Source: Tulasnella sp. 424
Taxonomy: Eukaryota; Basidiomycota; Agaricomycetes; Cantharellales; Tulasnellaceae
Direction: 5' to 3'
Length of the DNA stretch: 64,000 bases
Assembly: GCA_019633425.1 (NCBI GenBank)
Contig: WSUB01000059.1
Location: 124,001 to 188,000 of the forward strand
Shown here: positions 1 through 64,000 of the stretch, piece by piece
How positions within the stretch are numbered: position 1 is the first letter of the stretch
How the letters are laid out: every line of letters starts with the position of its first letter
The notes under the pieces: generated by a model
The model's input: only the letters and a program-made list of their open reading frames with translations
Databases searched by the model: none
Told to the model about the DNA's origin: nothing
Position numbers and translations under genes: made by a program

Positions 1-324
1 GTCTAAAATAAAAACCCATATCTGGCATATGCGTGGCTCAAGTTCGTAGTATCATAGCCTAATCTTGGGTGACATTCTGCTTGCAACCTTGTATGTACAG
101 CCCAGAGGCTCGACATCTCTCGAGGCCTTTCTCAGCTTCCAAGTCTCGAATGCCCAAGGAAGCATTAAATTTTAATTCGAACATTCCAAGTGTTGTACAT
201 CAAGAGTTTCTTTAGTTCTCGAGAGTTGCATGGAAGCCCTCGGTCGAGACTTGTAAGTTGTGATAGACGACCTGGTGCAGGGTCCAACCTCATAGACCCG
301 AATTAGCGATGCCCAAGATACCAC
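1..324. other. No gene recognised
   Basis: I see no convincing reading frame, RNA gene or repeat in this stretch. It ends where the left copy of a dispersed direct repeat begins. Confidence 0.5.
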
Positions 325-728
325 ACGTCGAGCAGTTTCTGAGAGGAGACTAATGAAGCGTCTAATTTAGTATCAGACGCCTGGACAATATGAACGGCAT
401 TTCACTGCGAAGGACAAGGGGTTTGCCGACGTTTCTCGCGGTTCGCGAGTCGACTGGCTGAACTTTGACAGCACTCCCCAAGAACGCACAGAACAACTAC
501 CAAACATCCTACAACGCTATCACTGCTTTAAATAACAGGTTCTGCTTATCTGGCTCTCGTAATGGAGAGATTTTATTTATCAAACGTAGACCGTCCGACG
601 AAACAACCGTGACAACGCAACCAACGATTGTCCGCGGAAACGGTCTTTTGGTACCTTCCGCGGGTGTATTTGCTGTATGTATATTGTCGAGGGTTTATTC
701 TGAGTTTGATTTTCGCTCATTTTAGAAA
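325..728 (+). repeat. Direct repeat, copy a (about 400 bp)
   Basis: This segment matches 5144-5567 in the same orientation along its whole length, with scattered substitutions and few indels. Both copies begin near a CGAGCAGTTTCTGAGA block and end at TCGCTCATTTTAGAAA. In copy b the repeat lies directly upstream of a gene (5677-6657), so this copy may be a duplicated promoter without its gene. No conserved reading frame is shared by the two copies, so it is probably non-coding. Confidence 0.8.
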
Positions 729-2171
729 GCTGCAAAAATATTTAGTCCGCTAAAACCTTGCACGAATTTCTCCTTCTTGGCGTCAGCCGCCATGAAAAGA
801 GAATGGTTCTGTCACAAGATAGACCGGATATTGATCAATTATACAATGCTGATCAGAACCCTTCTGTCGTCGAGAAGAGAACCATGTAGCTCGCACCTGT
901 TCCGTCATCACGACCAACGACTCGCTCCCCGTGGCGCCTAGATCAACCAACGCCTTCGCGTACTCCACTTTCTCACAATCAAACCATCTCATACCGTCCC
1001 AATCGTCGAAATTCTTCTACCTCGTTGCTTCAGATCCCATTGGTGGTGGGGGAAGTTTCTTTCGCTTGATGCCTGGAAAGACTGCGCTACTTATTACCGA
1101 AGGATGATGCCTTGTCCGCTCCAAACTGCTGAGCTTTAGTGGGCGACGGGACTCGTCTACACTGCCACAAGATGACAAGGAACTGGGTTTCCGAAGCTCG
1201 CCTGCCAGACCGAGTCTTGTGCCTCTTGTGAAGGATGATACCGTGGTCAACGTAGGACCGAGCTTCAGCTGGAGATTGGAAAGCTCAAATTCCGTATAAT
1301 GAGCGACAGCGCCTACGACAACTCGATCAAGGAGGACATTAAGAACAAGGTACACCTCTATCGAAAGAATGAAGAGCGCGGTTTGCAAGGTTCGTAAATT
1401 CCTTTGTTTTGAGAAATGCGGTGTGTCTTGTGAGGGTTCCGTTCTTTCGACAGTACATCATTCCCGCTTTGCCGGTATCAATGCGTCCCGACGGCTTATG
1501 TTTCTCTCTTTATACTTGGATTCATGGTCTCCTTCAAATACGGTACCGGTTGCATTTCTGCCTGTAATAGTCCGCCAAATTAAGAAATCGACTCCTTGGT
1601 GTGAGTACTCTCACGCCAGATCAATCGGGTGTATATGTTGAATTGGCTGTGAGTGGTGTGGCCCTCCAGGGGGATGGGTGGAAACGCTGTCGATAGAAGT
1701 TATCGGCGCCGTTTGGGAGACTGGGCAGATAGCTGAAAGGTATCCGTGAATGGGAAAGCGGCCCACGAACCTTGCTGTATATTTGATTTCTGCAATTTTC
1801 CTTCTCGGTCTTTGTGTGGTTGCGCACCTTTATCTCGTGGTGCGTGCACGACCGCTGAGACAACTTTCGCGACGATCCCTCAACTTCATCGCACGGACTT
1901 GCCGGGAACATTCTACGAAAGCTAAAAGCGCGCAGCTACAGGACCAAGTCGCCGTGCCCACGGTTAGTCTCACGAAGAAGGGCAGGTATGTCCGGGGTAG
2001 ATCTGATAGGATTGCTCCGTCCTTGAATCCGTCTCTCGCGCACGATCCAATTACTCACTTCCCCCGGTAAACACTCCGTCAGCTTCTGCCCTCCCTTCAC
2101 CTCTCTACTACGCCGACCCCAAAACGGCGACTTTTATCGTCACCTAACGTCTTCTCGCTCAAGTATCCTCT
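729..2171. other. Intergenic; possible coding remnants
   Basis: No gene could be assembled. Two stretches have a protein-like composition: the minus strand at 783-1016 (an open frame ending in a stop at 783) and the plus strand near 1262-1400 (a short charged, helix-like frame). Neither has a start or flanking exons that I could join, and neither resembles a family I know. The last few hundred bases should hold the promoter of kinase-TPR gene A, which starts at 2172. Confidence 0.35.
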
Positions 2172-4663
2172 ATGCAAAAAGACGATAATCGAGATGCCGG
2201 GCCCTCAGCGTTGCCTGGCTCACCAGATCACGATACCTCCTCCAATGCATTCCCGCCGAGCTCTAAGCTGGTACGCTCTTCCCGAGTGTCAAGGACAATT
2301 TCTATGGCTTACCAAAACTACTTTTCCGATTCCTCATAGAGGGATAAACTCAATAAGCTTGCGAATCGGCGGCTCGATCTCTCCTCCATCGAATTTGTCG
2401 AGGACGCCCGCGAGGTCCGAGGAGGTTATGCAACAGTTTCACGAGCCGTTTTGGTCTCTCCCTCCAGTGGTCGAGACGGAGCGAGCCAATCCAATTCGAC
2501 AAAAAAGGCCGGCCTCGACTTATTTGGTCCTCCTGTAGAAGCGTCTCAGCGGCGGAAGGTCGGTGCTACTCTGCCTTTCCGGCCACTGACGCGATGAGTG
2601 GCTCATCGGTTCAACTTTACAGCTTGTAGCAGTCAAGAAAATGAACATGTCAGATGACTCAACGCGGGTATTAGGGGTAAGAAGACTCTGGCCAATCACG
2701 TAGTGATGTCTGAGTTGAGGTCTTTCGGTTCAGTTGACTCTCAGGGAAGCCGAATTCCTGGTTGGACTTTCTCACAAAAATATCATTAAACTTGAAGGAT
2801 TCGTTGAAGACCTGTCCAAGGATGTAGTGTGGCTGGTCTTTCCCTGGGCGGAGAACGGAAATTTGAAGGACTTTATCGCGTCAGAGGAATGGGAAATCCC
2901 GGAACGAATCTCGCTGGTACGATCGAACTATCTTTTCTTCGACCTACCTCTGACACTCTGCATTCCAGATTGCCGACGTGGCTAGAGGAGTCGAATACCT
3001 CCATAGCCGACAACCCCCAATACGCCACGGCGACCTCAAATCTGTACGTTCTGAGAGCATCATATCGAGCTACATGCAAACATCGCTCTGATTTTTCAGA
3101 TAAACATATTGGTCAACTCCGAGTACCGCGCGGTAATCACCGACTTTGGATCAGCTCGCCGTCAAACTACCGAGGATCGAGACGAGGAAACAAGTCATGC
3201 CGAAAACAAACCTCAATCAGCCCTGTCGCTTGAACCAACGTTCTGCGGTGCGACCAATACCATGACCTTAACTTTGAAGGGAGATCATTTCACTCTTCGT
3301 TGGGCTGCTCCGGAGCTGTTGCACAAAAAGAAAGCTACCCTTGCGAGCGATATCTGGGCATTGGGATGTGTAGTGTACGAGGTAAGGTTCAGATCCTATC
3401 TTATTATCACTATCGAGTTTCAAATATGAGCTCCGGAATAGGTGATGACAAACTCGATTCCGTTTCAAGATGTCGACGTGGACACCGCCGTCATGATACG
3501 GGTCGTTATGGGAAATCTCCCATCCATCACGAATGACGCTCGCATGGCATTGATCAAGGTGATGTGTTCCCTTGTACTTGCCTGCTGGAGTATGGACCCC
3601 CGGAAACGACCGACTGCTGAGAATTGTCAAAAGTGGATCAATTGGATGGTGTGTAACACTTATTTCCAGTCAATTACATACAATTGACCAAAACTTGATA
3701 TAGCCTATAACTCAGCCAAACCCGATACGAACTGCAGACTCAGCGGCCTCTAGAGCTCGCTCTCCAACGCTTCTGATGCAACTGGGACATATGTACAGAC
3801 AGCAGTGTGACTACGGGAATGCGTCAGATTTCTACACCAAGGCTCTGGATAGCTACAGAGAAATCGGCGACAGCAAGGGGAAGGCAGCGGCGCTGGGGAA
3901 GCTGGCACAGGTGCATAAGTTTCGAGATGAGTACAGTCAGGCCGCTACACTCTACTCCGAAGCCCTCCAAATCCAGACCGACATCGGCGACAGGCCAGGG
4001 AGAGCCTCCACTCTTTCTGGTCTCGCTGATGTGCATCGGCTTCAAAACGAGCACAGCCAGGCCGTTGGGTTCTACTCCGAGGTCCTCCAAATATACACTG
4101 ACATCGGCGACAGGCAAGGGAGAGCCACCGCTCTTTCTGGTCTCGCTGAGGTGCATCGGCTTCAACACGAGTACAGCCAGGCCGTCGCATTCTACACCGA
4201 GGCCCTCCAAATCCGCACCGACATCGGCGACAGGAAAGGGAGAGCCAACGCTCTTTGGGGTCTCGCTGACGTACATCGGCTTCGAAACGAGTACAGCCAA
4301 GCCGTGACATTCTACTCGGAGGACCTCCAAATCCGCACTGACATCGGAGACAGGCAAGGGAGAGCCGACGCTCTTTGGGGTCTCGCTGAGGTGCATCGGC
4401 TTCAAAAAGAGTACAACCAAGCAGCTCAGCTTTTCTCCGAAGCTCTACAAATTCAAATCGATGTTGGCGACCGAGACGGAAGAGCCTGGACTCTGATGTG
4501 CCTTGCCCAAGTCCATCGCGACCAGGACCAGCTCGAGGATGCAACACGCCTCTATGAACAGGCTGCCGGAATCTTTGGAGAAATCGGAAATACCCGGGAT
4601 GCAGGGACGGCATTACACCGCGCCGCTAGGGCTCGTCAACTCGAACCAACAAAGACTGAATAA
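2172..4663 (+). CDS. Kinase-TPR protein A (TKL-like kinase with C-terminal TPR array)
   Basis: Eight exons: 2172-2270, 2340-2558, 2623-2676, 2734-2916, 2969-3043, 3100-3381, 3442-3648 and 3716-4663. Every exon length is a multiple of three, so all introns are phase 0. The protein is 688 aa. The kinase domain (about residues 45-370) shows the VAVKK lysine, the catalytic loop HGDLKS, DFGSAR, an APE motif (WAAPELL) and the late DIWALG helix, so the catalytic residues are all present. The C-terminal exon encodes about seven TPR units with a 40-residue period, each opening with a GD-[RK]-x-GRA motif. Four successive units are nearly identical in DNA. Paralogues B and C (21.3-27.3 kb) and D (60.4-62.7 kb) share the exon plan. 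Plant BSK proteins have the same kinase-then-TPR order. The role is unknown; signalling or non-self recognition is inference. Confidence 0.88.
3916..4440 (+). repeat. 120-bp tandem repeats coding for TPR units
   Basis: The sequence repeats with an exact 120-bp (40-codon) period. The blocks starting at 3961, 4081, 4201 and 4321 line up base for base, each containing CATCGG-GACAGG followed by GGGAGAGCC, and they differ at only some positions per 60 bases. Paralogues B and C keep the 40-residue period, but their units have diverged from one another, so the homogeneity is specific to gene A. Confidence 0.9.
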
Positions 4664-5143
4664 TGATGTTTGGGCGCGACATTCCGAGGTCGACCGAGGT
4701 TCATTTCTTAAAACCCGACTGTAATTCATGTAAGGATGTTTCTGTACAAACTTGTAATCTATGTACGGTGTTCTCCAAGATCGTGCGACTCTGCACGTCT
4801 TGGTTGTATCTGGTTCCCCATCATGCATTCGATTCGATTAGTTCGGGGTGCTACCATGAGGCCAAGTCGTCTTTGATGAAGTCGTGTAGCTCGCCGGGGA
4901 ATTCGAAGCCTCTGGGATCTCCGCCGACGACGACTCAAGGAAATGCGGTTGGTGAGATTGTGTCCGCCTGCGGGGAGTGATGCTTAACTTACTCATATGC
5001 ATCAAGCGATCGACTGCCTCTTCGCTTTGATCTGGGAACGCGGTGGACTTGGTGCAGTCTGAAACGCGCTCTGGGAGTTTCTCAGCATCAAGAAGTCCCT
5101 GTAACGAGCTCCCTGATATCTCTGAGTCAGCCGAAGCCGAATG
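4664..5143. other. Intergenic; possible decayed minus-strand coding
   Basis: This is the 3' flank of kinase-TPR gene A. On the minus strand, around 4855-4925, a frame reads like the start of an F-box (…FPGELHDFIKDDLASW then stop) and a second open stretch lies upstream of it at about 4990-5146. An in-frame stop separates them and no start was found. A remnant is the best guess. Confidence 0.3.
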
Positions 5144-5567
5144 CACGCCGAGCAGTTTCTGAGAAGAGACTAATGAAGCGTGTAATTTAGTATCAGATGC
5201 TAGGACGACATGGACGGCGTTTCACTGTGAAGGTCAGCTTCAGGGTTTGCCGGCGTTTCCCGCGGTTCGCGAGGCGACCAGCTGAACTTCGACAGCACCC
5301 CCCGAGAACGCACAGAACCGCTACCAGACATCCGGCAACAATATCACTGCTTTAATCAACGGTTCCTGCTTATATAACTTCCGTGTTGGAGAGATTTCAT
5401 TTATCAAACGCAGACCGTCCGACGAAACCAACCGTGACAACGCAACCAAAAATTGTCCACGGAGACGGTTTATTGAATGACTTTCGGTACTTTCCGCGTG
5501 CGTATTTGCCCCATGTATATTGCCGAGGGGCTATTCTGGGTCTGATCTTCGCTCATTTTAGAAAGGA
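5144..5567 (+). repeat. Direct repeat, copy b (about 420 bp)
   Basis: Partner of 325-728. This copy sits directly upstream of the plus-strand member of the presequence-protein family (5677-6657), so it probably contains that gene's promoter and perhaps a 5' exon. It is slightly longer than copy a because of small insertions. Confidence 0.8.
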
Positions 5568-5676
5568 GCTGCCGTATTCCAGCCGCATCTTCGACGATGT
5601 CCTGCTCGCTCGTCTCACACCATTGTGAAGGACTCTGAGGTATATTCACACTCTCTCATGGAGGTTAAGTAACCTT

Positions 5677-6657
5677 ATGGTACTGAATGGCATGCAACTC
5701 CAGGGTGTTCTTCTTGCAAAATCTAGTCTCTTGAGGCGGGGAAACACTGGCAAGTATTTACAAAGTTACAAGCGGGAGGTTCAAGATGGGCGGTTTAGTG
5801 GTAGTTACAATGCTTGGACACTCCAACGACTAGGAGGGAATCGTGTTCCTGGAGGTGGGTGATATCATGCCAACCAACGAGCAAAGCTCTTATCTGGCTA
5901 TTTAGCATGTGCGTATATATCCACGCTACGACTGAGCAAAATAATAGAAACCGAGCAATACGTCAACATTCGAAGCCGCCGCTATCGTCCATTCATGTCT
6001 CGGGAAGTCCTTGTGGATGGGAGAGACGTAGGTCGAGCAGAATTATATTTCCCGCCGACTTCCGTCCCTCCAGGAGATCTTCTCAGGGTATATTATGATC
6101 GCGACAAGGGCCTACTTCGTTTTCAGACGAAGGAAGGTGAACCCCTTTCCGAGGCAACGGACATTGACCTCATTGCCAAGGCTGACCATCGTGGTATCCG
6201 TCCGCTACTTCTTCTGGCCAAAGCGGAGGGTCTAATTGATAAAGTTCCTAGTAAGCGCCTTCGCTTTGTCCAGTATGTCCCCCTTTGTTTGCTGACCGGC
6301 AGTTGCGCAGCCGGTCGTCTCACTGCTTTAAATTTCAAAACCAACATTAACAGCGGTTTCTATATTCGAGCGAACATTCAAAAGAACGGGATGTATCAGC
6401 CTGCCATCTCACTTCCAGGAGTTTCGAGATCGTTTAGATTTCGGTTAGGGCTTCTTGATTCACCGAAGCCGTACATTCGATTCTTTCCTTACATCCACCA
6501 GGACGGAAGATTGCATTTGTGGGACGTTGAAAGGAGCGCTGATCTTGATCTGAAATGGGGCGACCGAGTCAATTCCTGGGGACCTCGACAAGTCGAGGAC
6601 AGAATACCAGAACTGTTCAAGTTTGCGCAAAGCCTGGGATACTGGAAGGAGTTTTGA
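5677..6657 (+). CDS. Member 0 of the unrecognised array family (plus strand)
   Basis: The main exon is 5906-6657, ending in the family signature YWKEF then stop. A preceding exon ends at 5854 with a phase-1 donor and contains GRFSGSYNAW, matching GRFQGTYDAW of the array copies at 10.6-17.8 kb. Joining the two gives the family's CAYISTLRL at the junction. Other shared features are a VNGH/VDGR loop, a YY-D-KxLLRFQT strand, a TNLNSGYYVRAN-like block, and RFFPYIH followed by LWD-ER. The 5' end is uncertain: the first ATG in the exon is at 5677, and an upstream exon with a targeting presequence, as in the array copies, was not found. It is the most diverged member and the only one on the plus strand, on the other side of REC8. 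I do not recognise the family and assign no function. Confidence 0.7.
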
Positions 6658-7031
6658 TGATAGAGGTATGTAACTATCTATCTCCGCTTGCTTTTTCTCT
6701 GACATATGATGTCACAGTATTAGCATGGACTTGGGGTGCGCGATGAACTGCGGAACGTGAGGGACAGGTCTACCGAAAATAGGCTAGGAATGTCGCTACA
6801 TAACTCTCCCAATGTATTATTTACTATTTAAGACGACTTTGTAGTCTCTTTTCCTTATCTTCCCGTGGCTACATACTTTTCGCTGCGGCTTTTGAAGACA
6901 TGTCTAGGTTGGCGATGCGCTTTCCGCTGGTGTCCTCTCGCGGCGGCTATAAAAAGCTCTAAATCCGTGAGAGGAGCAGCGCATTCTCCTTCCTCCCATA
7001 TCTTCCCGATAGCCGATTTCATCCAGCAACC
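6658..7031 (+). promoter_or_regulatory. Intergenic region with TATA box for REC8
   Basis: A TATAAAAAG box at 6948-6956 lies about 80 bp upstream of the REC8 ATG at 7032, a normal spacing for a fungal TATA promoter. Nothing else is recognised here. Confidence 0.5.
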
Positions 7032-10000
7032 ATGTTCTTTTCGACAGAACTTCTACTTAAGCGAGAGAGTGGTCTTGGCCTTCTGTGGTACAAGCAGTCC
7101 CACCGACGTGGTCGATGCATGACAGCTGACCTATTTTATCAATTTCCAGGCTGGCCGCCACTATTGGATCGAAAGCGTCTTTCAAGAAACTGAACAAAAA
7201 GTCCATCCTCTCTGCTGACATTTCTAAGCTATGCGACATGATTTCGGAACCTGAAGAGCCTCTAGCTCTGAGGCTCTCAAGCAATTTGCTCGTGGGCGTC
7301 GCCAGGTGCGTCAGATGTGACAGATTTTCAACGATATTTTTTTTAGATACCCACGGCTCAAACCTTGTTCGAACACGTCAGGGTACATCGGGCACAGCAC
7401 GAGATGTTTTACAACGACGTTATGACGTGTTTCACTACTCTTAAGCGCGCATTCGTCGAGATCACCGCTACTGAAAACCAACTCCAAGCCGCCCTAACCT
7501 TGAAGTGAGCTGGAGGAGAGGGCGTCGCTTTCGCATCATTATGGTATATCTCTGATATGCCTCTCTATTCAGCAAGGACCAAATAACTTTGGGAAATACG
7601 GGGTTTGATATCGACCTAGACGTGCTTGATGCGGTGGGCGTGGCTTACGACCATGGAATGAGCATGTCCTGAACACACTACCTTGGGTTTATAGGCCTGG
7701 GTCGATCCCATAGCCCGCCAACCAACTCCGTCACTCTCCCAAGACGAGTCTCAAGTCCGTGTCTCAAACGACAAACCACCATCATTCTTATCCCAGGGTG
7801 GCCAATCCGCCGACGAACGTCGAAGATTGAACCTCCTTCCCGAGAATGTCCTGGACTTCAGCGGACCGTCCGATGATCCCTTTAGAGACCAAGACGAGCA
7901 GTTCTTTGATGGGGATCAAGTCGACCTGGGGCTCGATCTTGGACTTGACTTCGGTGACGGGATGGACCGCTACGCCGGAGACGGGGGCGAAGGCGGTTAT
8001 CACGACGAGTGAGTAACCAGACTGAGAGGAAAGTATCTTTGACTGAATAATTGTGAAGGCTTCAGCCGCTCAATGATGAACATGAACGAGATATAAGCAT
8101 CGCTCGCCACGCAAGTACGATGACTACCCCGATCAAAGCGAGACATGGTCGACCCGAGTCCAGTGCTGGTCAAAGAAAGGTAGCATGTTTCCCGACGCTT
8201 GCACAAATATTCGCTGACTATTGCCACTCAGACTCCGAGCTCGGATCTCGTATTCGGCGACCCCCGTGCCCCAGATGTCTCCTCTTCGGGTGACGTTGGT
8301 CAGAGTCAGTTCCTCGAACTGGCATTCGCCGACGAGATACCACCAGACCAGCTTACGCGTGCGGCTCAGCCTAAAACCCAACTGAAGAAGCGCAAGCAGC
8401 ATACGGAGATGCCACTTTGGGATGAGAAGATAGAGTTGACTGAGCAAGAGTTGGATCAGAACCGAAAAGGGTACGAGGAAAGGATGAAGAAGGAAAGGAG
8501 AGCAACGCTCGTCAAGCAGCGTCGCTTCGAAACTGCCAACTTGGTACAATCGATGATGCAAGGCGAGTCTCTAATGCTAAAGCGCGATGGTCGACTCCTT
8601 CTGACCCCACATGATATTCCAAAACTAGGTCCACTCCTGGGCGGTGAGTCTCAGTGACGTTGCTTGTCCCTCATTCTCTTTCTTGGCAGAAACATACGGT
8701 ACCTCCTCCCAACAACGATGCAACTACTTCATTTCTTGGAACACGCTCATTACCGCGTACCGATCTTGGAATACTTGGAACTTCTTGGAACGACCGCTTG
8801 ACCACAACGGGTAACACATTTCGCGCCGTCTTTGTGCTGACTTGTACTACTCTCTCGTAGTTATCGATCCTGATATGGCAGTATGGTACAAGGGCATCGT
8901 CAAGGCTCAACATGACGCCTTCTCTGCTCGAGGCAGGGCTCAGATTGACGACGGGTTCGTCGTACCGGGTGGGCTACGCACGGTGATTATGGAGGTCCTA
9001 CACTCACTCGATTCGATTTCAGCTCTCCCAAAGAAGCGACGTAAGACCACAAAGAAGGATACGAACGACGGAGCCGTAGAGCGCGTGGAGCTTGCTGCTG
9101 ACTTTAACGCTCCAAACGGATTCCCTTCCGATGATACGAACGGAGGTAACATACCGTGTAAGTAATGGCAGTCCTATCATTTCCAATACCCTGTCTGACA
9201 CGTATCTATAACGGCAGTCGACGACAACATGGACTGGATGCAGGATATTCCTGACAACGGCGGGGTGCAACAGGTCGGGAGTGCGGTACGCCAAGTCCGC
9301 AGGACGGTGTCGAAGGCCCGACGAACGCTTAATTCGATTCTGTTTAATCTAGGAGCCCGAGCAAGGTCGTCGCGGATCATCTGTACCGTCCTCCGATCTT
9401 GGAAGCCACCTCACGAGAAAACCTCACCCTCAACCTGCCTCTCAACGCACCTCAAACCCTCCTTGGGATCTAGACGCTTTGGCTCCAGAGGTCGCTCCTG
9501 TTGACTATGCTGTGAATACTCCGGGAAGAATGCGCCGAAGTCGTTCTTTGTCTGCGGTGAGGGTGGGACGGGAGGATGAGAACGCGTTCGTTCGCACTGG
9601 CATGGAGGGACCTGCATGAGCTGACAATGCTGCGCGTAGTATGGACGCCGATAACTCTTTCACCTTTGACGAAGAGATAGTACCCAACGGCGCTGCTGCT
9701 TGTAAGTCGCTGACGGATATATCGATATCTGGGCCGGAGAGGAGCTTACCGTATCATTCCAGCCCTCGCAGCCGCAGACGATTCGCAGATGACTGACATG
9801 AGCGTTATCACAATGGAGCGTACAATGGAGATCGGTTCCGCAAAATTTCTGACGTACGTGACGGCTTGCATCTTGTTCTCGCTGGGCCGTATGACGCTAA
9901 CCCGTCTCCATCTCAACACATGTACAGTCATCTCGTGGCCAACGTCGACCAGGTTTCGAAGTCCGTCTCCTTTAGCGAATATCTAGCTCCAGGCACAGTT

Positions 10001-10199
10001 GATCGCCGAGTGGCTGCAATGGGCTTTTATCATGTGTTAGGCAAGGATTTTGGTAACCCTGTTTCAAAGTCGCAGGCGAGGTCTGACTGATCGCCTCTCG
10101 TGTTCGGGAAGGCAGACCTTACGACAAAGCATCGTATTCGGGCAGATCAGCCAAACGCTTATGGTCCCATCACGTTAACCATTCTCTAACCGCTTGTTA
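7032..10199 (+). CDS. REC8: Meiotic cohesin kleisin REC8
   Basis: REC8 is the meiotic alpha-kleisin that closes the cohesin ring between the SMC heads and is cleaved by separase. The N-terminal Rad21/Rec8 domain is clear: exon 7032-7087 encodes MFFSTELLLKRESGLGLLW. Exon 7150-7305 continues with LAATIGSKASF, KKSILSADISKLCD and SEPEEPLALRLSSNLLVGVAR. Exon 7382-7504 gives the HEMFYNDV and LKRAF strand-helix. The middle (about 7560-9860) is acidic, charged and split by several introns not all resolved here. The C-terminal winged helix reads FSEYLAPGTVDRRVAAMGFY; joining the donor in GATTTTGGTAAC (about 10050) to the acceptor before 10118 gives a last exon containing RADQPNAYGPITLTIL, ending at 10199. 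SEPEEPLALRLSSNLL and this C-terminus favour REC8 over mitotic RAD21. Fragments of the last exon recur in the neighbouring array. Confidence 0.9.
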
Positions 10200-10586
10200 T
10201 TCACTAACGAACTCTTGGACCCTTGCCGACGATTCCTGATGAGTATTACAATAATAACTCTCCCACATAACGTCTCCGCTCCTCTACAAGACATAGAACA
10301 CTAATACGACCCTGTTCCGAGTTGCAACTCCTGACGTAATCCTACTCCAATTGATTTAATGTAGATTTTGCTACCCTTCTCTTGCGGTTTGGAGCGTGTT
10401 TGCCATGCGCTGAGCAGCTAGTTTCGACATACTGGAGGCCTGTTGTCTTCCAAGGAAATCTCGCAGCTAGTTCCCTCCCCCGTAAACGAGGATCAGGCTT
10501 CCAGATAGCCTGCAATCTCTGGGCAGTCGCTCAGGCTAGGTAAGCTAAATGGAGGGTCTGGGGCTGCCACGCCAACTTGCCTTGAA

Positions 10587-11799
10587 TCAGAACTCCTTCC
10601 AGTATCCGAGTCGTTTCGCATGCTCGAAGAGCCCCGGAAATCGCTTTTTGGTGTGCAAAGGATCCCATGGACCTACACCTTTGTGCCTTTTCAGTGGGGC
10701 ATCGGCACCACGTTCAACATCCCATAGGCGGAATGTTTGGTCCTCGTGGATATAAGGGAAGAATCGGAGGTACTCGAATTTCTCTGGTTCAAAAAGTCTG
10801 AAAAAGATATTTGTTGTTCCTAAACCGTCCGGAAGTGAAACCGTCGACGTGTACAGTGAGGAAGGATCCTCGGTGCTCCTGGTGATCCTGTTGGCTCGGA
10901 CGTAGTAGCCACTATTCAAGTTGGTTTGCAAGTCGAAAGAGGGGAGATGACCGTCTGTTTGAACCCCGTCAGTCGTTGGTCTGTAAAGCACAAGAGAACG
11001 TCGTTCACCTGGGAGAGTAGGAATCAAGCCCTCGGAATGTGCGAGAACGAGAAGTGGTCGATAGCCCGGCCAGCGGGCCCTCGAGATGAGGTCTGTGTCT
11101 ATGTTCTGGGGCAAAGGCTCGCCATCACGTGTTTGGAACCGTAGAAGATGCTTTTCCGGATCGTAACATATTCTTAACAGGGTGCCAGCCGGAGCTTTGT
11201 ATTTGCGATTGAATTGGATGTGTGCGTTGCCCACAGAGTGACCGTTCACCAGGACGAACCGCCTCATCTCCACGCTCAATCCTTGACCTCTACTTGTAAC
11301 ACATACGAGTTGCCCATTTTGAATGACCTTGTCCAATCGAAGAGTGGAGATATATGCACACGCTGGAGGAGGAAGCAGATAGTATGATTATTCAACCCCT
11401 CGCCGCCTGGTCGCGGAACACAGTTTACGTACTTCCAGGTTTGCGTTTAGGAGAGGCGGACTCAAGCCGCCAGGCATCGTATGTGCCTTGAAATCTTCCG
11501 AGCTTGACGGCTCGTTCGTAGGAATGAAAGGAAAGTCGTCTGGTGAACTCTTCGACCGTGCCTTGAAACCCGTCCCGCACGGCTGACTTGTAGAAAGCAT
11601 CCTTGATGTCGGGAGTGTGTTTTTCCGGTGGCGTTGTGTTGGACAAATCACTATAATGACGGAAGGAGTGGGGGAATAGTGATGCGGATCCACGAAAACG
11701 TCCCAGTGGCCACGCTTGGCGCTGGAGGCGGGGGAGTGGAGTGAGCGAGGGGCCGGGCGCACTCGCGACACAACGGACCTGGGTCATGGTCAAACGCAT
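10587..11799 (-). CDS. Array family member 1; putative mitochondrial protein, intact
   Basis: Two exons, 11799-11433 and 11362-10587, joined in phase 1, give 380 aa. The N-terminus is rich in Arg/Ser/Pro and lacks acidic residues for about 50 residues. It ends in PHSFRHYSD, which fits an R-x-Y|S mitochondrial processing site, so import into the matrix is predicted. After that come a helical block (DGFQGTVEEFTRRL … GRFQGTYDAW) and, in exon 2, a probable beta-rich domain with LVNGHSVGNAHIQ, LLRICYDPEKHLLRFQTRDG, NLNSGYYVRAN, FEYLRFFPYIHEDQTFRLWD and the terminal KRLGYWKEF. I know no Pfam family with these motifs, and no catalytic motif is evident. Member 3 has identical exon lengths (367 and 776 bp). 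Divergent orientation to REC8's 3' end makes the two convergent. Confidence 0.8.
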
Positions 11800-12044
11800 T
11801 TTACACCCTCAAACGGTTGTCTTGATCCGTCCGGAGAGCCTTGCCTCAATTTGGGTTTATTGAGACCCAACACGGGAAGGACTGTGGGTTGGACGTGGGA
11901 AGTTACAAACGAACAAAACACATGAACAAGCACAAACATACTAGCGTCCCCGGCAGGCGTGATCCTTCCGGCAACCGACTCGTGTTGTTGGGAAATCAGG
12001 CAAGCTGACAAGCACAAAGTACGGCGGTAACAGAAGCCGTGGGC

Positions 12045-12125
12045 GAGGTCTGACTGGTCCTCCCGTGTCGCAGACCTTACGACAGAGCATCGAATTCGCG
12101 TCCCATCACGCCAATCATTCTCTAA
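12045..12125 (+). pseudogene. Decayed copy of the REC8 last exon (junction 1/2)
   Basis: Matches the 3' end of REC8 (about 10078-10199), from GAGGTCTGAC through the CTTACGACA-AGCATCG block to CATTCTCTAAC. The GCAGATCAGCCAAACGCTTATG part is deleted. It cannot encode the REC8 C-terminus. Confidence 0.8.
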
Positions 12126-12541
12126 CTGCTTGGTATTCACTAACAAACTCTTGGACCGCTTGCCGATAAGCCCTGAACATCATCACAGTATAGCCTCTTC
12201 TAAGAAACGTCTCCGCTCCTCTCCAAGCCATAGAACACAAAGGCAATCCGCCACCGAGTTGCAGCTTTTGACGAATTCATGCTTCAATTAATGTAACGAT
12301 AGATCTAATGCATTGTCTCTTGCGGCTGGGAGCGTGTTGACGTGCGAAACCATGTGCTAGGTACGGAATCTAGCTTCGACCGACTGGAGACTGCCTTCCA
12401 AGGGGGCTTCGCACTTGGTCTCGCCCCCCTCTCCCCCCTTCAAAAAGTCAGACTTCCAGATATTCTACAGTCGCTGTGAGCCCTTCCAAGCCAAGTAAGC
12501 TAAACGGAGGGTCTGGGGCGGTCACGCCAGCTTGCCTTCAA

Positions 12542-13747
12542 TCAGAACTCCTTCCAATATCCGAGTCGCTTCGCATGCTTGAAGAGCCCCGGAAATCGCC
12601 TTTTAATGTGCAGAGGATCCCACGGCCCTACACCTTTGTGACTTTTCAGTGGGGCATCGACACCACGTTCAATATCCCATAAGCGGAATGTTTGGTCCTC
12701 ATGGATATAAGGGAAGAATCTGAGGTATTCGAATTTCTCTGGTTCAGAGAGTGTGAAGGGGATGCGTATTGTTCCTAAACCGTCCGGAAGTGAAATTGTC
12801 GACGAGTAGCCTGAACAAAGATCCCCGGTGCTCCTGGTGTTCCTGTTGGCTCGGACGTAGTAGCCACTATTCAAGTTGGTTTGCAAGTCGAAAGAGGGGA
12901 GATGACCGTCTGTTTAAACCCCGTCAGTCGTTGGTATGCAGGGCACAAGAGAGCGTCATTCACCTGGCAAAGTAGGAATTAAGCCCTCGGAATGTGCGAG
13001 AACGAGAAGTGGTCGGTAGTCCGGGCAGCGGGCCCTCGAGATGAGGTCTATGTCTGTGTTCTGAGGCAAAGGCTCGCCATCCCGTGTTTGGAAGCGTAGG
13101 AGATGCTTTTCTGAGTCGTAATATATTCTCAACAGGGTGCCAGCCGGAGCTTTGTATTTGTAATTGAGTTCGACGTATGCGTTGCCCACAAAGTGACCGT
13201 TCACCAGGACGGACCGCTTCATGCGCATACCGCATGTTTTGGGTGTAATATTTACGAGTTGCCCAGTTTGGACGACCTTGTCCAAGCGGAGAGTGGATAT
13301 ATAGGCACATGCTAAAGGAGGAAGCACACAGCGTGGTTATTCAAGTCGTTCCCACCTCGTCGCGGAACGCAGTTTACGTACTTCCAGGTATGCGACTAGG
13401 AGAGACAGACTCAAGCCGCCAGGCATCGTATGTACCTTGAAATCTACCGAGCTTGACGGCTCGTTCGTAGCGAAGAAAGTGAATTTGTCTGTTGAACTCT
13501 TCAACCGTGCCTCGAAACCCGTCCTGCACGGCTGACTTGTAGAAAGCATTCTTGACGTCGGGAATGTATTTCTCTGGTGGCGTTGTGTTGGGCAAATCAC
13601 TATAATGACGGAAGGAGTGGGGGGATAGTGATGCGGATCCACGAAAACGTCCTAATGGCCACGCTTGGCGCTGGGGCGGGAGAGTGAAGTGAGCGAGGGG
13701 CCGGGCGCACTCGCGACACCGCGTACTGGTATCATTGCCGACCGCAT
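12542..13747 (-). pseudogene. Array family member 2; frameshift and two nonsense changes
   Basis: The exons correspond to 13747-13382 (366 bp, one base shorter than members 1 and 3) and 13311-12542 (770 bp). The missing base is in a C-run of the presequence and leads to an early stop. In exon 2, relative to member 1, a CGA codon has become TGA and a CAA codon has become TAA (plus-strand positions near 12951 and 12917). Both are C-to-T transitions on the coding strand. The downstream half, ending in KRLGYWKEF, is otherwise well conserved, so inactivation looks recent. Confidence 0.82.
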
Positions 13748-14040
13748 TCTACACACTCAGATTGTTTGGCTGGATTCAACCTTGGAGCACCGCTTCAGTC
13801 TGGTTCGATTGAGACCCACAGTGGTAGGAGGTTGGATTGGACGTGGGAAGTTAGAAACGAACAAGCGAACAAACACCAAGATGCCATCAATTCGTGACCG
13901 CTTTCGGATTGCTGACTTGCACATTACAGCCCAAACTGCCGACACTTCAGTGATCCCTCCGGCGACCGACTTGTGTTCTTAGGACATCAGGCAAGCTGAG
14001 AATCACAAAGTACGGCGGTAGCGGGAAGCTGTGGGTGGGT

Positions 14041-14157
14041 GAGGTCTGACTGATCTCCATGTGTTGGAAGCCAGACCTTACGACAAAGCATCGAATTCGC
14101 GCAGATCAGGCAAACACTTATGATCCCATCACGCCAATCATGCCAATCATTCTCTAA
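14041..14157 (+). pseudogene. Decayed copy of the REC8 last exon (junction 2/3)
   Basis: A longer version than the junction 1/2 copy. It retains GCAGATCAGG and the CTTATGATCCCATCAC stretch of the REC8 terminus, plus a small duplication (CATGCCAAT). The REC8 frame is not maintained. Confidence 0.8.
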
Positions 14158-14579
14158 CTGCTTGGTATTCACTAACAAACTCTTGGGCCGCTTGCCGATA
14201 AGCCCTGAACATCATTACAGTATAGCCTCTTCTAAGAAACGTCTCCGCTCTTCTCCAAGCCATAGAACACAAAGGCAATCCTGCGCCGAGTTGCGGGTTT
14301 CGACGAATTCCTGCTTCAATTAATTTAATGATAGATTTTCTACCTTGTATCTTGCGGCTTGGAGCGTGTTGACGAGTGAAGCCATGTGCTAGGTACGGAA
14401 TCTCGCTTCGACCGACTGGAGACTGCCCTCCGAGGGGGCTTCGCACTTGGTCTCGCCCCCCCCCCGCCCCCCAAGGGAAGCAGGGTCAGACTTCCAGATA
14501 GTCTACAGTCTCTGTGAAGCCGTCCGAGCCAGGTAAGCTAAACGGAGGGTCTGGGGCGGCCACGCCAACTTGCCTTCAA

Positions 14580-15791
14580 TCAGAACTCCTTCCAGTATCC
14601 GAGTCGTTTCGCATGCTCGAAGAGCCCCGGAAATCGTTCTTTGGTGCGCAAAGAATCCCATGGTCCTAAATATTTGCGGCTTTTCAGTGGAGCATCGACA
14701 CCACGTTCAACATCCCATAGGCGGAATGTTTGGTCCTCGTGGATATAAGGGAAGAATCGGAGGTACTCGAATTTCTCTGGTTCAGAAAGCGAGAAGCCGA
14801 TATTTGTTGTTCCTAAACCGCCAGGAAGTGAAATCGTCGACTTGTACGTTGTGGAAAGACGCCCGGTGCTCCTGCGATTGGTGTTCTTGTAGGCGAGGAC
14901 GTAGTAGCCACTATTCAAGTTGGTTTGGAAGTCGAAGTAGGGGAGATGTCCGTCTGTCTGAACCTCGTCAGTCCTTGGTATGTAGGGCACAAGATAACGT
15001 CTTTCACCTGGAAGAGTAGGAATCAAGCCCTCAGAATGTGCGAGAACGAGAAGTGGTCGGTAGCCCGGGCAGCGGGCCCTCGAGATGAGGTCGATGTCTG
15101 TGTTCTGGGGAAAAGGTTCGCCATCCCGTGTTTGGAAGCGTAGGAGGTGCTTTTCTGGATCGTAATATATCCTCAACAGGGTGCCAGCCGGAACTTTGTA
15201 TTTGCGATTGAGTTGGATGTAAGCGTTGCCCACAGAGTGACCGTTCACCAAGACGGACCGCCTCATGCGCATACTGCATGCGATGGGGTAAATATCGATG
15301 AGTTGCCCAGTTTGGATGACCTTGTCCAAACGGAGAGTGGAGACATATGCGCATGCTAGAGGAGGAAGCAGACAGCATGTTATTCAACCCGTTCTCGCCT
15401 AGTCGCAGAATGAGCTTTCCCTACCCCCAGGTTTGCGGAGAGGAGCCCTGACCTCAAGCCGCCAGGCATCGTATGTGCCTTGAAATTTTCCAAGCTTGAC
15501 GGCTCGTTCGTAGGAAAGAAAGGAAAGTCGTCTGGTGAACTCTTCGACCGTGCCTTGAAACCCGTCCTGCACCGCTAACTTGTAGGAAGCATTCTTGACG
15601 TCAGGGATGTATTTGTCTGATGGCGTTGTGTTAGGTAAATCGCTATAATAACGGAAGGAGTGGGGGAATAGTGATGCGAATCCACGAAAACGTCCCAATG
15701 GCCACGTTTGGCGCTGGGGGCGGGAGAGTGAAGTGAGCGAGGGGCCGGGCGCACTCGCGACACCACGTACTGGTATCATTGCCGACCGCAT
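14580..15791 (-). CDS. Array family member 3; putative mitochondrial protein, intact
   Basis: Exons 15791-15425 and 15355-14580 are the same lengths as in member 1 (367 and 776 bp), joined in phase 1 to give 380 aa. The presequence is open and again ends in a processing-type site (FRYYSD). Differences from member 1 include VLAYKNTN instead of VRANRITR in the segment after NLNSGYY, and a changed segment after GQL (IDIYPIACSMR). These two spots vary among all members, while FEYLRFFPYIHEDQTFRLWD is invariant among the array copies. Function unknown. Confidence 0.8.
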
Positions 15792-16074
15792 TCTACACAC
15801 TCAGATTGTTTGGCTGGATTCAACCTTGGAGCACCGGTTCGACTGAGACCCACAGTGGTAGGAGGTTGGATTGGACGTGGGAAGTTAGAAACGAACAAAC
15901 GAACAAGCACAAAGATGTCATCAATTCGTGACCGCTTTCGGATTGCTGACTTGCACATTACAGCCCAAACCGTTGACACTTCAGTGATCCCTCCGGCGAC
16001 CGACTTGTGTTCTTAGGACATCAGGCAAGCCCAGAAGCACAAAGTACGGCTCTAGCGGGAAGCTGTGGGTGGGC

Positions 16075-16178
16075 GAGGTCTGACCAGTGATCTCCACGTG
16101 TTGGAAGCCAGACCAAAGCATCGAATTCGCGCAGATCAGGCAAACACTTATGGTCCCATCACGCCAATCATTCTCTAA
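16075..16178 (+). pseudogene. Decayed copy of the REC8 last exon (junction 3/4)
   Basis: Similar to the junction 2/3 copy, with the CTTACGA segment deleted but GCAGATCAGGCAAACACTTATGG kept. The REC8 frame is lost. Confidence 0.8.
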
Positions 16179-16598
16179 CTGCTTGGTATTCACTAATAAA
16201 CTCTTGGACCGCTTGCCGATAAGCCCTGAACATCATTACAGTGTAGCCTCTTCTAAGAAACGTCTCCACTCCTCTCCAAGCCATTGAACACAAAGGCAAT
16301 CCGCCACCGAATTGCAGCTTTTGACGTATTTATGCTTCATTTAATGTTACGATATATTTAATGCATTGTCTCTTGCGGCTGGGAGCGTGTTGACGTGTGA
16401 AACCATGTGCTAGGTACGGAATGTAGCTTCGACCGACTGGAGACTGCCTTCCAAGGGGGCTTCGCACTTGGTCTCGCCCCCCCCCCCCCCCCAAAAAAAA
16501 GGGGGCAGACTTCTAGATAGTAAACAGTCTCTGTAAAGCCGTCCGAACCGGGTAAGCTAAACGGAGGGTCTGGGGCAGCGCCGCCAACTTGCCTTCAA

Positions 16599-17812
16599 TC
16601 AGAACTCCTTCCAGTATCCGAGTCGTTTCGCATGCTCGAAGAGCCCCGGAAATCGTTTTTTGGTGCGCAAAGGATCCCATGGTCCTACACCTTTTGGGCT
16701 TAGTGGAGCATCGACACCACGTTCAATATCCCATAGGCGGAATGTTTGGTCCTCGTGGATATAAGGGAAGAATCGGAGGTATTCGAATTTCTCTGGTTCA
16801 GAAAGTTTGAAGCAGATATTTGTTGTTCCTAAACCGTCCGGAAGTGAAATCGTCGACTGGTACTGTGAGGAACGGCGCCCGGTGCTCCTGCTCGAGGTAG
16901 TCCTGTTGGCTCGGACGTAGTAGCCACTATTCAAGTTGGTCTGCAAGTCGAAAGAGGGGAGATGACCGTCTGTTTGAACCTCATCAGTCGTTGGTATGCA
17001 GGGCATAGGAAAACATGGTTTACCTGGAATAGTAGAGATCAAGCCCTCGGAATGTGCGAGAACGAGAAGTGGTCGATAGCCCGGCCAGCGGGCCCTCGAG
17101 ATGAGGTCTGTGTCTATATTCTGGGGCAAAGGCTCGCCATCACGTGTTTGGAACCGTAGAAGATGCTTTTCCGGATCGTAATATATTCTTAACAGGGTGC
17201 CAGCCGGAGCTTGGTATTTGTGATTGAATTGGATATATGCGGTGCCCACAGAGTGACCGTTCACCAGGACGAACCGCCTCATCTGCTTCCTCAATCCTTG
17301 ACCTTTACTTGTAACATTTACGAGTTGCCCATTTTGAATGACCTTGTCCAATCGAAGAGTGGAGATATATGCACACGCTAGAGCAGGAAGCAGATAGTAT
17401 GATTATTCAACCCTCGCCGCCTAGTCGCGGAACGCAGTTTACGTACTTCCAGGTATGCGACTAGGAGAGGCGACCTCAAGCCGCCAGGCATCGTATGTAC
17501 CTTGAAATCTTCCAAGCTTGACGGCTCGTTCGTAGGAATGAAAGGACATTCGTCTGGTGAACTCTTCGACCGTGCCTTGAAACCCGTCCTGCACGGCTAA
17601 CTTGTAGAGAGCATTCTTGACGTCGGGAACGTATTTCTCTGGTGGCGTTGTGTTGGGCAAATCGCTATAATGACGGAAGGAGTGGGGGATAGTGATGCGG
17701 ATACACGAAAACGTCCCAATGGCCACGCTTGGCGCTGGGGGCGGGAGAGTGAAGTGAGCGAGGGGCCGGGCGCACTCGCGACACCACGTACTGGTATCAT
17801 TGCCGACCGCAT
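16599..17812 (-). pseudogene. Array family member 4; presequence frameshift, otherwise open
   Basis: Exons 17812-17447 (366 bp) and 17377-16599 (779 bp). One T is missing from the TATTCCCCC run in the presequence relative to members 1 and 3, so translation from the usual ATG leaves frame just before PHSFRHYSD. Everything downstream (SDLPNTTPPEKY… to KRLGYWKEF) is open, and exon 2 carries one extra in-frame codon in the variable loop (RTTSSRST). Either the gene is inactive, the base is a homopolymer sequencing error, or an alternative start makes a form without the presequence. I lean towards a recent lesion or an error. Confidence 0.65.
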
Positions 17813-18016
17813 TCTACACACTTAGATTGTTTGGCTGGATTCAACCTTGGAGCACCGCTTCAGTCTGGTTCGACTGAGACCCAACAGTGGTAGGAGGTTG
17901 GATTGTACGTGGGAAGTTAGAAACGAACAAGCGAACAGACACAAACATACAATCAATTCGTGACCGCTTTCGGATTGCTGACTTGCACATTGCAGCCCAA
18001 AGCGCCGACACTTCAT

Positions 18017-18490
18017 AAAGATCCATTCAGACTTCGCCGTTTATCACATCGGTTTGGGGGAGTTTTCGGGGTACAAGGGCTTTGTCGCCGGCCTATCCAG
18101 GTTCGACATTAATGTGCATGGCAGTCGCAACGTGTCCACAATGCCAAGGTTAAGATGCCGAAGAACAGGCTGAGGATCGAGCTCGACCAGCGGCGCAAGC
18201 AAAACACTCCACCTTTTAGGAGGGGTTCTTTCGTGGACAGCAATTTCCACTTCGAAGACTTCCCAGGGTGGCGGGGTTCTCGACGGCCCTGAGACTCTAG
18301 CCAATGAAATGGCAGCTCACCGTCGGAGTGTTCCGGCGGCTGATCGGAATGCGGAAAAGTAGATTTTGCATCGTCAAGGGGATGATCATCCTTTTACGCG
18401 CTCCTGGACGTAATTATAAAAGCCGACCTAGGCGATGAAATTGTCGGCTCTCTAATCCCGCTGTATTCCTCTCCCCTCTCACTAATAACT
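18017..18490 (+). promoter_or_regulatory. Array edge and promoter of the FAD oxidoreductase
   Basis: The tandem array ends near 18016. A TATAAAAG box at 18415-18422 lies about 70 bp upstream of the ATG at 18491. No gene is recognised between them. Confidence 0.5.
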
Positions 18491-20820
18491 ATGCTCAACA
18501 CAGCGGCTTTGCCCGACAATGTCCAGTCGTCTCTGGTACTCGGTGCTGCCCTTGCTGGCCTCTGGCTCTCTGGGCGATACATACACGGAACGATAGTCGA
18601 TAGAACAACCTGCCTCCCGGACCTCGAGCATCTGGGAGAACCGACCAAGACCAAGTACAAGGGCAGGGCCATCGTTTGTGGCGGCTCTTTTGCCGGGTTG
18701 ATGACTGCCCGGATGCTTACAGACCACTTTGAGGAAGTTGTCGTCATCGAGGCCGAGGAGACTTTCGAAGATGGCAGTCGGAAGGGGACGAACCTCATGC
18801 AGCATAATCAATTACATGGTGAGTGATCGAGGATCTTTTCAAGAACCCACTTACATAACCTCACCCTCGGGACAGCCTTCGGCGTTCTCGTCTTGAGCAC
18901 TTGGCGAAAGCTCTGGCCAGACGCTGACAACTACATTAAAGAAGCTGATGGGAGGTACGTGTAGAAACCGTGTGTCGTCCTTTGAGTCTGGGCTAAATTT
19001 CATGGCTTGGCATTCAAGGGTTACCCTCTGCAACAACAACTTGTACTACGGCCGAGCCGTCAACCTACCTCCTGGGTTTAGCCATGAATGGGTCAACTTC
19101 TGTCGGCCAACGTATGTGTCTTTAATCATCTCAGGAATATGATGAGTGCATAACCGTTGACAAACTTGCAGGGCGGAGGCCGTTCTTCGTAAGATGGCCC
19201 GTACACATCCTCGTATTCGATTCGTCCACGGCTCAGTCACTGGTCTAATCCCATCCAAAGATGGTTCGGATACCGTGACGGGTGTCACGTACAAGTTACT
19301 CGGTGCTCTGGCTACGGAAGAGGAGCAACCGTTGGACGGAGCGTTCGTCGTTGACGCGACAGGTTTGGCATGCCGAGGTACGTGGTCGCCCCGAGTTATA
19401 GTGGTAGGGCCGCCGACCTGATGCGAACTGCAGGTTCCAAGTGGATCGACAGTCTTGGGTACCAGTCACCCCGACGTGACTATTACGACCCATACGGGTG
19501 AGGAAACGTCTAGCTTGGAGGACTTCTCTAAGTACTCACGGAAGGCTACGTCCCTCAGTGCCTACACCACGGCAGTTGTCCAGCTTACGCCCGAAGCTAT
19601 CGCAAAGATACCTTGGCCCAAACCGTACAACGAAGTTGGGTGGATTCTCGCCGTACCTTGTGAAGTTGGTTTCGAGACGAGGAGTAACTACATCACTCGG
19701 TGGGATGGAGATCGCAGTACGTCGCGAGAAGTATCGCTTGGCACCTGAAACCTGAAACTGACGGGGGGCTATGGGGGTGGTTTCGACCATTCTCGCAACC
19801 AGTTTCATTTTTACAGAGTACTTTTAATGATGCGGAGCAGACTCCCAAGACGAAGGCTGAGGTCTACGCCTGGGCGAGGAGCTTACCGATGGAACCCTGG
19901 CAGGAGACGCTTCTAGACATTATGGAAGAGGATATCGAGGATATGGAAATCTATCGCTGCCGTCTCGGTGAGGTGTACTCTAACGGAACCGCTGTAGACC
20001 GCAACTAATCTTTTCTACTACCTTCCCCCGCCCTTTTTCTCAGGTCAATTCTACCACCTGCGATACGATCTCTCGAAAAGGCTACCACAAAACTTCGTTC
20101 CTATCGGAGACGCCGTCATGAAGTTTGTCCTGTTTCTGTCAGGTCTCTTGGTTCCAGGCGCAGTGAACTCATATTCGTATTCCAGGTTGAACCCCGTTTA
20201 CGGGCAAGGAGGAACAAAAGCATGCATGGACGTCGTACGTGTCGAGCAATTAATGCCCTTGACTCCATTGAGAAGAGAAACTGATGGGGGTTTTCTTTTA
20301 TCTTAGTGCTCCTTGGACGGCGTCCTTCGTCGTTCTCGTCGAGGCAACCAGCCAACTCAACCTGTCCCCAAGAATATAACTTCTGCTTTCCTGAAGAAGC
20401 ACGCGCCGCGCGCAATAGGAATAATGTGCGTTCTTCGTAACCCTCCACCTCTGGTCGTTAATCTAACGGCACTCTCCTCTTATGTGACATTTCTCGCTTT
20501 AGGGACTTCAACAAAGCCCTCGACTATCCGTGGGGTAACACTTCCATTCACTTCCCCGGAGACACACCTTCACAAGGCGCAACGCTACTCTCGTGGTGGA
20601 AGCAAGTGGCCGTAGCGATGTCGTATTCCGACACAGTGTACGGAATGGTGCAGGAGGTTTTGCAGGGAGTCGCTCCTCCAACTCAGCTGTTTGGAGCAAG
20701 GGTCATTTGGACGGTCTTGAAGGTAAAACTCGGATGGGCGTAATTCAAGCCTGTTGTATCATATTTTAGGAATCTACTTCGATATCTATACGCATCCCCC
20801 TTCAGAACCCCGAAGCCTAG
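18491..20820 (+). CDS. FAD-dependent oxidoreductase (monooxygenase-like)
   Basis: Twelve exons: 18491-18818, 18876-18954, 19019-19111, 19172-19377, 19434-19497, 19559-19730, 19817-19967, 20044-20122, 20186-20234, 20307-20425, 20503-20722 and 20770-20820. They sum to 537 codons including stop (536 aa). A hydrophobic N-terminal segment (about residues 10-27) could anchor or target the protein. The Rossmann FAD motif is slightly atypical, AIVCGGSFAGLMTARML, followed about 20 residues later by VVVIEAEE, the acidic end of the second strand. A later GDAVMKLNPVYGQGG is the FAD-ribityl GD motif of group A flavin monooxygenases and related oxidases. The substrate cannot be told and no biosynthetic cluster surrounds it. 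Epoxidase-like or hydroxylase-like chemistry is possible. Confidence 0.85.
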
Positions 20821-21343
20821 GTGTCCGGAGCGGTTGTACGACGAAATGAAAGAACTCGAAGGCCTACTAGGCTTTTCCTTCCGCTTTTAGGCAGCCGCAC
20901 AGCAGCCCCAAGGCACCAGTTGGCCGTAATGAGATCAAGTTACAGTCAGATAACGTTTTTGAATCTATGACTTTCATATTAGAGACTGGGATAAATCGTC
21001 GTATGTTCGTGAGGGCGTGGCTTCTTCGACTAAGTACGGAGTTCATCCCGAGTTACGCGGCTGACGGTAAAAGTTCAACAAAACTAGCAATCCGATTTCT
21101 CACGTAGGGGACCCGGTTCATCCCTTTCGTGAGGATAAGGGCGGTGGGGGAGCTGTGAGGTTCCTGTTGAAATCGAATGGCAACCTCGGGGTGACCCCGG
21201 GCTGCGCGCTGTGGAGCGGGCCACACCCGCCTGCACAGCCACCTAACAGCCAGTCTCCTTAAATTTATAAAGTCCCCAGACCGCGATGCGCCACAAATCC
21301 TATTTCATTTCTCTGACTCTCAAAATTCCCCAAACCTGCCCCC
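20821..21343 (+). promoter_or_regulatory. Promoter and conserved 5' leader of kinase-TPR gene B
   Basis: A TATAAAG box at about 21266-21272 lies roughly 75 bp before the ATG at 21344. The segment CATTTCTCTGACTCTCAAA just before the ATG is repeated almost exactly before the ATG of gene C (about 24509-24546). Weaker similarity extends further upstream, so the duplication that made B and C included the promoter. Confidence 0.6.
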
Positions 21344-23914
21344 ATGTCGAACCCAATACTGGGGCCGAACGGGCTTGTCAAATGCCCCAGCAATCAGGAT
21401 TTACAAACCCCAAAGGCAGAATCATTAGAGCAAAGGCTCGAAGGCCTTGAATTGAACGTGCCACAATCAACGCCACAATCCCAAGAGCCCAAGCCCACAA
21501 AACTCTCTGCGGTATGTGAAGATAGAGACTCGGTGCTCTGACTTCAACCTTATCGATCACTTTTTTTTTTTTTTGCTTCAGCGAGATATTCTCGAGGGGC
21601 TATCTAGCAAACGCTTAGACATTAACCAAATCAGATTCGCCGGGGATACCTCAATAGCCAAGGGAGGTCACGGCGACGTCATGATAGCGAACCTGGTTCC
21701 GAAAGATGGCCGACCACTGGAACTGGGAAGAAAGGTGGCCGTCAAGAAGCTTCAAGTGAGCGATCGTATGATCGACGAGGACAAGACTCTTCGCGTAAGA
21801 GGTTTCGCACAATGACGCGGTAGAAATGCTCAGACGGTGGCCGTTTTAGGGGTTCGTCAACGAGCTCCGTGTAGTGGACGGGCTATCTCATCCCAACGTC
21901 GTGAAAATTATCGGATTTGTGGAGGACGTTAAAAAGCGCATCGTCTGGCTAGTTTTCCCTTGGGAAGCTAACGGCAATGTTCGTGAATTCCTCCTTTCCG
22001 GCAAGTGGGAGCTCCCCGAACGGGTGTCGTTGGTGAGTTACGAAACACCTCGAATCGGATCAGACGTAAATTCTTATCGGGAGTCCGTCAGATCAAGGAC
22101 GTGGCGTCCGGGCTTGAGTATCTTCATACTCGTCAGCCACCCATCTGTCACGGAGACCTCAAATCTGTGAGTATTCTAGCCAGCTATCTCACTCGTTGCT
22201 TACTAACGAGCTGTTGCTCAGCTCAACATCCTTGTCAATTCCGATCATCGAGCCGTCATCACAGACTTTGGCTCCTCACGCGTCTTGAGGAAGGCTCGTG
22301 AACTGGGCGCGGAACCAGCAACTAAACAAATGGTCTCGGAGGATCGGGGCGGAGCGAAATATGACCAACATCCAGAGGTTACCCTGTCTGCCTCGGGTGC
22401 TGAGCTGACGCTGACGGGGCCAAGCTGGTCTTTTCGGTGGGCGGCCCCGGAAGTTTTAAATGAAGAGCAGCCAATTTTGGCTAGCGATATATGGGCGCTT
22501 GGTTGGATCGCCTGGGAGGTGAGTATCCGGGTTGTTATCCAATCCAACGTTTCGTTCACCGCTTAATCTGCCCACCCTTCCCGCCTTAGGTTGTCACGGA
22601 TAATTACCCCTTTCCAGAAGTGATTACTCGCCAACATATCACAATCAAGGTTATCACGGGATCACTCCCTTCAATCTACAAAGATGGCCAACTCTCACAA
22701 ATCCACCATCTCTGCCATGTGATGGCGATGTGTTGGAAGCTCGAGCCGAATGACCGTCCATCTGCTGCTGAATGCCGGGGTTCGCTCACATGGATTGTAA
22801 GTTGTGTATCACAATAAGCAGACACAGATTTCAATCTAATTTGAAACAGCCGTCCCTTATCCCGGTGGAGAGGGGTCCTGATAATACCAAGCTTAGGTCC
22901 AGTGCCTTGTTAATCCAGACTGGACAAATCCATCGTCTTCAAAACAGAAACGAGGAAGCTTTGAAGATGTTTGAGGAAGGGTTGGCCATCGCTCGTTCCG
23001 CGGGAGATAAACCAGCCGCCGCGAGCGCTCTGTACTACAGCGGATGCGCCTACTTGACGCAATCCAACTACACGAAGGCGGAAGAGTGTCTCAGCAAAGC
23101 GTTGGAGATGTACGTGAGCAGTGGTGACGAAAGGAGACGAGCCGACACACTGTGTGTACTTGGAAGCATCCACGCCGAGCGATCGAAATACACCGAAGCG
23201 GAGGAATATTTCAACCAGGCACTGGTAATTTCGAAATGCATCGATGACGACTTGGGTAAAGGGACGTCACTGCGTGGGCTTGGCAGGGTCCACCGAGTAT
23301 GGGCCCGATACGCTGAAGCAAAGGAATGTTTGAATCAAGCGCTGTCCATCTTCACAAGCTTGAAGGACGATCTCCGCCGGGCGAGCTCACTGCATGACCT
23401 CGGTATGGTCTATCAAGCACAAGAAAGCTACAATGAAGCGGACGACGCTTACAGACAAGCGTTGACCATCGGCACGAGCATTGGGAACGCCTTGGGCCAA
23501 GCGAATGCGTTATTACGGCTCGGAACAGTCCGGGGATTGCAATCCAACTATGCCGAGGCGGAAGAACTGTGCGAACATGCATTGGATATATACAAGCGCA
23601 TTGGAAATGGCTTGGGTCGAGCGAACGCGTCGCTGGAGCTGGGGGAAATCCTACTACGTCAGGGTCGGCATCTTGACGCAAAGTATTTGTTCGACGACGC
23701 AGCCAAAATCTCAGACCCAATAAACTACGATTTCGGCAAGCGTCACTCAAGACACCTTCTCGCCCAGGTCCTTGCAGGGGAGAAATTGTCTACAGCCTTC
23801 TCTTCCCCATCCCCATCCCCGTTACCTTTACCCGCTCGTAACACCACAGAGATACCCACAGCACCTCCGACCTTTCCATCCACTAGTTCATCAGATAGAA
23901 ATGTATCTCCGTAG
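21344..23914 (+). CDS. Kinase-TPR protein B
   Basis: Seven exons: 21344-21511, 21582-21794, 21850-22032, 22092-22166, 22222-22518, 22590-22796 and 22850-23914. All are multiples of three (phase-0 introns), giving 735 aa. An N-terminal linker of about 56 residues is rich in Pro, Gln and Glu. The kinase domain has a glycine loop (KGGHGDV), VAVKKL, the catalytic loop CHGDLKS, ITDFGSSR, WAAPEVL and DIWALGWIAWEV, so it should be catalytically competent. The last exon encodes about seven 40-residue TPR units and a Ser/Pro/Thr-rich tail. The exon lengths 183, 75 and 207 bp equal those of genes A and C. Gene C is its tandem duplicate about 3.2 kb downstream. The units are not homogenised as in A. Confidence 0.88.
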
Positions 23915-24546
23915 CTCCATTGGTTGTACGTTTCAAACAACCTTCCTGTTTTGATATGCGCCCGGTTGTCCACTCATCGGGATCACAGCTTGTAACGTAT
24001 TTAGAGATATACTTCAGTATCCATACGCGTTTCTTTCGAGTCCCCGAAACCTGGCTTGGGATAGGTCACAGGTGTCGGGAACGGTTGAGCCACTAAAGGA
24101 AAGTGGCCTATTTTGAGGAGCTGCACGACAGCCCAAAGACATCAGCAAACCGTCATGAGATCAAATAGCACTCAATTAACGCTTTGACATCTAAAGCTGC
24201 GATCTTAGGAAGTGGGATAGATTTTCAGCCTGTTCGTGGACTTTGACCACAGCACTTTCCGATCGCCTAAAGTCCTTAACTACTTCGATAAAATCGGCAG
24301 CCCTAAGAGGCCTGTCATAGTGGGACCAAGTAGCAATTCTATTGGGTGGGATCACTTGTTCATCCATTTCTCGGTCCAGAGCGATAGGGGGAGCTTTCGG
24401 GTTCCTTGGAAGCCGACCCGTAACCTTGTGGTGGCCTCGGGCTGTGCACTGTCGAACAAACCATATCCACCTCACAGCCCCCATCTGCAGTCTACCAGAG
24501 CTCTACTTCATTTCTCTGACTCTCAAATTTCCCCAATCAAACCCAC
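23915..24546 (+). promoter_or_regulatory. Spacer and promoter of gene C
   Basis: This region is partly similar to 20821-21343, including the CATTTCTCTGACTCTCAAA leader block before the ATG at 24547. No other feature is seen. Confidence 0.5.
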
Positions 24547-25638
24547 ATGTCGAACCCAATAATGGAGCCGAAAGGGCTTATCGAACGGCCAAGCAATCTG
24601 GAGTTACAAAACGCAAAGGCAGAGTCATTAGAGCAAAGGCTCGAAGCCCTTGACTTGGACGGACCACAGTCAACACCGCAGTCTCAAGAGCCTAGGACCA
24701 CAAAACTCTCTGCGGTATGTTAAGATGGAGACTTGGGACCTTCGGTTCAAGCTTACCGATCACTCTGCTTCAGCGAGATATTCTCGAGGGGCTAGCTAGC
24801 AAACGATTAGAAATCACCCAAATCAGATTCATCGGGGACAACTCAATAGCTAAGGGAGGTCATGGCGACGTCATGGTAGCAAACCTGGTTTTGGAAGATG
24901 GTAGTCCGCTGGAACTGGAGAGAAAAGTGGCGGTTAAGAAGTTTCAAGTGAATGATAGTACCGACGAGGACAAATTTCTTCGTGTAAGACGCCTCGCTCA
25001 ACGATGCAGTAGAGATAGCTCAAGTAGCCTTCTAGGGTTTTGTCAACGAGCTCCATGTGGTGAACGGGCTATCCCATCTCAACATTGTGAAAATCATCGG
25101 ATTTGTGGAGGACGTTAAAAAGCGCATTGCCTGGCTAGTCTTTCCTTGGGAAGCTAACGGCAATGTTCGTGAATTCCTCCTTTTTGGCACGTGGGAGCTC
25201 GCCGAACGGGTGTCATTGGTGAGTCATGGATTGAGATAAATCGGATGAGACGTAAATGTTTATCGGGAGTCCGTCAGATTAAGGACGTGGCGTCCGGCTT
25301 GAGTATCTTCATACTCGTCAGCCACCCATCTGTCACGGAGACCTCAAATCTGTGAGTCTTCTCGTCTCATGAGCTACCTCACTTTCTACTGACTCAACGA
25401 GCTGTTATTCAGCTAAACATTCTTGTCAATTCTGATCATCGAGCCGTCATTACAGATTTTGGCTCCTCGCGAGTTTTGAGGAAGGTTCGTGAACTGGGCG
25501 CAGAACCAGCCACAGGTCAAACGTTGTTGAAGAACCGAGACAGAGGGAAATATGACCAGCGTCCAGAGGTTACTCTGTCAGCTTCTGGTACTGAGCTGAC
25601 GCTGACGGGGCCAAGCTGGTCCTTTCGGTGGGCAGCAC

Positions 25639-25892
25639 CGGAAGTTTTAAATGAAGAGCAGCCAATTTTGGCTAGCGATATATGGGCGCTTGGTTGGATC
25701 GCCTGGGAGGTGAGTNNNNNNNNNNNNNNNNNNNNNNNNNNNNNNNNNNNNNNNNNNNNNNNNNNNNNNNNNNNNNNNNNNNNNNNNNNNNNNNNNNNNN
25801 NNNNNNNNNNNNNNNCGGAAGTTTTAAATGAAGAGCAGCCAATTTTGGCTAGCGATATATGGGCGCTTGGTTGGATCGCCTGGGAGGTGAGT
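25639..25892 (+). repeat. 77-bp identical flanks around an N gap
   Basis: The 77 bases 25639-25715 are identical to 25816-25892 and abut the two sides of the N run. Both copies are the end of kinase exon 5 plus its donor site. Identical contig ends joined by an arbitrary gap point to an unmerged overlap, not a biological repeat. Confidence 0.85.
25716..25815. other. Assembly gap (100 N)
   Basis: Exactly 100 unknown bases, the conventional size for a gap of unknown length. It falls in intron 5 of gene C. Confidence 0.98.
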
Positions 25893-27275
25893 GTCGAGTG
25901 GCTATACAATCTAACGTTTCGTTCACCGCTTGATACGCCCACCCGTCCTGCCTTAAGTTGTCACGGATAATTATCCCTTTCCCGAAGTAACTACTCGCCA
26001 ACATATTACAATCAAGGTTATCACGGGATCACTCCCTTCGATCTATAAAGACGGCCAACTCTCACAAATCCACCGCCTCTGCCATGTGATGGCGATGTGT
26101 TGGAAGCTCGAGCCGAAAGAGCGTCCGTCTGCCACTGAATGCCGGGGCTCGCTCACATGGATTGTAAGTTGTGTATCACAAGAAGCAGACACGGATCTCA
26201 AGTTAGTTTGCCACAGCCCTCCCTTATACCGGTGGCGAGGGGTCCAGATAATTCCAAGGTTAGGTCCAGTGCCCTGTTAATTCAAACCGGGGAAATCCAT
26301 CGGATTCAAAACAAAAACGAGGAAGCTTTGAAGATGTATGAGGAGGCGTTGGCCATCGCTCGTTCCGCAGGAGAGAAACAAGCCGCCGCGAGGGCTCTGC
26401 ACTGCAGCGGAAGCGCCTATAGGACGCAGTCTAACTACGCGAAGGCCGGGGAATGTCTCAGCGAAGCGTTGGGGATCTACGTGAGCATTGGTGACAAAAG
26501 GGGACGAGCCGACGCACTGCATGAACTCGGGCTCATGTACACCGCGCGATCGGAATACACCGAAGCAGAGGAACATCACAGCCAGGCATTAGCAATCTCC
26601 AAAAGCATCGATTACGACTTGGGTCAAGCGAACTCATTGTATGGGCTTGGCAGGGTCAACCGAGCACGAGCCCGATATGCTGAAGCAAAGGAATGTTATA
26701 ATCAAGCGCTGGCCAGCTTCATAAGCGCGAAGACCGACTTGGGCCGGGCAGCCTCATTGCTTGGACTCGGCGAAGTCCAGGTAGCACTAGCCAACTACGA
26801 TGAAGCGGAGGAAGTTTACGCACAAGCACTTACCATCTACACCAGCATTGGGGTCGCCCTGGGCCAGGCAAATGCATTACTTCGGCTTGCAGCAGTTCGG
26901 GGATCGCAATCCAAGTATACTGAAGCGGAAGAAACGTACAGGAAAGCATTGGATACATACACGCGCATTGGGAATGCCTTAGGCCGAGCAATCGCGTCGC
27001 TGGAGCTGGGGGGAATCTTACTAAGTCAGGGTCGGCATCCTGAGGCAAAGTCTTTATTCGACGACGCAGCCAAAATCTCAGACCAAATAAATTACAATTT
27101 TGGCAAGCAACGCTCAAAACACCTTCTCGCCCAGGTCCTTGCAGGGGAGAAATTGTCTACGGCCTTCTCGTCCCTATCCCCAGCATCTTCATCCAACCAA
27201 AACACCAAGGACATACCCGCAGCGCATCCAACGCTCCCATCCACTACGTCATCGGATAAATCTTTACTGCCATAG

Positions 27276-27697
27276 ATCAACTACTTGTGGGTTTCAAATA
27301 ACCTCCCCGTGTTGTTATCCTTCCGCTTGTCCATTCTTCTGTATCGGACATTTGATTCGTCTTTGTCTCGATTATCGCGTTCGCTTCCTCGGCTCTGTCA
27401 TTAGATTAGGTTTCTTAATATTCTCGGCATGGCCGGAGATAGACTTCTTTTGTAATCGGGACGCAGGAGGATTGGGTGTTAGGTGCCTACCTCGGGGTCC
27501 GAATGTATTTCCACGTTTCCCAAGACATTAAACTAGCCATCACAACGCGCATCTACTCGGCCAGCATGGCGTTACGTGTCGGTTTAGCTAATTGCGAGCC
27601 CAGGGTTCGATCGGCTGGTGGCGTTCTACACGTGACCGTGGGACAGGTACCAAAGGGCCACAACTTTTGCCAGCATCGACCGACGCCAGCCATCCAC
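27276..27697 (+). other. Intergenic, 5' flank of the GT61 gene
   Basis: The frame upstream of the chosen GT61 ATG (27698) stays open back to about 27476, but that part lacks the features of a type II membrane protein start. I treat it as leader. No other feature is seen. Confidence 0.4.
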
Positions 27698-29709
27698 ATG
27701 GCCAGGTCGCCCAGAAGAAACAATACCACCTATCTCATCTTCTTTATCGTTACATGCTTTTCGTATCTATACTTTCTAGGAGACTCTGATGACGCCGAAA
27801 CCCACAACTATCAACCAAACTTGGACCCCGTTCTGCTCGGATTTCCCGACCCAAGCACCGAAGCTCTGAACGACTCCGGCGAACATGGAGCTATGAATCC
27901 TTCCGGAATTCCCTGGTCCGGCGTGGTTCCGGTGAGTATTCTTCCAAAGGTCACCGACCAGCGGATCAAATGGGACAAAAGTCCAATACAGCCGACGACC
28001 CTGATCCAACATGCGCCAGGTGAGTGAAAATTATGCCCAGCCGGAGTTTCAGCCTGGATTCAATATGATTTAATTCTAAATCTTATTGCGCTTTCTTTAG
28101 GTTGGACTATATTCGACAGTCTCTACGTCCTTGGCAACTCGTATTACATCGTCACGGATTCCCCGGCCGATTTCCCTGATTTACGGGAAGTTCTTGCGTC
28201 GGAAGGTGACTCAGCGGAGAACGCAAAGGTCGGGAACATACAGTTCATCGGGACAAAGCAGGCGACTTCTCTCTTTGGGCATTCGGCGAGCCACGTGGCA
28301 GGTGTAACGGTTAGTGGGAGCATTATATTTCCGTGAAACTCCAGGAACTGATCCCGTCGGACCATGTTATGCGTAGTTCATTGCAGATGATGCGAAAGAA
28401 TGTAGGCTCTCGGTTTCTTGCTTGCATAGACGTTCGTTGTGCTGATACTTGAACTAGTCCTAGAAGATGAAGACCATTTCAGCCTTGGTAAGCCTCAGTC
28501 ATGTGTAAAATTTGTACTGCTTACAGAATTTTGCTGTTAGAGGTTATGCCAGGTCTGTGGCGCACGTTTTCCGGCCTTGACCCGGACATCAGCATTGGAG
28601 GCAACACGTACCTCCCAGCTCCCAGCCGCATAATTTTCCCTCGTCTGGGCAGTGGCCAGTGGCGTGACCACCGCAAAATCAACTCCATGATGATCCGGGC
28701 CTCTTTTCCCTCAACATCGATCGAGACGAGGCAGGGTTGGCAGGAGAGACTGTCCCTCGACCAAGCCTACACATTCGACATCGTCGTGCTTGCGCAAAGC
28801 GCAGCCGCCAGCCAATCTCCTACATACAACGAGACCCACAGGGCGTTGTCGAACACTTTGGGACTTTTCGCCCCGCGGTATTGGTGGGCCCCCGTGCGGA
28901 ACGGCGTCTTGGAGGCTGCGGGTTTGCCGAGAGGGCAAACCGGCGTGATCGAGACAAACCACAAGATCATTATCACGTACATCGTCACTCAAGGTCGGGG
29001 ACTGACGTTGGAATATGAGAGCCATCAAAAGTTGTCGGACGAGTTGAGGGACTTGGAGCGGGATTATGATTGGGAGGTCAACATCGTTCTGCCGGACAAG
29101 ATGTCGCTGGATGAACAGCTGTCTCTGGCAGCTCGGAGCACCGTGAGTCCATGCCATTTTTTTGGAACTAAAAGGCGTCTTTTCGCTTACGATGTGTTCC
29201 TCCCCGACCTAGATCATCATCGGTATCCATGGACGCTTATTCACAAACCTCCTGTGGATGATTCCGAACAAATCTTCGACTATCATCGAACTCTTTTTAC
29301 CAGGATACTTCAGCGCCAAGTACCAAACCCCCGCGAAAGCCCTCGGAATTGAGCATTACGGTGTTTGGAACGACAAGTATGTCCAACTTCCTTTCTGACG
29401 GCCCGAACCCTTGCTAGTTCTCAGCGAGCGCGTGTGTCTAACCCCATTTACGTCTAATTATCTAGGTACTTCCGCAGTGATAGCGAAGACAGGCCTCATC
29501 TTCGAGAGCATCCTCGTCTCGAGGACGAAAAGATGGACATCGACGTGGATATGATCATCGAACTCATTCAAGAAAGGATATTGGAGCCGGAAAAGAAATC
29601 ATCTATGGAAGTACCGTCGTACCTAAAAGAGGACGACCCGGTGGTAGATCCACCTAAACTATCAGGGCTTCGAGGTGCCGAGCCTGAAGAGGAAGAGGAG
29701 GAGGAATAG
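27698..29709 (+). CDS. GT61-family (DUF563) glycosyltransferase
   Basis: Seven exons: 27698-28019, 28101-28309, 28377-28401, 28458-28487, 28541-29142, 29213-29376 and 29466-29709, giving 531 aa. The N-terminus has the type II layout of a Golgi/ER enzyme: a short basic tail (MARSPRRNN), then one membrane segment (about residues 11-28), then a lumenal domain. The DUF563/GT61 signature is in the C-terminal half: RGLTLEYESHQKLSDEL, LSLDEQ-like MSLDEQLSLAARST, then the block IIIGIHGRLFTNLLWMIP and IIELFLPGY. GT61 includes EOGT and plant xylan arabinosyl- and xylosyltransferases; fungal members act in glycan decoration. The tail is very acidic. Exons 3 and 4 are micro-exons of 25 and 30 bp. Donor sugar and acceptor cannot be predicted. 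Confidence 0.9.
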
Positions 29710-30143
29710 TCTGCTTGCATGCCTGCCCTTTCCGTCCCTTGACAAAATCACACTCGGTTGGCAACCTTTGTATTTATATTTGCCATGTAACGTCTAGATT
29801 TCGATATTTTTCGATCTATAGAGCTTTCCAATAAATAAGTTATTACCGACACGCGGAAAGCCCCTCGCCCCTAAAGTAACTATATACCAGTGATAGTGGG
29901 GTTTAACATACTCTAAAACTATCCAAACCGATAGATGTGCGATCTCTGAAATACTTCCTTTCCTGGAGGTGGCGGCGATCATTGAGCCCGTGTGACCACG
30001 ATTCCCAGCATTGTTTGGTCCCACTTGAATTTTTACCTTGAGCGCTCGAGCCCCTGACTGCCCTCACTGTTCCCCCTCCTTGTCTCTTCATCCTTCTCTT
30101 GAAAATACTGCATTTATAACGAGACGAGGCAGTTCCGCTCAAG
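29710..30143. other. Intergenic, GT61 terminator side and NOP7 promoter
   Basis: Contains an AATAAA-like element (CCAATAAATAAG near 29829) that may polyadenylate GT61 transcripts. NOP7 starts at 30144. No other gene is seen. Confidence 0.4.
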
Positions 30144-32474
30144 ATGGGGAAAGAAATCAAAAAGGGGACGAAGGGACCCAACACCAAGTACATCACTCGT
30201 ACTAAAGCGATCCGCAAGCTTCAGATCTCTTTGAATGATTTCCGGAGGTTATGCATTCTCAAAGGTATGAAATAATCTCTCTCTCTCTTGATATATATCT
30301 TCGATTTCTAACACAAGTTGGATCCCCTCTGCCCCCCTCCCAGGCATCGTCCCCCGCGAACCACCATCCCGTAAAAAAGCCAACCACGGAAACTCCGCTC
30401 CAGCATCTTTCTACCACGTCAAAGACATCGCGTTCCTGGCTCACGAACCGATCATCCAAAAGCTGAGGGAGCACAAGATTTTCTTGAGGCGGATGAGTAG
30501 GGCGATGGGTAAACAGGAGTGGGGCCGGGCTAAAGCGTTGGAGGAGAATAGGCCGACGTATAAATTGGATCATATCGTCAAAGAGAGGTACGGGGTGATG
30601 CTGCGTATCTCTGAAAAAAAGGCGTGGATTAACGACCGGCGTTTTTCTCTCAGGTATCCGACGTTCATCGATGCAGTGCGAGACTTGGACGACGCGCTCT
30701 GCTGCGTCGTCCTCGGCGCGAGTCTCAGCCAGCACCGCCGCATACCCAAAGCGGATTTGGAAGATTGCGCGCGGCTCGCGGCGGAGTGGCAATTATACGT
30801 CACGCACACTCGAGCGCTGAGGAAGACGTTTTTGTCGATAAAGGGGATTTATTATCAGGCAGAGGTTATGGGTGAGACCGTTACGTGGGTCGCACCGTAT
30901 CAGTTTATGCAAAAGGTGAGGCTTTTTTGGTTTTGGCGGAGGTGTATTGGAGTTGGGGGCTGACGAGTGGATGTTAGATCCCTATGGACGTTGACTTTCG
31001 CGTGATGCGGTCCTTCCTCGAATTCTACAAGACTCTCTTGGGATTCGTTTTTTACAAGCTTTATACCGATGCTGGGCTTGTGTACCCCCCACCTTTGGAC
31101 TTGAAAAAAGACGCGTCGGGTGGTGGTGTCGATGCGTATCGACTTCAACCTGTCGGCGGACCTTCTGCATCGTCTGCCATGGACGTGGATGCGAAGGAGG
31201 ATGGGAAGAAGAAGAACAAGAAGAAGGGTAAAGTGGATTTGGGAGATGGGAAAGTGTTGACGGGGAAGCAGGTGCAGAAGGCGATTGCTTCGATGGAGGA
31301 ACAGCAGGAGGAGGAGCGGGAAGAGGAAGTGGTGGAGGGGAATCCGAAGGATGTAGCGGAACCTCGCGCCATCGCCAAAGCCGTTTCTACGTCTGCTCCT
31401 AGTGGACCGCTGGACGACACGCTCCCATCGACGGAAGAGTTCATCGCTCAACCATCTAAAGCCTCTACCACCGGCACCGGCACCGCCGATCCATCCAACC
31501 TCGTAATCACCTTGCACGCGCTCGCCAACCTCCCCACATCCACATCCAGGTCGACTAAGATCTTCGAACCGTACGTGTTCTTCATCTCCCGCGAGTCTCC
31601 TCGGCACATCCTCGAGTTCGTGATCAAGAGCTTCGGTGGGGTGGTAGGGTGGCCCGCGACGTGCGGGAGCGGGAGCCCGATCGAGAACGAGGACGACGAG
31701 CGGGTGACGCACGTCGTGATCGACCGACCGGTGCCAGAAACTATGACCGAGGTCGATAAGGAGCGGAGGAGGAAGAGAAAGTACGTCCAGCCGCAGTGGG
31801 TCGTTGATAGCGTGAATGCGGGAAAAGTTTTATTGGAGGAAGCGTATGCGCAAGGGAAGACGTTGCCTCCGCATTTGAGTCCGTTTAATGCAGAGGGTGC
31901 GGGGGCGTATGATCCGTTGGCGCCTGTTCCCGGGATGGAGAAGGCTTTGGCGGAGGTTGATGAGGAGATGGATGAGGAGGAGGAGGATGATGAGGAGGAG
32001 GAAGAAGGAAGTGAGGAGGAGGATGAGGAGATGGCCCCACCGCAGCATGAAGAAAAGGCCAAGAAGCGTCATCGACGAGGAAAGAAAGCCGCAGCCGCCG
32101 CTGTCCGAGTGGCCAACCCAACCGACGCGGACGCCGTTCGCAAAGCCGAATTGGAGGCCGAACGCCTGGGCATCGAGCCTGCTGAATTCGACAAAGTGCT
32201 TCAAAAGGCCTCTGAAGCCAGTCAGAAGAACAAAGCGGGCGCCGAGGAGGAAGGTGAAGGTGAAGAAGAAGCGACGGAGACCGTGACGAAGGGAGGAGCG
32301 TCGGAGGAGAACATGAGCAAGATGCTGTTGAGCAGTAAGAAGCGCAAGCTGTACAATTTGATGAAGAGGACGAACGCGAGGAAGGAGGAGGAGAAGGTGA
32401 GGTTGCAGAATAAGAAGATTGAGATTGCGAAGCAGAAGAAGAGGACGGGTGTGAGAGGGGATGTTGGTTCGTGA
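30144..32474 (+). CDS. NOP7: Pescadillo homologue NOP7, 60S ribosome biogenesis
   Basis: Exons 30144-30264, 30344-30587, 30654-30915 and 30978-32474 give 707 aa. The Pescadillo N-terminal domain is plain: [67 protein letters not shown] and [14 protein letters not shown] domain follows (about residues 350-460: [19 protein letters not shown] … [10 protein letters not shown]), then long acidic runs and a basic Lys/Arg-rich C-terminus. NOP7 forms the PeBoW complex with ERB1 and YTM1 in the nucleolus and is needed for 27S pre-rRNA processing. The protein is somewhat longer than the yeast one because of the acidic insertions. Confidence 0.96.
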
Positions 32475-32812
32475 TGGATGGGGCCGCTGGAGGTTACTCG
32501 ATATGGGTACAAGTGTGTACGTGTAGCTGGTATCTAGTTAGAAATTTCCGCTGGGTGTTTTGGTAACTTGGGGTTGATTGGTTCCCTTCGACCTTCCCCC
32601 AATGCGCTATCTTATCTTATCACCACCACCTCACCCAACTCGGAGGATATCAATTTCCTATAAAGTATATTGTTGGCCCACAAGTCCTTACCTATTCTGT
32701 GAGGATAGATCCGCTATTTGTCCACGTAGCGTAAGTGAAGTACAGGGAGTGTGTGATCAGCTCAGGGTTCTCGACGCCGCCAGTCTCAACTTGAACCGTC
32801 ATCCCACCAATT
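32475..32812 (+). promoter_or_regulatory. Promoter region of IDI1
   Basis: Contains a TATAAAG-like box near 32659. The two possible IDI1 starts are at 32813 and 33029. Nothing else is recognised. Confidence 0.4.
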
Positions 32813-34077
<1,265 letters not shown>

Positions 34078-35171
34078 AAACGGTGGTGTCTCGTAGACCC
34101 CGTTGACTTGAAAGAAGGAGGCCGGAGGAGTGATTGGAAAGAGGAGGTTGTGATCTAGGAGACGAGGAATGCTTTGCCTGTTATGGTGTTGGGGATAGGT
34201 TTCCTTGGGCTCCATGTGTACAAAATGAATAAACTTGGCTAGCGGGCCGCTTGCGTCCGTGCTCTTTTTTCTTTTTCTTTTCTTAGAGCCCTTGCGATGA
34301 GAATAGAGAGCGGTGCTAAATTCGGTTTCCGGTGGGTTATTGAGCCCGCCTGTCCTTCCACTGTCCGGGGGAGGAAGGGAAAGCTTGGTCAATCCCGAAG
34401 GTATCGTGAGACTGATTGGAGGCCCATGGATTGAGAAAAGGGGGGACTTGGGTCCGATGGTTCGAATGAATGTACTGTAATGTGGAGGCCAGTGATATTG
34501 TTTTACCCACTAGTCGTGCCGTGGATAGGTTTTCATGCGGTGCTATGTATATGGAAGATTCAGCTACTTGGTCAGCTCGCGGGCCGCCTGCGTCCGCGCT
34601 TTCTCTTTCTTGGAGCCCTTTCAATGAGAAACATATAACCATGTTGCTAAATTGAGTTACGTAGTTGAACGCGTTTTAGGCTGTGACCCCGTGTACTTCC
34701 GCCGTTGACGGCCGTCGAGTTACGACTTACGGTGAGAGGCAGAAACTTTAATCAAAACGAATTTGCGAAGGCGTCCGTGGTATTATTCGTTCATTTCTTG
34801 CCAAGTACCGTAGTGCCTCCGACAGCGCAGTTCCGGGAGTCGCTCCGGGGCGGGTCTCTGCTCTTTAAGACAAGAGGGGAGTTAAATGAGTGTCGCGGGG
34901 TGGGTGGAAGGAGCGGGCCGCGGGCCGGTGCTGTCCGCCGAGTGACCGAAACGGAGTGCGCTCCGTCCCAAACATCTGACTTCCCGCCCGCGTCGCTCCT
35001 CTCCTAGTGCAAGCTCTCATATGATTGAAATCAGATCTTCTCTCCGCGTTGGGCTCGTATATAAGAACTATGGCGTAGATGGATAGACTCTCTCTCTCAT
35101 TCTCCTCTTCGACTCCCTTCATCCCTCTCCCAGTCAAAATCCCAACTACCCCGACTAAAACGAAAACAACG
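34078..35171. repeat. Intergenic with an imperfect direct repeat
   Basis: The stretch around 34235-34325 (GCGGGCCGC-TGCGTCCG, then a pyrimidine run, GAGCCCTT, AATGAGAA, GCTAAATT) recurs around 34573-34660 in the same orientation with substitutions and small indels. No gene is seen. The 3' half leads into the promoter of the next gene. Confidence 0.6.
35058..35065 (+). promoter_or_regulatory. TATA box (TATATAAG)
   Basis: Lies about 110 bp upstream of the ATG at 35172. It is followed by a long CT-rich stretch, typical of a highly expressed fungal promoter. Confidence 0.55.
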
Positions 35172-37164
35172 ATGGCCAACGTTCCAAAGCTCAATATCCT
35201 CATGTGTGAGTTTGGGAGTTCTGAGATTTCCTCCTATAGACTCTAGAGCTGACCGGACTCTGCTACTCTTTTTTCGTGCGATAGGCGGTACTGTACGTCC
35301 TTTGCGATTTGGGGCGACTGGATTTAGGCGCTTTCGGGGACTTACCTCTCGTCTGGGTCTCATTTAGGGAGAGTACACCACCGGATGGACTGGTTCAGGA
35401 GCTTCTCAATCTGACAAGAAGGTACGCGCTCGCTAGACTCTGAGCTCATGTCTTGTTCGCGTATACTGAACTCGGAGCGCGACCCACCCGATTGCAGGTC
35501 GGCGTCGTTGGCTTGACGTGCTTCGACCTCCGAAGACTGGGTAAAGTCGATCAGTTGAGCATGGTCGGCGTGAACGGTGCGTCCTCCCATCTTCTACTTC
35601 TCTCCGCTGCCTGGGGCGAACTAACCTCGGGCGGGCGGAATTTTTCAGGCAAGAAGTTCCCCGACATCCGAGCCCATTTGGAAGACAAGATCGGCAAAGT
35701 CTACAAGGATATGGACGTTGAATTTAAGAGCTACCCGGACGATAAGACCGTTGATCCTGATTCTTGTACGTTTTCCGTTTCCCCATCCTCTGGACAAGAG
35801 GCTAATTCCTCGCACCTCCTCTCCGCGAACAACGACGTTTAGACAAGAAGGCCATCGACGACCTCGCTCCAGGTTCAGCCGTGATCATCTTCACTCCTGA
35901 TAGTGCGTTGCTTTTGTTTTAGCCCCTCCTCGTCCAAGGGAGAGAGTGACTGAGCAGCTCGACGCATTTAACAGCCACTCACTACCCGATCGCCAAATAC
36001 GCTTTGGAGCGCAAGATGCATGTCCTCGTCACCAAGCCCGCTACCAAGCTGCTCTCTCACCACCAGGAACTCATCGACCTTGCCAAGCAGAACGAGGTCG
36101 CTTGTTGGGTCGAGCATCATAAGCGGTGCGTTCCTCGCCCCCTGATTCGTTGGCCTCCTCTTCTTGCGGCCTCCTCTTCTTGCGGTGGATTGCTCATGAT
36201 AAAATTGTTTAGGTACGACCCCGCTTACGCTGATGCCAAATTGCGTGCACGCGCTTTGGGAGAGTTCAACTTCTTCCAAGCGTGGATGAGTCAGCCGAAG
36301 AGCCAGTTGGAGACGTTCAGAGCTTGGGCTGGCAAGGATTCCGATGTGATTCGATTTCTTCGACCAAATTATATGGGCCAGCGTAGAATGCTGACGGAAC
36401 GGGATTGGATTTACAGATCTCTTACTACCTTTCCTCTCACCACATCGACATCCACTGCTGGTACGTCGAGGGCAAGTCAATCCCAACTCGGTACGTGTTG
36501 TCGCCTCTCCATCCTCCCCTTCCCTCCTGACGACTCAACCTTCATTTTTTTCAGAGTCGTCGCCTCCGCAGCGACGGGTATCGCCACCTCCGAACCCTAC
36601 AACTGCGTCGAAGAGACCGAAGACACCATCACCCTCATGGTCGACTGGCAATCCCTCGAAAACCCTAAACACAAAGGAACGGCCATCTACACCGCCAGCT
36701 GGACCGCGCCCTTGAAAGCCGGTGTCCACTCCGCTCAGTACTTCCATTACATGGGACAGACCGGAGAGATCAGGATCGACCAGGCTCATCGTGGTTATTA
36801 TGTCACCGAGGATGCGAGCGGTATGTTTTCTTCACCCATGCCCAAACGCTTGCATAGGCTGACCTGGGAAAACACGACAGGCAAATCCGCGTACAACCCC
36901 TTCTACATGAAGTACTCTCCCTCTGAGACCGGCCACTTTGACGGTCAGCGTGGATACGGATACGTCTCGATCGACAAGTTCGTCGATGCCGCTCGAAGCA
37001 TCAACGCTGGCTCGTCCAAGGCTTCCGACTACGACGGACATGGCTTGCCCACGATCAAGAACACCGTTCTGACCACGGCCATTTTGAATGCCGGTAGGAT
37101 ATCGTTGGACGAGAAGAGGGAAGTTAAGATCGAGAGGGATGGAGAGCACTGGAAGTTGGTGTAA
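35172..37164 (+). CDS. Gfo/Idh/MocA-family NAD(P)-dependent oxidoreductase
   Basis: A multi-exon gene with very short early exons. The start MANVPKLNILMCGT is joined through GEYTTGWTGSGAS and GVVGLTCFDLRRLGKV to MVGVNGKKFPDIRAHL. The first strand and GTGEYTT form the dinucleotide-binding turn. Later, VLVTKPATKLLSHHQELIDLA contains the lysine expected in the E-K-P position of this family (here T-K-P), and VEHHKRYDPAY fits the substrate-binding strand. A C-terminal domain with EETEDTITLMVDWQ, GQTGEIRIDQAHRGYY and FDGQRGYGYVS follows. It ends at 37164 with EHWKLV. The family oxidises or reduces sugars and inositols. Fungal relatives of this length (about 420 aa) are sometimes labelled D-galacturonate reductase, but substrate assignment is not supported by the sequence alone. 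Confidence 0.85.
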
Positions 37165-37879
37165 AAAGCATACAAAATTTATTTTCGGCCCGTCGAGCCG
37201 TCGTTATATTTGTTAACGTTGAAACGAGTTGTAGTTTTTTTTGATTTTGTCTTTCATTAACAGTGGTCAAGTAATGTATTCCTTTTGCTCTTGAAATGTG
37301 GCAACCTGGGTCGCACTGTATCTTGAGCTCGTACGAGTCCTCTTATCAAGGTATGTGGGACTGTGATCGGCACATCGCGTGCTAAAAACGGACCTGAATT
37401 GTCATATGGTTCCTGTTTGAATGCCTCGTATACTTTTCCGGCTTCCGGTGCTCCTGCGCTCCCTCTCTTCCTTCATCCCTCTCTCCTCGAACCACTACCT
37501 GTCTATTTAAGCCGCTTCTATCGCCGTCCTCCACTATTATCGTCCTAACATTTCAAACCTCATAAATCACCACAGATATCTTTGCTTGGGTTACGGCGCA
37601 CACCGACGGAGCGAAGTCTAAGACCTCCACGTGCCTGCCACACATGTTCGGCTTTCTACACTGTTCACAGGCGGTTGAACCCCTGAACCCGAACCACAAT
37701 CCGGAAGACCCCAAGTTGCGGGATCTCTAAGCTTCTAGTCCACCGTTTCGCCGTATTTCTAGTTTCTTCCTTCAGCCTCACACCTGATACTAAGATCCAC
37801 TTGCTCGCGGAAATTCACATTTAATGGACAGTCATGAAGGTATATTGCTAGGCATGTATTTGCATTACGCGTCGCTCTA
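37165..37879. other. Intergenic
   Basis: A TATTTAAG motif near 37503 could serve the unrecognised gene that begins around 37880 or somewhat earlier. Otherwise nothing is recognised. Confidence 0.35.
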
Positions 37880-38860
37880 ATGGTTGACTTCGATCCGACA
37901 ATATATTTTATTCTATGGCTGGGAGGGGGAAGCCTGTGGGTGGTTTCCGTACGCAAAGCGGCGTTCTCGGCTGGAAGGATTCGGGACGACGCTTGGATGG
38001 CCGACTTTGCTTCGACATGCTTGGACGGTCCGGCTCTCAAATACTACCAAACACTTAGCCGAGATGTTCGAGGCGACTGGGAGCTGCTATGCCAGGCTCT
38101 TCTGTTGAAATATCCTTGACCCGACCAGACTGGTGGTGCGCCCGGTGGGAATCCAAGGCGAGAATAACGCATTCTGGCTGCTCCAGCGTTCATGATGCAA
38201 GATCTGGGTATTATTTTAGATTCTCTAACTCCTTCAATATTCCACTCAGTACAACGGGTGCCGCCCCACCTCCACCGCAAAGTCGGAAGGGTCGAATCAA
38301 GGTCATAGGTGAGAATTCAAACGACTTCGGTTATATTGGTGATGGAAATGCAAGGAACAACAGCTGCATAGGTGCTGGTGCACCTGTGGCTGAAGCTCTC
38401 CTCGTCGCGTACATCCCTGTCGGGGAACTGCTTGAGATCGAGATTGAGGTAAGGTAAATTGCTTTGAAAGTGGTTCCAGAAACGCTGATCCACCACCTCA
38501 TTACAGCGCCAAGGGAACCAGAATCAGGTATTAGGACTTCATTGGTATCCTCTGTCTCCCTCTGCTGTCATTGGGTCCCTCGAGTATGGTGTTCCTCATT
38601 TCCTTCTTGATGGATCTCATCTTGTTTTGATAGTTACGCGGCTCTTACAGTATTCAACTATGCGGAGTCTTACAGATCGAGTTCAATGTCACTGGAAGGT
38701 CCTGGATACACGGCCATCTGGAAAGTAATGCCCGATAACACGATCTGGCCACATCTTGGCGATGATCATTGTTGGTGCCCAAATTCTCCAACCGTAGAAT
38801 TATTCAAGACTGATAGGTGGCTAACGCTCAAGCGTCTACCAGACTGCGGGCATTTTTAGA
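37880..38860 (+). pseudogene. Decayed member of a dispersed agaricomycete protein family
   Basis: Fragments in order on the plus strand: an AWMADFASTCLDGPALKYY block followed by DWELLCQALLLKYP (about 37975-38118), then PPPPQSRKGRIKVIG and AEALLVAYIP (38260-38450), then VLGLHWYPLSPSAVIGSLEY (38505-38590) and AALTVFNYAESYRSSSMSLE … AIWKVMPD (38640-38740). From memory, this order matches a family of uncharacterised proteins, common in agaricomycete genomes, in which a Gag-like helical block precedes a Pro-rich linker and a domain of unknown function. Here the first block runs straight into TGA, and I could not join the pieces without stops. It may be a pseudogene or a gene whose introns I have not solved. 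Confidence 0.5.
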
Positions 38861-39681
38861 TAGAAACTCCAGCTGCACACGTATCGCAGTTAACGTGGCC
38901 GCCGATGCCGGCGCGTATCTTACCAAGTATACAACCTATTGGAGACCAGTGGTAAGGTGAACAGTCCAGATGTCGAATTGGTGACTAATATCAATTACTT
39001 GCCCCAGAAATTGTTTTTCGAAGATATTGCGTAATGTACTGTTCGAACCTTGAGTAGAACCAAGTCCTCCACTTCACTCAGCCGCCAGCGCTGGCACTTT
39101 ACGTGATTCGTATTTCTGGGGGACTTGCCGGATTCTCTTTTCGTTGGATGATCAGGGATAAAGTGGTGGTTGATTTAAGTATTTGGACATCTTGAAAGTT
39201 CGAGAGGAGGGCCACGTCCCAGGAGCTTCGTGGCTACGCGATGTCGACAATCAAGCGACTTTTAGCTTCGATCACCTCGTTTTATTGCAGGTTAAGCCTT
39301 CGCTCAGATGGTTTAGCCCTTCCACGTGATTTGTCTGTAAAGACCGTTTCCGCCCAAGTCGTCGCACGGCTGGAGCTGGAGAGCGTTGAACATGACTAGT
39401 TTGCGACTGGGCTGAGGTTCGGGATAGGGATCGTCACAGCGAATAGGGAAGTTAGCGGGTGGTATCGTGCCGTACGTGCCATCGAGGTAAAACGGCACGT
39501 CACTCATCAATTGGGGAAGCTGTTTGACGGGATCGGCTGTATTGCGAACTGAATCCGAATAAATCCGAAACACCTATCCAGAACGAAACCAAAAAAACAA
39601 TATTACTCGAGCTCTATAGTATGTACATCACTGCAAAGTACCCAAAAATGCAAAACATTGTCAAAAGAGGGAGACGTCATA
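38861..39681 (-). other. Intergenic; unexplained minus-strand open frame at 39313-39573
   Basis: The minus strand from about 39573 to 39313 is open for 86 codons with ordinary protein composition (VPFYLDGTYGTIPPANFP, PQPSRKLVMFNALQLQ) and ends in a stop. I found no start and no partner exon, and it does not continue into the phosphatase gene upstream. It may be the last exon of a small gene. The rest shows nothing recognisable. Confidence 0.3.
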
Positions 39682-41410
39682 TCACCGGTTGCTCCTGGCC
39701 TCTCTAAAGCTGTTCTCTGCCTGAACCCTCCGGTACTCTCGTAAGTCCTTCGTCAAATCGGGCCCTCTCACGTCCCCCCAGCCTAAGAGAATTCACAACG
39801 TGAGGACTGTCAGTCAAGGCGATAAGGTTGAACGATGAATATCCCACTCACCGGCTAATGGAATCACGATTACCGTCGCGTTGTCGCTGAGCCCAATGGT
39901 TTCCGCAAAGGAGAGTACGTTCTCGGCTGCGCGTTGAGGCGACGGTGCTTGCCTAGCAAGATCAACGATCTCTTCGTCCGACAAGACCGAGGTGATTCCG
40001 TCCGACAACAGAACGAGCGAAGACCATGTCCGTCCTGTAATTCGAGCAGCTGTGTCAGACCAAGGCATCACATCTCTCGGACCACAAGCTGTCACCTTTT
40101 AATCTTCTAGTTCGAATCTCGGGTTCGGGCGTCATGCCGAAGTACTTGTACTTCGTATCACCAAACCCTCTTGTATTGGCCAAGGCGCCCATGTAACGAG
40201 TCTCTCCAAATGAGTCGGTAACTATGCCCTGGCCCATGCGACGAAGTCGGGCTTGCTCTCCTCGGGTATCGGCGTGGTGATCTTCCGTCATTGGATAAGC
40301 CCGTGCAGAGCCTGCACCGCAGAGTAGGACGTGAGTGTCGCTGAGGGAGGGGAAGAAAAGATAATTAGGCGGATTGAAAGGCTGCGGAAACAGGGAGGAC
40401 CTGCCCGCAATGAGCCACGGTGAGAGCCAAGTCCTGAGTGGCAAAGAAAGGGGCTTGAGGATCGAGAGATTGGAGCAATGCAACGCTGGCTGTCGCGCCG
40501 CATTGTTCGGATTCCCGAAGCGCCGATACTCTCTTATCAGCCTAGAGGAACGGATAACAGTCAGACTTGTGTTTCCAACACAGGGTCCATCACGCCCTAC
40601 CGCCAAAAACGCCAATGTTGCACGGGCTTCTAAGTCTAATGTTCTCGGCGGGTCTGCTGGCTTAATCCAGTCCACGAGAGCACCACCTTTGAACCGTCTA
40701 AAGTAGCCTCCTAACGAAAATGATTGCACGTTGTTAGAGTTGACTTTGGGTGGACGGCAATGGACGCTCGGTGCGAACCTACTCCCTGTAACCCGGATAC
40801 GAGTTCTGGAACCTCGCTTGGATCAACCTGTTCGAATAAAGCGTGAAGCTCTTTTTGTAAGAACCCAGAGACGGCGTTGCCACCGTGTCTGATTTCAAAA
40901 CGACGATCTTCGTCAGAATGACGTGCCTGATACATTGTTATGAACACATATAATACATACCCGTCGTATATGCCAGCGAAAACCACTTGACCCGCTAAAG
41001 TCTCTCCAATATGGCCTGGGTCCCAGTTGAGTCCAAAGTAGCGATTAAGGCTGTGACGCAGCTCGGTTGGAGGGATGTGGATAGCGGTGACGGTATGGGC
41101 ATCTTCTTGGTAGCTAGCGAAGGACGTCCTCAGTTAGTAGCGATGGACTGCTGCGGGCTAACAGGGCCACCTACTCTCTCGTCCCTCTGGATACAGCGAC
41201 TCCAACGACTTTTGGAGGTTTCAACGATATCCGTCCCGTTCTCCCTTCCGACAACGAGTACCGAACAAAGTCATGATATCCTGCCATGCTCGTTGATGTT
41301 GCATGGGCGGAGACGACGGAGGCTGGCGAGGTTGGCGAGGAATGAATGTGCCGGAGGCGTTTGAGTGACGCCGACAGCTGATGACGCAGAAACGGTGATT
41401 TTACAAGCAT
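39682..41410 (-). CDS. PP2C-type protein phosphatase, probably mitochondrial (PTC6-like)
   Basis: A minus-strand multi-exon gene. The start at 41410 gives a basic, Ser-rich presequence (MLVKSPFLRHQLSASLKRL) followed by GYHDFVRYSLSE and a GVAVSRGTR motif, the layout of yeast PTC6 and its relatives. Later exons give EDAHTVTAIH, the metal-binding GIYDGHGGNAVS, AHCGDTHVLLCGAG, RGFGDTKYKYFG, VLLSDGITSVLSDEEIV and GLSDNATVIVIPLAG. These are the PPM motifs with the metal-ligand aspartates. The last exon ends with GWGDVRGPDLTKDLREY and SNR at 39682. PPM phosphatases remove phosphate from Ser/Thr; PTC6 acts in mitochondria and is linked to mitophagy. The junction between the first two exons is not resolved. 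Confidence 0.85.
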
Positions 41411-42257
41411 GTGGGCAATAATGATAGAGAAAAAAGGAGAAAAGGAGGACGATGGCTGTTGGAGGTCGTAGCTTTGAGGGATGGGTATTCGGGGGTCAGT
41501 CTAGAGGTGCATTTGATGCTTGTATCGAGGTGGGGGAGTTGAGCGGGGCACAGCGGTGCAGTTGAGGAAAGAATCGGAACCGCCCCCTGAATCACACGCC
41601 CACATATCTCCGGCACGCCGAAGTTAATAACATTTCACTCGTTCGCCACTGTGACCAACGTTCACCCTCATCTAGTCAAATCAACCTTTTTTGGAAGAGT
41701 TCTCGAAATTCTACGCAACTAGTCCAGAAACGGCCCCTTCACGTGCGATCGCTTTCGTCGGAATGTTTTTACAGCTGGGAGCCCAGGCCTCACTAGGCTC
41801 GCGACCCACAAAGTCGCAAGTCAAGTCAAGGTGTGTTATCAACTCAACATGAACCATATGATGATGCTAGCTTACATCAAAGCTCAAGTCTGTTCGGCCC
41901 TCAGTCCGCTCCCCCAACCTGGGTCAACACGTGACTTAGCCATGGCCTAAGAATCAAAGAATCTAAAGAATTGACTCTGAAACCGTGACAAGCGCTTAAG
42001 CTTTGAGAAGCGTATTTCATCTTGCCTCCGGAGGATACGGGCCCTCCAGTCGAAACGGAAATGCACGTCAGGGTATTGCCTGCCAGTCTATATTTCCATC
42101 GTACCCGAATGGATCTTTTTATAGGCCCTTCGCCATATTCGAATCTTCCAGCACACCACCCTTCTCTGTGTCTCTTGGTAGTTTCAGATCACACGTCGCG
42201 ACTAACCTTTCAAAAATCGACCCCTCAACCTTTGCCTAGGCGCCTGTTGCACCAGCC
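41411..42257. other. Intergenic between phosphatase and subtilisin 1
   Basis: About 850 bp shared by two divergent promoters. A TATAGG-like box near 42119 could serve the protease gene. No other gene or repeat is seen. Confidence 0.4.
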
Positions 42258-43939
<1,682 letters not shown>

Positions 43940-44090
43940 GTAGATTATCTCTCTTGTGTTAATGGTGACAATTGTTAGTGGCTTCAGCCCTATGTACTGG
44001 TTGTCCTTCGCACTAAAATAATGTCCCCGCCAACTAACGGGGTTTTTCACAATACCCGCCCGCTGGAGGATATCACCGAGGAAAAAGCGT

Positions 44091-44161
44091 TCCGGCACTG
44101 GGAATTGAACCCAGATCACCGCTGTGAGAGAGCGGTATGATAGCCATTACACTATACCGGA
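44091..44161 (-). tRNA. tRNA-Glu (anticodon CTC)
   Basis: On the minus strand a 71-nt cloverleaf folds: acceptor TCCGGTA pairs with TGCCGGA; the anticodon arm is CCGCT-CTCTCAC-AGCGG with T before and A after the anticodon CTC; and the T arm is CTGGG-TTCAATT-CCCAG. It reads GAG (Glu). The internal B box GGTTCAATTCC is present. No intron is seen. Confidence 0.95.
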
Positions 44162-45310
44162 TGCTACAAGGGCAAGGGCACTAAAATACCTATGGTACAT
44201 CAATATTCCCTCCATTCCAGCATGTTCACAAAGGCAGACCGCCCTATATCCGTTGTCTCGGCGGCCCTTTCTAACCGCTGTCCAACCCCAACCCCAGTCA
44301 CCGCAACTATTCTCAACCTCGACTACTGGTCATTATTTCACGAGTGTCTTATTAGGCATGGCGTTGCTAAAGGCTTCACGGACCGCTCGCAGAACGATGA
44401 GGGTTGCAATTGCCGAGGACTATGCATGCATCGTTCTCCCGGCCTTAAGTAAGCTGGCAGGGAGCCTTTAGTGAGAAATCCGCTCATGAATGTCAGTCGA
44501 CGTTGAGGGATCAATGTCCCTCGAACTCTGAACTAGTAGTCAGGGCTATTCCGTCTTCATAGAGCGAGACTACCCCTATCGTCCCCGAGCTTTCGAATTG
44601 TATGGAGCCTAGAATACAACCCATGAGGAATATCGTTCTCCTCTTTCTGGTTGGCGTCAACTGCCACTCTTTTCACCGCTACCGAACGCTCCCGAATTCA
44701 CAATATCCTCAGTTGGTAACAACACCGTTGCTATTGCTTCTCCCATCACCGAAGCCAAGGGAGCCTTGCGCTCTTCTCATTCTTCTAATCGAAATCATGC
44801 TTTCACTTTTGCGATGCAGGCTGCGAGAGCCTTCCAAGGGCACCCGTCCATGCGTAGGGTGTGGTGCCTAGACTGAGTTTCTCGGCCCCTAGAACGACAT
44901 GCTTACGTCCAAGCTAATAAACTATTTCACTTATGTCTTCTACCCCCTTTCTCCTGTTCAATAGGTGAACATATCATTTCAGTTGCCATACGGCGCGGAC
45001 TTCTTCTGTGTCGGCATGGCGTGCCGATGCTCCTTCGTTTGACTGAGTTTATCGTCCCCTCCCCGACGCTATTGCCCATTCTAAGGAACTTCGAAGACCT
45101 TGAAGACTTGAAGAACATACGGGATGTGACCTGGAGGTAGACTGCCAAGCAGTCATCGGGCTTGGTAGCCTTGACATGCGTCGTATTTAACAAGCTTTAT
45201 GGCGGTCCGTCCAATGGCCCCGCAGCAGTCTTGCAAACCACTACTAAGACTCCCACTCTTTCTCTTGCACACTCTCTCTTGTGAACTCGACTCTCGCTAT
45301 CGCCAACATC
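44162..45310. other. Intergenic between tRNA-Glu and subtilisin 2
   Basis: About 1.1 kb in which I find no supported gene. Short open frames here lack family signatures or usable splice partners. The promoter of subtilisin 2 must lie at the right end. Confidence 0.4.
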
Positions 45311-47089
<1,779 letters not shown>

Positions 47090-47240
47090 GGAGGGTCACC
47101 TTATTCAACGTCCATAGGTACATTTGCTTTGGATATCCGCCTCGCTCTCCTCCCAAGGAATGTGATTATCGAGAGATTTATTCTGGCGCGAATCGATATA
47201 TTGCAAATCCGTGTCAAAGTCCATGAAGCGTCAGGTTAAC

Positions 47241-48607
47241 TCAGAGCTTGGCCTTCAGCTGCCCTTCCTCTCCTTCCCAGAGCGAGAGTATCAATCCTCT
47301 ATCTGGTCCAACAGAGCCCCTCAGCGTTTCCTTGAAAGTCCCTAGCACCTTCTTCTTCCCCTGAGATGTCTCCAACTTCACCCAATCCGCTGCATCCTTC
47401 ATTATCCAACCCCAGCCTTCCTTCCTCAATGTCGCGATGTCTGTCACGGGGGTAGTTGAGCGGACAAGCGCAAACCATTCTGGCATAAAGAACATCTCCA
47501 TTTTAGACGCAGGATCGTTCTCCGCCGTTTTTTTGATGCTTGACGTGGCGTCGTTGACGTGGGACATGCCAAGTGTGACGCCGAAGGACATGGAAGGACC
47601 GAGGTACGAGATAATTTCAGCGTTGAGTTCGGGGTTGCCTGCCACGTCGACATAACAGTACGGTCCCGCGGTAACATCCACTTCGGAAAGAGCGCCGTAA
47701 AGATGAACTTCGTCGTATAACCCCAAGCTCTCCACGAAGGCTTTGTTGCCTTTAGACGTCAATCCGAGAACCTGGAGCTCTAGGCCCGGTGTATTTTCAA
47801 TCCGCTTCTTGATGGCGAGTGCTAGAGAGAAGCCAGTCTTGGACGAAGCTGACGAGATCAGGATCCGCTTGGCGTTTCGGTAGTGTGCAGAGTAGAGCCA
47901 GTCTTCGGCCCAGAAGCTTGTCCAGAAGAGCGGAGTGTACAGCATAGATGCGTCTTCTTCGTCTTCTTTGTATAGTGGATCGGCTTTGCAGCGGGTGATT
48001 TGGTTGTATGGACGGCGGTCGGCGGGAAGATGGGGCCGGAGGGCGTAGAAGTTGTGACTGTTGACGTCGTTTTCGTCAACCCGGATCATCATGTACTTGG
48101 CAGAGGGGAAATATCCACTGCGAAAATAAATACTGTCAACACCACGCTGTGAATGGAAAGGGTAAATGTCCGACGTACAAGACCCGTTCGTCAACCTTTA
48201 TTTTTTCGATATTCGATTCCACGACGGTTCCGAACCCCCAAACAGGAATCACGCCGTGAGTTTTCGGAGATGTGTTTCGTGTTTTTGGTGCTGGGTGAAA
48301 GTCAAAGTATCTAAAAAAACACATCACCGTCAAGACGTGGCCGTGCCAGGGTCTTGCAGATATGTACCTACTTGAAATGCGAGTCCTCCCCCAGAATCCC
48401 ATACGTTATATTATTTGCACTCCAACCGAACTTTTCAATCTAGTAAAGCGATCAGATGTGGGCTACTCGATTTAGATGTAAGTTACGCCACCTTGACCAA
48501 GACATGTTGAGGTGGCACGGTTTCGATTACACTGTCCACTATCACTGCTTTGCCTAGTTTTTTCGGTCCTCCCCTTGGTACGCAGAGTGTTGAGTTGTAA
48601 TATGGCA
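47241..48607 (-). CDS. DUF2855-family protein
   Basis: The minus-strand start at 48607 (MPYYNSTLCVPRGGPKKLG) with exon 1 to about 48487 is followed by short exons including YFDFHPAPKT and GVIPVWGFGTVVESN, and the long exon 48123-47241 with GYFPSAKYMMI, MLYTPLFWTSFWAEDWL, ILISSASSKTGFSLALAI, CYVDVAGNPELNAEI and GWGWIMKDAADWVKLE. These are hallmarks of DUF2855 (PF11017), proteins distantly like the medium-chain dehydrogenase/reductase fold but of unknown reaction. SSASSKTG sits where a nucleotide-binding loop would be. Not linked to any cluster here. Confidence 0.85.
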
Positions 48608-49229
48608 TATGAGACAATAGGTGAAAGTAGCTGATGAGGTGTGGAGAACGCGAGGAAACGAACGAACAACCGGAAATCGGCGGCAAACAAAGCATTGCCG
48701 AGCGCCGGGACCCGATGACACGTGACTGTCAGGCTGCCTTTCCGGATACCCGCTCGCCGAACATATGCATGTCTCACTGTGTGCTCGTCGACGAGTTTCC
48801 CCAAAAAGCCTCTCGCCGTTTGTTACACCGTCTCGATACCACCCTCTAAGAAACATATCCTTCGTGACATTGAATAAAGTGTAGTATTTCTACCGTCAAT
48901 CAGCGGCTAGTAACAATGAATTCTTCGTCCCTTACTACAGTCACCCGCGTCGCGATTCACCGCAACGTTGGTAGATTTTGGGAGGTTGGAAGTTATTAGC
49001 TCAGGACTGAAACTTCCTCGTAGCGTGTAAAGTCCATATTATCCGGTTATCTTCGGTCCTTCGAGCATCGACATCTTCTTATAATGAGCCAACTAGTACA
49101 GCGTCGTAATATCCAGAAACGGGTGTTTGCTTGCGCGAGCCAATAATCAAGCCGCAAAGCAACCTTAGGTTGTATCCTGCTCAAGTAAATTGAGCCGGCC
49201 CTCGAATATGTTTTAAAGGGCGTCACCCA
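48608..49229. other. Intergenic
   Basis: Promoter side of the DUF2855 gene and 3' flank of the tandem-kinase gene. No reading frame, RNA or repeat could be supported. Confidence 0.45.
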
Positions 49230-52200
49230 TCAACCTTCGGGCTCAAGGGCCGTCTCACGCCTGCTAACGATCTCTTCCCCAAGCTGTAACATTACAACGA
49301 GTAAGCTATCCAAGTCAAGTCAATGTATGAAGTTGTATTTCATACCATTCGGACGACTTCTCTGATTGTTGGTCGGACTAAGGGCGCTGCCCAGCACTTT
49401 CTCAAGATGTCCCATATAGGGTCAGAAGGGGGCAGCTTTGGATGAGCGGATGGCTCAGGGGACGACCCCGCAGAAATGACTAAGAAAGCCTTTCCAGCTT
49501 TGAGCTTGTAGAATGGGGGCTTTCCGCTCATGACCTAATGTCACAACTTAGGATACCAATTGGAAATACGATTATCTGGGCGTGAAAGACCCACCTCAAG
49601 TACAACACATCCAAATGCGTATACGTCACTTGGGAGATCTTGGACTCCATCTCGAATAAGTTCCGGCGCCTGATAACCCTTTGACCCTTGACCCACGAAT
49701 GAGGTTTGAAGCTCAGGGTTCAGCTGCTCTAAAAACTGAGAAAGGCCGAAGTCGCATAGTCGGGCACAGTTGCTGTCGTCTATGAGAATATTCGATGGCT
49801 TAATGTCGCCATGAGAGATTGGCGGGGAGTGTTCGTGTAAGTACTGTAGCCCCTTTCCGGCCTGCACTAGCTGCAGGGAGGGTTTAGATCTAGTCCGCCG
49901 ATTCGCAGCCTGTCGCTCACCAGTTCCAGTTTGTCTACAACCACAAGCAGAGGGTGTGCCTCCAGGTAGTCCATTAGAGTGCCATTGTTGCACCAGGGGG
50001 AGATTAAGCATGGCTGTTCACCGGAACGGAATCCATACAGCTCAAGAATATAAGGGGAGTGCAGTCCTCGCCAGATGAGCACCTCACGATCTACCCGCTT
50101 TACAACGGCGTTAATTGAATTGCGGTGTCTATATTGAAAGAGAATCGTCGTACCTTGTTCATACGGGCGACCGCTTCTTGATTTCCATGGCTTGTCTGCA
50201 TGGCAACCGTACGAAGGTACTTGATTGCCACGGTAATAGTTTGGCCATCCGGTCGGGTCCATCTACCTTTAACAACGTCGGCAAATCCCCCGTGCACCGT
50301 CTTCTCGTGCGGAGGATCCGTTTCATGAATTAGCTCTCCAGGAAGTTCAGTAACTACATCCAACTCCGTATCTGACAACCCGGTTTCACCGTCAACCGCA
50401 TTTGCGATGTTTACGGATGGCTATGGTATTCCTTTTGAATTTAGTTCGTACTGTCGCAGCAGGAGCCTCCGCACAGGAAACGAATGCTCACACTTGGTGA
50501 AAAGGAAATAATGGATTGCACATCCTCCTTTGCCTGACGACCAAGCTGTTCCAACAAAGAAGCCTCGTGGGTGAGATCTCTACCTCGCTTTTCTCGCCGA
50601 TTGTGCACATACCATGCCAACAACTTCATTAATGGAAGGGCGTTCCTTGGGATCAAATGTCCAGCACATGTTCATCAATTCCCATAAAGGATCCGTGTCG
50701 GGTAGATTGGGGTGATCAGATGGGACCGGAACAGCCCCTCCCATAATAGCCAGGAAAAATCTGCCACGACTACCACGACCAAAAATCCGGTGATGAGGAA
50801 GAAGACCACTCATAACCTGCATTGATGGTGTCAGTCCATAAAAAGAGGTTATCTGATATCAAGAGTTACCGCGAGCGTTGTCCCACCGAAGGAATAAATA
50901 TCCACCGGCAGAGGAGCCAAAAGCTCACTATCTGACATGAGAAGTTCAGGAGCCGTATATCCACTTGTCTTGCTCCATTGAGCTCCACTGGTACTGATTC
51001 CAGTGGACTCTTCTTCGACCACTTTCGACAAGTTAAAATCGCTGATCACCGCCTCGCCGGGATCATTTATGAGAATATTTTCAGGGCAAATATTTCCATG
51101 AGAGATCGTTGGGAAGAGTGTGTGCAGGTGCCGTAGCCCTAATGAGGCCTGGTGGAGCTGGGGTAGCAGGGAAGAGCGACTGCATTAGGACTCAATTCAT
51201 GAATGCAGATCAAGGAGGTAGTATCATACCAAGACTATTTTGTCAATACGTTGCATTTCGGGGTGCTGCGCCAGGTACATGGTTATGTTTCCGTTGCGAC
51301 ACCATGGAAGAACGATGCAAGGCTCTTTTCCAAGACGACACCCCAAAAAAGCAAGAACGTTACGATGCCTGACCGATGCCCAAGCTTTGGATTGACGCAG
51401 AAGGCTCTATGCAGACCGATGACGAGTTAACAGCCTAATTCCCAGCAGAGTAAGGGTAGATGAACAAACTTACGGCCCCCCGCTTCTCATTGGCGCCTTC
51501 ATCTCCTCCGAATGCAAGTGGACGAAGAACTTTGATTGCGACGTCATGTGTCTGCCCATCCGGACTAACCCATCTACCCTTGTACAGATCGACCAACCAA
51601 CCAAAAGTAGGCCTTGGCTCCCTGATCAGCTCTCCCTGCAGCTCATCAGCATCAGCGAGGCGAATAGACCCCGCTCCGGTTGAAGCCTCGGATGAGCATT
51701 CGACGAGGCCATCCTGTCCTGTCGCGGAGTTTCCCTCATATTCGACCGGCAGATCGAGATCAGAACCCTTGGGATGGACAGGCACCGCCTCGGAAGTGGG
51801 GGGGTGAAGTGGAACTTCGTTGGGTGGGAGCTCCTGCCCCTCTCGTGTGGTCAGGCCCACCTCGATCCTATCCTGAGGCTTTGACGGAGCCAATGAACAT
51901 GTATCTGCAATAGAAAGAGATTCTGTTCGACTGGTGGACTCCGACAGCACTTCCCTGACTTGGTTTTCTGATTCGATTTCGGTTTCGCCTTGTTCCTTTG
52001 GAGCACTCCCTCGCTCGGTCTTAGCAGGTATAGCGTCCGCCAAACAGGGTAGACCTTCTCCCCAAGAACCTAGACTATGTCTATGTCCTCTCCGGAGCTC
52101 ATTGTGCAGCTCACTGCCTAAGGACGCATGAAGGGTGTCGTCCAACCCAGCGGCAGTCACTTCAGGCGTGCTTGCATGTGTGGACCTCAAGCCGGGCTCT

Positions 52201-52430
52201 TCCGTATTTCGCACCAACTGAGTAATGGACGCGTTATGTGGAGTTTGGTCACCGCCCTCGACTGATTTGAAAGGTTGACGATCGGGCGCTGGGTTGTTAG
52301 CTGCAGTGTCCGGTGCGGGCGCTTTCGCTTCCTTCCCGATCTCTACAACTGAATGCTGGATCACTGGGTTTCTAGAGCGCTCGCGAGTGTTCAGCCAAGG
52401 GATGTGGTTACAGAGGCCACAAAGAGTCAT
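49230..52430 (-). CDS. Tandem pseudokinase-kinase protein (JAK-like order)
   Basis: Ten exons on the minus strand: 52430-51474, 51406-51230, 51157-50870, 50816-50613, 50545-50492, 50420-50154, 50097-49921, 49870-49595, 49534-49346 and 49283-49230. All are multiples of three; total 880 aa. Residues 1 to about 275 are low-complexity, Glu/Ser/Pro-rich, with an opening CGLCNHIPWL. The first kinase domain keeps the VAIKVL lysine but has HGNICPEN in place of H-x-D-x-K-x-x-N, and DFN in place of DFG, so it should be a pseudokinase. The second keeps VAIK, HGDIKPSN, DFGLS and APEL, so it should be active. Both modules start with a GELI motif and contain an L-K-GRW-PDGQT block, and they share exon lengths (177 and 54 bp), showing internal duplication. 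The 71-bp intron joining the modules (50491-50421) has GTGAGC…ATAG ends and keeps phase 0; the second module has no ATG of its own near its start. Two separate genes remain possible. Confidence 0.78.
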
Positions 52431-53686
52431 GGTAGGTCGGTGTGGTGGTGGTGGTTGAGGAACAATTCACCAGCGCTTATTTGTGGTGGACTTGTCCAGA
52501 CCGCCACACACCGAATGCAATCGGCATGTCACGGTTGGATGGACGTGTAGGGTTCATAGTCGCGACTAGAGGATCCAGTCTTGACCCGCAAAGTATGTAT
52601 GCTGTCGCACGTAGTTGAGAGCTGACAAGAGAATTCCTCACGCACGCCGTTCCTCCCCGAAACGAAGTATCCTCGCTTAAGCTGATGGCATATATATTCT
52701 ACTCGAAGAGATTGCAACGAGTGGCAAGTTGTTACATGGATTGGAGCATGTTTCTCCAGTAGTAAATTCAATGATACGATTGTACCAAAAGCCTGTCTAT
52801 TAAGCCAGGAAACAAAGCCTAACGGTCGCAATTTAGCCAGTTCATTCGAGGTACATGTCATCGCTTGGCTCCTTTCCTCTTTTTCGGGCTCGACCTGGAC
52901 TAAGAACAGTCTCCCAGGGGCAGACTAAATACAGCTTATGTGGGGTAGGGTAGGTTCGTTAGACTAGGAATGGCTTGTCGACGTTGCCGCGATCCTCGGC
53001 TGCGGTTGCGAAGAAGGCGCCAGACCCCTCCTTCCGATAAACTAGAGAATCTGATGCAGAACCGGAGTATGAAGTGAATGTTAGGACATATGTGAGTTCA
53101 GAACCTACCCTTGGGAAATGTGAAGTCAAGGCTTCAATTACGTGATTGTCATCCGCGGTCGTCGATTGGAACTGTCGATCGGAACTCGGCGATCGTAATC
53201 GGAGATCGTGACACAAACGGCACGCCATAAGAGAATCCTTTCTCACCTAAATGATAGATTCCCTCGCTTAATTCGGTGGTATTCGTAGTTACGTGTCGAT
53301 GTTGATGGTGTGTGGATATAATCGGAACGAAATTGCAGGTCGAATATTGAATAATCGCAAAAGGGGGATAGGTAAGCCACGAGGCGCCCGTGTTTGCCGA
53401 GGGGTGGATGGGGTTCCCTTCATAGCAACGATCCATCAGAACCGAATGAGATTCTCAAAATGTGCTCCAAAAGCTTCTCCGTGATGGTGGTAAGCGGATA
53501 CCTGCTGTGCACCAATCCTGCCGGACTGACCCTCCAACGCCCGCCTTTCCTTCCCTGGGAGCTGAAGCGTGCATTCTCAGTGAATTATTCCAGGCAGACG
53601 AAAATATGGCAGGAGCCAAGCCCGTTTATTCAGCAATGAAACAAAACCCGACGATTGTAATTTGGCCAGCTCTGTAGAGGTATGTA
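52431..53686. repeat. Downstream duplicate of the EMC7 terminal exon and 3' flank
   Basis: The segment of about 52775-53125 matches about 53610-53892 in the same orientation, with a spacer between them. The copied part covers EMC7's last intron end, last exon and 3' flank. On the minus strand both copies keep the terminal codons for SPKKRKGAKR and a stop, with synonymous third-position differences. The downstream copy has a premature stop and an insertion before that tail, and its acceptor AG has become GG. The remainder (52431-52775 and 53126-53610) shows no gene; the left part is the promoter side of the tandem-kinase gene. Confidence 0.75.
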
Positions 53687-54870
53687 TCATCGTTTGGCTC
53701 CTTTCCGTTTTTTGGGGCTCGATGCGGGCTGGGAATGGCTCGAAGACGTTGCCGCAATCCTCGGATTCGGCTGCGAAGAAGGCGCAGGACCCCGTCCTTC
53801 TGATAAGCCAGATAACCTAACGCCGAACCAGAGTATGAAGTACATATCAGGAATATGTGACTTCAGAACTTACCCTTGGGAAAGCTGTGCGGGCATGGAC
53901 ATCATCCTGCTTTGCTGAGCAAGGAAGTCTTCTCTGTCCTTGGGATCCATATTGGCCTGCAGTTCAAGTTTCAGCAGAGCGGTTCGATTCTTCCGGAGAG
54001 CAAAGTTACTTACGATGATTTTTGGCATGAAAAACATCATCGCCACAGACCCGAGCATGACGAGCATGAGGGGGTTGCTCCGGAACATGTCGATCGGGTT
54101 GAAGTCTTTCTTCGGTTCAACATATATTTTGACGCTTCGAGGCTTCAGCACGATGGGATACGACAATTGAGGCAGCGAATGACTCGGGTAATGAGGTGTG
54201 CCCAAAGGAAGAGGGTAGACGCGGATATGGAAGTTGGGGTCGGAGATGGTTGCCGCAAGAGGAGCCAACGGTCCAGGTGTCACCGAGGGTGCTGCAGTTG
54301 TAACTCCACTAGCTGTTTGCGGAGTGCCTGCCTTTTCCTCAGGTTTCTCTTTGGGGATGACGTCCACTCTGAGCTGGTAGAGATTTTTATTACCGTCAAT
54401 GGCCCAGCTCAATACGGTGTCCAGGTGCTAACCCACTACTCACCTGATCAAATACATGATCCCTCGCAAGAACATTAAGGACGTATGATCCGGGTTCTAC
54501 GTCCCTCCTGGATTAGTTCGTCAGATGAGGGCTAGCGACAGGTGGTGTGCGTGTCAGCACTCACAAAACGAAACGACCATCCCGCCAAACATGAGCGGTA
54601 TACGTTCCCCAGTCGAGAGTCACTCGTGTTGGTTTCAGTGACTTTATATCTGCATGAGCACTTGGATGATCAGAGAATTGCCTTCATGAGCGACGACTTG
54701 CTGTGCAGACCTGGGCACACTTTGTTGAATTCTACGCTTCCGTGGACATCGACAGCTGATACTACTGCAGTTAAGAGGCTACATGATAGCGCACAGTTAT
54801 ACAAACAGCATTCTTTGGAGGACTGTCTAACAACCTACAGGACAAGGAGTGTTGTGAGACCGCGCATTGC
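53687..54870 (-). CDS. EMC7: ER membrane protein complex subunit 7 (EMC7)
   Basis: EMC7 is a lumenal/membrane subunit of the EMC insertase. On the minus strand, a probable first exon near 54866 gives MRGLTTLLVL (signal peptide start; junction not resolved). Further exons give VDVHGSVEFNKVCPD, KSLKPTRVTLDWGTYTAHVW and DVEPGSYVLNVLARDHVFDQ, the carbohydrate-binding-like beta-sandwich. The large exon from 54412 has SVKIYVEPKKDFNPIDMF, then the membrane segment PLMLVMLGSVAMMFFMPKII, then, after an intron at 53957-54013, ANMDPKDREDFLAQQSRMM. The C-terminal exon is Ser/Pro-rich and ends in KKRKGAKR. Compared with the duplicate downstream, this copy has one extra base in the GACGGGG run, which puts the tail out of frame with the preceding exon. 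A homopolymer error or a lesion is possible. Confidence 0.85.
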
Positions 54871-54979
54871 GGTGGTCGGGATTTGGATGCAGCCTGTCAG
54901 GGGTCTAGATTCCCAGCAAATACATGCAAGCCGACGGCGAATTGCGTTTAAATTTAGGTCCATCTCGGACAGTCTCTAA

Positions 54980-55918
54980 CCACCTCGTTTTCTATCCTTT
55001 CTCCTCAGGACTCAAAGAGTGTCGGAGCGCATCGGAAAAGGACACTGGCCGTTCTTGATTGCATTCTCCGTTGTACGTTTCCGAGGATAATATTGGCCCT
55101 CGGCGACATTGGTCCAAGTAATACCGTTCTCCAAAACCAGAGTCACAGTTCCATGTCAAGTTTCGGGACGATCTCTGGGTGTCTTAGAAACTCTCGCTTG
55201 CTCTTTGCTTCCTATCACTACAACCCACGGACCGATCCGCATAGACGGACCTAGCGTATTGGACACGGAATTTGAAGCCAGAACCCAGAGAATGAAAAGG
55301 CGCTGAAAACAATATCGATCATTCTGAGTCCAACTAAAAAAGAGCCGGGAAAACATGCTTCGAAAACGGGTTGGGATAGCTGTGGATTGAGCGTGAAGAG
55401 AGACAAGCTTGGAAAAGCGTATCAGGATGCGGGTTGGAAGGTGAAACGGAGTGGGGGGATGGGAAAAGCATGCCAAAAAGCGCAGAATGAAAACGAGTCC
55501 GAGGGCACAAAATGGAAAGGAGGGGCGGGCTTTACAATTACGTGGAAATGAGGGCGGAGTAATCAACAAGGAGTGGCAGGGTAAGAGAGGTGGACGGAGC
55601 AAAATGGAGAGATGGGGGTAGGAGTGCGAGGCATGGAGGAGGAGGGAAAAAAATGAGAAGGCAAAACGAAGCCAACATAGGCGAATAACGTTACACATGC
55701 CAATTGAAAGGAAGAAAAGAAAAGACGTAACAGTTCCAGTCCGAAAAGAAAGGAAACAACAAACCGAGGAGGGGAAAGAGATGATATGTAGCAGTGTCCC
55801 TAAAAAAATCGAAAAAAAAACAGTCCAAGAGGAAAAAGCAAAAGAGCCCGGAAAATACCATAGCTTTATGTTCCTTGTGCGTCTACCACGATCATAGAGA
55901 AGTGGGGTATCATTCACC
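54980..55918 (+). other. Intergenic with a long purine-rich tract
   Basis: From about 55300 to 55890 the plus strand is strongly A/G-rich (many GAAAAG, GGAGG and GGAAAG runs). It abuts the stop of the DUF4203 gene at 55919, so that transcript would have a long pyrimidine-rich 3' UTR. No convincing coding frame is seen on either strand. Confidence 0.5.
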
Positions 55919-58791
55919 TTAATTCGGTGGGGGCTTCGAGGCGCTTCCCGGAGAAGAGTACGCGTTCCACGCATCCAAGCTGCGAGAACTCATTCGCCGA
56001 TCTTGCTTGGCAGCGGACATCATAGACGGGCGATCCAAAGATTGTCGCTGTTGAGGGCCGGGCGGTATCTCCATCGACCCTTCCCGGGACTTCGCAACGT
56101 CGTTCCCGAATCTAGGCGAAACAGGGGAAGGTTGAAGCGGCGGGCTTTGGTTGGTAGACCTGCGACGAGGCTGAGGTGGAGGAACCACTGACTGCCTCTG
56201 CTGCCACTCCGCGACCTTGTCCGAACGTCCCCGAATATCACCGCTCCGTCGAGGATACTCCTCCTCAACGACCTGCTGCTGCTGCTCGTCTGATGCGCGC
56301 CTCTGCTCCTTCTCCTTCCGCTCCATCACAGTCCGCTCGATCCTCCTGCTATTCTCCCACCTCGCCTTGGCTTCGTCCAGCTTGGCTGCCTCGGCCTCGC
56401 GTTCCGTGATCGGTCGTTGCAAAGCCCTCATCCGCTGACGATGACGTTCGTCCAATTCACCAGCCGTGACGACTCGAGGAGGAGGTGTGATGGGAGGAGA
56501 GGAACTGGTCTTCTTGTGAGTCTTGGGTTTCGGAGGGTTGGGGACGACGACGACGTTGGTGGAGGCGGATGCCTGTCGCCTGTGACTGGGGTCCTCACGA
56601 CCAGAGGCCTTAGGTGCAAGGACTTGAGGGTATCGTTGAGTCGAAGAAGGGGTAATCACATCCTTCGGGAACGCGACCGAATGCCTATTCGCATCCCCCG
56701 ACACCCGTGGACTCGCAGCCCTCGCAGCCGGCGGCGGCGCCTGCCAAACCTCCCCGCTCTCAATAGCAGACTCCCTAGCCACCCTCCTCTCCAAAGCCTC
56801 CTGAACCGCAGGACTGACAGGAACGATATAATCACTAGCCGGGATGGCCGCCGAGATTCCAGCGGGAGGGGTGAACAACGACCGGTCCTTGGTATATTGG
56901 TCCCAATGCATCTTGGCCGGATCTTCGGGCACCTTGAGAGTCTTGCTGAGGTTCAAAGCATCGTCATCGCTGCTGTCGAGCATAGTCGGACGCAAGCCGA
57001 GCGCGTAGGACCCATCATACGACCGAGTGCGGTGTCGAGGATCTGGTTTCGCAGCTCGAGGAGGACGAGTCGGCGAGGCTGTGAGAGCGCCGGCAGCTTC
57101 GGCAGCAGGATCCTCGGCGATGGTGGTGTCAATGGGCATGGAAGCAGTAGAAAGTGGACGGGAGTTGGTGCGTGACCGCCCGGAGCTTGACCTGTCGGCG
57201 CCCAGTAACCCAGTATACACCGTCTGAGTAGGTGAAGCGGATCGAGGAGGTTGATGTTCACGAAGAGCTTCAATGTTCTGCTTAACCCTCCTAATCTCAT
57301 CCAGCAGCTTCATCTTGTCCCTCAGCTCCGGATCCTTCTCCGCTAACGCATCCAGCGAGGAGTCCGTCGCCGGGTCGTCCTGGACGACGCCAGCCGAAAG
57401 TTCCGCAGCAGTAGCCCTGTTTCCGAAATCGAGTGTCGGCATGAAGGAAGGAGGAGTCCCTGCTGCGGCGCCCTTCAAATCAGGTGTTGACAGACCCGTC
57501 TCCAGATCTACCGACCGCAGCTTGCCGTCTTCCGTCCTCCTTCCACCCAAGGTCTCCGAGTCCCTTCCATTCCCATGCTCCCTTTCCCACAGCAATCTGT
57601 CACGCTCGATGCCGGTAAAGCGTTGAGCCGCCTTTTCCTCCCTCTCCTGCTCCCTCTGCGCTTCGGCCTGGGTGATCTCCTTCAACCGTTGCATAAAGAC
57701 CTGCAAGAACCGAAGTTGGACGGCGGCTCCCATTACTGCCGTTGCTCCGACGAGGCCGAGTTCGACGACCATAATCTGACTGATGGGGTACTGGATCGGG
57801 GGGTTGTGTTGAGAGAAGGTTGGGAAGAGTGACATGAAACCGAGGTTCCAAACATAGAATTCCTTCAACCCGGCAGTGGTCAAACAGTCGACGCCTAGCA
57901 TGAAGGAAGTCGCGCCGACCACGGCGGTGGATATGAGCATGGTAGGGTAATGAGTTTTTGGGAATGTGCAGGCGACGAAACCGATCATGGCGAAGGCGAT
58001 GTAGAGGAACCATCGGAACCCAATGGGTCTGATAACGCCTCCGGCTCGGAAAGCCTCTATCCAAAGAGCGAAAGCGAACCCGCCCCATGCGCCCACGAGA
58101 TATCTCGTTCCTTTCCAGAAGAAGATGAAGATGGCGCCGCCGATGATGCCGGCAATAGCCGAGGCGAAGAGGAAGAGGCCTTCGAGTTTCACGGTGGGGG
58201 GTTTGACACCCTGGAGAACGCCAAAGCGAATGATGAGAACGATGCACGTGAGAGCGAAGGTATAGAAGCCGACGAGGAAGATGGATGACCTATGTGACCG
58301 GAGAAGAGGGGAGACCCCGGACAAGTCAGGATTCAGCCCTGGGTAATATCTTGCCAGAGTCGGCAACAGGAAGCGTACCAGCGATTCTTGTGACCCCAGA
58401 ATGCCATGGGTAGACCAGTGAGAATGAGCACGATTCCGGCAACGGCAAAGGCACCATTGACTTTGGTTACAAGGTGGATTGAAGGGGGTTCGGTCGAGGT
58501 TGGTGAAGCGACGGCTGAGGATGTCGGTGTCGGGGTATAGGTTTCCATAACATAGGATGTGGCTGTGAAAACGATGCCGGATACGATTGAGCTGGCTTGC
58601 ACTCTACCGCTGACGGTGAAAGTCGTTCCAATGTTGAGTGGGATTGTAGTAGGCAGCAGGGTCTCGACGAAAGTAACGGTCGGAGCAACTTGGGGAGAAT
58701 TCGAAGGTGCCAAAACCGACGACGACGAGGACTGGGCATGAGTTAGCCCGACGAGGGCGGTCAGACCCGTAAGGAGGTGTCGTAGGTTCAT
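55919..58791 (-). CDS. DUF4203/TMEM198-like membrane protein with long cytosolic tail
   Basis: Exons 58791-58379 and 58289-55919, intron 58290-58378, give 927 aa. Features: a signal peptide (MNLRHLLTGLTALVGLTHA), a Ser/Thr/Pro-rich lumenal stretch, then about seven membrane segments (VNGAFAVAGIVLILTGLPM, SIFLVGFYTFALTCIVLII, LFLFASAIAGIIGGAIFIFF and so on to VVELGLVGATAVMGAAVQL), matching the DUF4203 domain. A Gln/Glu/Arg-rich helix follows (MQRLKEITQAEAQREQ), then about 550 residues of low-complexity cytosolic tail with several Ser/Pro/Arg clusters and a coiled-coil-like RTVMERKEKEQRRASDEQ region. The tail is much longer than in animal TMEM198. Function in fungi is not established. Confidence 0.88.
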
Positions 58792-60434
58792 GAGTGTTGT
58801 TGAATCGTGTCAGGTCTATTCGGAACAGCCAGAATAAGCCACCCAATGTCTTTGAAATACGAGAGGACGGTGGCACGCACCGTTGGCGAAAAGTGTTTCG
58901 TGCGTGGGCTGCCCACGCTTCGACGTGTCTGCGCCGTTGACGAGAGTGTCGAGCGGGTGGGTGTTGTTTCGCTGAACGCTACGAACTGCAAATGGCACAC
59001 GGGATGTCGAGGCGAGGGATGGAAGGAACGTTCAGTTAAGGTCGCCGACCTCCCCTGAAGGCGTGTCAGGGTGCTCACCCAGTCCCTACACTGGACTCGA
59101 CTGTCCAAAAGTCGTTGACGACACAAAAGACGACGATGAGAGCAAGAGGGTGATGGAGGGAGGGGTGATGGACGAAAGCGAGAGCAGGTGAGGATGGGAA
59201 AAGCGAACCGACCAATTATACGACAATCCCCGGTCGAGGTTTCAATCTCAACTGAACCTTTGCGCTGGGCCCACCCCCGCCACACGATCATCCAACTGCC
59301 CACATTTCAATCCCCCCTTTCCCCTCGACCGCTACCGCGGGTGCCTGTAATAGTCGTAAGGACCTTGCGATCATCGCCTTGCCACATCCGGGATCACGAG
59401 CGAGCCGCGTATGACGCTGGCAAGGCGCTGGCGTGCGGCATAGTACTAGCCTATCCGGAGACGTCACCGCAGCAAAGCGTTACGAGACTTCCCTTCCAAA
59501 CACATCGCTTTTAGGAGGCAGCACGATAAAAAGCGGCGTTGAGTTGCCGTTCGTTGGTCTCTGGCTGAAGAATTCTGTGACGCATGAGGGGGTGCCAGAA
59601 AGCCGGATTCGAGTTCTCGGATTGCGTTCTCCGTGATTGGTCCACTCCCCGGCCACGCAGGGCTGCAGTGTGGGTTTTCACTAGCTTGGGGATTTGTATT
59701 TTGAAACGGATTAGCCGACAGAAAATCTCTTGAACACGTTTGGATGCTAGCCCCGGTTTCGTTGAGGTGGCACACCCAGCCTCCGGGTCCAAAGTCAGGG
59801 CTGCAGTCTTGCCAAGCGTTATCACACACTAAATCGCCGGACTCGTCGGCTCAGATTCTTGATAGACTGTCCGTACGAAGGATAGGAGTGTAAAGGCCTG
59901 GGATATGCATCCGGAAGGGTTGGTGATCCTCGACAGTGATCGAACTCTTCCGCATTTAGCCAAATGAGCTCGGGAATGGCGCAGGCCCGCGGCTCCACCA
60001 GAATCGACCGCAAAAACCGACTATGACCGCGTATTTAGCGTGCTTCAATTCCGACGCATCTTGAACCTGAATTGAATTAGGTGGTCGGGTCCCAAAGCAA
60101 TTCATTCGCAGTTCAACGATCAATGGCGGCCGAGCTACCCAGCGGCCGGCAGTTGGCAGATGCGAGCCAGTACTTACTTACCGTATTCCGCTTGTCTTTT
60201 TCGGGGGAGAACGGGTAAATGAAAGATCTTCCAAAATTTATTCAATGAACAGTGGAAAGATCAAGCATAATTACAGGGAAAAATACAAGGAAATGGCATG
60301 GTGGAGGCCTTCAGTCGCGACAAGCTGCGCAAGAGAGTACGACAATCTAAATTTCCATGGAAATCAGTTCTACAGGTCATTTTAATGCTTTGGAGCGCCC
60401 TTGTCTCCTTAGTCAGGAAGGTCAAACAGAGAGA
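58792..60434. other. Intergenic, no gene recognised
   Basis: About 1.6 kb between the starts and ends of two minus-strand genes. Short open frames on both strands have no family signature. The right end is the 3' flank of kinase-TPR gene D; the left end is the promoter region of the DUF4203 gene. Confidence 0.45.
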
Positions 60435-62739
60435 CTAGCTACAGAGACCCCTGGTCCTCTGTCTCTCATCTCGTACTGCGGCATCCCGGCAGGCAAGAGC
60501 TCGTTTCTCGCTCTCTTCCTGCCCGAGCATCCTGTAAAGCTCCACGGCCTCTTCGAAACGCTCTCTTGCTCTGGCGTAGCGTCCATGGTTGGCATGTACC
60601 AGTCCTAGGCCAAGTAACGCGTGGGCTCGGCTGAGCTTGCAGCCCAACCGCTTACTGATTTTCAGCTCTTCCTTGAAGGCTGCCATGGCCTTGCTGACCT
60701 TGCCCTGAGCGCCGAAAATCAGCCCAAGTCCGTCAACCGAGATTGCCCTTCCCCTCTCATCTCTCAACTCTGTGTACTTGTGCAGCGCTAGCTCGAAATG
60801 TTCCTGCGCTCGGGTGTAAGGCGGTAGGTCCCGGAGGCGATAGGTTGCAGCAAGCCCGAAAAGAGCATCCGCTTGAAGTGAAGGGATGCTGCAGCGACAA
60901 CCCCCTTCCAACGCCGCATTGAGGTGTTTTTCGGCCTCGTCGAAACGACCTTGCAATCTTCTGAGATCTCCAAGCGCGAGGTTCCCGTAGGCCATCCCAA
61001 CGGCCGAGGAAGTATTTGAATAGATGACTAGAGCCTCATTGTAGAAGCTTTCGGCCTCCTCGTACCGAGAGGCATGCCGAGAAGCGTCGCCTCGATGGAT
61101 CAAAACCCCTGCAACCAGGGGGAGATCCTCCGTGCGGCGGGCCACGCTTAGAGACTCCTCCAAACGGCATATGGCGTCTTCCTGCTGGGCTTGAAAGAAG
61201 GACAAACGCCCGAGCTGCCATAAGAGCTCAGCAGAGCGGACTTTTGACTCATCGACGCTTCCTGGAGAAGGCTGCGTTGAAGGCTACCAGTGTGACGCGC
61301 CTAAATTAGTCGCAAGACTTGTGCCGCGGGACCCGCTCGATTGGCTTACAATCCATTGCAGCTTCTCCAGAAAAGCTGCGGCGGACGGTCGTTGAAGAGG
61401 TTTGAGATTCCAACAATCATTTACCAGAGCGCACAGGTAAGCAACCTGTGTGATAACTGGACGTTGTCTTGTAGTCTGGGAAGGTTTCCGGTCATCACAT
61501 TCAATATAATGGCCCCTTCGGATCTGACTTCTGGAAAGGGATAGTCCCCGGTCATAATCTATAGGGAAATTGGAAAACGACGTAAGAACCGACACGGAGC
61601 TCTCAAGTGGGGGGATATTACATACCTCCCAACATATCCATCCCAGCGACCACACATCGCTGGATAAATCCGGCTCTTTCCCGTCGAGAAGTTCCGGAGC
61701 GGCCCAGTTAAGCGTCCACTTCGGCCCAGTCAGAATGAGATGACCATCAAAATGATCCACGACGATTAATTGGCCTTCAGGTAAGTTGGCGATTGCTGCC
61801 GGAGGCTCGGTAGATTTGGGGTCTTGCCCGTCGACTCTCATTTTAGCTCGAGCAGAGCCAAAATCCGCGATGACTGCTCGACATGAAGAGGTCACGAGGA
61901 TGTTGAGCTACGGTTTGTTTGGCATATCAGCGATGGATTCTTGGGAGGTGGGGACGGAAGATAAGCCGTACCGTCTTCAGGTCACCGTGGCATATTGGTG
62001 GTTCCTGGTTGTGGAGATATTCAAGTCCGGCGGCAACATCTTGGATCTGAAATTGAAGCAGCTCCGGATGGTAAGAGAGGAGACTATCGCCAATGGTCGA
62101 CTTCTTGCTCACGAGGAAGACACGCTCCGGGAGGTCCCACTGGCCATTTCTGAGAAAGTCGCGAATATTCCCGTTTTCTTCCCAGTTGAAAACCATCCAG
62201 GCAATGCCCGCCTCAGCGTCTTCAACGAATCCAAGGAGCTTGACGATATTTGGGTGGCTAAGTCGACCAGTAATGTCGACCTCGCTCCTGAAAGACTGTA
62301 TCATGCCGGTTTAGTACTGCCGAAACGTCGTCTTAAGACTGGCGTACACTAAAAGCTCTGTCGTCAGAGTCCGCTATCCGCAGCATTTTCACAGCTACTG
62401 GGTGCTCAGAGTTGTGCCCACGGACAAGCGTGGCGCGTCGGACATCGGCAGTCCGTCCTGGCGAGTGAACATACGATTCCGTGAATCGAATGGCTGTGGA
62501 GTCCTAAATCCTCAAAGGCTCGGAGGGTAAGCCCGCCAGGCTTGTTCCTGGGGCCGCCGCCTGTCCAAAGGGACGATCACGGGATAAGCATCATCAAAGC
62601 TAGAATAAGGAGACCGCCCTACAGTAGATAGTATGCTTTCATTGGGCGCTTGAAGCGTTCTTACATTGGATATCGAGTCTGTCTCGTTATCTTGAGGAAT
62701 GCAGTGGGAATGGTTTGACCCGAGTTCTTCGCTCGACAT
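60435..62739 (-). pseudogene. Kinase-TPR gene D with a 2-bp frameshift
   Basis: Exons on the minus strand: 62739-62665, 62503-62348, 62295-62113, 62046-61972, 61907-61626, 61558-61350 and 61271-60435. The 183-, 75- and 282-bp exons equal those of gene A. Exon 6 is 209 bp instead of 207: in the stretch after CAGTTA a TCACACAG replaces the expected TCACAG, and the frame fails before the final kinase helix (LCALVNDCW). Kinase motifs are otherwise good: VAVKML, CHGDLKT, IADFGSAR, WAAPELL and DVWSLGWICWEV. The TPR exon (about six units; it ends in RQRTRGLCS) is open but more diverged from A to C than they are from each other. Sequence error, recent pseudogene, or a truncated kinase-only product are the alternatives. 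Confidence 0.75.
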
Positions 62740-63395
62740 GACTTAGAAAGTGGACTCCAGGTTGAACTGTGTGCTGGTTGTGAGTAACGTCAAGGCGGAT
62801 TCAGAGGCTTTGGGCGCAAGCGCTGGATTTGCGTGTAGGAGGCGGAACGTTTAAGGGGGAGGGGGGCTGGCCAGAAATACAGGATGATCCTGCCACTACC
62901 AGCGTGAGCGAGGGAGGATAAAGCTGGTTGGAAATGCAAACTTGCTGGGCTTCCGCTTGGCATCGACTTGAAACGGGCCAGGTCGGTTTGTCCCAAGTGC
63001 TTAGGTGGGAAACAATGGCAAGCCGCATCGCGGCATCAGCGCAAGTTAAGTCCGTCGATTTCCCAGCCCACTCTTTCGTTACCTCCGTGGTGCCCTTTGT
63101 GGTTAAGGCTACCTCGCTGTTGCAAGTTAGTCATCGTTGCAAAAAAGGTACGACGTTCGAGGGCGATTATCATTCCTAGTACATCCGCAATAGTTTCCAC
63201 GAAACACCCGATCATACCTTCCAGAGCCGCAGTCAGCGACGAGGATCGGAGTTATTTTGTGTTTGGAGACCATCCATAATGCCTATTTGAATGAGCTCAA
63301 ATGCGAGCTATACTACATATATTCGGCAGCACGGTCGCTATGAGAAGCGTTCCTTGACCGCAAACGAAATCCTTCGCTTGTACTATCCTACACCT
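62740..63395. other. Intergenic
   Basis: Promoter of gene D on the left and 3' flank of the WRAP73 homologue on the right. No supported gene or repeat is seen. Confidence 0.45.
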
Positions 63396-64000
63396 TTAAC
63401 GCGCTTCGTCGAGATATTCATCCTCATCTTCAATGACCATGAATGCGCAACAAAAGGCCTCCTTGTCCACTAAAGCCATTCCACGCCCATCTGGGGCCCA
63501 TCGTATGTCCCGCACTTCGAATTGCTCTGCGAAGGAGGAAAGAACAGGTCATTACATACGGCAAACGCAACCCCTGATGCGGACCGTTCATAACTCACTG
63601 GCCGGTACACCCACACATTCAGCGACATTCCCCACATCCCAAGTGAAGACCGCTCCGGTTCCACAACAGGCAGCTAAGAGCCCGGTCTGGGTTGGGTTCC
63701 ACCGAGCTTGCAAAACGGATTTAGAATGCAATAGGACCGTGCTAAGGCGCGGTGCAAAAGGTTCGCCGTCCGGTTTTGGGAAAGAGTAGACGTGAATTGC
63801 GGTTGGTGCTTGTTCTACAACAACAACCGAATTTAGGGTTAGATCCACTGAATGGACAACATGAGGGTGACGTCTCAATACCGAATCGCGCCATTAACAA
63901 AGTTCCATCCAAGTTCCACTCCAGTTGAACCAGTCCGCTCTTCGGATGTGGTTTCGTTGCATCGACACGAATAAGTGGTACAGGCGAAGATTGATAAGCG
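63396..64000 (-). CDS. WRAP73/WDR8-like WD40 protein, 3' part (5' end outside the window)
   Basis: The minus-strand last exon, 63526-63396, encodes QFEVRDIRWAPDGRGMALVD and KEAFCCAF, ending in an acidic tail. The preceding exon up from 63599 encodes LTLNSVVVVEQAPTAIHVYS, LLHSKSVLQARWNP and FTWDVGNVAECVGVPA. The junction gives ECVGVPAKQFEVRDIRW, characteristic of WRAP73 (WDR8). Upstream coding (EWNLDGTLLMARF) follows after a gap of only about 34 bp bounded by GT and AG, and continues past the window end. WRAP73 homologues work with SSX2IP/Msd1-type partners at spindle poles and centrosomes, anchoring minus-end microtubules. Confidence 0.85.

What the first reader, a model, noticed from the sequence alone, without database searches (positions are those of the whole stretch)
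49230..52430. A fungal protein with JAK-like pseudokinase-kinase tandem architecture
Seen in sequence: two kinase modules can be spliced into one 880-codon frame with all-phase-0 introns. The first has HGN-I-C-P-E-N instead of H-x-D-x-K-x-x-N, and DFN instead of DFG. The second has HGD-I-K-P-S-N and DFG. The modules share the GELI opener, the PDGQT insertion and exon lengths of 177 and 54 bp, so one arose by duplicating the other and the first then lost catalytic residues. Known: in animal JAKs the JH2 pseudokinase regulates the JH1 kinase. Inference: a convergent regulatory pair in a fungus, with a long disordered N-terminus as a possible sensor or adaptor region.
Basis: partly seen in the sequence, partly recalled or inferred. 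Interest (0 to 1): 0.88.

Follow-up and report, generated by a model that had tools for sequence, protein, structure and literature searches.

The report
Fungal pseudokinase fused to a kinase
A gene in the fungus Tulasnella is predicted to make one protein in which a kinase domain that lacks its catalytic residue sits in front of an intact kinase domain that it likely regulates, an arrangement like that of animal JAKs and wheat resistance kinases, and one that recurs in predicted proteins of other mushroom-forming fungi.

Summary
On the minus strand (52430-49230) ten exons with phase-0 introns give 880 codons carrying two kinase modules: module 1 with HGN, DFN and alphaC Glu-to-Gln, module 2 with HGD, DFG and the other catalytic residues. 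The genome is Tulasnella sp. 424; its deposited model agrees except at the C-terminus. Models of four other Tulasnella species are fused too. HGN is present in 4 of 4 readable first modules, this one included; module 2 keeps HGD/DFG in 4 of 4. AlphaFold2 gives two kinase folds after a disordered N-terminus.

Two points of interpretation change. The shared exon layout is family-wide, and trees tend to separate module 1 from module 2 (AU p 0.04 and 0.054), so internal duplication is not supported. JAK resemblance is architectural: no FERM or SH2, no shared pose. Plant tandem kinase-pseudokinases are as close. The pairing recurs: 19 of 35 scorable multi-kinase relatives have exactly one degenerate module, and this genome shows seven further adjacent pairs. 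Likely mechanism (inferred): cis regulation by a nucleotide-binding pseudokinase.

The parts
51642..52430 (-). N-terminal region, residues 1-263: predicted disordered, acidic; includes residues 99-122 (52136-52065), an apparent extra copy of the segment that precedes module 1 in sp. 408
   Evidence: pLDDT under 50 for 1-153 and 155-259; local score 81, best of 1000 shuffles 52
50492..51641 (-). Module 1, pseudokinase (residues 264-560, exons 1-5)
51576..51605 (-). Module 1 altered glycine loop FGWLVDLYKG
51522..51542 (-). Module 1 beta3 strand VAIKVLR, ATP-binding Lys retained
   Evidence: Lys kept in 5 of 5 species
51380..51403 (-). Module 1 alphaC LLRQSKAW, Glu replaced by Gln
   Evidence: same in sp. 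408, unreadable in the other 3 models
51077..51100 (-). Module 1 catalytic loop HGNICPEN, catalytic Asp replaced by Asn
   Evidence: HGN in 4 of 4 readable species
51026..51040 (-). Module 1 DFNLS in place of DFG
   Evidence: DFN/DFD/DFE/DFD in 4 species
50421..50491 (-). 71-nt intron joining the two modules in frame (predicted)
   Evidence: fused models in orthologues
49230..50345 (-). Module 2, intact kinase (residues 586-880, exons 6-10)
   Evidence: (PF07714 129.4 bits)
50265..50294 (-). Module 2 glycine loop HGGFADVVKG
50211..50231 (-). Module 2 VAIKYLR, beta3 Lys
50071..50091 (-). Module 2 alphaC DREVLIW, Glu retained
49790..49813 (-). Module 2 catalytic loop HGDIKPSN
   Evidence: identical in 4 of 4 readable species
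49736..49753 (-). Module 2 DFGLSQ
   Evidence: DFG in 4 of 4 readable species

Best explanation
The gene is predicted to encode one 880-residue protein with a likely disordered N-terminus, a pseudokinase module that lacks the catalytic aspartate and an intact TKL-like kinase module, in which the pseudokinase likely still binds nucleotide and would regulate the kinase in cis. Shown: the open frame and splice sites, the motifs, and their conservation in deposited orthologue models. Predicted: the fusion at the RNA level, both folds and the disorder. Inferred: module 1 keeps the beta3 Lys, the loop Asn and the DFx Asp, the residues that hold ATP and Mg, while losing the catalytic base, the alphaC Glu and the DFG Gly, so it would act as a nucleotide-dependent allosteric partner and not as an enzyme. 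Inferred: module 2 is a non-RD (HGD) kinase with a Ser/Thr-like loop, so control by a linked partner is more plausible than control by activation-loop phosphorylation alone. Whether the partner inhibits or activates is not known; inhibition released through the N-terminus is my first guess.
For: One frame through both modules, agreeing with the deposited model. Fused models in four other Tulasnella species. HGN in 4 of 4 and loss of the DFG Gly in 4 of 4 readable first modules, this gene included, with beta3 Lys 5 of 5, loop Asn and DFx Asp 4 of 4; module 2 HGD/DFG 4 of 4. The catalytic loop HGNICP[ES]N is nearly invariant although the HGN exon is only 55-63% identical to the orthologues. Both modules are modelled as kinase folds, 41 of 58 ten-residue blocks of residues 261-550 and 581-864 at pLDDT 85 or more. 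The pairing recurs: 19 of 35 scorable multi-kinase relatives have exactly one degenerate module and only 1 has no intact one; seven further adjacent pairs lie in this genome.
Against: No transcript, binding or activity data. Module 1 changes faster than module 2 (HGN exon 55-63% against HGD exon 79-89%), as a decaying domain also would. The relative pose of the domains is not defined (pTM 0.48), and the match to Janus kinase chains has rmsd 20.7-22.2 A. In the relatives the degenerate module has no fixed side (first in 7, last in 9, middle in 3 of 19), so no single JAK-like geometry can be general. The link between tandem state and catalytic loss is not significant once shared ancestry is handled. 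Orthologue models are gene predictions that skip exons.
Confidence: 0.55

Rival explanations
1. Decoy or sensor model, as proposed for plant tandem kinase-pseudokinases: module 1 would be a bait or docking surface for another protein, and binding there would release the linked kinase as the output.
For: Same architecture, kinase plus pseudokinase with no other conserved domain; module 1 changes faster than module 2, as a recognition surface might; tandems in the wider family do not share one origin on the trees.
Against: No partner, effector or phenotype known. The plant proteins are mostly built from receptor-like kinases, and these are not. The near-invariant pocket motif HGNICP[ES]N points to the pocket and not only to a surface.
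Confidence: 0.2
2. Passenger: a second kinase domain joined by fusion or duplication has lost its catalytic residues and is decaying without function.
For: Lower identity of module 1 between species; altered glycine loop; low confidence in its activation segment 427-440.
Against: The same change (HGN) is fixed in 4 of 4 readable species while Lys, loop Asn and DFx Asp are kept; frame and modelled fold are intact; plain decay would not be expected to spare the catalytic loop.
Confidence: 0.15
3. Module 1 is not dead: an atypical kinase or other transferase that works without the usual base.
For: ATP-binding residues retained; the review PMC10211241 (passages) reports pseudokinases with low or alternative activity.
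Against: Three features of catalysis are changed together (Asp to Asn, alphaC Glu to Gln, DFG Gly lost).
Confidence: 0.06
4. Two separate genes read as one by gene prediction.
For: No RNA evidence; orthologue models come from gene prediction and skip exons (P0002-P0004, P0121).
Against: No in-frame Met for module 2 before its beta3 Lys; only 71 nt between the coding parts, with GTGAGC and CATAG ends; fused models in five species, with ELPGEL before module 2 in 4 of 5.
Confidence: 0.04

Closest known systems
Plant tandem kinase-pseudokinases (TKPs: Yr15/WTK1, Rpg1, Pm24, Lr9)
   Same: Two kinase domains in one protein, one with lost catalytic residues and, in most, no other conserved domain; many origins, by duplication or by fusion (PMC6170490, passages).
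   Different: Described across plants and built mostly from receptor-like kinases; the Tulasnella pair groups with agaricomycete kinases, has the pseudokinase first and a long disordered N-terminus.
Janus kinases (JH2-JH1)
   Same: Pseudokinase before kinase in one chain; HGN in the first module (HGN in JAK JH2 is recalled, not tested here).
   Different: No FERM or SH2, Ser/Thr-like HGDIKPSN loop (rule recalled), no JAK-like domain pose in the model. I take the likeness as convergent; no tree with JAKs was built.
Expanded TKL kinases and pseudokinases of fungi
   Same: Both modules group with agaricomycete kinases, some deposited as 'TKL/TKL-ccin'; Laccaria bicolor has an exceptional number of TKL kinases (PMC2838846, passages), and TKL pseudokinases are said to be predominant in plants and fungi (PMC10211241, passages).
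   Different: The passages seen do not mention pseudokinase-kinase tandems in fungi; the linkage in cis is the new element.
FslK, the fungus-specific kinases closest to tyrosine kinases
   Same: Also expanded in Agaricomycetes (PMC3937382, passages).
   Different: Membership of either module was not tested; the passages do not mention tandem or pseudokinase members.
Two-kinase proteins of Phytophthora infestans
   Same: Two tandem kinase domains of one family in one protein, three proteins (PMC3019232, passages).
   Different: Oomycete; the passages do not describe a pseudokinase partner in them.

Membership tests
Janus kinase family | FERM and SH2-like domains before the kinase pair (PMC10180219, passages) | tested here: not met
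   Pfam scan at E 0.001 finds only kinase families; residues 1-259 modelled as disordered
Janus kinase family | Pseudokinase N-terminal to kinase in one chain | tested here: met
   (gene model, no transcript)
Janus kinase family | Second domain is a tyrosine kinase | tested here: inconclusive
   HGDIKPSN is Ser/Thr-like (rule recalled); solved-structure matches of module 2 start with an EGFR duplication construct (two stretches), then SymRK, IRAK4, Roco4, CTR1 (best 60 of 2578); single-kinase fold matches are mostly tyrosine kinases; specificity not assayed
Janus kinase family | Autoinhibitory JH2-JH1 pose | tested here: inconclusive
   7t6f_A and 8ewy_A rank 2 and 3 but with TM 0.27 by model length and rmsd 22.2 and 20.7 A; pTM of the model 0.48
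Plant tandem kinase-pseudokinase (TKP) | Kinase and pseudokinase in tandem with no other conserved domain | tested here: met
Plant tandem kinase-pseudokinase (TKP) | Domains derived from plant receptor-like or related plant kinases | tested here: not met
   Nearest relatives are Tulasnella and other agaricomycete kinases (best 120 of 1737); the one wheat protein in the list groups elsewhere
Pseudokinase (module 1) | Loss of one or more catalytic residues (beta3 Lys, HRD Asp, DFG Asp) | tested here: met
   HRD Asp is Asn in 4 of 4 readable species; Lys and DFG Asp retained
Pseudokinase (module 1) | No phosphotransfer activity | not testable with these tools
   needs purified protein
Agaricomycete TKL expansion | Kinase domains group with agaricomycete TKL kinases | tested here: inconclusive
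   Relatives include proteins deposited as 'TKL/TKL-ccin protein kinase' (P0041, P0043, P0083, P0098), but no reference TKL/TK tree was built
FslK (fungus-specific kinases near tyrosine kinases) | Kinase domain falls in the FslK clade | not tested
   no FslK reference sequences were used

The most novel reading that the evidence does not exclude
Mushroom-forming fungi are a third great lineage, beside animals (JAK) and plants (TKP), that builds signalling proteins by tethering a dead kinase to a live one: the catalytic Asp has been lost again and again in one member of a tandem, giving a standing toolkit of cis-regulated pseudokinase-kinase switches of which this Tulasnella gene is a conserved example.
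Probability: 0.45. Interest if true: 0.72.

Novelty: new variant of a known kind. Interest (0 to 1): 0.5.

Why it matters
If the pairing is a regulatory device, it would have evolved in fungi apart from JAKs and plant tandem kinases and many times over, so one can ask what makes a tethered pseudokinase useful and whether the pocket, the surface or the linker is what selection keeps. It would also give a function-level entry into the large kinase expansions of mushroom-forming and mycorrhizal fungi. Nine text searches of the open-access library aimed at such fungal proteins or at fungal pseudokinases and kinomes listed no paper on such fungal tandems; some listings were capped (20 of 60, 12 of 24), and subscription papers and preprints were not searched.

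Tried and rejected
Internal duplication from shared exon lengths: rejected as evidence. 177 nt occurs in 14 and 171-180 nt in 35 of 46 usable modules. One search printed 15 and 37 of 48; I dropped two rows whose reading was empty (L024 first, L056 first), and four more rows gave no exon (three without a fragment, one without sites). The script looks within 30 nt of the expected ends, so it favours such lengths; the breaks of the profile matches are the independent sign. Duplication itself is not excluded (AU p 0.04 and 0.054). In the first tree of 104 rows m1 and m2 fell in one 12-row clade (SH-aLRT 96) with their order unresolved. Rows left out for being long or near-identical: 16 of 72; 25 of 72, which also leaves out the other degenerate modules.

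Association of degeneration with tandem state: 21 of 76 modules in multi-kinase proteins against 3 of 77 single ones (HRD Asp, DFG Asp or beta3 Lys changed; Fisher p 4e-5); two of those three singles are Lys-column mismatches only. On a tree, 31 of 96 against 2 of 44 rows, but independent pairs gave median p 0.625, and 0.5 without own-genome rows, so not established. The list is biased, being the best 120 of 1737 matches to a pseudokinase-kinase query. Dropped before the count: the query, P0001-P0004, a fly and a wheat protein; 2 of 37 multi-kinase proteins had fewer than two scorable modules. Dropped: 15 near-identical rows and L002. The tandem status of some rows was set by hand.

Further orthologues: the third protein search, with the five-row alignment, listed none. 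The profile search of solved structures added only kinases. NCBIfam matches are all far below their cut-offs. A JAK-like pose was looked for and not found. No JAK is among the best 60 sequence matches of either module (of 1338 and 2578), nor in the VIA-align list, which one domain fills; this excludes nothing. Own-genome tandems other than this one have no resolved gene models (one search shows a possible in-frame Met before the second kinase in L024), so I call them adjacent pairs only.

Full report
What is there. The minus strand from 52430 to 49230 holds ten exons joined by nine GT-AG introns, all phase 0, giving 880 codons. Two kinase modules lie in this frame. Each is recognised alone by Pfam PF07714 (98.7 and 129.4 bits, cut-off 23.1), and they are 42% identical over 292 columns. 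The first has HGNICPEN and DFN and has Gln for the alphaC Glu; the second has HGDIKPSN, DFG, VAIK and DREV. The best protein match is the deposited hypothetical protein FRC04_009505 of Tulasnella sp. 424, identical over residues 1-863, which also names the genome; the species lies in Cantharellales, Agaricomycetes. The deposited model ends one codon into the last intron; mine adds 17 residues from a final 54-nt exon that includes the stop.

One protein or two. In the frame of module 2 the first Met after the acceptor at 50420 comes after the beta3 Lys. The coding parts are 71 nt apart. Deposited models of four other Tulasnella species (UAMH 9824 P0002, sp. 417 P0003, sp. 427 P0004, sp. 408 P0121) join parts of the same two modules in the same order. 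These are gene predictions that skip exons (P0002 lacks the HGN exon, P0121 most of the core of module 2), and there is no transcript, so the fusion is likely but not proven.

Is module 1 dead, and is it kept. HGN is found in 4 of 4 species where the loop can be read (424 itself, 417, 427, 408). The DFG glycine is replaced in 4 of 4 (N, D, E, D). The alphaC Gln is found in 2 of 2 readable. The beta3 Lys is kept in 5 of 5 and the DFx Asp and loop Asn in 4 of 4. Module 2 keeps HGD and DFG in 4 of 4 readable (424, UAMH 9824, 417, 427). Module 1 changes faster than module 2 (HGN exon 51/93, 60/95, 54/92 identical to sp. 417, 427, 408; HGD exon 77/92, 73/92, 82/92 to sp. 417, 427, UAMH 9824), but its catalytic loop is nearly invariant. 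I read this as a nucleotide-binding pseudokinase under selection; that reading is inferred.

What kind of kinase. By sequence, module 1 is best matched by RIPK3, then EGFR and Eph kinases, later BRAF; module 2 by an EGFR duplication construct scored over two stretches, then SymRK, IRAK4, Roco4, CTR1 (best 60 shown of 1338 and 2578). Single-kinase fold matches are mostly tyrosine kinases. I call the modules TKL-like; no reference tree was built, and membership of the fungus-specific FslK lineage (PMC3937382) was not tested.

Where the modules come from. Breaks of the profile matches near positions 64, 123 and 215 are common to the kinase family of this genome, and 35 of 46 usable modules have a candidate exon of 171-180 nt there (a search that favours such lengths). 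So the shared exon lengths do not show that one module was copied from the other. In careful trees the four module 1 rows and the four module 2 rows form two separate clades. Module 1 falls with degenerate modules of contig C129 (91/89, not firm) or, when the other degenerate rows are left out, beside a 12-row subfamily of kinases listed as single (98/89). Holding m1 and m2 together costs 21.7 and 18.9 log-likelihood units, AU p 0.04 and 0.054. In an earlier quick tree with fewer Tulasnella kinases the order was unresolved. By the criterion used for plant TKPs (PMC6170490, passages) this is nearer to a fusion type than a duplication type, but duplication is not excluded.

How common it is. Among the 120 listed relatives (of 1737), 35 multi-kinase proteins could be scored after leaving out the query, its orthologues, a fly and a wheat protein. 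Counting a module as degenerate if the HRD Asp, the DFG Asp or the beta3 Lys is changed, nineteen have exactly one degenerate module beside at least one intact one, 15 have none degenerate, 1 has two degenerate and no intact one; the degenerate module is first in 7, last in 9, in the middle in 3. By the same rule 3 of 77 single-kinase proteins are degenerate, one of them by the HRD Asp. On a quick tree of 140 modules from which the motif columns were removed, 33 lack the Asp, needing at least 22 changes on that tree (50 shuffles of labels 24-33). The test that allows for shared ancestry was not significant. In the window's own genome ten modules without the Asp were seen in the loci that I held. 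Eight lie 0.24-0.61 kb, between profile matches, from an intact module on the same strand, the degenerate one upstream in seven (this gene; C129 three times; C42, C412, C72; reversed on C335). Two have no neighbour in reach, L022 and L064. Gene models for these pairs are unresolved. A further protein of the same genome, P0005 (FRC04_003181), is deposited as one chain with an HGG module followed by two HxD modules.

What it likely does. The best reading is a cis switch: a nucleotide-binding pseudokinase tethered by a short linker (residues 556-581 under pLDDT 50) to a non-RD kinase, with input through the disordered N-terminus or through module 1 itself. The direction of control is unknown. The main rival is the decoy/sensor role proposed for plant TKPs. 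Decay is possible but fits the conserved loop poorly.

What is known. Two kinase surveys of fungi report a TKL expansion in Laccaria (PMC2838846, passages) and fungus-specific kinases close to tyrosine kinases (PMC3937382, passages). A review says TKL holds most pseudokinases, predominant in plants and fungi (PMC10211241, passages). JAK anatomy is from PMC10180219 (passages). Plant TKPs are from PMC6170490, PMC10260399 and PMC10951266 (passages); the first already compares TKPs with JAKs. Passages of PMC4082614 and PMC3591445 added nothing on tandems. None of the passages seen describes fungal pseudokinase-kinase tandems, and nine searches listed no such paper (some listings capped). Verdict: a real, conserved feature; a new variant of a known kind.

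Noticed in passing
window 52065-52136 (-): Residues 99-122 of the N-terminus repeat the segment that directly precedes module 1 in sp. 408 (local score 81; best of 1000 shuffles 52), so part of the 'sensor' region looks like a relic of a duplicated module start.
   Followed up: partly
window 2740-3633 (+), 21853-22775 (+), 25039-26142 (+), 61356-62470 (-): Four further kinase-like stretches in the same window by the profile built here.
   Followed up: no
window 52789-53118 and 53618-53883: A direct repeat about 0.77-0.83 kb apart (75-94% identical) lies between the tandem kinase gene and an EMC7-like gene at 53870-54427 (-) (EMC7 match 24.6 bits, just under the cut-off of 26.6).
   Followed up: partly
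window 47241-48197 (-): A DUF2855 gene (Pfam 197.8 bits) lies on the other side.
   Followed up: no
L044, L047, L056, L064 (contig C129) and L024 (contig C412): Degenerate modules of other genes share a catalytic loop HG[GRS]IHPTE (L044, L047, L056, L024; L064 reads HGG with Gln in place of the loop Asn), as if a dead active site were being conserved.
   Followed up: partly
P0012 (Tulasnella sp. JGI-2019a), P0027 (Tulasnella sp. 332): P0012 has the reverse order, intact kinase then HGN/DFR; P0027 is a single-kinase protein with HGN/DCG.
   Followed up: no
P0002, P0003, P0004, P0121: Deposited models of the orthologues skip kinase exons, so domain counts from deposited Tulasnella proteomes may be unreliable.
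   Followed up: no
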